This document shows positions 1 to 37,617 of a DNA stretch of 37,617 bases, piece by piece. Numbering within the stretch: the first letter of the stretch is position 1; each line of letters starts with the position of its first letter. This DNA is from Geoglobus sp. (GTDB taxonomy: Archaea > Halobacteriota > Archaeoglobi > Archaeoglobales > Archaeoglobaceae): positions 1 through 37,617 of the forward strand of contig WAMS01000081.1 in assembly GCA_015522195.1 (NCBI GenBank), read 5' to 3'. The notes beneath the pieces were generated by a model. It had not been told where the DNA came from. It ran no database searches and saw nothing but the letters and a program-made list of their open reading frames with translations. The translations under genes and the position numbers were made by a program.

Positions 1-1721
1 ATTGCAAAATCTGCAGCTGTTTCCGGAAAGGACCAGAGAACAAGACTGGGTCTGAAGAAAAATACGAAGGGTATTATAAATAATCCTGCACCGATTTTCA
101 GAGACTCCCTGACAACAGAGATAAATGAAGCCTTGGAAATCGATGATGCCACTGCACAGCATATTGCAACGGGCGGTGTTATTGCTGATATAACTGCAAA
201 GTAGAGTATAAAGAGGTGACCGACAAGAGGATTGACACCGCTAACCTGTATCAGTGGTGGTGCAACTATGCTTGCCACAAGAATATAAGCAGCCACTGTT
301 GGCATACCCATCCCGAAAATGATGCAGGTTATGGCGATGAGAATAAGAAGAATAAAGAGACTTTTTCCACCGAAGGATATGATCAATGTACCGAAGGTGT
401 GGGGGAGTCCGATTATTGAGAGGGTTGTGATTATTATGCCTATGGATGCAAGTATCGGTGCCATTTCAGCCGAGGTTTCTGAACCGTATTTCAGCCCTCT
501 CCTTATCTCTTCCAAAAACGATGAAACTGGAATCTTTCTGTAAAAAAGTTTGTACGGGGTTTCAATTATCAGCAAACTTATGAGAGACACAATTGTACTC
601 ATCATGGGGTCAAATTTCCAGAATACAAGAGTATATGCAAGGACACCCAGGGGCAGTATGAACCTTGTACCTTCCAGAAAAACTCTCTTGTTGATGGATT
701 TTTTGATTTCTGTGCCCGCCATCCATTCATTTTTCCTCACGTAAAAATCCACTGAAATTGCTACTGATGTGTAAAACAGCAGGGCAGGAATTAAACTTCC
801 TATCATAACCCTTGCGTAGGTAATGCCAAGAATGTCTGCCATGACAAATGCGGCAACCCCCATTATCGGTGGCATTATCTGACCACCTGTTGAAGCCACC
901 GATTCTATTCCACCCGCCACTTCCCGAGGGATCTTCTTCTCAATCATAAGGGGAATTGTAAAAGAACCTGTTGCGGCTACGTTTCCAGCCTGTGCACCGC
1001 TGATCTGACCCATCAGCATGCTACCCACAACAGCAGTCTGGGCATATCCGGATTTCAGCTTGTGAGAGATCTCAAGGGCAATGTTCTTGATTAAATCAAA
1101 TGCTCCGAATCCTCTGAAAAACCCAGCCAGTAGCAGAAAGGAAAAAACCCATGTCGCACCTATCCTCAGCAGATTTCCGAGGGCTCCTGAAAAGGAAATT
1201 GTGTTGTAGAATATTATGTATTCCAGACTCAACCCTCCATGACGGAAGATTCCCGGCACCATGTAGCCGAAATAGGCATAAATCAGAACAGCCAATACAG
1301 CAATGGTATAAACCTTCCCGTACCGTCTCCATGATGCGTCAAGAACCAACACCATGATCAGAAATCCAACGAGCAGATCAATCAAACCGAAATCCAGATT
1401 GCTTATGTAATCGAGCCACGTGTAATAGTTTAACACAACATACATTGCCAGAATAAAACTCGCCAGAGAAAGTGATGAAAAGAGCATCACATCGGATTTT
1501 GTTCTGTCTTTTTTCTGGAACAATATCTGCATGTAGAACAGCAGGAGGGATATTCCAAGCCAGATCAGTGCATACATTTTGATGGGAATTGGTCTGAAAA
1601 GTACAAAATAGAAAAAGTAAAGCGGAAAGGTGGTTGCGATAACTTCGATGATTTTGCGATATGATGTCAGGCTGACGTATTTTCCTGAAAAATTGGAATT
1701 AAAAAATAAATTTATCTTCAT
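1..1721 (-). CDS. TRAP transporter fused permease (TAXI type), partial
   Basis: Membrane permease of a TRAP importer with the small (4TM) and large (12TM) subunits fused, as is usual for TAXI systems. It would use an ion gradient to import the substrate delivered by the receptor encoded just upstream. The minus frame is open from the ATG at 1721 to the window edge (573 codons) and the C-terminus is missing. It is almost entirely hydrophobic helices. The large-subunit signatures are visible: MGQISGAQAGNVAATGSF, then GGQIMPPIMGVAAFVMAD, and near the end AITPPVAICCAV. The start lies 15 bp after the receptor stop, so the two are co-transcribed, and the UbiD gene is next upstream. Substrate specificity cannot be read from the permease; the neighbours suggest a carboxylate that is later decarboxylated. 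Confidence 0.9.
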   Translation of the reverse strand, partial: MKINLFFNSNFSGKYVSLTSYRKIIEVIATTFPLYFFYFVLFRPIPIKMYALIWLGISLLLFYMQILFQKKDRTKSDVMLFSSLSLASFILAMYVVLNYYTWLDYISNLDFGLIDLLVGFLIMVLVLDASWRRYGKVYTIAVLAVLIYAYFGYMVPGIFRHGGLSLEYIIFYNTISFSGALGNLLRIGATWVFSFLLLAGFFRGFGAFDLIKNIALEISHKLKSGYAQTAVVGSMLMGQISGAQAGNVAATGSFTIPLMIEKKIPREVAGGIESVASTGGQIMPPIMGVAAFVMADILGITYARVMIGSLIPALLFYTSVAISVDFYVRKNEWMAGTEIKKSINKRVFLEGTRFILPLGVLAYTLVFWKFDPMMSTIVSLISLLIIETPYKLFYRKIPVSSFLEEIRRGLKYGSETSAEMAPILASIGIIITTLSIIGLPHTFGTLIISFGGKSLFILLILIAITCIIFGMGMPTVAAYILVASIVAPPLIQVSGVNPLVGHLFILYFAVISAITPPVAICCAVASSISKASFISVVRESLKIGAGLFIIPFVFFFRPSLVLWSFPETAADFA

Positions 1722-1736
1722 AAAAAATCTCAAATT

Positions 1737-2771
1737 TTATACTATGGATCCAATTTTCAATTCTGGTCTCCAGATTCCTTTTTCTTTGAAAAATCTCGCT
1801 GCTCCGGGATGAACTGTAATATCGGGGCTCAGCAATCTGGTCCAGAAATCAGGTTCCGTCCACGGTTTGAATGCTTTGTGATATTCAGGAAGCTTTTCTT
1901 TGTTGTCCCAAATTATATTCAGGAAGTTGTAAATTGTCTCTTCCTTAACCAGACTGTTGGAATAGATGCAGTAGGAACTTTCAAGCACGAATGTTTCACC
2001 CTCTGTTGGAAACTCTTTAACTCCACCAAAAACCTCGTTTGGTACCCATCGACCGTTAATACCTGGAGTTTTTTCAATTGCCTTTATATCCTCCTCTGTA
2101 AAGCCCACAAGTCTCAGATCAACGCTTGAAATCAGTTCTTTCTGGTAGCTTGGAATTATGCCGTTTATGTTTGCGGGTCCACCTCCGGCATCTATGATAC
2201 CTGCTCTGATATTTCCTGCAAGCTCAGAAACCTCAACATCCACCCACTCAACATTCTTTACTCCTGCAACGCTCAGAGCCTTCTGATACTCTCTTGTGAA
2301 CGTGGCAGCCAGAGGACCTGGACCTACCTTTTTACCCTCCAAATCGTGGATTGTGTATATATCACTGTCAACCGGAGCAAAAACCGCAACCCAGATCCAG
2401 TACCAGCTTGTTACCTGCATCAGCGGATACTCTGAAGGTGTTGTAAAAAATTCCTCACCCTTCATGGCATTGTAGGCAACATAGGCACTTCCCGTAGCAA
2501 GATCCAGTTCTCCTCTTCCGACCATTGCCATGCCGCTCAGAGATTTTCCAGCTTCAGGCAGAACTATCACTTCTCTGTTTTCTTCCTTGGTTATCGTTCC
2601 GATAGTACTCCCCATTGCAAAGCCAATTGATTCTGGCGGTCCTGAAATGAATTTCAGCCTAACCTGCTCTGTTTCAGTGCTTTTTTGTCCGCACCCCACT
2701 ATGGAAACTCCTGACAGTAAGGATGCCCCAACTGCAATATTTTTCAGAAACGTTCTTCTCCCAAATATCAT
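1737..2771 (-). CDS. TAXI-family TRAP transporter solute receptor, Tat-type lipoprotein
   Basis: Extracytoplasmic substrate-binding protein of the TRAP system, 344 aa. The N-terminus has a twin-arginine pattern (GRRTFLK, residues 4-10), a hydrophobic stretch, then a lipobox ending in Cys27 (SIVGC). It is therefore probably exported folded and lipid-anchored on the outer face of the membrane. The mature part has TAXI features: GPPESIGFAMGSTIG near the start, the GELDLATGSAYVAYNAMKG region, and the VGPGPLAATFTREYQ block that contacts carboxylate ligands in this family. A strong ribosome-binding site (AGGAGGTG) precedes the ATG. The gene begins 19 bp after the UbiD stop and 15 bp before the permease start, giving the order UbiD, receptor, permease. 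The ligand is unknown. Confidence 0.9.
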   Translation of the reverse strand: MIFGRRTFLKNIAVGASLLSGVSIVGCGQKSTETEQVRLKFISGPPESIGFAMGSTIGTITKEENREVIVLPEAGKSLSGMAMVGRGELDLATGSAYVAYNAMKGEEFFTTPSEYPLMQVTSWYWIWVAVFAPVDSDIYTIHDLEGKKVGPGPLAATFTREYQKALSVAGVKNVEWVDVEVSELAGNIRAGIIDAGGGPANINGIIPSYQKELISSVDLRLVGFTEEDIKAIEKTPGINGRWVPNEVFGGVKEFPTEGETFVLESSYCIYSNSLVKEETIYNFLNIIWDNKEKLPEYHKAFKPWTEPDFWTRLLSPDITVHPGAARFFKEKGIWRPELKIGSIV

Positions 2772-2790
2772 AATTTACACCTCCTTTCTA

Positions 2791-4272
2791 TCACCACACA
2801 TTCCGGAACACATCTGAGAACCTGTTACCGCCCAGTCCATATGAACTCCATTTTTCATCAACAGTTTTCCTTGTTTTCTCATCAACCTGTATGGTCGGAG
2901 GGTATCTCCTGTTGTTCCATTGATTTACTGGTGGAAAATCAGGATTCCATGGCCAGGTGGCATCTATAAGAATCTTGGATGTGAATCCTCTCCATTCAAC
3001 GGGTACAGATGGATCGAGTACCGATCCGGGTTTTTTTCTCAGCACGACCCATTCTTCAGGTTGAGATCTCCAGTGAACTGCCCAAAGTATCTCTCCGAGA
3101 TCCGTTACATTGATGTCTTCATTGGTCACAATGACCATCTTTGAGAACTGAGCATACTTGCTTGCAAGAATTGCTTCTCCAACTTCCCTTCCATGCTGGG
3201 GATAGGACTGTTCGATGGAAACTGCTATGAGTGTTGCACCTGTGGATGGATGAACGTAAACGTCCCTGATGCCGGGCATGCCAACTGTATCGAGATGATG
3301 CTTTATCATTGCAGATTTCGTCAGTGCCCAGAGTGTATGATTTTCACACGGTGGAGTGGAGAGATAGCTTCCCCTGAATATGGGATCCTCACGGTATGTG
3401 ATGCACTTTACCTTTATCACAGGTCTTAAGGCGGTCTCACCTCCATAATATCCCGTCCACTCTCCAAATGGACCTTCCGGTTTTAGATCATCAAAAGAGA
3501 CCTCTCCCTCAATCACGAGCTGGCTTGAGAGTGGTACCTTGAGATCACTTGTTTCACAGTCCACAATCTTCACAGCCTCCTGCCTCAGAGCACCTGCAAT
3601 GTCGTATTCAGACTGTCCGTATGGGAATGCCTCTGCACAGGCTGCAGAGATCAGCTCATCATGGCCTATACTGATGGCAACAGGCATCGGCTCCCCTGCT
3701 TCAATATATTTCCTCAGGTGAATCATGCCGTGATTTCTTGGGTTTATCATGATACCGAGTGTTTTTCTGTCGTGGAGCATTATCCGATACATTCCAAGGT
3801 TCATCCACCCGTTCTCAGGGTCTTTTGTGATGACCGCATGCCAGGTTCCCAGATACCTTCCTCCGTCCATGTAATGCCATTTTGGAGCCGGAATTTCCAG
3901 CAAATTGACATCATCGCCAGTCAGCTTTATTTCTTTAAATTCGGCGTCCTTCCTTGTTGTTTTTGGCTTTATCGGGTGCTTAACCCTCTCCCTGAACACA
4001 TCAATTAGTTTGCGTATACCGGTCGTCCTGGGGAGACCCATTGCAATTGACTGTGCTGTGGGTCCGGCAAAGCCATTGACAAAAAATCTCCAGTTCGGAT
4101 ATCCTCTGATGCTATTGAACAGCACCGGTGGAAGATCTGCAGGATACGTTTTGTTCAGTCTGTCGACCACACCTCCAATTTCCAGATCCCAGTTTACCTC
4201 TGCATTTACCTCAAACAGCACGCCCTCGTCTCTCAGTTTTTCAATGTACTCTCCGATGTCCTCAAATGCCAT
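2791..4272 (-). CDS. UbiD-family decarboxylase (prenylated-FMN dependent)
   Basis: Reversible (de)carboxylase of the UbiD/Fdc/aromatic carboxylase superfamily, 493 aa, the usual length. The family uses prenylated FMN made by a UbiX enzyme (not in this window) and acts on aromatic or alpha,beta-unsaturated acids. Visible family blocks are the start MAFEDIGEYIEKL, the IAMGLPRTTGIRKL region, DPENGWMNLGMYRIM in the prFMN/metal-binding half, the hallmark EGPFGEWTGYYGG (about residues 266-278, carrying catalytic acids), and the C-terminal oligomerisation part. The gene has its own TATA-like box about 28 nt upstream of the ATG, so the mRNA may be leaderless. It heads a unit with the TAXI receptor and permease. 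The substrate cannot be assigned; phthalate-, benzoate- or acrylate-like acids are all possible. Confidence 0.92.
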   Translation of the reverse strand: MAFEDIGEYIEKLRDEGVLFEVNAEVNWDLEIGGVVDRLNKTYPADLPPVLFNSIRGYPNWRFFVNGFAGPTAQSIAMGLPRTTGIRKLIDVFRERVKHPIKPKTTRKDAEFKEIKLTGDDVNLLEIPAPKWHYMDGGRYLGTWHAVITKDPENGWMNLGMYRIMLHDRKTLGIMINPRNHGMIHLRKYIEAGEPMPVAISIGHDELISAACAEAFPYGQSEYDIAGALRQEAVKIVDCETSDLKVPLSSQLVIEGEVSFDDLKPEGPFGEWTGYYGGETALRPVIKVKCITYREDPIFRGSYLSTPPCENHTLWALTKSAMIKHHLDTVGMPGIRDVYVHPSTGATLIAVSIEQSYPQHGREVGEAILASKYAQFSKMVIVTNEDINVTDLGEILWAVHWRSQPEEWVVLRKKPGSVLDPSVPVEWRGFTSKILIDATWPWNPDFPPVNQWNNRRYPPTIQVDEKTRKTVDEKWSSYGLGGNRFSDVFRNVW

Positions 4273-4297
4273 AGTTTTTAATTATTAATCTGTATAG

Positions 4298-4326
4298 ATA
4301 TAAGACTTTTTACAGATGGCGTACGC
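4298..4326 (-). promoter_or_regulatory. Promoter of the UbiD-TRAP unit with upstream palindrome
   Basis: On the minus strand a TATA-like CTTATATCT sits at about 4298-4306, roughly 28 nt before the UbiD ATG (4272), consistent with a leaderless transcript. Immediately upstream is a perfect 8-bp palindrome, GCGTACGC (4319-4326), a possible regulator site. It resembles only loosely the CATACGTATG palindrome at 6261-6270. Confidence 0.45.
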
Positions 4327-4327
4327 A

Positions 4328-4528
4328 TTAAACCCTGACCATCTTTATCGGGAAATGAAAGCTTATTGCCTCTTCCAGACATTCGAGTCTGCACGCTCCA
4401 CAGTGCCAGCACTCGTCCGGATATCTGACGAAGGCTTTTCCATTATTGAGTCGAATCACATCTCCCGGGCATATCTCATAACAGTTTCCGCACCCTGTGC
4501 ACAGATCCCAGTTAATATGCGGAGGCAT
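4328..4528 (-). CDS. 2[4Fe-4S] ferredoxin, AprB-like
   Basis: Small iron-sulfur electron carrier of 66 aa. Two complete cluster motifs are visible: CTGCGNCYEICP (residues 10-21) and CWHCGACRLEC (residues 40-50). The second lacks the usual proline after the last cysteine (CL instead of CP). The layout, including the PDECWHCGAC block, resembles the beta subunit of adenylylsulfate reductase (AprB) but is much shorter. It lies 9 bp behind the FAD protein with a GGTGA ribosome-binding site, so the two almost certainly form a complex in which this subunit passes electrons to or from the flavin. It ends 55 bp before the UbiD start, which has its own promoter. A true AprB is unlikely given the size. 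Confidence 0.88.
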   Translation of the reverse strand: MPPHINWDLCTGCGNCYEICPGDVIRLNNGKAFVRYPDECWHCGACRLECLEEAISFHFPIKMVRV

Positions 4529-4537
4529 CCTCTCACC

Positions 4538-6202
4538 TCAGTAGGTGATTTTCTCGAACTCACATCTGATGGTTTCTCCATCTTTGTAAACCACAACCTG
4601 GCCGCACCACCTTTCATTATCTGAATTCGGGAAATCAAGTCTGTAATGATACGGAATAAATCTGCTCTCCCTTCTGAAAAGAGCAGCATGGGCCATGATC
4701 ATCCCGACAGTAAGAAGATTTTTTGATTCGTAAACCCTCAGAAGCTCATGACCGTCCGATGCCATGAGTTGGTCTGCATCTTCTTTTAGAGACTCGAGTT
4801 TCCTGATACCCGCTCTGAGACCGCTTTCAGTTCTGAATGGACCAACGTGCTCTGCCATTATTTTTCTCAAGACATCCTCAAATTCAATATAGCTGATACC
4901 ATTGCTGATTGAGAGAGGTTTGAGAAACTCATCAATTGCATGCCTGATTTCTTCTTTTTTAACAGATCCACTGGATTTTGCATTCCTTGCATAATCAAGT
5001 GCATTTTTTCCCGCAGCATATCCACCGGTTACCGCCATGTGCACACACCTCATCTGGTCACTGCAATCTCCTGCTGCAAAAAGTCCGTCAATTGATGACA
5101 TGCAGTTTTCATCGATTTTTATTCCACTGCCCACAACCTCGGAAGGTCCGGCCTGCATCCCCTCAGAGACAGATATTTCAATGAACTCCTTGGAGATGTC
5201 AATTTTTTTCGATTCGAAGAAGTCTGGGAGGGTATCTTTGTCAAGAGCCAGGGTCTTAACAAGGTGTTTCAGCCTGTCTTCAGGTATCTCTGTACAGTCC
5301 AGGTATATAGGACCCCTGCCTTCCCTTATCTCGTTCAGACAGGCATATACCAGAACATTTCTCGGTGCTCTGTCACCCAGTTCATGATACCTTTCCATAA
5401 AATACTCTCTGTTTGAATTGATGAATCTTGCACCAAGTCCAACAAATGCATTCAATCCGGGTGCACTGAAACCCTTTGGAACAACGGTCATCCTGACAAA
5501 TTCCATATTGGCAAGTTTTGCCCCTGCGTTGAAAGCAAGAGCCTGCCCGTCTCCGGTGTTATATGGACACAGCCAGGTGTTGAATGGCATTCCGGTTGGG
5601 GTTTCAAAAAGTCTGTTTGTATTTCCTGTTGCAATTAAAACTGCTCTGGATTTTATGAAGTAGAACATTTCATCCCTGTAGTTGAATGCAATAATTCCAG
5701 CAACCCTGTTATGGTTTTTCAGTATTTTAACAGGAATTGTTCTGTTAAATGTTTCGCAGCCAACCTTTCTGGCATACCTCGCAAGCTTGGGTTTTAGGTT
5801 CTTTCCATTAAAGTTTATCCAGTATGGCCCCGGAGCACCATATGATTGAGTTCTGAAGAATCTTCCATCCTTTCCATAGAGTGGGTTTCCGATTTTCTCC
5901 ATTCTGGTGATGGCTTCTTTCAGTTCATCACAGAAAACCTTCCTGTGTATTTTGAGATTTACAACACCATAGGATAGCTTTTTCACATAACTGAGGAAGG
6001 ACTCCTCTGTATCCCATTCATCATTCTGATTCAGGTAGGCCATGAAGTGATCTACCCCTCCCGCAATGCAACCGCTCCTCTTAACATTCCCCTTTTCAAC
6101 TACGATTACCGAACCATCTCTTTCTCCAGCTGCAATTGCTGCATTGAGTCCTGCAAGCCCACCGCCAATAATCACAACGTCGGATTCAAGCTCCTCATAC
6201 AC
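4538..6202 (-). CDS. FAD-dependent oxidoreductase, AprA/fumarate-reductase-flavoprotein family
   Basis: Flavoprotein of about 554 aa. The N-terminal Rossmann FAD site is VVIIGGGLAGLNAAIAAGE with an acid at the end of strand 2 (VVEKG), followed by a fumarate reductase/AprA-type capping domain. GLFAAGDCSDQMRC plus the following GGYAAGKNAL is the second FAD-contact block. RSGCIAGGVDHFM replaces the usual substrate-side glycine motif, so the substrate probably differs from fumarate or APS. I chose GTG at 6202: a GGTGA site (6208-6212) is 5 nt upstream and a TATA element lies about 48 nt upstream. A longer reading to 6304 would run through the promoter. It is partnered by the diferredoxin 9 bp downstream and lies divergent to the regulator at 6279. 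The likely role is reduction or oxidation of the substrate or product of the neighbouring UbiD enzyme; this is inference. Confidence 0.85.
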   Translation of the reverse strand: MYEELESDVVIIGGGLAGLNAAIAAGERDGSVIVVEKGNVKRSGCIAGGVDHFMAYLNQNDEWDTEESFLSYVKKLSYGVVNLKIHRKVFCDELKEAITRMEKIGNPLYGKDGRFFRTQSYGAPGPYWINFNGKNLKPKLARYARKVGCETFNRTIPVKILKNHNRVAGIIAFNYRDEMFYFIKSRAVLIATGNTNRLFETPTGMPFNTWLCPYNTGDGQALAFNAGAKLANMEFVRMTVVPKGFSAPGLNAFVGLGARFINSNREYFMERYHELGDRAPRNVLVYACLNEIREGRGPIYLDCTEIPEDRLKHLVKTLALDKDTLPDFFESKKIDISKEFIEISVSEGMQAGPSEVVGSGIKIDENCMSSIDGLFAAGDCSDQMRCVHMAVTGGYAAGKNALDYARNAKSSGSVKKEEIRHAIDEFLKPLSISNGISYIEFEDVLRKIMAEHVGPFRTESGLRAGIRKLESLKEDADQLMASDGHELLRVYESKNLLTVGMIMAHAALFRRESRFIPYHYRLDFPNSDNERWCGQVVVYKDGETIRCEFEKITY

Positions 6203-6228
6203 CTCAATCACCCAGATTATCCATCTCA

Positions 6229-6278
6229 ATACGTAATGATAAAAAATTTTATATGCGTGACATACGTATGCCAGATGG
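6229..6278. promoter_or_regulatory. Divergent promoter and candidate operator between flavoprotein and regulator
   Basis: A central AT-rich element (6247-6255, TTTTATATG; CATATAAAA on the other strand) can serve as TATA box in both directions. It is about 26 nt from the regulator ATG at 6279 (leaderless) and places the opposite start site near 6224. A perfect 10-bp palindrome, CATACGTATG, lies at 6261-6270. A second ATACGTA core lies at 6229-6235, giving two related sites flanking the TATA region. This arrangement suits a small dimeric repressor controlling both itself and the flavoprotein-ferredoxin pair. Confidence 0.6.
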
Positions 6279-6827
6279 ATGAATGATATAAGGAGACTCA
6301 ACACAACCCTCTCTCTCGAAGCCTATAGAATACTCGAAAAATACAGAGAGGAATATGGTTCTCAGAAAAAAACGATTGAGGCTGCACTTCATCTTCTCGA
6401 TAAGGACAGATGCAGATTGAAATCGGATCATGATCGAATATGGTTTGCAATAAGGGAGGAGCTGAATGGTGTTGCAATTGGAAAACAGCTGCTGAGGTAT
6501 CTGATAGAAAATAAAAAAGAGGAAGCTCTTAAGAGCAGATCTGTCGATAGGATAGTTGAGTGGATGATCAAAAAACCAATAGAGGCTGAAAGCAGGGACA
6601 ACATCATCTCTGCACTGAAACTGATCTATGAGGCCACCAACCTTTTTGAACACATAGATGTTGTTCAGGAGCCTGACGGGACATACAGTCTTACATTTTA
6701 CCATTCACTTGGGATGGATGTGAGCAGGTTTTATTCAGAATATTTCAGGTATTTCTTTTCTGAGAGAGTTAAGGCAGATGTTAAAACTTTCGTGAGAGAC
6801 AGTCATTTTATTCTTTTTGTAAGGTAA
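6279..6827 (+). CDS. Ribbon-helix-helix-like transcriptional regulator
   Basis: Protein of 182 aa that I infer to be the local regulator. Residues 5-40 fit a ribbon-helix-helix: a short strand (RRLNTTLSL), a helix (EAYRILEKYREEY), a turn, then a second helix (KTIEAALHLLDK). The remaining 140 residues are mostly helical and end in a mixed region (FYHSLGMDVSRFYSEYFRYF) that could be an effector-sensing or dimerisation domain. I do not recognise a named family for that part. The ATG is about 26 nt from the shared TATA, so translation is probably leaderless. It is divergent to the flavoprotein operon and convergent with the glycosylase gene at 6880. The target sites are probably the TACGTA-core palindromes in the 76-bp intergenic region. 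Confidence 0.65.
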   Translation: MNDIRRLNTTLSLEAYRILEKYREEYGSQKKTIEAALHLLDKDRCRLKSDHDRIWFAIREELNGVAIGKQLLRYLIENKKEEALKSRSVDRIVEWMIKKPIEAESRDNIISALKLIYEATNLFEHIDVVQEPDGTYSLTFYHSLGMDVSRFYSEYFRYFFSERVKADVKTFVRDSHFILFVR

Positions 6828-6879
6828 GAGGATACGTGCCACCAACAGGTGGTTTACACAGCAACGGAAAAATCCGAGT

Positions 6880-7524
6880 TCACTTCAAAACCTTTCCGGT
6901 TCTCATATACCATAAATAAAAGTCGAGAATACCGGGCTTTAATGAAACTGTATCAGAGAGTTCAAGGAATTTACTCTCTATATCCAAGTACTTTCTTCTG
7001 GAAAGCGATCCTGGAATTTCATCAAGAATACCGTAATCATGCATGACTGCAAGTATGTGTCTGTCAAGAATGGCAAGATCGAAAAAACCAACGTTTCTCA
7101 GAAAGTGACTCGCCTCCTTGTATCCAATGCCCTTCACATTCCCTGCAATCCAGTCTCTTGCAGCATGCTGTCCCCTTTTTCTGATTACAGGTTCAATTAT
7201 GTCCTTTATATTGGAGAATCTTCTTGCCCAAACAATGTACTCTGCTCTCTTCCTCCAGAATCTGTGTCCCAGCTTTTTCAACCTCTCTTCAAGCTCTTTT
7301 TTATCCATTTTAGCAAAACCATCTCCAATTTCCTTCTGAATTTTTATTCCAAGTTCTGCGGTGCTGTTTGCTGTGAGGATGCAGAAGCACAGCTCTGAAA
7401 ACCACCTGTCATTCCCCATTCTGCGGACAGTCTGAAATTCAGAAACTCTCTCAGCAACAAGATGACCTATCTCTTTTTCAAGCTTCCTGATGGTATGGAT
7501 GAGTGAGGGGATTGTTTTATTCAA
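6880..7524 (-). CDS. ogg: 8-oxoguanine DNA glycosylase/AP lyase, Ogg2 type
   Basis: Base-excision repair enzyme of 214 aa that removes 8-oxoguanine and nicks the abasic strand. It has the helix-hairpin-helix core without extra domains, as in the Ogg2 (MJ0724-like) family. The hairpin and catalytic lysine are in [17 protein letters not shown] (Lys in YKEAS), the catalytic aspartate is in LDRHIL, and the C-terminus ends [10 protein letters not shown], where the terminal lysine of Ogg2 enzymes contacts the damaged base. The start overlaps the end of the eS27 gene by 8 nt, so it is the last gene of a replication/translation operon. The early start could alternatively be a few codons later. There is no iron-sulfur cluster motif, which argues against endonuclease III. 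Confidence 0.88.
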
Positions 7525-7681
7525 GAGCCTTCAGCACCTCGGCTCTCAGTCTACCTTTGCCGCCAGTGGGCTCATTAAGCGTTCTTCCGCAAACCAAGCA
7601 CTTCACGATCACAGCAGGGTGATCAAATACAATCTGCTCGTTTTCGCAATCGGGACATTTTACCCTCAGAAACATGCTCAT
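7517..7681 (-). CDS. rps27e: Small ribosomal subunit protein eS27
   Basis: Zinc-ribbon protein of the 30S subunit, 54 aa. The zinc ligands are in the two pairs CPDC (residues 9-12) and CLVC (residues 28-31), with the typical basic C-terminal part [11 protein letters not shown] chose the ATG at 7681 ([12 protein letters not shown]) over an upstream one at 7702: a GGTGA site lies 5 nt before it and overlaps the eL42 stop codon, a typical coupled start. The eS27-eL42 pair is an archaeal arrangement. It is followed, with overlap, by the DNA glycosylase. Confidence 0.96.
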
Positions 7682-7685
7682 GGTA

Positions 7686-7964
7686 TCACCCCACAAGCTC
7701 AAATCTCTTTGCTCTCCAGGTGGGGCGGTGCTCAGCCTTGCCGCATTCGGTGCATCTCCACCTTATGTTGACTCTCTTTGTCGGTTTATCTCCTCCGGGA
7801 ACCTTGCTGAATTTGCCAAGATTGCCAACCCTGCCCCTCCTCTTCTTCTGCCTGTTTATCCACCTGAGAGAGCTTTGACTGCCCTTGCTTACCTTTTCAA
7901 CTTCATGAACCGTATGTCTGTTACAGTATTTGCAGTATGTTCTGACCTTTTTGGGGTACTTCAT
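7686..7964 (-). CDS. rpl44e: Large ribosomal subunit protein eL42 (L44e)
   Basis: Zinc-binding 50S protein found in archaea and eukaryotes, 92 aa. The sequence is textbook: [20 protein letters not shown] at the N-terminus with the first zinc pair (CKYC), a basic middle with [12 protein letters not shown], and a second pair in CTECGK followed by the conserved C-terminus. In the ribosome it lies near the E site. Its ATG overlaps the stop of the GINS gene (7961-7964), and eS27 follows 4 bp after its stop. It is therefore translationally coupled in the priS-GINS-eL42-eS27-ogg operon. Confidence 0.97.
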
Positions 7965-8521
7965 CTTTTCACCTCTATTTTTTCAGCAATTCCACTCTTT
8001 ATCAGGGCGTTAGCGTTAAGAGATGGGATCAATACCACATCCTCCTTTCTCAATTTATATGTTTTTCCATCAACACCCTCAAATTCAGGTATATCCTGCT
8101 TTATCCTGACAAGAATTCTATCTGGCTCCCTCTCGACCTTGACATTTTCCACCGGCCTGAATGATACAACCCTGTTTTTATAATCTTTCAGAAGGGACAG
8201 AAGTGAGCTGTAAAATTCTCTTTCAACAGAGATCATGTTCTCACTTCCTTCAATTCCGCTTTCAGTCCCGCATACCTCAGCCCATGCCATGTTTATTATT
8301 TTGATGGTTCTGAGCTCGAAAATTCGTTTCTGAATTCTCTTCAGAGTTCTCAGCTCCTCATCAATTTTATCAAATTCGTTTTCCCCAGCGTCTTTTTTTC
8401 TGTCATTAAGCTCCTCTATCCTTGAATTTATACGGAAAAACAGATCTTCATCTATCTTCTGTATTCCCTCCCTGCTTTTTTCAAGGAGTATCAGGAGCTC
8501 GTCAATATTCAACCCTACCAC
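7961..8521 (-). CDS. GINS complex subunit, Gins51 type
   Basis: Subunit of the archaeal GINS complex, which joins MCM helicase and GAN/RecJ in the CMG-like replicative complex. The protein has 186 aa. The order is an N-terminal helical A domain (residues 1 to about 110, with the long charged helix at about residues 25-75) followed by the small beta B domain ([20 protein letters not shown], then [10 protein letters not shown] and [10 protein letters not shown]). A-then-B order defines the Sld5/Psf1-like Gins51 class. The GTG start overlaps the priS stop by 7 nt; a TTG a few codons later (LNIDELL) is an alternative. The position directly after priS is a recurrent archaeal linkage and supports the call. 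Confidence 0.85.
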
Positions 8522-9579
8522 CCGTAAAGAGCAACATTTCTGCAGATCAGAAATACTGCCGCATATTCGGGAAGCTCATGTCTCCCCGGTTTCAGCCTGA
8601 ATTCTGTTTCATTGAGATTGAATCTGACCCTATTTTTAACCCTTACTCTGACACTCTCATCTCCGAAGACTATGGAATCTCTGAGGGGTTTAAAGCTCTT
8701 AATGGAATCTCTTGTCAGAGGAACAGCTTTTAAGGAGGTTTTTCCATGCAGCGAGCCGGGAAGCCTTATCAGTCTTTTCACATCTGCAGTGACAGGCGGA
8801 TCTATGTGAATCATCAATTTTTCTCTGCACTGATCAAAAATAACGGGAAGCTTTTTTATGAGGGATCTGGGCAGTTTTCTGAAATCACCACTCATCATTC
8901 TTTCTCTGTTTCCCGAAATAATCTTTTCGGCTTTTTCAGCTGTTTTCTTTCTTAAACCCAGTACTTCATGTGCTTTTCCTTCTTTGAAGATTTTTTCAAG
9001 GACAACTGTCATGCATTCCGATATCCTCAGTTTCTGGGATCCAGAGTTCATAACCTCCTGAAAGCTCAGCCCATTGATCATCAGATAGTCGACGATCTCT
9101 CTCCGTTCAGCAGGACCCAGCTCTGAAAATTCCCTGTCGCATACATGAATGTGGTATCCCCTGCTTCCGGAAAACACTATCTTCATCTTCCTTGCACCAA
9201 AATCAGTTTCAAGGATGTCGTGCAGCCTGATTATCTGTCTTTTAGCCTCACTCAGCCCACCTCTTGGCAGGTGATCAGCGTCAATATCAAATATCAGATC
9301 AGCTCCAAGCCACTCTTTTTTATCCATAGTCGGCGCATCCGGGTGCATGTAATATGCTGAAGAATGATATGCATGAAGTGGAGGACTCTTTACCATGTAC
9401 CCTTTCAGTTCTTCTTCACTCTCAAATGAGATGTGCCGCTTCATCAGGAATTCAGGAGCTGATTCGATGCCGACAAATGCCCATTCTCTTGATCTCATGT
9501 TTTCAGGAAGTGAGAGTTCTGACCTTGCGTAGTATTCTGAGAACTTCTGAGAGAGGTATGATCTTGTTATGGTGTCCAC
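8515..9579 (-). CDS. priS: DNA primase catalytic subunit PriS
   Basis: Small (catalytic) subunit of the archaeal/eukaryotic primase, 354 aa, which makes primers with PriL. The metal-binding acidic motif is LIFDIDADH (about residues 94-102), and the nucleotide-binding block is FSGSRGYHIHV (about 136-146). The conserved RLPGSLHGKTSLK segment near residue 270 carries the usual histidine and arginine. The start is GTG at 9579, with GGAG about 10 nt upstream. It is the first gene of the operon continuing into GINS, eL42, eS27 and ogg, all with overlapping or near-touching ends. The transporter gene at 9603 on the same strand ends 24 bp before this start, so read-through from it is possible. Confidence 0.95.
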   Translation of the reverse strand: MDTITRSYLSQKFSEYYARSELSLPENMRSREWAFVGIESAPEFLMKRHISFESEEELKGYMVKSPPLHAYHSSAYYMHPDAPTMDKKEWLGADLIFDIDADHLPRGGLSEAKRQIIRLHDILETDFGARKMKIVFSGSRGYHIHVCDREFSELGPAERREIVDYLMINGLSFQEVMNSGSQKLRISECMTVVLEKIFKEGKAHEVLGLRKKTAEKAEKIISGNRERMMSGDFRKLPRSLIKKLPVIFDQCREKLMIHIDPPVTADVKRLIRLPGSLHGKTSLKAVPLTRDSIKSFKPLRDSIVFGDESVRVRVKNRVRFNLNETEFRLKPGRHELPEYAAVFLICRNVALYGW

Positions 9580-9602
9580 AAAAACTGATCTCCTGAAAAA
9601 AT

Positions 9603-10484
9603 TTAACCATTACCGTTATCTTTCAGAACCATAAGAACACCTGAAATTATGAGAAATCCTCCAGAAAGAGTGTAAAGTGTGACTGGCTCTCCAAGAAGCA
9701 TCACTCCAGCAATTATCGAAACCAGGGGTATTGTCTGGAGGAAAACAGATGCTCTTGATGCCTCTTCCTTGCTGAGGAAATAGTACCATCCCTGGTAGGA
9801 AATGTATGTTGGAAAAATACCGAGAAATATAACTGAAAGAGCCGGTATGATGTCCACTGAAAGCATTTTGGAAAAGGAGCTTGCCGAGTAGATGGTCAGT
9901 GGCACAGTTCCGAGTACCATGGCGTAGGCTGTAAGGATTTGCGGGGAGTACTTTTTCATCATTATTTTTCCACCGACAGTGTATATGCCTGCAGAAAGCG
10001 TGCTGATAAACACTATGGCAATCCCCATCACATCTCCACCTGATTCAGGATCTGAAAGAAAATACACTCCAGAAAGAGCAAGAATTATGCCGGCAACTTT
10101 TCGAAGTGTTATCCTCTCATCAAGAAAAAGATAGGAGAAAAGAAGTACAAAAACAGGTGCGGTTGCTATTACAAGACTTGCAACTCCTGAAGAAACCATC
10201 GTTTCACCTGCATTGAGTGCAACATGGTATACGGTGACACCGAAAATACCGAGAATAAAAATCTTCCAGACATCTCTCTTCTCAATTCTATAGCCTTTAA
10301 TGAGGATTGTCGGGATAAATAGAAGGTCTGCTACAAGAAATCTCAAAAATGCAAGTTCATAAGGTGTAAAAAAGTTTACAGCATATTTTATTGCAGTAAA
10401 GGCGAGTCCCCAGAAAATCACGGTGAGGAACAGAACAGTCCATTTAAATACATCACTTTCTTCTCTGCTCAAGCCACACATCAC
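9603..10484 (-). CDS. EamA-family (DMT superfamily) membrane transporter
   Basis: Predicted ten-helix carrier of the drug/metabolite transporter superfamily, 293 aa. Two EamA repeats are visible: residues about 15-145 (FWGLAFTAIKYAV and the LVIATAPVFVLLFSYLFLDER end) and 155-290 (ending AGVMLLGEPVTLYTLSGGFLIISG). The glutamate-containing ends of the fourth helices are typical. The substrate is unknown; amino acids and metabolite export are common roles. The start at 10484 would overlap the upstream molybdopterin gene by 32 nt. A TTG five codons in, with GGGTGAT eight nt upstream, is an alternative. The overlap points to co-transcription with the molybdopterin protein. Confidence 0.85.
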   Translation of the reverse strand: MMCGLSREESDVFKWTVLFLTVIFWGLAFTAIKYAVNFFTPYELAFLRFLVADLLFIPTILIKGYRIEKRDVWKIFILGIFGVTVYHVALNAGETMVSSGVASLVIATAPVFVLLFSYLFLDERITLRKVAGIILALSGVYFLSDPESGGDVMGIAIVFISTLSAGIYTVGGKIMMKKYSPQILTAYAMVLGTVPLTIYSASSFSKMLSVDIIPALSVIFLGIFPTYISYQGWYYFLSKEEASRASVFLQTIPLVSIIAGVMLLGEPVTLYTLSGGFLIISGVLMVLKDNGNG

Positions 10485-10992
10485 CCGTTACATGATACCC
10501 TTTCTTCTCCCAGAATCCGTCTCTGTATGTGCTGGTGAATTCAATTCCATACAGCCATTTTGCACTCTTCCAGAAATAGAGATCAGGAATAACTGCTCTG
10601 ACCGGAAATCCATGTTCGATTGGAATGGTTTTTCCGTTCATCTTAAGGGCAAGAACTCCCCGTTTGAAATATTCAATGGGCACTGATGTTGAGTACCCAT
10701 CAAGGGACCTGAGGAGAACGAATTCTGCACTTTCTGGGCTGCAGACTGAGACGATATCCCTTGCTGCCACACCCTCCCATTCAATCCCGAGAACACTCCA
10801 CCCTTCAACACAGTGGACCGGGATTTTTACCCTGACCTGATTCATCTTCATAAGCTCATTGTAGCTGAATTCAGAGACGTTTTTAACGTTTCCAGTTATT
10901 TTCAGCCTGTAATTGCTGATATCAATATCAGGGGGTGAGGAGATGTTCAGAACCTTCAGTCTCTCAACCTCATACTGTCCTGGAGGGAGCAT
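10453..10992 (-). CDS. Minimal molybdopterin-dependent oxidoreductase (sulfite-oxidase fold)
   Basis: A 179-aa protein made almost only of the sulfite oxidase/MsrP-type molybdopterin-binding domain. The molybdenum-ligand cysteine is in VHCVEGWSVLGIEWEG (Cys near residue 60), followed by RSLDGYSTSVPIEY and the conserved HGFPVRAVIPDLYFWKSAKW with YGIEF. There is no signal peptide and no dimerisation domain, so the protein is cytoplasmic as written and smaller than sulfite oxidases or MsrP. The substrate is unknown. The ATG lies about 26 nt from a TATA-like element in the divergent promoter, suggesting a leaderless mRNA. It overlaps the DMT transporter by 32 nt. Confidence 0.82.
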   Translation of the reverse strand: MLPPGQYEVERLKVLNISSPPDIDISNYRLKITGNVKNVSEFSYNELMKMNQVRVKIPVHCVEGWSVLGIEWEGVAARDIVSVCSPESAEFVLLRSLDGYSTSVPIEYFKRGVLALKMNGKTIPIEHGFPVRAVIPDLYFWKSAKWLYGIEFTSTYRDGFWEKKGYHVTGDVWLEQRRK

Positions 10993-11063
10993 GATGGGAA
11001 GACACTATCCATGCATTTAAATTCTTCCTCAATCTTTTTTTACAGATCACATCAACATCCAGC
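10993..11063. promoter_or_regulatory. Divergent promoter region
   Basis: A 71-bp intergenic stretch between divergent genes. The element ATTTAAAT at 11014-11021 reads the same on both strands. It lies about 26 nt from the molybdopterin protein ATG (leaderless) and about 46 nt from the racemase ATG, leaving a short leader there. No other structure is evident. Confidence 0.4.
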
Positions 11064-11720
11064 ATGAGGAGAATTGGCATCGTTGGTGGACTGAGTCCTG
11101 AATCCACGCTGGAGTATTACAGGGAAATAATAGAGCAGTCAAAGAGAAAACTTCCGCCCTACGTATACCCTGAGGTTCTCATTTTCAGTGTTAACTTTGA
11201 CAGATTTCTTCATTCAGACTGGGATGGAAGAGAAAAAGTTCTCAAAGAGGCAATTTCCTCTCTGCTTTCTGCAAGAGCTGAAATTATTGCAATGGCATCC
11301 AACACACCACATTATCTTCTTGACAGACTGAAAAAGCAGTTTGATGCTGAGTTTGTAAGCATAGTGGATGCTGTGGCAGAAAAGGCAATTGAAGAAAATT
11401 ACAGGACACTTCTGCTGGTGGGAACGAAAACAACCATGACAGAAAAATTTTACAGAGAGGCTCTTGAGAGTAGAGGACTGGAGGTTAGAATTCCGGAAGA
11501 GGTGGAGGAGATTCACAGCATAATATTTGATGACCTGGTTTTCAGGGATTTGAAGAGAAGGGAGAGGCTTGTTGAGATCATTAACTCATACGATGCAGAT
11601 GCGGTTATTCTTGGATGTACAGAACTGCCATTGGCTGTAGGGGAAAAAGATGTGGAAATGGGGATAATAGATTCTGTTAAAGAGCATGTGAGAAGAATTC
11701 TTGACGCATCAATGGGGTAG
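11064..11720 (+). CDS. Aspartate/glutamate racemase family protein
   Basis: Protein of 218 aa with the two-domain Asp/Glu racemase fold. The N-terminus RRIGIVGGLSPESTLEYYREI and the second-domain motif ILGCTELPLAV are typical of aspartate racemases. The usual first catalytic cysteine (ACNT) is a serine here (MASNTPHYLL, about residue 79), while the second cysteine (GCTEL) is present. Known enzymes need a base on each face, so this one is either specific for one enantiomer direction, uses different chemistry, or acts on another substrate. The gene lies 34 bp before argB on the same strand, but argB has its own TATA element. Family assignment is secure; activity is uncertain. Confidence 0.8.
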   Translation: MRRIGIVGGLSPESTLEYYREIIEQSKRKLPPYVYPEVLIFSVNFDRFLHSDWDGREKVLKEAISSLLSARAEIIAMASNTPHYLLDRLKKQFDAEFVSIVDAVAEKAIEENYRTLLLVGTKTTMTEKFYREALESRGLEVRIPEEVEEIHSIIFDDLVFRDLKRRERLVEIINSYDADAVILGCTELPLAVGEKDVEMGIIDSVKEHVRRILDASMG

Positions 11721-11754
11721 AATTCTTTTTAAATATTGGGGGCAACTCTGAAAT

Positions 11755-12627
11755 ATGCGGGATGTCAGGGTTCTTGTTGAGGCTCTCCCATACATCCGGG
11801 ATTTTCATGGTCAAACAATGGTGATAAAGATAGGCGGGCATGCGATGGTCAGTGAGAGAATTCTTGAGAAAACAATAAGGGACATTCTGCTGCTGTACTT
11901 TGTTGGAATAAAGCCTGTTGTTGTTCACGGTGGTGGACCTGAAATAACTGAAAAAATGGAGAAATTCGGAATAAAGCCCAAGTTTGTCGATGGTCTGAGA
12001 ATAACAGACAGAGAGACAATTGAGATAGTCGAGATGGTTCTGGATGGTAAGATAAATTCAAAGATAGTTTCTTACTTCATAAAAAACGGTGGAAAGGCTG
12101 TTGGAATGTCTGGAAAGGATGGACTGCTTGTTGTTGCCAGAAAAAAGGTGGTGAAAAAGAAAATTGGAGAGCAGGAGGTGGAGGTGGATCTGGGATTTGT
12201 GGGGGAGACGGAGTTTGTAAATCCGAAAATTCTTGAAGTTATGATAGATAACGGTTACATTCCTGTGATCTCTCCCGTTGCGATAGATCTGAACGGCAAC
12301 ATATACAACATGAATGCCGATATTGTTGCGGGAGACATTGCAGGAGCTTTAAAGGCAAAGAAACTGATAATGCTCACAGATGTTGATGGGATTTTAAGAG
12401 ACACAGAAAATAAGGAGAGCCTCATCTCCAAATTAAGTCTTGATGAGCTTGAAAGAATGCTGAAAAATGGAAATCTGGATGGTGGCATGATTCCGAAAGC
12501 CGAGGCAATAATCAATGCCCTCAGAAATGGGGTTGAAAAGGCTCACATAATCAATGGCTCAAGAGAACACTCAATTCTGATTGAGCTGTTCACAAAGGAA
12601 GGTATCGGTACAATGGTTTACAGGTGA
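11755..12627 (+). CDS. argB: Acetylglutamate kinase
   Basis: Second step of arginine biosynthesis (or of the LysW-type pathway in some archaea): phosphorylates N-acetylglutamate with ATP. The protein has 290 aa, the normal length. Motifs are VIKIGGHAM for the phosphate loop, VVVHGGGPEI (substrate glycine loop), DGLRITD, GMSGKDG, NMNADIVAGDIA, LTDVDGIL, and GGMIPKAEA near the C-terminus. It matches the acetylglutamate rather than the LysZ version by overall pattern. A TATA element (TTTTTAAATA at about 11726) lies 25 nt before the ATG, so it is probably leaderless. Its stop overlaps the ribosome-binding site of the next gene, which implies coupling. No other arginine gene lies in the window. 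Confidence 0.94.
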   Translation: MRDVRVLVEALPYIRDFHGQTMVIKIGGHAMVSERILEKTIRDILLLYFVGIKPVVVHGGGPEITEKMEKFGIKPKFVDGLRITDRETIEIVEMVLDGKINSKIVSYFIKNGGKAVGMSGKDGLLVVARKKVVKKKIGEQEVEVDLGFVGETEFVNPKILEVMIDNGYIPVISPVAIDLNGNIYNMNADIVAGDIAGALKAKKLIMLTDVDGILRDTENKESLISKLSLDELERMLKNGNLDGGMIPKAEAIINALRNGVEKAHIINGSREHSILIELFTKEGIGTMVYR

Positions 12628-12631
12628 TGGG

Positions 12632-13396
12632 ATGAAACTGGGCTTTCAGCCTGATATTGATCACACTCTCAGTGAAGCTTTCAGATTTGCGAGAGAGAAT
12701 AATTTCGGACATGTGGAATTGTTGCTTGATCATCCCAGCTTCTACCATGAAAAAATTGCTCCCGAAGAAGTTACTGAGCTATCGAACAGCTATGATGTGG
12801 AGGTTCTGATTCATGCATCAGCCATAAACACCAACTTCATATCCATAAGCAGCGAGATGAGAAGGGCAAGCTACAGGGAAATTGAGAAAACAGTCTTATT
12901 TGCTGAAAAATGTGATGCAAAACTTGTAACAGTTCACATAGGATGGAATCCCGGATTTATAACTGCAAGAGGCTTTGTTTTCAGGGAAGAATGGTATGAC
13001 AGACACAATGAGAAGGTTCTGACTGAGGAGTTTCTTCCTTTCATCAGAAAGAATGAAATTGTGGCAATTGAGAATACAATAAACATCTCCGGGGGCATTA
13101 TGAGAGCACTTGAGAGAATAATTGAGGAGACCGAAGCAAAACTTACATTCGATATCGGTCATTTCTCTGTTAAGGGTGGACATGAGCTTTTTCTTGAAAA
13201 TTTTGACAGGGTTGAAAATGTACACCTTCACGATAACCGAAAGGAATATGATGAGCATCTCCAGCTTGGTAAGGGAGAAATTGATTTTGAACTCATTCCG
13301 AAGGATTATGACAGGTATCTCACGCTTGAGCTGAGAGATGAGGATGCAATACTTGGGTCGAGAGATTACATAATGGAATCCGGACTCTGGATGTAG
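12632..13396 (+). CDS. Xylose-isomerase-like TIM-barrel protein (sugar isomerase/endonuclease IV superfamily)
   Basis: A 254-aa protein of the AP endonuclease 2/sugar phosphate isomerase superfamily. Metal-ligand style motifs occur at the expected strand ends: HVELLLDHP, LIHASAINTNF, LVTVHIGWNPG, VAIENTIN, LTFDIGHFSVKG, VENVHLHDNRKEYDEH and LTLELRD. The DIGH and HLHDN blocks are especially characteristic. Isomerase, epimerase or nuclease activity cannot be distinguished from sequence. The start is ATG at 12632, with GGTGAT 3-8 nt upstream that overlaps the argB stop, so the gene is coupled to argB. An upstream start inside argB was rejected. Confidence 0.8.
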   Translation: MKLGFQPDIDHTLSEAFRFARENNFGHVELLLDHPSFYHEKIAPEEVTELSNSYDVEVLIHASAINTNFISISSEMRRASYREIEKTVLFAEKCDAKLVTVHIGWNPGFITARGFVFREEWYDRHNEKVLTEEFLPFIRKNEIVAIENTINISGGIMRALERIIEETEAKLTFDIGHFSVKGGHELFLENFDRVENVHLHDNRKEYDEHLQLGKGEIDFELIPKDYDRYLTLELRDEDAILGSRDYIMESGLWM

Positions 13397-13511
13397 CAGA
13401 GGGTGTGAAAAAAACTGTGAGTCATTATAATAATGTAATGGAAAATCGTTATAAAATCTTTCTGAGAAAGGAGCTGTTATAAATTCCAGATGATAGATTG
13501 AAGGGTTAAAT
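13397..13511 (+). promoter_or_regulatory. Promoter region of the GAF-PAS gene
   Basis: A 115-bp AT-rich gap. Two TATA-like elements are visible, GTTATAAAATC (about 13449-13459) and GTTATAAATTCC (about 13474-13485). The second is about 30 nt before the ATG at 13512, giving a very short or absent leader. Nothing else is recognisable. Confidence 0.4.
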
Positions 13512-14975
13512 ATGTTCGATCATGCTAAAGCACAGGAAATAGCCCTTAAATGGGTTGAAAGAGTTTCTGATTCGGTGCCTGAGGAGCTCTTTGACAGATT
13601 CAAAGAGCTGACGGTTGGTTTTCTGACAGACCTTCTTTCGGGAGAAAAAGATTTTGACAGTCTCTTAGAACAGATAGATGATTCACTGATTGAGGAAATG
13701 ATCCGAAAAGGACAGAGACCTGAGAATTTTATTGGGCGGCTGAACATTCTTCAGGAAATAATTTCAGAGAATGTTGATATAAGATCAGAGAGGTTCTACC
13801 TGACTTTTGAAGAATTGCAGATAAAGTTCCTGCAAAAGGTTTTGAAAATTTACTCAAAGGTTATAGCTGAGGAGAATCTTGAAAAAAGAAAAAGTGAAAG
13901 AGCCCTCAGAATTCTTGTCGATCTGAGTGATGTTATACTGAAAGCAGAAAGTGAAAGGGATCTTCTTGAAGACGTGTGCAGGATAGTGGTTGAAGTCGGG
14001 GGATATGACAGTGCATGGATAACCTATCCTGCAGAGAATGGCTCTTTCAGAGTCAGAACGCGATACGGTTCCGGCAGACTTCAGTATCTTGATAGCAGAA
14101 AATGGGATGAACTGCCTGCAGATGTGGCGATGGAAACAAAAAAACCAGTGTTGATTAAAAATTCTTTTAAAACTTCAGAACAGGATTCAATGAGGATTGT
14201 CTCTTTTCGTGAAGATTCAAATTACCTGCTGATAATACCGCTGAAATACAGAGATGAGATTTACGGTGCATTGAATATCTACACAGAGAAGGGAGATGGT
14301 TTTGATGATGAGGAACTGATTCTGCTCTCAAAATTCGCCGAAAATATCTCGTATGCTATTTCAAAAATGCGAACTGAAAGTGAAAAGAACAGAATCGACA
14401 AACTTTACAGACTTCTGCTTGATAACACAGGGACGGGTATTGTACTTCTTGATGGGGACAGGATAGTTTTTGCAAACAGGAAAATGGGCAATCTTCTCCA
14501 ATCCACAACCCGTGAACTGACTGGCAGAAATTTTATTGATTTTGTTCATGAGCAGGATAGAGAGAAGGTTACAATAACCCACAGAAATGTTGCGGAGTGT
14601 CGTTACTTCGATTCAATCAGTTACAGGATGAGATTTCATACATCAGGGGGAGATATAAAGCATGGGATGGCAGTTGTTACAAAATTTTCTGAGGAAGGCA
14701 GATTGATCCTTTCCCTCACAGACATTACAGACCTAACAAGAGCAAACAGACAGATTGAGGAAAACATCGAGACCTTTGCATTCCTTGTTGACAGAATAAG
14801 AAATCCGCTGACTGCAATATATGGTTTTGTCGATGAGTTCGAAAAAGACGAGCGGATAAGAAGGGTTGTTTTCAGACAGATTGAAAGAATAGTCGAACTT
14901 ATCCAGCAGCTGGAAGAGGGGTGGCTTGAATCAAATGGTGTCAGGGATCATCTGGGAATAACTGAGCGACAGTAA
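13512..14975 (+). CDS. GAF-PAS signalling protein with degenerate H-box and no ATPase domain
   Basis: A 487-aa cytoplasmic protein. Residues 1-135 are helical and charged, with no family recognised. Residues about 138-285 form a GAF domain (DLSDVILKAESERDLLEDVC to ISYAISKM). Residues about 295-410 form a PAS domain (LLLDNTGTGIVLLDGDRIVF, then a GGDIKHGMAVV core). The C-terminal 70 residues look like a histidine kinase dimerisation helix pair: FLVDRIRNPLTAIYGFVDEF aligns with the HE(L)RNPL box, but the phosphorylated histidine position is aspartate. No ATP-binding domain follows; the protein ends about 55 residues later. It may sense a ligand and dimerise with a partner kinase or response protein. 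There is no neighbouring partner: the provirus remnant begins right after the stop. Confidence 0.75.
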   Translation: MFDHAKAQEIALKWVERVSDSVPEELFDRFKELTVGFLTDLLSGEKDFDSLLEQIDDSLIEEMIRKGQRPENFIGRLNILQEIISENVDIRSERFYLTFEELQIKFLQKVLKIYSKVIAEENLEKRKSERALRILVDLSDVILKAESERDLLEDVCRIVVEVGGYDSAWITYPAENGSFRVRTRYGSGRLQYLDSRKWDELPADVAMETKKPVLIKNSFKTSEQDSMRIVSFREDSNYLLIIPLKYRDEIYGALNIYTEKGDGFDDEELILLSKFAENISYAISKMRTESEKNRIDKLYRLLLDNTGTGIVLLDGDRIVFANRKMGNLLQSTTRELTGRNFIDFVHEQDREKVTITHRNVAECRYFDSISYRMRFHTSGGDIKHGMAVVTKFSEEGRLILSLTDITDLTRANRQIEENIETFAFLVDRIRNPLTAIYGFVDEFEKDERIRRVVFRQIERIVELIQQLEEGWLESNGVRDHLGITERQ

Positions 14976-15097
14976 GCTTGTAACACTGCTTTAGAATTCT
15001 CTCCACTTTCATCAAAAATTCACCAACAGTCCCTGTCTCAGACACCTAAGCGCTGTCAACAAGTTCTATTCCTTCCTTTTTGCATGCTTTTTCAGGA

Positions 15098-15232
15098 ATG
15101 TGCAGTGTTACTTTCAAGGCAGCAGGACTGACTGTCAATGTTCAGGATGCAGTGATAACCAAGATCGATCCTGGTGATGTTGGAGAAGGGGCTGGGGAGG
15201 TTACAATTGAAGGATTGGTGTTGAGGGATTGA
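15098..15232 (+). pseudogene. Possible tail (tube) protein C-terminal remnant
   Basis: An open stretch of 44 codons ending VITKIDPGDVGEGAGEVTIE plus a short tail, with no plausible full-length upstream part; an in-frame stop lies at 15047-15049. The alternating, glycine-rich beta-type composition and its place ahead of the tail chaperone suggest the last part of a major tail protein. The link is inferred from style and order only. The chaperone gene begins about 550 bp downstream, after the inserted toxin-antitoxin pair. Confidence 0.35.
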
Positions 15233-15258
15233 GGAGAGTTGGACCTGACCAAAATTTT

Positions 15259-15519
15259 TCAGTAAACTTTCTTTCTGTGCCCAACAGTAATCAGCCAAAT
15301 TTCTTTTTCACCTTCAACAATTCGGTAAATCAACCGATATTTGCCAACTCTCAAAGACCACAAGCCAGAATAGTCGTAGGACAATGGTTTGCCAATTTTA
15401 GGATTATCTGAGAGTTTGGTGATAGCCTTAACGAGTCTCGAAACTAACTCTTTGTCTTTCTTGGTCAGATCTTTAAAGTTCTTCTCAAACTCAGGTGTTG
15501 CTCTAATCTTGTAGATCAT
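15259..15519 (-). CDS. RelE/ParE-superfamily toxin
   Basis: An 86-aa mRNA interferase-type toxin of the RelE fold. The pattern is typical: YKIRATPEFEKNFKDLTKKD helices, NPKIGKPLSYDYSGLWSLRV, then the beta-sheet core GKYRLIYRIVEGEKEIWLI and the ending VGHRKKVY with basic and tyrosine residues at the active face. In this family the toxin cleaves ribosome-bound mRNA unless bound by its antitoxin. It overlaps the antitoxin gene by 17 nt, in the usual order antitoxin then toxin. The pair lies between viral tail genes on the opposite strand. Confidence 0.88.
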   Translation of the reverse strand: MIYKIRATPEFEKNFKDLTKKDKELVSRLVKAITKLSDNPKIGKPLSYDYSGLWSLRVGKYRLIYRIVEGEKEIWLITVGHRKKVY

Positions 15520-15706
15520 TTAAAATCTCTTCGAACTCTCTCAACTCTCCTCTCTCAGCCTCTTTCACCCCTCTCTCAATTGATTTGGCAAATTCCTCGT
15601 CACTCATAATTTCGAGAGTTTCGATGATAGACTCTATCCTGCTTTTGATATCATTAAGGTCCTTGATAATGGAATACTTCTGCATGATTGTTTTTTGATC
15701 ACGCAT
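15503..15706 (-). CDS. RelB-like antitoxin of the adjacent RelE toxin
   Basis: A 67-aa acidic, helical protein. A long helix in the first half (SIIKDLNDIKSRIESIIETL) would dimerise, and the C-terminal half (MSDEEFAKSIERGVKEAERG and on) is the charged segment that wraps the toxin. I chose ATG at 15706; a GGAG lies about 14 nt upstream and a TATA element at 15757-15767 places the start of transcription near 15737. A longer start at 15757 would begin inside the promoter. No clear DNA-binding domain is visible, so autoregulation as seen in RelBE systems is uncertain. Confidence 0.75.
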   Translation of the reverse strand: MRDQKTIMQKYSIIKDLNDIKSRIESIIETLEIMSDEEFAKSIERGVKEAERGELREFEEILNDLQD

Positions 15707-15756
15707 GTTAATATGTGTTTCTCCATTTCCAATGTTCAGAAATGCTCTGACTTCCA

Positions 15757-15767
15757 TTTTTATATTT
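15757..15767. promoter_or_regulatory. Shared TATA element of antitoxin and tail chaperone
   Basis: The element TTTTATATTT on plus (AAATATAAAA on minus) is about 24 nt before the chaperone ATG at 15786 and about 25 nt before the inferred antitoxin transcript start on the other strand. One AT-rich box may thus serve both directions. Confidence 0.4.
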
Positions 15768-15785
15768 CCTGAGATGAGTTGGGAT

Positions 15786-16079
15786 ATGGGCGAAGCGGAG
15801 AATAGAGATGAAATAAAAATCGGCAATAGGGTTTTTAAAGTCCAAAAATTGAGTGGCTATCGATTGCTAAAAATTTTGGGTCAAGCTGATAAAGATGCTG
15901 CTGACATGTACAGAGATCTGATTCTTGCATGTGTGCCAGAGTTGACAAAAGAAGAGGTTGAAGAATTCCCACCAGAAGTATTTCTAAAACTCGGTGTTGA
16001 GCTGTTCAAGCTTCATCAAGGTGGTCTCAAGGGTTTTCGGGAATTGGCGGAGGATTTAGCAAAATTAGGCGTGAAGTAG
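15786..16079 (+). CDS. Virus tail assembly chaperone G-like protein
   Basis: A 97-aa protein resembling the first product (G) of tailed-virus tail assembly chaperones. It has a short beta N-terminus (EIKIGNRVFKVQKLSGYR) then helices, with the proline-bearing CVPELTKEEVEEFPPEVFLKL segment common in these proteins. I chose ATG at 15786 because it is about 24 nt from a TATA element (leaderless); ATG 15774 is the alternative. The slippery heptamer at 16031-16037 lies near its end, with a -1 frame that stays open for 87 codons beyond. That architecture (G, then GT by frameshift) is the diagnostic feature. It belongs to the provirus remnant; with capsid and tape-measure genes absent, it is probably non-functional or repurposed. 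Confidence 0.65.
   Translation: MGEAENRDEIKIGNRVFKVQKLSGYRLLKILGQADKDAADMYRDLILACVPELTKEEVEEFPPEVFLKLGVELFKLHQGGLKGFRELAEDLAKLGVK
16031..16037 (+). promoter_or_regulatory. Programmed -1 frameshift site GGGTTTT
   Basis: A perfect X XXY YYZ heptamer in the correct phase. The chaperone codons read G GGT TTT, and slipping back one base re-pairs both tRNAs (GGG, TTT). The zero frame stops 40 nt later at TAG 16077-16079, and the -1 frame is open from before this point to 16297. No downstream hairpin is obvious by eye. Confidence 0.6.
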
Positions 16080-16297
16080 AAGATGAGCTTGAACTTTACT
16101 TTCTTGCTTTGTCTCTCCACATGGATATTGATGAGATCAAAAGATGGCCTCTTGAAAAACAAATAAAATGGCTAATTGTTTTAGAGCTGATGACTCCACA
16201 TGTGAAACCAGAAACACCTAACATCTCAGATATCTTTCTACCAAAGAAGAGTGGAAGAACTTTTGTCAAGCAGGGAGATAAGATTGTGATGCTATGA
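16037..16297 (+). CDS. Tail assembly chaperone T extension (GT after -1 frameshift)
   Basis: The -1 frame after the slippery site encodes an 86-residue helical extension. It starts SGIGGGFSKIRREVEDELEL and continues through YFLALSLHMDIDEIKRWPLE; the tryptophan-proline-leucine step after a helix is typical of T domains. The combined G-T product would be about 170 aa. In tailed viruses G and GT bind the tape-measure protein and recruit tail-tube subunits. An independent start at TTG 16109 would lack a ribosome-binding site and most of the first helix, so frameshift expression fits better. No tape-measure gene follows. Confidence 0.55.
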   Translation, partial: SGIGGGFSKIRREVEDELELYFLALSLHMDIDEIKRWPLEKQIKWLIVLELMTPHVKPETPNISDIFLPKKSGRTFVKQGDKIVML

Positions 16298-16389
16298 ATC
16301 CTATCTCTATAGTTGTAGTTCATTTGATAGTGTATTCGGAGAGAATTTTGGAATAAACTTACGCATGTGTTTTATCCTTAATTCATCTT

Positions 16390-16655
16390 TCAAATGAATG
16401 AAGCTCCAATCTCTTTTATAGTCATCCTGATAGCCAGTATAGTTTTATGGAGCTCGGAATAACTGTATTTCGATGTATATTCGTTTATATAAATAATTAT
16501 GTCATCAAGATCACAAAAGTAACACCAGTGCTCAGAAAATCGATTCAATCTCTGTTCCATGCTTTTTGTATACTTGTCAGAATTTCCAGTGAGCTTTAAA
16601 TTTCTGATGATATTGACAACATCTTCCTCAGACCAAGAAACGGGAGAAAAACCAG
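16390..16655 (-). pseudogene. Integrase C-part remnant (SSV-type partition), truncated
   Basis: On the minus strand a frame runs without a stop out of the 3' half of tRNA-Thr, where it reads AAGSNPAGGSG, and continues for about 88 codons. The protein has the look of a tyrosine-recombinase core-binding domain: SWSEEDVVNIIRNLKL, YTKSMEQRLNRFSEH, then DDIIIYINEYTSKYSYSELH and a final helix. It stops at 16390, before any catalytic domain with its R, H and Y residues. SSV-type archaeal integrases carry the attachment site inside the 5' part of their gene, so integration leaves exactly such an in-frame fusion to the host tRNA. The missing rest was probably deleted along with most of the provirus. 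Confidence 0.55.
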
Positions 16656-16729
16656 AGCCGCCGGCGGGATTCGAACCCGCGGCCTGGTGATTACAAGTCA
16701 CCCGCTCTGACCAGCTGAGCTACGGCGGC
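16656..16729 (-). tRNA. tRNA-Thr (TGT anticodon)
   Basis: A complete cloverleaf of 74 nt on the minus strand. The acceptor stem is GCCGCCG with CGGCGGC and discriminator T, followed by the D-arm TAGCTCAGCTGG, the anticodon arm GGTGA-CTTGTAA-TCACC with anticodon TGT, and the T-arm with GGTTCGAATCC. CCA is not encoded and no intron is present. A TATA-like CTTAAATTC at 16755-16763 on the minus strand is at the right distance for its promoter. The 3' end abuts the integrase remnant, so it probably served as attachment site. Confidence 0.97.
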
Positions 16730-16822
16730 AGCAAAACCCACTATTACGATTTGAATTTAAGCATTGTGGTTTCTCAGGATTCATTCAAGAACTGTTATAA
16801 ACCCCTTTTGATGACAGGCTCT

Positions 16823-17821
16823 GTGCATGGAGACATTTTCGAGATGTATCTTTCAAAGGGAATGAAAGTTCTGGATTTTGCCTCCAATCTGAATCCATTC
16901 CCACCGAGAGATCTGAAGGAAAAGATAATCTCCTCCATTGAAAACTCCTTTTTCTATCCTCAAAACAATTACAGCACGCTTGTGGATACGATTTCTTCAT
17001 CGACAGGATGGGAGAGGGAGAATGTGGTATTCGGAAATGGATCAATTGAGCTCATAGAGTTCTTTTTCAGAATGCTCAAAAGAGATGTCGCAATAGTTCA
17101 GCCAACCTTTACAGAATACGAGAGATTTGCAGGAATTCAAGGTTTGAGGGTTACCCACCTCAAATGGGATATTGATGAGATCATCCATTTTGTCAGAGAA
17201 AGAGAGCCTGAAGCTCTTGTAATTTGCAATCCAAACAACCCAACAGGAGAATTTTTCAGAAAGCATGAGATGTTGGAGATGTCCGAGTGCTGCATTTCAT
17301 CAGAAACCAAGTTCATGGTGGATCAGGCTTTCATGGATTTTGTTAAACCTCACGATGTCCATGCATTTCAGATAAGGTCTCTCACAAAAATTCTCGGAGT
17401 TCCCGGGCTGAGATTTGGGTACGGCTTTTTTCCTGATGATTACGGAAGGTTATTTCATGAAACGAGAATGCCATGGAATGTAAATGGCATAGCAAAGGCT
17501 GTGGCTGAGGAGTACCTTCCAAGGCTCAGGGCCATATCCAGATATGTCAGAAAAAGAATATCGAAGGAAAGAGATCATTTAAAAAAAGGACTCAGAAGTC
17601 TTGGAATCGCCTCAACAGGAAAGGCAAATTTTTTGCTGTGCCACAGCATCCACAAAGCCGATGAAATTTTCCGTTTTCTTGAAAAGAAGGGAATAATAAT
17701 ACGAAAATGCAGTGATTTCAGAGGTCTTACAGATAACCACTTCAGAGTTGCTGTGAGAAAAAGAAATGAAAACAGGATCCTTCTAAAAAGCTTAGAGGTA
17801 TTTGTTCAGGAAAATTCCTAA
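16823..17821 (+). CDS. PLP-dependent aminotransferase, CobD/HisC-like
   Basis: Fold-type I PLP enzyme resembling threonine-phosphate decarboxylase (CobD, aminopropanol arm of cobamide synthesis) and histidinol-phosphate aminotransferase. Features are the N-terminal VHGDIFE (CobD proteins begin with a HGG segment), DFASNLNPF, FGNGSIELI, ICNPNNPTGEF, VDQAF (pyridine-nitrogen aspartate), and SLTKILGVPGLRFGYG with the Schiff-base lysine. The length (about 332 aa) fits. The TATA box TTATAA at 16795 is about 26 nt before GTG 16823, supporting a leaderless start there; ATG 16811 is the alternative. The 3' end overlaps the convergent MTA phosphorylase gene by 30 nt. CobD is my preferred reading, with HisC activity as the main alternative. 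Confidence 0.78.
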   Translation: MHGDIFEMYLSKGMKVLDFASNLNPFPPRDLKEKIISSIENSFFYPQNNYSTLVDTISSSTGWERENVVFGNGSIELIEFFFRMLKRDVAIVQPTFTEYERFAGIQGLRVTHLKWDIDEIIHFVREREPEALVICNPNNPTGEFFRKHEMLEMSECCISSETKFMVDQAFMDFVKPHDVHAFQIRSLTKILGVPGLRFGYGFFPDDYGRLFHETRMPWNVNGIAKAVAEEYLPRLRAISRYVRKRISKERDHLKKGLRSLGIASTGKANFLLCHSIHKADEIFRFLEKKGIIIRKCSDFRGLTDNHFRVAVRKRNENRILLKSLEVFVQENS

Positions 17822-18640
17822 GGTTTTTCTTGTATCCTCTGTTATTTTATCGGGGCTTGTTGTTATGGCAAATTTAAGAGCTTCACTGCATTCACACTCC
17901 CTTTTTTCAGGCAATGATGGGATCAGCTTTCTCAGGATTTTCTTGACATTCTCCTCATTCTTTGCAGCATTTTCGAGCACGGTCTTCACATCAACAGGCT
18001 CATCCTTCCACACATCGTAATCTGTTATTGTCGCAATTGTAAGATAGCACATCTCAGTCTCCCTTGCAAGCTTTGCCTCAGGCAAGGCTGTCATGCCAAT
18101 GATGTCAAATCCGAGCTGTCTGTAAACGTTCGACTCTGCCTTTGTTGAAAACTGAGGGCCTTCGATGCAGACGTATGTACCTTTCGGATGGTAATCAATC
18201 CCAAGGTTTTCGAGCACGTCAATCGCTGCTTCTCTCATCTCGCTGCAGAACGGATCGGCCATTCCAACATGAACGACGACATCTTCAAAAAATGTGTCCT
18301 TCCTGTGCTTGGTTCTGTCGTAAATTTGATCCGGGATTACTATGTCAAGGGGTTTGAGCTCTTCTTTCAGAGATCCTACAGCGGCAACGCTTACAATTCT
18401 GCTCACTCCAATCTTTCTGAGAGCATATATGTTTGCTCTGTATGGAACATGCGTTGGAGAGTAAACATGCCCCCTTCCATGTCTGGGCAGGAATGCAACA
18501 TTTCTTCCTTCAAACTCCCCTACCAGTAATCTGTCAGATGGCTTTCCGAATGGTGTGTCAACATCCACCTCTTTCACGTTTTCAAAGGCATCGCTGTCAT
18601 AAACTCCTGTCCCGCCAATAATAGCTATCTCAGCCTTCAT
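17792..18640 (-). CDS. mtnP: S-methyl-5'-thioadenosine phosphorylase
   Basis: Cleaves methylthioadenosine with phosphate to adenine and methylthioribose-1-phosphate, recycling the by-product of polyamine synthesis. The protein has 282 aa. The N-terminal IIGGTGVYDSD, phosphate-site PRHGRGHVYSP with PYRANIYAL, IEGPQFSTKAES, GMTALPEAKLARE, and TITDYDVW (the purine-binding aspartates that separate MTA phosphorylase from PNP) are all present. Its start overlaps the upstream phosphoribosyltransferase gene by 4 nt (ATGA type), so the two are co-translated. That fits adenine released here being recaptured as AMP. The last 30 nt overlap the convergent aminotransferase gene. Confidence 0.94.
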   Translation of the reverse strand: MKAEIAIIGGTGVYDSDAFENVKEVDVDTPFGKPSDRLLVGEFEGRNVAFLPRHGRGHVYSPTHVPYRANIYALRKIGVSRIVSVAAVGSLKEELKPLDIVIPDQIYDRTKHRKDTFFEDVVVHVGMADPFCSEMREAAIDVLENLGIDYHPKGTYVCIEGPQFSTKAESNVYRQLGFDIIGMTALPEAKLARETEMCYLTIATITDYDVWKDEPVDVKTVLENAAKNEENVKKILRKLIPSLPEKRECECSEALKFAITTSPDKITEDTRKTLGIFLNKYL

Positions 18641-19341
18641 TCTTTCAGCCTCCAGAATACCTTGTCATCCTTAACAATTCTCTCGACAATACTCCTTCTT
18701 TCCATCTCACTCAGAATTTCAAAAAATCTCCGGGGCTGGGCGATTTCAAGGTAAATCGGATCGATCTGGTGGTACTCATACAGACCCCACTTTATGTCCC
18801 ACTCTCCCCACAGCTTTTCCTTATCCTTAGCAAGGAGCCTTGATATGAGCTCAACCATGTCCTCTATGAAGTTCCACGGGAAAACAACCCATGCCCACTC
18901 CTCCATGTACTCTCCGAAGTAATCGGGGGTGAAGCGTGATGTATAGAGAAGCTGAAGAGTGGCAGTTTTGACCTCCCTTGCATCATTCTCCTCTACATGC
19001 TCCTTTGCCCTCATGAGACTCTTTCCTGTATCGGCAATATCATCAACAATCAGCACCCTCTTCTCCGTAACGCTGTCTTCAGGCAGTGGATACTTTATCT
19101 TCACCTCACCGCTCTGCTTTGCGGTGCCAACATAATGCTCTATTTTGAGGCTTGTCAGATCGTCAAGACCGAGAAGATCGCAAAGAACTCTTCCAGCAAA
19201 CCATCCACCTCTTGCAAGAGCAACGATTATTTCAGGCTCAAAGCCATCCTCCTTAACCTGCTCGGCAACCCTTCTGCACAGACCATCCATGTACTCCCAG
19301 TTTGTTACAACGCACTTGAACTTGTCAGGAAACGCATCCAT
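18637..19341 (-). CDS. Phosphoribosyltransferase, purine-salvage type
   Basis: A 234-aa enzyme of the type I phosphoribosyltransferase fold. The PRPP-binding loop is VLIVDDIADTGKS (about residues 95-107), with IIVALARGGWFAGRVL as the diphosphate loop region. The last 60 residues form an extension (QPRRFFEILSEMERRSIVER and on) that looks like a small winged-helix. The base could be adenine, hypoxanthine, guanine or xanthine. Overlap with mtnP, which releases adenine, favours adenine or a related base, but this is inference. Translation starts at ATG 19341 behind a GGTGATAGG site, with a TATA-like element around 19375-19381. It faces away from the CBS-ParB gene at 19428. Confidence 0.85.
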   Translation of the reverse strand: MDAFPDKFKCVVTNWEYMDGLCRRVAEQVKEDGFEPEIIVALARGGWFAGRVLCDLLGLDDLTSLKIEHYVGTAKQSGEVKIKYPLPEDSVTEKRVLIVDDIADTGKSLMRAKEHVEENDAREVKTATLQLLYTSRFTPDYFGEYMEEWAWVVFPWNFIEDMVELISRLLAKDKEKLWGEWDIKWGLYEYHQIDPIYLEIAQPRRFFEILSEMERRSIVERIVKDDKVFWRLKE

Positions 19342-19427
19342 CCTATCACCCTCCCATACTGCAATTTCAACGATTTAACACTTCCGATAAGAAACTAAAT
19401 ATACACCACCCTTCCGTATACAAACCT

Positions 19428-20207
19428 GTGAAGCAGAAGGTAGCAGACTACATGACAAGAAACGTCATAACACTCACCCCTGAAAGCACAGTTGATGATG
19501 CCATAAAAATTATAGAAAAGACCGGACATGATGGGTTCCCTGTTGTGGAGAAAGATGGAACCCTTGTCGGATACATCTCATCCTTGGATCTTCTGAAAAA
19601 AGATCTTAAAACCAGGATTGGGGAAGTCATGACCAGATCTCTTTATGTGGCCAGAGAGTACATGGACCTCAAGGATGCTGCAAGGGTGATGTTCAGAACC
19701 GGTCATTCTAAGCTCCCGGTTGTTGATGAAAATGGGAAGATCAAGGGAATAATCACCAACACCGACATAATACGAAGCCAGATTGAAAGAGCAGACCCTA
19801 CAAAGGTAAAAAAGCTCAAAGAGACCATCGAGAAAGTCCATGGGACTGAAATCAGAACCTACAATGGCAGGGTTCCAATTGACAGGCTTATACCAACTCA
19901 GACCAAGATCTTTGCCGATGAGCTCAGAGGGAGGGTCTATGAGATAAAGAGAGGTCTGGCAGAACCGATTATAGTTATAAAAAAGAATGGGAATTATTAC
20001 CTTGTTGATGGCCATCACAGGGTTGTTGCTGCGAAGAAGCTTGGCATAGATGAGCTTGAAGCTTACATTCTTGAAGTTCCGGATAATGTTGAACTTGGCA
20101 TGGAAAAGCTTGTAAAGAAAAAAGGTATCAGGTCAATCAAAGATATTGAGGTAATTGAAGACACACCCCATCCACTGGTTGAGATTACATTCAAGAATTC
20201 AAAGTGA
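19428..20207 (+). CDS. CBS-pair protein fused to a ParB/Srx-fold domain, free-serine-kinase-like
   Basis: A 259-aa protein. Residues 1-125 hold two CBS motifs (VADYMTRNVITLTPESTVDD and IGEVMTRSLYV, each with a GHxxxPVV segment), which bind adenine nucleotides. Residues about 145-235 form a ParB/Srx-type domain with VPIDRLIPTQ, a PIIVIKKNG strand and the signature LVDGHHRVVAAKKLG. Archaeal members of this fold include the ADP-dependent free serine kinase SerK of Thermococcus, which shares the DGHHR block. No partner or DNA-binding helix-turn-helix is present, so chromosome partitioning is unlikely. Start is GTG 19428, about 26 nt from a TATA box (leaderless). It is coupled to hisE, whose start overlaps its stop. 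Confidence 0.75.
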   Translation: MKQKVADYMTRNVITLTPESTVDDAIKIIEKTGHDGFPVVEKDGTLVGYISSLDLLKKDLKTRIGEVMTRSLYVAREYMDLKDAARVMFRTGHSKLPVVDENGKIKGIITNTDIIRSQIERADPTKVKKLKETIEKVHGTEIRTYNGRVPIDRLIPTQTKIFADELRGRVYEIKRGLAEPIIVIKKNGNYYLVDGHHRVVAAKKLGIDELEAYILEVPDNVELGMEKLVKKKGIRSIKDIEVIEDTPHPLVEITFKNSK

Positions 20208-20212
20208 TTGAA

Positions 20213-20491
20213 ATGCTGGATGAGCTTTTTGAGGTGATAGAGGAGAGGAAGAGATACCCAAGTGAAAACTCATACACAGCCAGACTTATCTACCATGACA
20301 GGGGAATAAACGGAATTCTTGAAAAAATGGGAGAGGAGTTCACAGAGCTTCTGCTGGCTGTTAAAGATGGCAGAAAAAATGAGATAATTCATGAAACTGC
20401 AGATTTAATGTACCACATACTTGTAATGCTTTCCGCTCTTGAAATAAGGCTGGAGGAGATTTATGATGAACTCCGAAGGAGGAGAAGGTAA
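20213..20491 (+). CDS. hisE: Phosphoribosyl-ATP pyrophosphohydrolase
   Basis: Second step of histidine biosynthesis: hydrolyses phosphoribosyl-ATP to phosphoribosyl-AMP. The protein is the stand-alone HisE form (92 aa), an all-alpha MazG-related fold. Motifs are NSYTARLIYHDRG, LEKMGEEFTELLLAVKDG (the EExxE-type magnesium site) and HETADLMYHILVML (ExxD). ATG 20213 has a GTGA site 5 nt upstream; the GTG at 20204, overlapping the preceding stop, is an alternative. HisI is not in the window. The gene lies in a tight run CBS-ParB, hisE, SRP19, methyltransferase. Confidence 0.93.
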   Translation: MLDELFEVIEERKRYPSENSYTARLIYHDRGINGILEKMGEEFTELLLAVKDGRKNEIIHETADLMYHILVMLSALEIRLEEIYDELRRRRR

Positions 20492-20495
20492 TTAC

Positions 20496-20756
20496 GTGAT
20501 CTGGACGGTCAATCTTGACAGAAAAAAAAGCAGAAATGAAGGCAGAAGAATTCCCAGAAGGTTTGCAGTTCCCAATGTCAGAATTGAGGAGATGGCAAAG
20601 GCATGTGAAGCTCTCGGGTTGAGGTATGAGGTGGAGAAGAAGAAATACCCGAGATGCTGGTGGGAAGATGGGGGCCGGATTAGGGTGGAAAGAAGAATGA
20701 AAAAAACCGAGTTAATGATAAAGCTTGCAGAAAAGATCAGGGAAATAAGGGAATGA
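20496..20756 (+). CDS. srp19: Signal recognition particle 19-kDa protein
   Basis: SRP19, 86 aa. It binds helices 6 and 8 of 7S RNA and helps SRP54 bind; it is found only in archaea and eukaryotes. The sequence has the expected VIWTVNLDRKKSRNEGRRIP start, RRFAVPNVRIEEMAKACEAL, and WWEDGGRIRVER. I chose GTG 20496 (VIWTVN) because GGAGGAGAAGG lies just upstream and homologues begin here; a longer start at 20463 would overlap hisE by 29 nt. It overlaps the following methyltransferase start by 4 nt (ATGA). Confidence 0.95.
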   Translation: MIWTVNLDRKKSRNEGRRIPRRFAVPNVRIEEMAKACEALGLRYEVEKKKYPRCWWEDGGRIRVERRMKKTELMIKLAEKIREIRE

Positions 20757-21733
20757 AGCTTATATTTTATTTGAGTGGAGATTTTGAGGAACTTGCAGAA
20801 ATTGAGGCTGAAACCTTTTTTGAAATCTTCGGTGGAAGGACAGTTGAAAAGGGCAGTCAGATAGCTGTGGGAGAGTGCTCTGATGAGATCTTAAATCATT
20901 TAAGCAAATTCGGTCTGATTCATGAGGTAAGCAAGCATCTGTTCTCGTGCAGATCGTTGAAAGAGCTTGAAGATGAATTTCACAATCTGAAAATTCCGGA
21001 AGGAAAGATATGTGTAAGGGTGAAGAACATTGGAAGAAAAAAGGTAGATTCAATGAAGCTTGAGAGGGAGCTCGGAGCCATACTGTGGAGAAGGGGTGCA
21101 GAAATAAGTGTTTCCAGGCCTCAGCATGTAATCAGAGTATATTTTTCAGACAGAATTCATGCCGGATTGCTCATTCGTGAAACCAACAGAAAGCAGTTTC
21201 TTCTGAGAAGACCGGATTTGAAACCATTCTTCCGGCCCGGAGCGATTCTGCCCAGAATTGCGAGAAGTCTTGTGAACACTGCAGGGATAAAAGAAGGAAT
21301 CCTCCTTGACCCAATGTGTGGAACAGGCACAATTTTGATTGAAGCGGGTTTGATGGGTCTTGAGTTCATCGGTTTTGAGGCTTACAGGAAAATAGCTGAT
21401 GGCTGTGCTGTAAATCTGAAATACTACGGTCTTCCTGCAAACGTTATGGCTGGGGACGTGAGGAAAATGTGTCTGAAGGATGAGGTGGTTGATGGAATTG
21501 TTACGGATTTCCCGTATCTACAGTCCACAAAGACCCTCGGCGAGATTCACGAGCTTTACACTCTTGCGTTTCAGGAATTTGAACGAGTTGTGAAAAGAAA
21601 AAAGAGAATCATTTTTCTGACTAATCTCGATGTCGATGAGCTTGCATCGGAGCATTTCTGTGTAGAGCACAAAATTCATCAGAAGTTGCATAAAAGTCTT
21701 ACAAGACGGATTTATATTTGCAGAAAACGCTGA
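20753..21733 (+). CDS. tRNA (guanine-10-N2) methyltransferase, THUMP type (Trm11/Trm-G10)
   Basis: A 326-aa enzyme expected to make m2G/m2,2G at position 10 of tRNA. The first half (to about residue 150) contains a THUMP RNA-binding domain, here weakly conserved. The methyltransferase half has motif I LLDPMCGTGTILIEA and a motif IV reading TDFPYLQS. The usual DPPY is replaced by DFPY, retaining the aspartate, proline and tyrosine used for exocyclic amino methylation. The acidic residue after motif I is in IGFEAYRKI. It starts within the srp19 stop, so it is translationally coupled. Confidence 0.87.
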   Translation: MKLIFYLSGDFEELAEIEAETFFEIFGGRTVEKGSQIAVGECSDEILNHLSKFGLIHEVSKHLFSCRSLKELEDEFHNLKIPEGKICVRVKNIGRKKVDSMKLERELGAILWRRGAEISVSRPQHVIRVYFSDRIHAGLLIRETNRKQFLLRRPDLKPFFRPGAILPRIARSLVNTAGIKEGILLDPMCGTGTILIEAGLMGLEFIGFEAYRKIADGCAVNLKYYGLPANVMAGDVRKMCLKDEVVDGIVTDFPYLQSTKTLGEIHELYTLAFQEFERVVKRKKRIIFLTNLDVDELASEHFCVEHKIHQKLHKSLTRRIYICRKR

Positions 21734-21753
21734 ATTGTTTTTGGTTTGAAAGC

Positions 21754-21767
21754 AGCAGAGATCTGCT
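21754..21767. promoter_or_regulatory. 14-bp inverted repeat upstream of the DMT transporter promoter
   Basis: AGCAGA-GA-TCTGCT is a perfect 6-2-6 inverted repeat. It ends about 5 bp before the TATA-like TTATTTAAA (21773-21781), which is 25-28 nt ahead of the transporter GTG at 21805. The position just upstream of the BRE/TATA region suits an activator or a repressor. Confidence 0.4.
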
Positions 21768-21804
21768 TCGAATTATTTAAATTGCGTATCCTTCAATTCG
21801 TTGT

Positions 21805-22638
21805 GTGGAAGGTCTGCTGTATGCTTTTGCTGCATCGATATTCTGGGGAATAAATGGAATATTACTCAGGGTAGGGCTGGAGAGAGAGGACGTTCTCTCA
21901 TCTACAATGACGGTCATGCTCACAGGATCATTTTTAACGTTTCTTGTTTCCCTGAATGATCTCAGCACAACCTCTTTCCATCCAGACAAGGTTATTTTTT
22001 TGATTGCTGCAGGCTTTATCTCATATTTCATCGCCAGGGCCGTCATATACAGATCCATTCCCATAGTCGGTTCTTCGAGGGCCTACTCAGCATCATCAAC
22101 AAGAATCCTCTTTTCAGCCATGCTCGGGGTTTTAATCCTGAAAGAGGAGATGAATCTCCTTGTTTTATCCGGAACACTGCTGATGGTTTCAGGACTCTAC
22201 ATCTTCACAACAGAAGAAATCAATGTACGGGAATTTGGGATTTCTGTTGCTGGTGGATTCCTTTTTGGGATTTCAACACTCCTGATAAAACTCGGAATGC
22301 TTGAAAGTGTGTTCATAAGCCTCACCATCGCCACATTTTCGGGATTTATTTTTCTGGCCTTTTTCTGCATTCTGACAGGAAGATTTCGTCTTGTTAAAAA
22401 CAGGCACATCTTTTTTTCATCCATCACTCTTACATCGGGAAATGTCCTTTTTTACTACTCACTCAAAATGTCCCCACTGGTAATTGCGATTCCGGTATCG
22501 AATCTCTATCCTCTGATAACTGCGTTTATCGGTTATTTTGCGATAAGAGATCTTGAAAAATCAGGATTAAAAACACTAATTGCATCTCTTGTTACTGTTT
22601 CCGGTTCGGTTCTGGTTTCTGTAGGCTACTTTCAGTGA
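21805..22638 (+). CDS. EamA-family (DMT superfamily) transporter
   Basis: Second carrier of this superfamily in the window, 277 aa, about ten helices in two repeats. The first EamA repeat runs from AFAASIFWGINGILLRVGLE to VLILKEEMNLLVLSGTLLMV. The second runs from ISVAGGFLFGISTLLIKLGM to AIRDLEKSGLKTLIASLVTV. It differs clearly from the one at 9603 and is not a recent duplicate. GTG 21805 is about 28 nt from a TATA element, so the mRNA is probably leaderless. It stands alone between the methyltransferase and DUF2284 genes. The substrate is unknown. Confidence 0.83.
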   Translation: MEGLLYAFAASIFWGINGILLRVGLEREDVLSSTMTVMLTGSFLTFLVSLNDLSTTSFHPDKVIFLIAAGFISYFIARAVIYRSIPIVGSSRAYSASSTRILFSAMLGVLILKEEMNLLVLSGTLLMVSGLYIFTTEEINVREFGISVAGGFLFGISTLLIKLGMLESVFISLTIATFSGFIFLAFFCILTGRFRLVKNRHIFFSSITLTSGNVLFYYSLKMSPLVIAIPVSNLYPLITAFIGYFAIRDLEKSGLKTLIASLVTVSGSVLVSVGYFQ

Positions 22639-22689
22639 ACAAAACAGGGAAACCATCATTTTTAAATATGAAATTGTGAATATTAAACC

Positions 22690-23415
22690 ATGGAAATTGA
22701 AATGAAAAAGGAAAGGGGTGTAGATAAATTTGCAAGGTTTGACAGGGAATTTCTGAGGAGCATCGGGATGTTCCAGAAACCGAGAGGATTCAGAACTGAG
22801 ATAGGTGAGGAAGAACTCCTTCACGATCTTGAGAGGTACAGGGATTTTGCAATGAAACTTGGATGCAGTGACGCCAAAATAATACCGGCCTCGGCTGTGA
22901 AGGTTGACGAGAGGCTGAGATTGAAATGCAGAATCTCAGTCTGCCATCACTACAACAACTGCGTGAACTGCCCTCCTCACAGCCCGACGGCTGAGGAAAT
23001 TGAGAGAATCCTGCCAAAGTACAGATATGCGATAGTGATAAAGAGGGATGTTGATCCAAAAGATGATTTTGTTGATCCCAGAAAAGATGAGGACATCGCC
23101 AGACATTACAGAAAGAACATGGAAACTGTTGGACTGCTTGAGGCTCAGGCTTTCAGTGATGGATACTACTTTGCCATGGGTTTTGCAGGTGGCTCATGTC
23201 AGCATGCTCTATGCATGATGCAGCCCTGCAGCGTTCTGCAGGGAAAGAGATGCAGATTTGTTCTGAAATCGCGACCTGCCATGGAGGCTGTCGGGATTGA
23301 TGTGGTTGATCTTGTCACAAAGCTGGGATGGGATCTTTATCCCGTTCGAGCCAGACCCATCCCACCAGACCAGTATCCGTGTGCCCATACATTTGGGATC
23401 GTCTTCATCCACTGA
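22690..23415 (+). CDS. DUF2284 cysteine-rich predicted metal-binding protein
   Basis: A 241-aa protein of the DUF2284 family. Cysteines cluster in two blocks: CRISVCHHYNNCVNCPPHSP (about residues 79-98) and GGSCQHALCMMQPC, followed by KRCRF. Such spacing suggests iron-sulfur or zinc binding. The C-terminus has PPDQYPCAHTFGIVFI. The family is common in anaerobes and has no established function. A TATA-like TTTTTAAATATG about 25 nt before the ATG indicates a leaderless mRNA. It is a single gene, convergent with GAPDH. Confidence 0.82.
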   Translation: MEIEMKKERGVDKFARFDREFLRSIGMFQKPRGFRTEIGEEELLHDLERYRDFAMKLGCSDAKIIPASAVKVDERLRLKCRISVCHHYNNCVNCPPHSPTAEEIERILPKYRYAIVIKRDVDPKDDFVDPRKDEDIARHYRKNMETVGLLEAQAFSDGYYFAMGFAGGSCQHALCMMQPCSVLQGKRCRFVLKSRPAMEAVGIDVVDLVTKLGWDLYPVRARPIPPDQYPCAHTFGIVFIH

Positions 23416-23453
23416 CTCAAATTTAAAAATAAAATCAGAGATGGCAAAGCCTG

Positions 23454-24461
23454 TTAAATTATACCGAGAGTCTTGTTGGTCTTTCTGACACTCTCCCGTT
23501 TGTCTGCAAGCTCAAACATTGCTCTGATAGCGTCGATGTTTTCGGGGACAACTATCGCTTCCTGATGGATGGCCTGGGTTATGTAGAGTTCGCCGTCGTG
23601 GAAGTTTATGCTCTCCATCCACACGGCATTCTCAAACAGATCATATCTCAGTCTGTACTCTCTCGCAAACTCTACTATTCTTGCTGTAGAGGTGAACCCC
23701 TCTTCCTTAGAGAACAGCATTATTCTCGGTTCGTCCTGAAATCTTGCAATCACGTCTTCAGTCCTCACCTCGTCATCAGTCTCAACAGCAATGCTGTGCA
23801 GATGCATTAATGTTGTGGGTACCTTGAAGGCAGTGGTTACGATGTTCACATCAGGTAAAACCGTCTTCACGTCTTCAGCATGATGGGATGGAAGCCTGAC
23901 TGGATCGGGCATAATCCCGTTCTGCAAGCCTTTTCTGTCCTCCTTTGGATCCACAACTCTTCTGATCATAGTTGCTCTTACCTTTTTAATGCTGTACATA
24001 TCTCTGAGAATTGCAAGCACTCTCGCGAGACCTGTTGTGTTGCAGCTAACAACTCTCACAAAGTTTTTGCCAACAGCATCATCATAATTCGCAAGGGCAC
24101 TGAACGAGGTTTCAGCAACGCTTGCTTTTTCTCCTCCCTGAAAGACTGCTCTGAGTCCTGCTCTTTCATAGAGGGGTTTGTTCTCTGCTCCCACTTTGCC
24201 GGGAGAGCAGTCCACTACAACATCCGCCCTTTCGAGAAGGTCCTCTACCGTGCCTTTCACCTCGATTCCTGCCTTTTCAAAAACCTCCATTCGGTCTGGA
24301 ATTGCTGCATAGAGTGAGTACTTCTTGGCCCCCATTCTTGCCTCAAAGTCCGGCTTTGTCTTTGTGACTCCCACCACTTCCATATCATCCTGAAGGCTCA
24401 CTGCATCAGCAACCCTCTTTCCAATGGTGCCGTATCCGTTTATTGCAACCTTAACCTTCAT
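23454..24461 (-). CDS. gap: Glyceraldehyde-3-phosphate dehydrogenase, archaeal type
   Basis: Phosphorylating GAPDH of the archaeal class, 335 aa, working mainly in gluconeogenesis in such organisms. The coenzyme site is VAINGYGTIGKRVADAV. The catalytic cysteine is in VSCNTTGLARVL (about residue 140), and DPVRLPSHHAEDVKTVLP carries the histidine region. The C-terminal half has MLFSKEEGFTSTA. Its start overlaps the CooT-like gene by 4 nt, so the two form an operon. The coenzyme preference (NADP or NAD) cannot be settled from sequence. Confidence 0.95.
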   Translation of the reverse strand: MKVKVAINGYGTIGKRVADAVSLQDDMEVVGVTKTKPDFEARMGAKKYSLYAAIPDRMEVFEKAGIEVKGTVEDLLERADVVVDCSPGKVGAENKPLYERAGLRAVFQGGEKASVAETSFSALANYDDAVGKNFVRVVSCNTTGLARVLAILRDMYSIKKVRATMIRRVVDPKEDRKGLQNGIMPDPVRLPSHHAEDVKTVLPDVNIVTTAFKVPTTLMHLHSIAVETDDEVRTEDVIARFQDEPRIMLFSKEEGFTSTARIVEFAREYRLRYDLFENAVWMESINFHDGELYITQAIHQEAIVVPENIDAIRAMFELADKRESVRKTNKTLGII

Positions 24462-24649
24462 TCTCCTCCCTCCACAACGATTTTATGGCCCCTGAAGTCC
24501 ATCAGCACAATTCTGCCCTTAACCTCGCCATACTCGCCAAGCAGCCCCCACATTTTAATCTTTCCATTTTCAACCTCAACCCTGACCACATCCTCCATCA
24601 CAATTTCTTCACTCTCACCCTTCTTGAGAATAACCCTCGACTCACACAT
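24458..24649 (-). CDS. CooT-family small metal-binding protein
   Basis: A 63-aa protein of the CooT family, whose characterised bacterial member binds nickel through Cys2 for CO dehydrogenase maturation. It begins MCESRVILKKG with the conserved Cys2 and continues as a small beta barrel (VMEDVVRVEVENGKIK, then GRIVLMDFRGHKIVVE). It overlaps gap by 4 nt, and its own TATA-like TTTAAG lies about 27 nt before the ATG (leaderless). No CO dehydrogenase genes are in the window, so nickel delivery here is inferred from family only. Confidence 0.82.
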   Translation of the reverse strand: MCESRVILKKGESEEIVMEDVVRVEVENGKIKMWGLLGEYGEVKGRIVLMDFRGHKIVVEGGE

Positions 24650-24689
24650 GGTTTCAAGTGTGTGTCGGAATACTTAAATCCTCCTGGTA

Positions 24690-24941
24690 TTATCCTCCAG
24701 CTCTCTTGTAGATCAGTCTTTCTCTGAATTTTTTAAGGAGGTCATCTTCCGGAAATCTCACCTTGTAAAGTTCAAGACCAAAACATGACATGCCATGGTA
24801 CTCCACATCTATTGTCCCTCTCTCTGTTTCGAATCTGTTTTCATGCTCCACAAATTTAATTTTGAGTTCTTTCAAAACCTCTGCGATGAGCTCGATAATT
24901 TCCTCTTTTGTTATGCCGCATATCGCCTCTATACAACACAC
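24690..24941 (-). CDS. Small protein of unknown function downstream of radical SAM gene
   Basis: About 83 aa from GTG 24941, with AAGGA seven nt upstream, overlapping the end of the radical SAM gene by 13 nt. A longer ATG start at 24968 would overlap by 40 nt. The protein starts VCCIEAICGITKEEIIELIA with two early cysteines, then a helix, then a short beta region (RGTIDVEYHGMSCFGLELYK) and a basic C-terminus. I do not recognise a family. The tight linkage suggests it works with the radical SAM maturase and aldehyde ferredoxin oxidoreductase, or is at least co-expressed with them. Confidence 0.6.
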   Translation of the reverse strand: MCCIEAICGITKEEIIELIAEVLKELKIKFVEHENRFETERGTIDVEYHGMSCFGLELYKVRFPEDDLLKKFRERLIYKRAGG

Positions 24942-26062
24942 CTCGCTATCCTTGAGCTGTAAAGACATTCAGAGCACGAAATCTTGTTTGCATAGCAGTC
25001 TATGTTCTGTTTTGCATACCAGCATCCTGATACGTAAGGACAGTCTGCACACCATGGAAAGCTGTCATCCATGTTTTTCCTGAGTCTCTCAAATTCCAGC
25101 TTGTTTTCAAATGCATCATCAATGCCGTCTTTTTTGAGATCTGCAAACACATACTCGTTCACGATCTTGAGATGTTCGTTGACGAATTCCTGGTGGGTGT
25201 AGGCAAAACTCATGCACGAACTGACCTTTCCGTCGACTCTCACAAAAATCATGTCCTCGTATGGACACTCTCTTGCTCTTGAATCTCCGAAAAACTCTGC
25301 CCTCTCAAAATCAATCCCGTATTCCCTTGCGATATCCATACTATCCTCAACAATTTTTTCCGCATGTCTTGCTTTTCTGATTCTGTCTCTCGACTCAACT
25401 ATGTAAGGGATATTTACAGAATATCCATGACTGTATATTTTTCCTATCAGGTTCTTATAGGCTTCCTTGAACCTTCCCTTACCTCTGCTCCAGTCCTTTA
25501 TTGCTGAAAGAATGAATCTGTCATCAATGTCTGAGATCATATCCACATTGAACCTGCTCCCCTCAAAATACAGAATTTTCCTGTAGATCTCCTCATCTCC
25601 TGCCACAACATTTGTGAGCTGAACATCTGCTCCACTTTCAGCAGAAATCCTGACAAGTTCAGGCAGAAAATTTATGTTGTCTGAGGTGACAACGATCTGG
25701 GTGATCGCCTTTTCTCCGGCGAGGTCAAGCTTCTCCTTTAGCTTCTCAAACACAAGCCCCCTTCTGTGTCTGGCATCAAAATCAAGAGAAATGGCAACTC
25801 TGTCAACCATCTCAAAAACCTCATCAAAAATGCCATTCACCATACCGTTTGTACTTATCAGGGTTTTTCCATTTATTGTCCTGAGATACTCCTTAAGATT
25901 CGGGTTCAGGAGAGGTTCACCATAGCCGTAGAGGATTATTTCGTCAGCGTCTGCAATCTTTTCAACGATATCCGGGGTAACATCAGAAAAACCGTTTCTT
26001 CTTCTGAAGCAGTATTCGCAATCAAGATTGCACGATGTGGTTACCTCGAGCTGAACCTTCAT
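24929..26062 (-). CDS. Radical SAM protein, tungsten-oxidoreductase maturase type
   Basis: A 377-aa radical SAM enzyme. The cluster motif is TTSCNLDCEYCFRR (CxxxCxxC, residues 11-18), with the SAM-contact GYGEPLLNP. The C-terminal domain has further cysteines, CADCPYVSGCWYAKQNIDC and CSECLYS, arranged as a SPASM/twitch-like auxiliary cluster domain. Proteins of this build occur next to aldehyde ferredoxin oxidoreductases and are thought to modify the enzyme or its tungsten cofactor. Here it lies 40 bp downstream of such an oxidoreductase gene, with its own TATA element (26087-26096) near the ATG. Alternative: another peptide-modifying radical SAM enzyme. Confidence 0.85.
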   Translation of the reverse strand: MKVQLEVTTSCNLDCEYCFRRRNGFSDVTPDIVEKIADADEIILYGYGEPLLNPNLKEYLRTINGKTLISTNGMVNGIFDEVFEMVDRVAISLDFDARHRRGLVFEKLKEKLDLAGEKAITQIVVTSDNINFLPELVRISAESGADVQLTNVVAGDEEIYRKILYFEGSRFNVDMISDIDDRFILSAIKDWSRGKGRFKEAYKNLIGKIYSHGYSVNIPYIVESRDRIRKARHAEKIVEDSMDIAREYGIDFERAEFFGDSRARECPYEDMIFVRVDGKVSSCMSFAYTHQEFVNEHLKIVNEYVFADLKKDGIDDAFENKLEFERLRKNMDDSFPWCADCPYVSGCWYAKQNIDCYANKISCSECLYSSRIARCVV

Positions 26063-26102
26063 TAAAAAATGGAAAGTCGGAAAGATGATATATACTTTTA
26101 TC

Positions 26103-27950
26103 CTAAGATATTCCCAGTTCCTTCAGCTTCTCTTCTGTTGGAATTCCGTTGATCCACCCTCTCAGTTTGTAGTACTCTTCCTTCATTTTCTCGAATTCAT
26201 CTCTCTTTATTACCTCTCCCTTCGTTGGGCCTGTTGGCAGTGGCTCCTCAAACAGTCTTCTTGGCAGCGTGTCATCCTTTGCATCGAAGCCATATTTGTT
26301 TATTATCAGTCTTTCAAGGTTGTATATCCTCTCACCTATGGTCAGAATATCATTGGCCGAAATGTCCCAGCCTGTTACGGCAGAAAGCAGTACAGCATAG
26401 TCATCAGCCCCCAGAGCAAAGGTCGTGAACAGGCAGTTTACAGTTGAGTTGACGGTGCATGTGAAGTCCTGGAAAACCTTTGCCCACTGGGCCTTGCCCT
26501 CATATGTGAGAGGATCGATTTTTTCAGGCAGTCCGATTATCTCAGGACTCACAGTATAGCCGGTAACATGGCATCCTCCTCTGTTGGCTGTCGCATAATT
26601 CAGCCCAATGCCCTTTATACCTCTTGGATCGTAGGCCGGCATTTCAAGTCCCTTGACACTCATTGAAACATCCAAACCAAACATCTCGGCCATTCTCTTT
26701 GAACCGAGGGCAAGATACTTGCCTATGCCTATTCTGTATGCTGTCTTCCATACTCCATCAACCAGAGCTGCTGAGCTTCCAAAACTGTAGTCGATTCCCT
26801 GTGTTTCTGCATCCGTGATCTTCCCCTTTTCATAGAGCTCCATTGCACATGCAATTGCCGCGCCCATTGATATTGTATCCAGCCCCAGCTCATCACAGAG
26901 ATGATTTGCCTTGATTATTGCCTCAAGATCTATCACACCTGTATCATTTCCAAGACTCCAGATTGATTCATACTCGGGCCCCTCAGAGTCACTGACCTGA
27001 AATGCTCCTGATTTAACAGAGGTTGCCCTTCCACATGCTATCGAACATCCCCAGCAGGCATGGTTTCTGTCCAGATATTTTTCAGCAAGGGTTTCACCGC
27101 TTATGTCGTTTGCCTTTTCATGATATGCATACTGCCAGTTCCTGTAAGGCAGGGCACCGCTCTCATTTATCACATTAACAAGAACGGCAGTACCGTAGTT
27201 TGGTAAACCCTCTCCAGTTACAGGATTCTGCTTGACCTTATCAAGAGCCTTCTTTGCTGCCTCTCTGAATTCATCTTCCTTGGCTATTTCAGGTCTGAAA
27301 TTTCCTCCGGCAACTATTGCCTTGAGCATTTTGCTTCCCATTACAGCTCCAACTCCGGTTCTACCAGCAGCTCTGTGATTGTCATTGATTATTGCTGCAT
27401 AGTTTACTAAGTTCTCTCCTGCAGGACCTATGCACGCAACACTCACCTTCTCCTCATACCTTCTTTCAAGAGCTGCAGTTGTATCAAATACATTTTTTCC
27501 CCACAGATCGTTTGCTCTTCTTAATTCTGCAACTCCATCTATTACCTCAAGATACACAGGCTCGGATGATGCCCCCTCAACCACAATCATATCAAAGCCT
27601 GCAAATTTCAGATACGGACCCCACTTTCCACCACTGTTTGCCGAGCCTATGGCACCTGTCAAGGGACTTCTCAGCGTCATAACATGGTATCTCCCAGATT
27701 CAGGAAAACCTGACACGCCAGTAGCTGGACCGGTTCCAAAGATGAGAACGTTTTCCTCACCGAAAGGGTCTATGTCTCTGGCGGCAATTCCATCCTTCTC
27801 ATATTCCTTCAGATACTGCCAGAAGAGATACACAGAATACCCTTTTCCACCCAGAAACTTCTTTGCAACATCTTCGTCCACATCGATAACATCCAAGGAG
27901 CCACTTGAAAGGTCCACTCTCAGTATACTCCCCATAAAACCGTTTTCCAT
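26103..27950 (-). CDS. Aldehyde ferredoxin oxidoreductase family protein (tungsten)
   Basis: A 615-aa enzyme that oxidises an aldehyde (or reduces an acid) using tungstopterin and a [4Fe-4S] cluster, with ferredoxin as electron partner. The N-terminal domain has GFMGSILRVDLSSG and LGGKGY. The pterin-binding block is GAVMGSKMLKAIV. Cluster cysteines are in CWGCSIACGR (CxxCxxxC, near residue 300) with a fourth in TVNCLFTTF. The EGPEYESIWSLG segment and GGCHVTGY are also family blocks. It has its own promoter (TATA at 27985-27992) and a GGTGATG ribosome-binding site 6 nt before the ATG. A PAS histidine kinase is upstream and the maturase downstream. The physiological substrate is unknown. Confidence 0.95.
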   Translation of the reverse strand: MENGFMGSILRVDLSSGSLDVIDVDEDVAKKFLGGKGYSVYLFWQYLKEYEKDGIAARDIDPFGEENVLIFGTGPATGVSGFPESGRYHVMTLRSPLTGAIGSANSGGKWGPYLKFAGFDMIVVEGASSEPVYLEVIDGVAELRRANDLWGKNVFDTTAALERRYEEKVSVACIGPAGENLVNYAAIINDNHRAAGRTGVGAVMGSKMLKAIVAGGNFRPEIAKEDEFREAAKKALDKVKQNPVTGEGLPNYGTAVLVNVINESGALPYRNWQYAYHEKANDISGETLAEKYLDRNHACWGCSIACGRATSVKSGAFQVSDSEGPEYESIWSLGNDTGVIDLEAIIKANHLCDELGLDTISMGAAIACAMELYEKGKITDAETQGIDYSFGSSAALVDGVWKTAYRIGIGKYLALGSKRMAEMFGLDVSMSVKGLEMPAYDPRGIKGIGLNYATANRGGCHVTGYTVSPEIIGLPEKIDPLTYEGKAQWAKVFQDFTCTVNSTVNCLFTTFALGADDYAVLLSAVTGWDISANDILTIGERIYNLERLIINKYGFDAKDDTLPRRLFEEPLPTGPTKGEVIKRDEFEKMKEEYYKLRGWINGIPTEEKLKELGIS

Positions 27951-27984
27951 GGCTTCATCACCTTTCAGTTATATGGAATGCAAT

Positions 27985-27992
27985 CTATAAAT
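27985..27992 (-). promoter_or_regulatory. Promoter of the aldehyde ferredoxin oxidoreductase gene
   Basis: On the minus strand a TATA-like TTTATAG lies about 38 nt before the ATG. This leaves a leader of about 10-12 nt that contains the GGTGATG ribosome-binding site (27956-27962). It lies in the 62-bp gap behind the histidine kinase stop. Confidence 0.4.
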
Positions 27993-28012
27993 AATTTATC
28001 ATGAATGAAGTT

Positions 28013-29380
28013 CTACTCTTTTCTGAGCTTTATCTCAAAAACAGCTCCTGTTGGTTCGTTGTCGTATACGTTTATCTCTCCATTAAGCAGATCTATCACC
28101 TTTTTTGCTATGTAAAGTCCAAGTCCAGTACTGTTTGATGTTGTGAAGCCTTCTTCAAAAATTCTTTTTTTCAAACTGTCCGGGACTCCGACTCCGTTAT
28201 CTGCAATTCTTGCAACTCCAAATCTTCCAATTGAGAAAACCTCAATCGTTATCTTCGGCTTGACCCTTTTACTGTGCATCACAGCATTTCTCATTATGTT
28301 GTCAACAACTGAATATATTGCCTCATTTGCCCTGACATAAACATTGTTCAGAATGTACTCAATTTCTGCGATCTCCTCATAATGTTTGCCGATCTCTCTG
28401 ACAACATCCGCAAGATTTATATTGATTTTTGCACCAATTGCCTCTTCAATTGCTTTGGTTTCTTTGATCAGCGTCTGTATTCTGTCTATTTTAGAAAGAG
28501 CCACGTCTCTCAGAGCATCATCTCCCATTTCAATGTATCCCCTTATGACAGTCAGATCGTTCAGTATGTCATGTCTGAGAATCTTGTTGATCACTGTCAG
28601 ATACTCTCTACTCTTTTTCAGCTCTTCGGTCAGCAGATAAAGATCTGTTGTTACTATCAGTATGGCAGCAACCACAGGTCTGCCTTCGAAGGTAATTCTT
28701 GAGGGCCTCCCGGTAACCCAGTTAACACTTCCATCTTTACTTATTATTCTCCATGAATACGTTTCTGCCTTTCTTTTACCGGCCAGTCTCTCTCTGTACC
28801 TTTTTTCAACCAGACTTCTATCATCCGGGTGTATGAACCTCATCGGATCCATGTCTTTCAGCTCTTCCCAGGAGTATCCGACAAGCTCCTGCATCGCCTT
28901 GTTGGCGTAAATGAATCTGGCATCAGATGTAACAAATGCTGGAGTGGGGGATTCATGAACAAGAGCCTTAAAAAGTTCAGAGTCCTCTTTCAGTTTTTCC
29001 TCAAGTTCTTTCTCTCTTGTTATGTCTATCCAGCTTCCGATAGCGTACCTCTCTCCGTTGTGTTCTATGGGTGCAGCAAATCCCTTCACCCATCTGATAC
29101 TGCCATCCTTTTTCTTGTATCTCGTTTCATATGTTACAGTTGATCCCTCAAACACTCTCGAAAAGATCTCATTATGCTCGTCTTTTCCCTCATCTGCTGC
29201 GAGAATCGAGATGGGATTTCCCACAAGTTCGTCTCTCCTGTAGCCTGTGGAACTCTCAACAATTCTGTTTACATAGATGATTATGAGATTTCTGTCGCAC
29301 ACATATATTCCGGTTAGGGAGTCGTCGACCATTTTTTTCCAGAATCTGGCTGTGAATTTTTCACTCATCTTTATTTTCAT
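28013..29380 (-). CDS. PAS-PAS sensor histidine kinase
   Basis: A 455-aa soluble sensor kinase. The first PAS domain (about 12-125) and second PAS domain (about 135-250) each carry the PAC-type ending (WVKGFAAPIEHNGERYAIG; WVTGRPSRITFEGRPVVAA). The dimerisation box is ILRHDILNDL with the phosphorylated histidine (about residue 268). The ATPase domain has the N-box DNIMRNAVMHS, G1 IADNGVGVPDS, F-box IFEEGFTTSN and G2 GLGLYIAKK. The G1, F and G2 boxes are intact, so it should be active, and it is cytoplasmic. No response regulator is adjacent. It lies upstream of the aldehyde oxidoreductase gene on the same strand, so a link is possible but unproven. Confidence 0.92.
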   Translation of the reverse strand: MKIKMSEKFTARFWKKMVDDSLTGIYVCDRNLIIIYVNRIVESSTGYRRDELVGNPISILAADEGKDEHNEIFSRVFEGSTVTYETRYKKKDGSIRWVKGFAAPIEHNGERYAIGSWIDITREKELEEKLKEDSELFKALVHESPTPAFVTSDARFIYANKAMQELVGYSWEELKDMDPMRFIHPDDRSLVEKRYRERLAGKRKAETYSWRIISKDGSVNWVTGRPSRITFEGRPVVAAILIVTTDLYLLTEELKKSREYLTVINKILRHDILNDLTVIRGYIEMGDDALRDVALSKIDRIQTLIKETKAIEEAIGAKININLADVVREIGKHYEEIAEIEYILNNVYVRANEAIYSVVDNIMRNAVMHSKRVKPKITIEVFSIGRFGVARIADNGVGVPDSLKKRIFEEGFTTSNSTGLGLYIAKKVIDLLNGEINVYDNEPTGAVFEIKLRKE

Positions 29381-29455
29381 TAACTTTTATTTTGGAAAGC
29401 AGGGCAAATAAAAGTTTTTTCTGATGCCAGATCACGTCATGTGTTTTCTGTATCC

Positions 29456-29469
29456 GATTGATTTCAATC
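29456..29469. promoter_or_regulatory. 14-bp inverted repeat upstream of the DUF2150 promoter
   Basis: GATTGA-TT-TCAATC is a perfect 6-2-6 inverted repeat. It ends 8 bp before the TATA-like TTATATTT (29477-29484), which is 26 nt ahead of the ATG at 29506. It is a candidate operator, of the same geometry as the repeat at 21754-21767 but of different sequence. Confidence 0.4.
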
Positions 29470-29505
29470 AAAAACATTATATTTCAGACTGGAAAATCCC
29501 ATTCA

Positions 29506-30087
29506 ATGTTCTACACCGATGCCAGAATCAGAAACTGGGTTGAGCGGATAAAGGAAGAGAATGTGGATATGGACAGCGGTAAGGGGCTGGAGATATTTGA
29601 CAAGATGCTGGATGATTATATAATTGCATGTATAAATCTGCTGAAAAGTGTAAAATCAAGAGAGATAACAAAAAGTAGTGCCAGAAAAATGCTGGAAGAA
29701 AGCACTTCTCTTCTCACTAAGAGATATGACCTGGAAGACGAAATAAAAAATGAACTTCTTGATATCACACTGGAGAATATGGGTGTGGTTTCAAAAAGTC
29801 TTGAGCTCGTTCTTGATGGCAGGGTAAGCAAAAAATCTTTTGAAAAACTGCTGAAAGATGCCATTGAAAGGGAAAAGAATGGAGACATGGAAGGTGCCTT
29901 TGAGGAGATAGCTAAAATGGGTGCAAAGCTTTTAGCCGGTGAAAAGCTTCCGGAGGACATTGAAATACCGGATGAAGATCTGGTTGTTGTTGGATGGCTT
30001 GATGCAATAGACGCCATCAACACTGTAAATTTACTTGCAGAGATTGACAGATCTGAAATTCAGGAAGAAGATGACGATCTGGAATGA
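29506..30087 (+). CDS. DUF2150 family archaeal protein
   Basis: A 193-aa, highly charged and helical archaeal protein of the DUF2150 family, function unknown. Repeated acidic and lysine-rich helices (for example LEIFDKMLDDYIIACINLLK and ELLDITLENMGVVSKSLELV) end in a very acidic tail (EIQEEDDDLE). I chose ATG 29506 (MFYTDARIRN) because it is 26 nt from a TATA element, indicating a leaderless mRNA; a longer start at 29458 would overlap the operator-like repeat. It overlaps the SWIM-domain gene by 17 nt. Confidence 0.78.
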   Translation: MFYTDARIRNWVERIKEENVDMDSGKGLEIFDKMLDDYIIACINLLKSVKSREITKSSARKMLEESTSLLTKRYDLEDEIKNELLDITLENMGVVSKSLELVLDGRVSKKSFEKLLKDAIEREKNGDMEGAFEEIAKMGAKLLAGEKLPEDIEIPDEDLVVVGWLDAIDAINTVNLLAEIDRSEIQEEDDDLE

Positions 30088-30439
30088 TCTCAGGAAAATT
30101 GAGGAGCTAAAGGGTGATGAGTTCGGGCTTTACAGATACCTGCTTGAAAAATTTGGTAAGAGGGGGGATAAGGCCTTCTTTTATGTCCGCGAGGGTCATG
30201 TTAAAAGATACAGGGACTTTTTTGTTGTTGTTGGAAATGAGGAATACATAGTTGATGAAAAATTCTGCACATGCAGGGATTTTCAGATAAATCTGAAAGC
30301 CAAAAAACCATGTTCTCACATAATTGCCGTTGAAGTGGCAAAAAATCTTGGAAAATACGATGTGATAGACAGGTATTACATAGATTTCACAAGCATCTCT
30401 GCAAGAAGAGGGTGGAGATTTGGTGCCGGATTGAGGTGA
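30071..30439 (+). CDS. SWIM zinc-finger protein
   Basis: A 122-aa protein whose recognisable part is the SWIM zinc finger: CTCRDFQINLKAKKPCSHII (about residues 72-91), the CxC...CxH pattern thought to bind DNA or proteins. The preceding part (FFVVVGNEEYIVDEKF) is the beta strand leading into the finger. The start is ATG 30071 with GGAAGAAG immediately upstream, overlapping DUF2150 by 17 nt. It is coupled downstream to the dUTPase gene through a GGTGA site that covers its own stop. The role is unknown; SWIM proteins in archaea are often linked to repair or nucleic-acid metabolism. Confidence 0.78.
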   Translation: MTIWNDLRKIEELKGDEFGLYRYLLEKFGKRGDKAFFYVREGHVKRYRDFFVVVGNEEYIVDEKFCTCRDFQINLKAKKPCSHIIAVEVAKNLGKYDVIDRYYIDFTSISARRGWRFGAGLR

Positions 30440-30444
30440 TTTGT

Positions 30445-30948
30445 GTGAGCTGTCTGTCAAAACGGGAAATCAGAAGGTTGATTGAGGAAAAAGGATTGAT
30501 TTCAGATTATGTGGATCTTGAAACTCAGCTACAGCCAAATGGTTTTGACTGCACTCTGAGAAAAATCGGAAAAATTTCTGGAGAGGCCAGAATTGATTTT
30601 GACAACACCGAGAGAGTTCTTCCAGAAGTTAGCGAGATCGAATTCAGGAATGGATGGGTTTATCTGAACAGGGGGTATTACCGTGCCTACATAAATGAGA
30701 TTGTCAGAATACCTGAGAATCTGATGGCCCTTGCAAGACCCAGATCAAGCCTGATAAGGGCAGGAGCAAACGTGCTGACTGCAGTGTGGGATGCTGGATA
30801 TCAGGGCAGAAGTGAGGTTGGGATTGTGGTTTACAATGACAGTGGAGTATGGCTCAAGAAAAATGCAAGAATAGTTCAGCTTGTTTTTTTTACCCTTGAC
30901 AGCGAAACTGAGGGTTACAGGGGCATATACAGGGGAGAGAATATGTGA
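30445..30948 (+). CDS. dUTP diphosphatase/dCTP deaminase family protein
   Basis: A 167-aa enzyme of the archaeal dUTPase/dCTP deaminase family that removes dUTP or converts dCTP. The trimer active-site motifs are ARPRSSLIRAGANVLTAVW (the RSS phosphate-binding loop) and DAGYQGRSEVGIVVYN. The latter has the archaeal dUTPase-like WDAGY rather than the usual dCTP deaminase pattern, so dUTPase (or a bifunctional enzyme) is favoured. I chose GTG 30445 because a GGTGA (30435-30439) lies 5 nt upstream. It abuts the convergent amidohydrolase gene with no gap at 30948/30949. Confidence 0.84.
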   Translation: MSCLSKREIRRLIEEKGLISDYVDLETQLQPNGFDCTLRKIGKISGEARIDFDNTERVLPEVSEIEFRNGWVYLNRGYYRAYINEIVRIPENLMALARPRSSLIRAGANVLTAVWDAGYQGRSEVGIVVYNDSGVWLKKNARIVQLVFFTLDSETEGYRGIYRGENM

Positions 30949-31914
30949 TCACCCTCTTGATATGTTTTCCCTCAGGATCAGTTTTATATCGCAGCTCTCA
31001 ATTCTTCTGATTACCGAACATGTTATTTTTTCAGGATCGATAATTTTATCGTATCTCACAAGCATGTGGCTGTCAAAGAATGGATTTCCCGTACCTGCTC
31101 TGAAAAGACTCTCACACTCCAGAAAACAGCTTCCAAACTTGAGCTCATCGACCATTGATGGTGTTGCGATCATTGCATTGTCTGTGCCAATCAACCACCT
31201 CTCATATTCGGAAAGAATTCTGTAATTTTTCAGGTTGAAGACTCCAAAAAATGCATTTGAGCGTAGGCAAGATACGATGTAGATCTCCATATCCATTGCC
31301 CTTCTCAGCTGTTTTCCATCTGCCCTGTTCATATGGATGAGGAAGTCAGGTTCCAGATTGAGGGCAGCATCCACATCCTTTTCATTGACTTCTCCAGCAT
31401 GTATCGCAAATATCAGCTTTCTCTTTCTTGCAATGTCTCTGCATTCTTCAAGAAATGAAAAACTGTGATCCCTCGTGCTGCTGAAGTTAAATCCTCCTGA
31501 AAGTTCAGCAAGCATTTCCGCTTCCTCCAAGTTCAGAGGTCTTGAAAGTGCAGTCAGAATTCTTTCCGGATCGGCCTTCATGTAGAGCCTGTAACCATCA
31601 ATACCTCCTTCTCTGAATTCAAGGGATGTGGATGATGTTCTCTTTATCAGATCTATCGCCTTTTTCATTCCTCTCAGGATCGTTCTTTCATCTGTCTCGT
31701 GGAGTTTTTTGAATTTATACCCATTAGGACCGACAAGTCTTTCAAGTGAAATTCTCGGAGCTTCGATAAAGGAATCCCCTACGTGTGTGTGGGCATTGAA
31801 AAATGATGGCATCAGAATGTAATCGGGGTCAAGGTCTGCATGTTCAAATTTCCATCCGTTGTCTTCTATCAGATAACCTGTTTCACCGCTTTCTAAATCC
31901 AACACTCTGAACAT
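30949..31914 (-). CDS. Amidohydrolase-superfamily protein
   Basis: A 321-aa metal-dependent hydrolase with the cytosine-deaminase/adenosine-deaminase style layout. Metal ligands are visible: SFFNAHTHVGDS (HxH, about residue 41), FAIHAGE (His, about residue 171), LIHMNRADG and LIGTDNAMIA (Asp, about residue 245). The short N- and C-terminal beta parts suggest a composite domain. It may deaminate a nucleobase-like substrate or hydrolyse an amide; the substrate is unknown. The ATG is about 26 nt from a TATA-like element that lies in the 38-bp space shared with the divergent Sec61-beta gene. Confidence 0.82.
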   Translation of the reverse strand: MFRVLDLESGETGYLIEDNGWKFEHADLDPDYILMPSFFNAHTHVGDSFIEAPRISLERLVGPNGYKFKKLHETDERTILRGMKKAIDLIKRTSSTSLEFREGGIDGYRLYMKADPERILTALSRPLNLEEAEMLAELSGGFNFSSTRDHSFSFLEECRDIARKRKLIFAIHAGEVNEKDVDAALNLEPDFLIHMNRADGKQLRRAMDMEIYIVSCLRSNAFFGVFNLKNYRILSEYERWLIGTDNAMIATPSMVDELKFGSCFLECESLFRAGTGNPFFDSHMLVRYDKIIDPEKITCSVIRRIESCDIKLILRENISRG

Positions 31915-31952
31915 AGCAAAATTAAAATACAGTCAGCTTAATATCATTATCC

Positions 31953-32126
31953 ATGCCAAAGAAGGATTCATCACCACCTTTAATGTCCTCAGCAGGTATA
32001 ATGAGGTACTTTGAAGAGGAGAAAACGCAGATCAAGATAAGCCCCAAGGCAGTTCTGGCTTTCGGTCTTGTTATTGGATTTCTCACAATAATTCTCAATG
32101 CATATTATGGGCTCTGGCCAGGTTAA
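31953..32126 (+). CDS. Protein translocase Sec61-beta subunit (SecG)
   Basis: The archaeal Sec61-beta homologue, 57 aa. It has the conserved cytosolic head (PKKDSSPPLMSSAGIMRYFE), the IKISPKAVLAFG lead, and one C-terminal membrane helix (FGLVIGFLTIILNAYYGLWP). It sits beside SecY and SecE in the translocation channel. Its start and the divergent amidohydrolase start are only 38 bp apart, so their promoters must overlap. A TATA-like element about 28 nt upstream suggests a leaderless mRNA. The EngB start overlaps its end by 20 nt. Confidence 0.95.
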   Translation: MPKKDSSPPLMSSAGIMRYFEEEKTQIKISPKAVLAFGLVIGFLTIILNAYYGLWPG

Positions 32127-32697
32127 CGCTGAAATCATTTTCTGTGGAAGATCAAACGTTGGAAAGTCAACGCTCTTTTCTCATCTTTTTGGAGTTAGGG
32201 TGAGAAAGGGGAAAAAACCCGGTACAACAATAGAACCGAACTTCTACAGATACAGGGATTTTCTGGCAACAGACCTCCCCGGGTTTGGGTATATGAAAGG
32301 ACGGAGTGATGAATTTGTTGAGAGGGTAAAGGATTTTATTGTTGGGTACATCGAGGAAAACTCCTACAGAATATGGGCAGGTGTTGTTGTGATAGATTCA
32401 GGGGCTTTCAGAGAAATCGTGGAGAGGTGGGAATCAAGGGGATACATCCCTGTTGAAATCGAAATGGTTGATTTCCTGAAAGATCTGGATATAGAAGTTT
32501 TTATCTGCGCGAACAAGATGGACAGGGTTAGAAACAGAAAAGAAACCCTGAAATACATCTCTGAAAAAACAGGAATTACGCCTGAGATGATCTTTCCATG
32601 TGTTGCAAAAACTGGAGAGGTGGGCAGTATAAAAGATGCCCTGAAAAACGTTGTGATGCAGAGGGGCAGAAGTGATTTGTTGACTGTCTTTAAATAA
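32107..32697 (+). CDS. engB: EngB-type GTP-binding protein
   Basis: A 196-aa GTPase of the YihA/EngB family, thought to act in ribosome assembly. Motifs are G1 GRSNVGKST, G2 region GKKPGTT, G3 DLPGFGYM and G4 NKMD. The final G5 is less distinct (CVAKTGEV). The GxxxxGK[ST] loop and the EngB-specific PGTTIEPNFYRY are typical. I chose ATG 32107 (MGSGQVNAEI) over 32098, both within the Sec61-beta end, so it is a coupled gene. Confidence 0.92.
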   Translation: MGSGQVNAEIIFCGRSNVGKSTLFSHLFGVRVRKGKKPGTTIEPNFYRYRDFLATDLPGFGYMKGRSDEFVERVKDFIVGYIEENSYRIWAGVVVIDSGAFREIVERWESRGYIPVEIEMVDFLKDLDIEVFICANKMDRVRNRKETLKYISEKTGITPEMIFPCVAKTGEVGSIKDALKNVVMQRGRSDLLTVFK

Positions 32698-32774
32698 TAT
32701 CCCGTGCAACATTTAAATTCATTCTCAGAGAAGATTAATATAGGGAAAAAACAGAAAATATACTGTGATCGATT

Positions 32775-32936
32775 ATGAGGAGGTTTAACTGGAGACTGTT
32801 CAAAAGAAAGGGAACGAAGAAAGAAGTTATGAAGGATGAAAAGCTGCTCATGAAAAATGTCGATGATATTAAAAATCCAGTGGAAAATAGAGACATCCAT
32901 GAAGTTGCAAGAGAAATCCTTCCGGAAGAGGATTGA
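32775..32936 (+). CDS. Small basic protein of unknown function
   Basis: A 53-aa ORF with a TATA-like TTAATATAGGG about 40 nt upstream and GTGATC before the ATG. It is very basic at the start (MRRFNWRLFKRKGTKKEVMK) and then acidic, ending EILPEED. I do not recognise a family. It overlaps the ThiS/MoaD-like gene, so both may be one transcript. Modest confidence that it is translated. Confidence 0.5.
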   Translation: MRRFNWRLFKRKGTKKEVMKDEKLLMKNVDDIKNPVENRDIHEVAREILPEED

Positions 32937-33150
32937 GGTTAAATTAACTTTTTTGGGTGGTTTCGAGTTCAGGGAAAAAGTTATCGAGGTTGAAGAAGGG
33001 AAAACGTATTCGGATATTTTAGAGGATCTGGGAATTAATCCGGAAACAGTGATTGTTGTAAGAGAAACAGACCCTGTTCCCATTGATTCTAAAGCATCAG
33101 AGGGTGAGGTAAAGGTTCTCAGAGTAATTTCGGGTGGAAATGCCTCATAA
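32899..33150 (+). CDS. ThiS/MoaD-like ubiquitin-fold protein
   Basis: About 84 aa (start uncertain: ATG 32899 overlaps the previous gene by 38 nt, and the conserved part begins at RIEVKLTFLG). The beta-grasp pattern is visible in KLTFLGGFEFREKVIEVEEG, YSDILEDLGINPETVIVV and VKVLRVISGGNAS. The GG near the C-terminus, followed by three residues NAS, is the diglycine site used by sulfur-carrier or SAMP-type modifiers. The extra residues would need removal before activation, or the protein is not conjugated. Sulfur transfer (thiamine or molybdopterin) or protein modification are the candidate roles. Confidence 0.65.
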   Translation: MKLQEKSFRKRIEVKLTFLGGFEFREKVIEVEEGKTYSDILEDLGINPETVIVVRETDPVPIDSKASEGEVKVLRVISGGNAS

Positions 33151-33232
33151 TGAGGGAAACTTTATTATCGGAAATCAAAACATTAATAAATTGTAGAACA
33201 CAGTCTCAATACCACCGGGAGATGTGGAATAA

Positions 33233-33832
33233 ATGATGAGAAATTATCTGATTATTGCGGAATCTGGATTTGGAGGTGTGTCTCTTGGGTATAATATATG
33301 CACAAGGCTATCTGATAATATAATCTGGTTCTTTTCTGAAAATCCCCTTACGGTAAAGAGAATAATTAATTCCTACAATACAAAGCCAAAAATTCAGTCA
33401 TTCAGTTCAAGAAATTTCAATATCGCAAATCTCAATGAGATCAATATAATTCTGTCAAAAACCATCGACACATACAGGGGTAGAACGTCGGTTTATCTCA
33501 GTCTCATATCCGAGCTGATTCTTGTTCACGGACTCGAAAAGACCTACCTTTTTCTTTCAAATCTCATGAATAAGGTCGAGGGAAAGGATGGAGCTGTTAT
33601 CGGTTTGATGGTCAGGCATGCCCAGAGTGTGAGAGACATAGTTCTCATTTCAAGACTGTTTTCAGACATCTTTCACCTTGAAACAGAATTCAATGATGGC
33701 AAACCGGAACTGAAACTCAGATCTGAAATGCCGATAAATGAAAAGTTTATATTTGATGTTTATTACTCGGAGTACAGGATTGAGCTCCCCGGCGAGATTA
33801 TGGATTACATAGCAAGAGCAGAGGATGGATAG
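33233..33832 (+). CDS. Unrecognised archaeal protein
   Basis: A 199-aa protein with a KaiC/RecA-like alternation of helices and strands but no P-loop. The N-terminal region is YLIIAESGFGGVSLGYNI, a central stretch reads SLISELILVHGLEKTYLFLS, and the C-terminal half is beta-rich (ELKLRSEMPINEKFIFDVYY). I do not recognise it, though it is in the style of the inactive RecA-fold DUF835 type. GGGAGATGTGG precedes the ATG. It lies between the ThiS-like gene and the zinc-ribbon gene, with no further link visible. Confidence 0.6.
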   Translation: MMRNYLIIAESGFGGVSLGYNICTRLSDNIIWFFSENPLTVKRIINSYNTKPKIQSFSSRNFNIANLNEINIILSKTIDTYRGRTSVYLSLISELILVHGLEKTYLFLSNLMNKVEGKDGAVIGLMVRHAQSVRDIVLISRLFSDIFHLETEFNDGKPELKLRSEMPINEKFIFDVYYSEYRIELPGEIMDYIARAEDG

Positions 33833-33878
33833 TTTGTTCGGTGATTAATTTTTTATAGTTCATCAGCAAGTGGAAAAC

Positions 33879-34073
33879 ATGCCAGGAATAATACCCCACA
33901 GACACTGCATTGTCTGTGGCAAGGCGATTGAGCTGGAAGAAGTGTTTTGTGGAAAGGAATGTGAGCAGAAGTACGACGAGGACAGAAAAAAACAGAGGAA
34001 TTACATTGTTTTCATGTTTGCAATGCTGTTTGGGATACTCTTCCTGATGATGTTTTCAAATTTCGGTGGCTGA
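33879..34073 (+). CDS. DUF2116-type zinc-ribbon membrane protein
   Basis: A 64-aa protein. The N-terminal zinc ribbon has CIVCGKAI and CGKEC (with a preceding HRH), followed by a charged linker and one C-terminal membrane helix (YIVFMFAMLFGILFLMMF). The type is common in archaea, function unknown. I chose ATG 33879 because TTTTTTATAG lies about 25 nt upstream (leaderless). The last 18 nt overlap the convergent TyrA-AroQ-PheA gene. Confidence 0.75.
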   Translation: MPGIIPHRHCIVCGKAIELEEVFCGKECEQKYDEDRKKQRNYIVFMFAMLFGILFLMMFSNFGG

Positions 34074-35939
34074 AGCAGCACCAAAAACGTCAAGACTTTC
34101 AATCTTTTTGAAAACACCTGCAATTTTGCAGAATGTGGTTCTGATTTTCAGCTGTTCCACAACCTCTTCATCAAGTCTTTTTTCAGCCTCTGCAAAGAAC
34201 ACGTAATCTCCCAGTCTGCTGCCTGAGGGTCTGCTTTCAAGCTTTCTGAGATTTATCCCGTGTTTGTAGAAAACTTCAAGAACGCTGTAGAGCGCTCCCG
34301 GTCTGTCATCTACTCCGAAAAATATGCATGTAATCTCTCCATTCTCTGAATCCCCATCTGGTCTCCTGATTATATAGAATCTTGTTCTGTTGGGTGTTTT
34401 AGTGTGTATGTCTCTTTTGATAATGTGGAGTCTGTAGAGTTTTGCAGCAAGCTCAGATGCTATTGCAGCTGAGGTCTCATCAAGCATCTCTATCGCCTCA
34501 CTTGTGCTCCTGGTGTATCTTATTTCGGCATGGGGAATGTAGTTGTTTATGAACTCAGAGCACTGTGCTATTGCCTGGGGATGAGAGAATACTGTTTTTA
34601 TTTCCTTCAGACTCAGATTTCTCTTTCCAACAAGATTGTGCCTTATTTCCGATTCGTATTCGGCAAAAACCTCAACTTCGTATTTCATGAGAGAGTCAAG
34701 GGTCTGGATCACGGTGCCGTGCAGGGAATTTTCAACAGGAATCAGCCCAAAATCTGCATCACCGGTTTCAACAGCCTTGAACACATCCTCAACACTGTTC
34801 CGGTATATTATCGGGAGTCTGGATCCAGCAAGTCTCAATGCCGCCTCTTCTGTGTAGCTCCCATGGGGTCCAAGAACTGCAATCTTCTTTCTGACACCGA
34901 GAGTTCTGTATTCCTCTTCCTTTGTCAGTTTCATTATATTTTCAAATATCTCGGATACATAAAGGGGATTCAGTGATGTCCTGCCTGTGATTTCCCTGAT
35001 CTTCACATCTTCAATCTGAGCTATCTCAACAGGCTGATTGAGTTTTCTCTTTTCAAGTGCAACCTTTTTGCCTGCAAAAACCCTTCTCTCCACAAGCCTG
35101 AGAATCAGAGAATCGAGAGCCCGGATATATCCTCTGAGCTCATCTATGCTCTGAACCTCAACCGTTGCCTTGTACGAATCCAGGATGAATGTCGAATCTT
35201 TATAGTTGCTGAACTCTTTTCTGAGATCTTCCACAAGTGTTCTGAAGTTTTCCCTGTCTTTCAGTATTTCATCGAGGAGTCTTGCATTTTCGATTATTTC
35301 AAGTCTTGTTTTTTCTGCATTATTCAGAATATGGTAGTACATACTCCAGTCCTGATTTATTATCCGGCTTGCAAGCTTGTGCAGTATTAGAAAAATCGGT
35401 GAGGCAATCTCATATTGATTTTTGAACCTGCCTCTCAGGGTGAGAGCAAACAGGAAAAGGAGAAAATGTGCGGTTCCCTGAATTTCTGCCATTTTTCTGT
35501 CATGCTCACTGTAGGACAGATTTGAAATAATTGCTCCTGCTTTTCTGAACTCCTCCAGAATGGCATCCTCTTCATGCCTGCCACTTCGCTCAACAACAAC
35601 TATGTTTGAGAGGCCTATCTCACTTTCGGGACCGAACATGGGATGAATGCTCATGTACTGGAGGGCATGACTCTCAAGAAACGGGATAGAAGTTGATTTT
35701 ATTGTTGCAATATCAACAACAAGAGCTCCCCTGTTCAGCTCAGCAATCTTTTTCACAGCCTCTTCAATTGAATCCATTGGGACGCAGAGAAAAATAACAT
35801 CAAAATCTGTCACTTCTCTTTCCTCTATTTCGCTCAGATCACTGTTGATGTCGTAGCATCTGACGTAATATCCTCTTGCAGCAAAAAAATCCCTGAATAT
35901 TCTTCCCATACCTCCCATTCCGTAAATCAGAATCTTCAT
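34056..35939 (-). CDS. Trifunctional prephenate dehydrogenase/chorismate mutase/prephenate dehydratase
   Basis: A 627-aa fusion carrying out both branches from chorismate to the phenylalanine and tyrosine precursors. Residues 1 to about 250 are TyrA: the nucleotide loop LIYGMGGMGRIFRDFF and the HPMFGPE segment. Residues about 260-345 are the AroQ helical mutase (SIDELRGYIRALDSLILRLV). Residues about 355-530 are the dehydratase (KIAVLGPHGSYTEEAALRL, with the PNRTRFYII threonine motif). Residues about 540-625 are an ACT domain with GALYSVL and the ESRP motif that binds phenylalanine, so feedback inhibition is likely. This exact order is known in Archaeoglobus. It starts within the aroD stop (ATGA). 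Confidence 0.95.
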   Translation of the reverse strand: MKILIYGMGGMGRIFRDFFAARGYYVRCYDINSDLSEIEEREVTDFDVIFLCVPMDSIEEAVKKIAELNRGALVVDIATIKSTSIPFLESHALQYMSIHPMFGPESEIGLSNIVVVERSGRHEEDAILEEFRKAGAIISNLSYSEHDRKMAEIQGTAHFLLFLFALTLRGRFKNQYEIASPIFLILHKLASRIINQDWSMYYHILNNAEKTRLEIIENARLLDEILKDRENFRTLVEDLRKEFSNYKDSTFILDSYKATVEVQSIDELRGYIRALDSLILRLVERRVFAGKKVALEKRKLNQPVEIAQIEDVKIREITGRTSLNPLYVSEIFENIMKLTKEEEYRTLGVRKKIAVLGPHGSYTEEAALRLAGSRLPIIYRNSVEDVFKAVETGDADFGLIPVENSLHGTVIQTLDSLMKYEVEVFAEYESEIRHNLVGKRNLSLKEIKTVFSHPQAIAQCSEFINNYIPHAEIRYTRSTSEAIEMLDETSAAIASELAAKLYRLHIIKRDIHTKTPNRTRFYIIRRPDGDSENGEITCIFFGVDDRPGALYSVLEVFYKHGINLRKLESRPSGSRLGDYVFFAEAEKRLDEEVVEQLKIRTTFCKIAGVFKKIESLDVFGAASATEI

Positions 35940-36553
35940 ACAACACCCATCGATTTCAGAATTTTTCTTGCAGTGTATACATCATACTGCCCCGGAGCAA
36001 CAGGGGTGGAGATGGCACAGTATATGAAGGGGGAGCCGAGAATGAACGAGAGTATTCTTGTATAGGCAAAGGTTTTACCCATCAGGAATGCTATAACCCC
36101 CTCATACTCTGTGAGCAGTCTCACAATTTTAAGCACATCCTCCTTTCCATTTCCCATTGTGGCTATTTTGATGTAGTCCCCTCTTCTCCCTTCAACAATA
36201 TCTGCAAGAACGTCATACTCCGGAGTCTCGGACAGGTTGTGATATGATTCAACAATCTTTACTTTCTCAAATTTCAGAAAGGTGTCATCATCAACATCCG
36301 TCTCAATATCTACAAAATCTGAATGTCTCGAATATTTCAAAAGCAATTCAAGCCTTTTCTCTTCTTCCTCATCAAATCTGCCACCATCTTCCTTTCTTCT
36401 TATGGTAACTATTGAAGGTTTTTCGGTTCTGACCCTGTCATATTCGGGAAAGGACGGAAAGAGATCAAGTCTGAACTCTATTATATCTGCAACCCTTACA
36501 GCCTGGGATGCCTCGGCAAAACTTCTCACAGAAGCCACAAATTTACCCTTCAA
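35936..36553 (-). CDS. aroD: 3-dehydroquinate dehydratase, type I
   Basis: Third step of the shikimate pathway, 205 aa, a Schiff-base-forming type I enzyme. The N-terminal substrate site IIEFRLDLFP, the ESYHNLSETPE histidine (general base) and YIKIATMGNG with the Schiff-base lysine are visible, as well as ISTPVAPGQYD (substrate loop). The start is probably TTG 36553, with a GGAGGAG about 7 nt upstream; GTG 36538 is the alternative. It overlaps the stop of the upstream DHQ synthase II gene by 11 nt and the start of the trifunctional gene by 4. Confidence 0.93.
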   Translation of the reverse strand: MKGKFVASVRSFAEASQAVRVADIIEFRLDLFPSFPEYDRVRTEKPSIVTIRRKEDGGRFDEEEEKRLELLLKYSRHSDFVDIETDVDDDTFLKFEKVKIVESYHNLSETPEYDVLADIVEGRRGDYIKIATMGNGKEDVLKIVRLLTEYEGVIAFLMGKTFAYTRILSFILGSPFIYCAISTPVAPGQYDVYTARKILKSMGVV

Positions 36554-37520
36554 TTATGCTCTCCTCCACGGCAATCCCAAAGTGCCTTGCCTTTTCGCCA
36601 AGATACACAAGTATTTCGTCTCCCTCTTTTAGCTCAGCTACACTCACGTGCTCTCCATTAGAATTAACAAGCTTTATTGTTTCAGCATTTTGCAGGATCA
36701 CTGACCCTTTTCCTGCTTCATTCTCGGCTTTTAAGAGAATCATCGGTCTTTTTTCAATCTTCACCCTTCCAACAAAGCTTTTTCTCGTATTTCCATCGAA
36801 TCTCACTATCTCAATCTCATCCCCCGCTCTGAGCTCAGAGAGGTACCTTGTTTTCTCACCAACCTTTACATACGCATTAACACTTCCGGCATTTACTCTG
36901 AAAGGTCTTGATGAGACATATTCACTCTCCTCACTTTCGCTTGCCACGAGAAACATGAAACCTGCGCTGTTCCCAATAAGCATCCCTTCACCCACCTCCA
37001 TGAGTGATATCGTATCAATGCATACTCTGTCTCCCATTCCAAGTTTTCTTATCTCTGTAATTCTGGCTTTTGAAAGTATGACATTTCTCTGATCCTCAGC
37101 TATTTCTGTAAACTGCATAAGCTCATCTCTACTCTTTGGATAAACTGCAATTCCATCAGCTCCTGATTCCAGTGTGGTGAGTGCTGTTTCAGCCTCTTCA
37201 ACATCTCTCACGATTGCTATTATCTTGCCGCTGCTCTTCATTGCAATTATGTTTTCGAGTGGTATGATCTTCCAGTCATCAAAGTCAAGAAAGACCCTGG
37301 ATCTTGATCTTGCAATTTCTATTGCCTTTTCCTGATCGTCAGCTGATTTTATTCTGAATATCTGCACACCCTCTACTTCAATGTTGCCGAGCCTCTTTAC
37401 TCTCTCCCTGAACTCATCTCTGACCGCAACACCGGTAAAACCAAGTTCTATTGCATTTTTCACATTTTCCTTTACAGAATCCCATTTTTTTCCATCATCT
37501 ATCAGCCACAGTTCTTTCAT
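36543..37520 (-). CDS. aroB': 3-dehydroquinate synthase II
   Basis: Archaeal second enzyme of the ADH route to dehydroquinate, 325 aa; it oxidatively cyclises ADH to DHQ without the bacterial AroB. The N-terminus is MKELWLIDDGKKWDSVK, with a middle GMGDRVCIDTISLMEVGEGM and the family SSRPFRVNAGSVNAYV. I chose ATG 37520 with GGTG a few nt upstream. It overlaps the upstream ADH synthase by 26 nt and the aroD start by 11 nt, so the operon is tightly packed. Confidence 0.93.
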   Translation of the reverse strand: MKELWLIDDGKKWDSVKENVKNAIELGFTGVAVRDEFRERVKRLGNIEVEGVQIFRIKSADDQEKAIEIARSRSRVFLDFDDWKIIPLENIIAMKSSGKIIAIVRDVEEAETALTTLESGADGIAVYPKSRDELMQFTEIAEDQRNVILSKARITEIRKLGMGDRVCIDTISLMEVGEGMLIGNSAGFMFLVASESEESEYVSSRPFRVNAGSVNAYVKVGEKTRYLSELRAGDEIEIVRFDGNTRKSFVGRVKIEKRPMILLKAENEAGKGSVILQNAETIKLVNSNGEHVSVAELKEGDEILVYLGEKARHFGIAVEESIIEG

Positions 37521-37617
37521 ATACAACACCGTGAACTATTCTGCTCACTCTGAGCGCAAACTCCCTGGGATCATCGGCCTGAAAAACGTTTCTACCCATG
37601 GCTACTCCACTTGCTCC
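37495..37617 (-). CDS. aroA': 2-amino-3,7-dideoxy-D-threo-hept-6-ulosonate synthase, C-terminal part
   Basis: Only the last 40 residues are in the window. The ending GASGVAMGRNVFQADDP is the phosphate-binding end of a class I (DhnA-type) aldolase barrel, as in ADH synthase and archaeal fructose-bisphosphate aldolase. The overlap with DHQ synthase II identifies it as ADH synthase, the first step of the archaeal shikimate route. The gene enters from the right edge and its promoter is outside. Confidence 0.85.
   Translation of the reverse strand, partial: GASGVAMGRNVFQADDPREFALRVSRIVHGVVYERTVADR

Follow-up and report, generated by a model that had tools for sequence, protein, structure and literature searches.

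UbiD enzymes are reversible, and the described members that most resemble the one studied here are the decarboxylases of the hydroxyarylic acid type and the beta subunit of phenylphosphate carboxylase. The latter belongs to the PpsAB-PpcB pathway found in Archaeoglobales and Desulfobacterota. Other relevant systems are flavoproteins. The FAD subunits of the reductases AprAB and MtPAPSR work with a small 2[4Fe-4S] partner on a soluble heterodimer plan; MtPAPSR keeps the catalytic residues, and an electron-transfer role has been proposed for its Trp42 (PMC10322725). The benzene-activation flavoproteins reported for anaerobes are of the glycolate-oxidase / VAO-PCMH type (PMC13101534, PMC13416013). 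Here we describe a locus of a thermophilic archaeon in which a flavoprotein-ferredoxin pair is found next to a UbiD and an importer.

The gene cluster and its archaeal contig

The window analysed is an entire contig of 37,617 nucleotides from Archaeoglobales, numbered from contig base 1. Its minus strand encodes, in this order, the AprA-like FAD protein FlavoA, the 2[4Fe-4S] ferredoxin FdxB, a UbiD, a TAXI receptor and a fused TRAP permease, separated by 9, 55, 19 and 3 bp, with a regulator gene running divergently. Profile searches found all five operon members where the preliminary description had placed them. FlavoA occupies 4538..6211 (minus strand), and its start is probably the GTG at 6211, because the listed start at 6304 overlaps the regulator gene. 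The contig is genuinely archaeal and belongs to Archaeoglobales. It carries housekeeping genes of archaeal type, among them those for the DNA primase small subunit, the shikimate pathway and tRNA-Thr, the GC of the cluster (0.438) is close to that of the rest of the contig (0.422), and the archaeal FlavoA sequences form a single clade in our tree; on these grounds we rejected both a chance adjacency and a chimeric MAG contig.

The TAXI receptor (1737..2771, minus strand) and the fused permease of DctQM type (3..1733, minus strand) lie 3 bp apart and both score over their cut-offs as a TAXI-type TRAP transporter, with 106 bits for TIGR02122 (cut-off 84) and 404 bits for TIGR02123 (cut-off 321), respectively. 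The receptor also matches NMT1_3 and the TAXI receptors in PDB, its solved relatives being distant (E 1e-9 to 1e-10), and has a lipoprotein-like N-terminus (SGVSIVGCG). The permease, which also matches DctM (PF06808), covers positions 4-537 of the 615 in the TIGR02123 profile; its 577 aa lack the 3' end, lost at the contig edge, and the operon may continue because this gene runs past the contig end at base 1.

The regulator (6279..6827, plus strand; 182 aa) matches no Pfam or NCBIfam family in our profile searches, so its ribbon-helix-helix assignment is a suggestion from the N-terminus. Its ortholog in JdFR-42 is 68% identical and likewise divergent from FlavoA. Between the two genes lies a conserved block of the form TACGTA-N6-GCATATAAAATTTTTTATCATTnCGTA (6230..6268, minus strand), a putative promoter/operator that is identical to JdFR-42 at 35 of the 39 aligned bases and has one exact match within the window with 0 expected. 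The divergent arrangement noted in the preliminary description is thus seen, and both the promoter region and the regulator are kept in JdFR-42.

The UbiD (2791..4272, minus strand) has its UbiD_N, UbiD and UbiD_C domains all over cut-off, scores 324 bits for TIGR00148 (cut-off 245), matches 7pda in PDB with 1e-69, and keeps the E-R-E residues R163, E266 and E271 in the motifs YR and EGPFGE. It falls under the cut-off of the VdcC model and of every other equivalog, and shares no more than 40% identity with its relatives within the order; the UbiD tree spreads the FlavoA-linked UbiDs over separate lineages. A UbiX, the supplier of prFMN, is encoded on contig C38 of the same genome (TIGR00421, 265 bits). 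One could argue from the reversibility of UbiD enzymes, and from related UbiDs of the same genomes that match phenylphosphate carboxylase beta, that this UbiD is a carboxylase or that the module runs in the biosynthetic direction. We consider this very unlikely, as the UbiD reaches just 241 bits for phenylphosphate carboxylase beta (TIGR02724), far under the cut-off of 469, and a dedicated acid importer favours the uptake and breakdown of an acid.

A distinct flavoprotein family with an AprB-like ferredoxin

FlavoA carries the Pfam domains FAD_binding_2 and Succ_DH_flav_C, and its best NCBIfam matches are all under cut-off, with 172 bits for the aprA equivalog (cut-off 642). Its nearest solved relatives are MtPAPSR (8a8o; 1e-97, TM 0.87) and AprA (1jnr), at TM 0.86-0.87, and it is nearer to PAPS/APS reductase than to SdhA by both sequence and fold. 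FdxB (4328..4528, minus strand; Fer4, 66 aa) contains eight Cys, arranged as two groups of four, and an invariant Trp41 (ECWHCG), the equivalent of Trp42 in MtPAPSR; its score for the aprB equivalog is 36 bits against a cut-off of 136.

The APS-binding residues N74, E141, R265 and R317 of A. fulgidus AprA correspond to M61, P131, V248 and a hydrophobic residue in FlavoA, and the active-site residues H242, R286, H354 and R399 of E. coli SdhA have no aligned equivalents in a profile alignment to 1nek. FlavoA is therefore neither enzyme: on these active-site residues we rejected its identity as an APS/PAPS reductase as well as a fumarate reductase. The preliminary description had reasoned that AprA/FrdA relatives transfer electrons to or from a small acid, a role that is not transferable because FlavoA does not have their substrate residues. 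That the pair is a sulfur reductase of the APS/PAPS or sulfonate type, beside the transporter and the UbiD by chance, would agree with the closest solved relatives of FlavoA and with the AprB-like ferredoxin. But the AprA substrate residues are replaced in FlavoA, whereas MtPAPSR keeps the catalytic residues (PMC10322725), importer and decarboxylase partners recur around FlavoA, and we recognised no genes for sulfur assimilation at those FlavoA loci that were examined, which leaves this explanation extremely improbable.

We define the FlavoA family by the motifs RxGxxxGGxDHFxAYL, INFxGK and PKGFxAxGxNA, all present here, together with FdxB or importer/decarboxylase neighbours. Judged by sequence, FlavoA is a coherent and distinct family within the AprA/FrdA superfamily. 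A match search of 72,556 plasmids found no FlavoA, and spread by plasmids was rejected.

Recurring neighbours and a proposed link to phenol metabolism

We compared 31 FlavoA loci from Archaeoglobi, Desulfobacterota, Chloroflexota and others, taking neighbours within six genes. A TRAP or TctA importer is found at 22/31 loci versus 3/20 controls (Fisher p 1e-4), an Amidohydro_2 or UbiD gene at 23/31 versus 1/20 (p 1e-6), and both together at 20/31 versus 1/20 (p 2e-5). These p values should be read knowing that the FlavoA loci are related by descent and that the controls, 20 loci of ~30%-identical flavoproteins, come from the archaeal order only, where Amidohydro_2 and TAXI may be rarer. The proposed linkage of import, flavoprotein redox chemistry and decarboxylation hence gains support from several phyla. 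A recognised importer or decarboxylase is absent nearby in 8 or 9 FlavoA genes, of which some lie at contig ends and some have ABC-type importers instead.

The decarboxylase-type gene is a UbiD in archaea and an ACMSD/resorcylate-decarboxylase-like amidohydrolase in bacteria. In PDB the latter matches ACMSD best (1e-40), followed by gamma-resorcylate decarboxylase (2e-37); it preserves most ligand residues and is probably a decarboxylase. Resorcinol/resorcylate was considered as the substrate because of this homology, and was left as an idea with homology as its support.

Conservation of the exact six-gene set in related archaea, which the preliminary description had proposed as a check, was not observed. 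FlavoA occurs in only 3/57 genomes of the order, and among these it is 67% identical while UbiD, TAXI and TRAP are at 37%, 29% and 33%. To judge from these sequences, the three partners have been exchanged between genomes while FlavoA was retained. Gene order in JdFR-42 and S009_4 differs from the window, which, with the 55-bp gap between fdxB and ubiD, could indicate two independent adjacent units, UbiD-TAXI-TRAP and FlavoA-FdxB, possibly with a second promoter before UbiD. We think this rather unlikely, since in distant lineages FlavoA is surrounded by the same roles, filled by partners that are not orthologous, and since in S009_4 and JdFR-42 the TRAP and FlavoA genes directly adjoin or share a few bases.

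A phenylphosphate (phenol) pathway cluster is found in 9/57 genomes of the order and in 3/3 of the archaeal FlavoA genomes (p 0.003). The genome studied here encodes PpsA/PpsB-like genes besides its UbiX, and its UbiD on C38 passes TIGR02724 with 559 bits. In the bacterial loci L061 and L091 the FlavoA operons adjoin homologues of PpsA (61-62%) and PpsB (46-49%), and in L061 also a UbiD 46% identical to PpcB. The preliminary description had found no CoA ligase, which holds for the contig but not for the genome, where a benzoate-CoA-ligase-family protein is encoded on another contig. This protein and the phenylphosphate carboxylase, also encoded on another contig, speak against its idea of a route apart from the classical benzoyl-CoA route; the cluster more likely feeds that route than replaces it. 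The phenol link alone does not explain the role of FlavoA, because the conversion of plain hydroxybenzoate to phenol needs no redox step.

TctA importers at three bacterial FlavoA loci suggest non-aromatic tricarboxylates in some cases. One explanation built on them is an aliphatic, tricarballylate-like route, in which a di- or tricarboxylate is imported and then desaturated or reduced by FlavoA in the manner of FrdA/TcuA, the unsaturated acid so formed being decarboxylated by UbiD. The superfamily of FlavoA, FAD_binding_2 / Succ_DH_flav_C, would allow this, and we give the route a modest chance; the SdhA residues are however unmatched, FlavoA is nearer to PAPS/APS reductase, and in L061 and L091 the neighbouring genes belong to the phenol pathway.

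Proposed route and comparison with known systems

Our favoured reading, to which we give somewhat less than even chances, is a peripheral catabolic module in which a (hydroxy)aromatic-type acid is imported, undergoes a two-electron change and is decarboxylated, its phenolic product entering the phenylphosphate pathway. The TAXI-TRAP transporter would draw on an ion gradient to bring in a carboxylate of aromatic type that is probably hydroxylated. FlavoA and FdxB would pair as a heterodimer shaped like AprAB, which would hold FAD and two [4Fe-4S] clusters and change either the acid or the product of its decarboxylation by two electrons, most likely in a reduction driven by ferredoxin. UbiD would release CO2 with prFMN supplied by the UbiX of this genome, and in bacteria the amidohydrolase would replace UbiD. 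Genes elsewhere in the genome encode the route of phenylphosphate synthase, phenylphosphate carboxylase and benzoate-CoA ligase, into which the phenolic product would then pass, and the divergent regulator may control the module. We infer the complex formation, the substrate class, the electron direction and the order of the steps. A bolder proposal, which we regard as speculative and quite improbable, is that FlavoA-FdxB represents a catalytic class new to the AprA/FrdA superfamily, i.e. a ferredoxin-driven, CoA-free reductase of the phenolic/aromatic acid ring, coupled to interchangeable UbiD/ACMSD-type decarboxylases and common to thermophilic archaea and anaerobic bacteria.

We did not find this module described in literature searches of incomplete coverage. 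The analysis defines an uncharacterised flavoprotein-ferredoxin family, tied to the phenol pathway, whose neighbours consistently indicate organic-acid import and decarboxylation in anaerobes that live in hot, marine and sediment settings. The acid and the chemistry are directly testable with a defined gene set, the complete bacterial operons of L061 and L091, and a receptor amenable to ligand screening.

Compared with AprAB and MtPAPSR, FlavoA shares the fold of the FAD subunit, and FdxB the 2[4Fe-4S] plan with the AprB-type Trp; the differences are the replaced substrate residues, the small size of FdxB, and neighbours that are importers and decarboxylases rather than sulfur genes. SdhA, FrdA and L-aspartate oxidase have the same Pfam domains and superfamily, but their catalytic His and Arg are not conserved in FlavoA and the locus has no membrane or heme subunits. 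The benzene-activation flavoproteins are likewise iron-sulfur flavoproteins proposed for anaerobic attack on aromatics, with a fold different from that of FlavoA. The window UbiD has the three domains and the E-R-E motif of the known UbiD decarboxylases but represents a divergent single-gene lineage. The PpsAB-PpcB pathway, which each of the three archaeal genomes with FlavoA encodes and which adjoins FlavoA operons in L061 and L091, itself has neither TAXI-TRAP nor FlavoA and would be downstream here.

Gene content and regulation of the module

The Archaeoglobales genome studied here (1.65 Mb in 149 contigs, the window being one whole contig) encodes the module in the first 6.8 kb of this contig. 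All the genes of the preliminary description are confirmed there, with Pfam and NCBIfam support except for the regulator. The minus strand carries FlavoA, an AprA-like FAD protein (4538-6211), the ferredoxin FdxB (4328-4528), a UbiD with its catalytic Arg and two Glu intact (2791-4272), a receptor of the TAXI family (1737-2771) and, truncated by the contig end, a fused TRAP permease (3-1733). The divergent regulator gene (6279-6827, 182 aa) matched no curated family in the Pfam and NCBIfam searches. A UbiX gene is present elsewhere in the genome. The remainder of the contig encodes the DNA primase small subunit, 3-dehydroquinate synthase II, prephenate enzymes and tRNA-Thr at a GC content similar to that of the module; the contig is archaeal. 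Its products include a 627-aa protein in which prephenate dehydrogenase, chorismate mutase, prephenate dehydratase and an ACT domain are fused (34056-35939), and a radical SAM/SPASM protein adjoining an aldehyde ferredoxin oxidoreductase (24929-27950).

The earlier suggestion that the module is regulated gains support from JdFR-42, another genome of the order, in which a regulator ortholog (68% identical) is divergent from the second FlavoA copy (contig C11, 77% identical) and the intergenic block TACGTA…GCATATAAAATTTTTTATCATTnCGTA shares 35 of 39 bases. This block, occurring once in the window, has TACGTA-type half sites on either side of a TATA-like box and is a plausible operator. An A/T-rich stretch resembling TTATATCTATA and the palindrome GCGTACGC lie in the 55-bp gap ahead of UbiD (4272-4328), where UbiD-TAXI-TRAP may have a second promoter.

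Partners and descent of FlavoA

FlavoA was found in 3 of the 57 genomes searched in the order (this one, JdFR-42 with two copies, and S009_4), the same three being the only ones among 394 in the phylum. Named genomes were scanned as well, with hits in MAGs of Chloroflexota, Desulfobacterota/Myxococcota, Gammaproteobacteria and Actinomycetota, and sampling of three bacterial groups, seed genomes included, gave 6/395, 2/400 and 11/85. The archaeal sequences form a single clade with full support, and their closest relatives are bacterial (97/97), consistent with one transfer from bacteria to archaea, the rooting not being firm. Both JdFR-42 contigs L032 and L033 stop within FlavoA copies at an identical 101-bp stretch (12989-13089 and 12994-13094, respectively), upstream of which identity declines; this is an assembly collapse between the two copies, perhaps preceded by gene conversion.

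The bacterial gene order is GntR, TAXI, TRAP, Amidohydro_2, FlavoA and FdxB; a second Amidohydro_2 and an acetylene-hydratase-like Mo/W enzyme (top PDB match 2e-97; L061:12854-14977, L059:3228-5375, L065:19334-21409) often come next. The top matches of the tested amidohydrolase are ACMSD and the gamma-resorcylate, 5-carboxyvanillate and salicylate decarboxylases, and most of the His/Asp positions for metal binding and catalysis are retained, the first His missing in one subgroup. UbiD takes the amidohydrolase's place in archaeal loci. In JdFR-42 and S009_4 there are three UbiDs together with a TrmB regulator, a HAD phosphatase and the domain of a CTP-dependent riboflavin kinase. The last two lie within the sister family's triple-UbiD/FlavoA operon (L034:4467-5490, L033:7718-8829) and may be a local source of FMN and thereby prenylated FMN. 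Two Desulfobacterota MAGs have a reductive-dehalogenase family protein (TIGR02486, above cut-off; L065:16069-17214) together with a URO-D protein in the FlavoA operon.

Within six genes of FlavoA, an importer is found in 22, a decarboxylase-type gene in 23 and both in 20 of 31 cases; among 20 loci of control flavoproteins the corresponding counts are 3, 1 and 1. Some of the 31 are partial or near-duplicates of one another (such as L064/L065 and L057 g13/L071), and all controls come from archaea, which makes the p-values indicative. The earlier reading of import, redox and decarboxylation is right in outline, but wrong in taking the gene set as a fixed conserved unit: identity between archaeal modules is 67% for FlavoA versus 37%, 29% and 33% for UbiD, TAXI and TRAP, and the FlavoA-linked archaeal UbiDs fall in separate lineages of the UbiD tree. 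By sequence comparison, these partners are non-orthologous among archaeal loci. The same roles being assembled repeatedly from different genes favours a functional link over chance.

Proposed link to the phenol pathway

Another contig of this genome, C38, encodes PpsA/PpsB-like phenol-phosphorylating proteins, a phenylphosphate carboxylase beta (scoring 559 bits against a cut-off of 469), UbiX and a benzoate-CoA-ligase family protein, the last at odds with the independence from CoA chemistry implied previously. The phenol cluster or its core is present in 3/3 archaeal FlavoA genomes versus 9/57 genomes of the order (p 0.003, phylogeny ignored). Two bacterial FlavoA operons, at L061 and L091, directly adjoin PpsA (61-62%) and PpsB (46-49%) homologues and, in L061, a UbiD 46% identical to PpcB. 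Because of this co-occurrence and adjacency, we propose that the module is a peripheral route yielding a phenolic product for the phenylphosphate pathway. The redox step is a gap in this account, as simple hydroxybenzoates need none; the acid would then be at a higher oxidation level than a monohydroxybenzoate, carry more hydroxyl groups or be partly reduced by comparison, or FlavoA would act after decarboxylation.

FlavoA compared with known flavoproteins

FlavoA is a family of its own, and the module is a new combination of known parts around this unstudied family. Its top NCBIfam matches score far under their cut-offs, and a profile built from 19 members ranks the PAPS reductase MtPAPSR (1e-97) first, AprA (1e-62) second and SdhA after them. 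The AlphaFold model (pLDDT 88, pTM 0.90) has TM scores of 0.87 to MtPAPSR (8a8o) and 0.86 to AprA (1jnr). Membership of AprAB is rejected, since N74, E141 and R265 of AprA, which bind APS, align with the unrelated M61, P131 and V248. FrdA/SdhA membership is likewise rejected, since the active-site His/Arg set of SdhA is missing. Invariant residues new to the family include D58, H59, N137, K141 and G251-F252. The FAD-contacting Trp206 of MtPAPSR and the AprB-type electron-transfer Trp42 of its beta subunit (roles from PMC10322725) are kept as FlavoA W217 and FdxB W41. With these two kept and the APS-binding and SdhA residues replaced, FlavoA-FdxB probably passes electrons between two clusters and FAD as in AprAB, on a different substrate.
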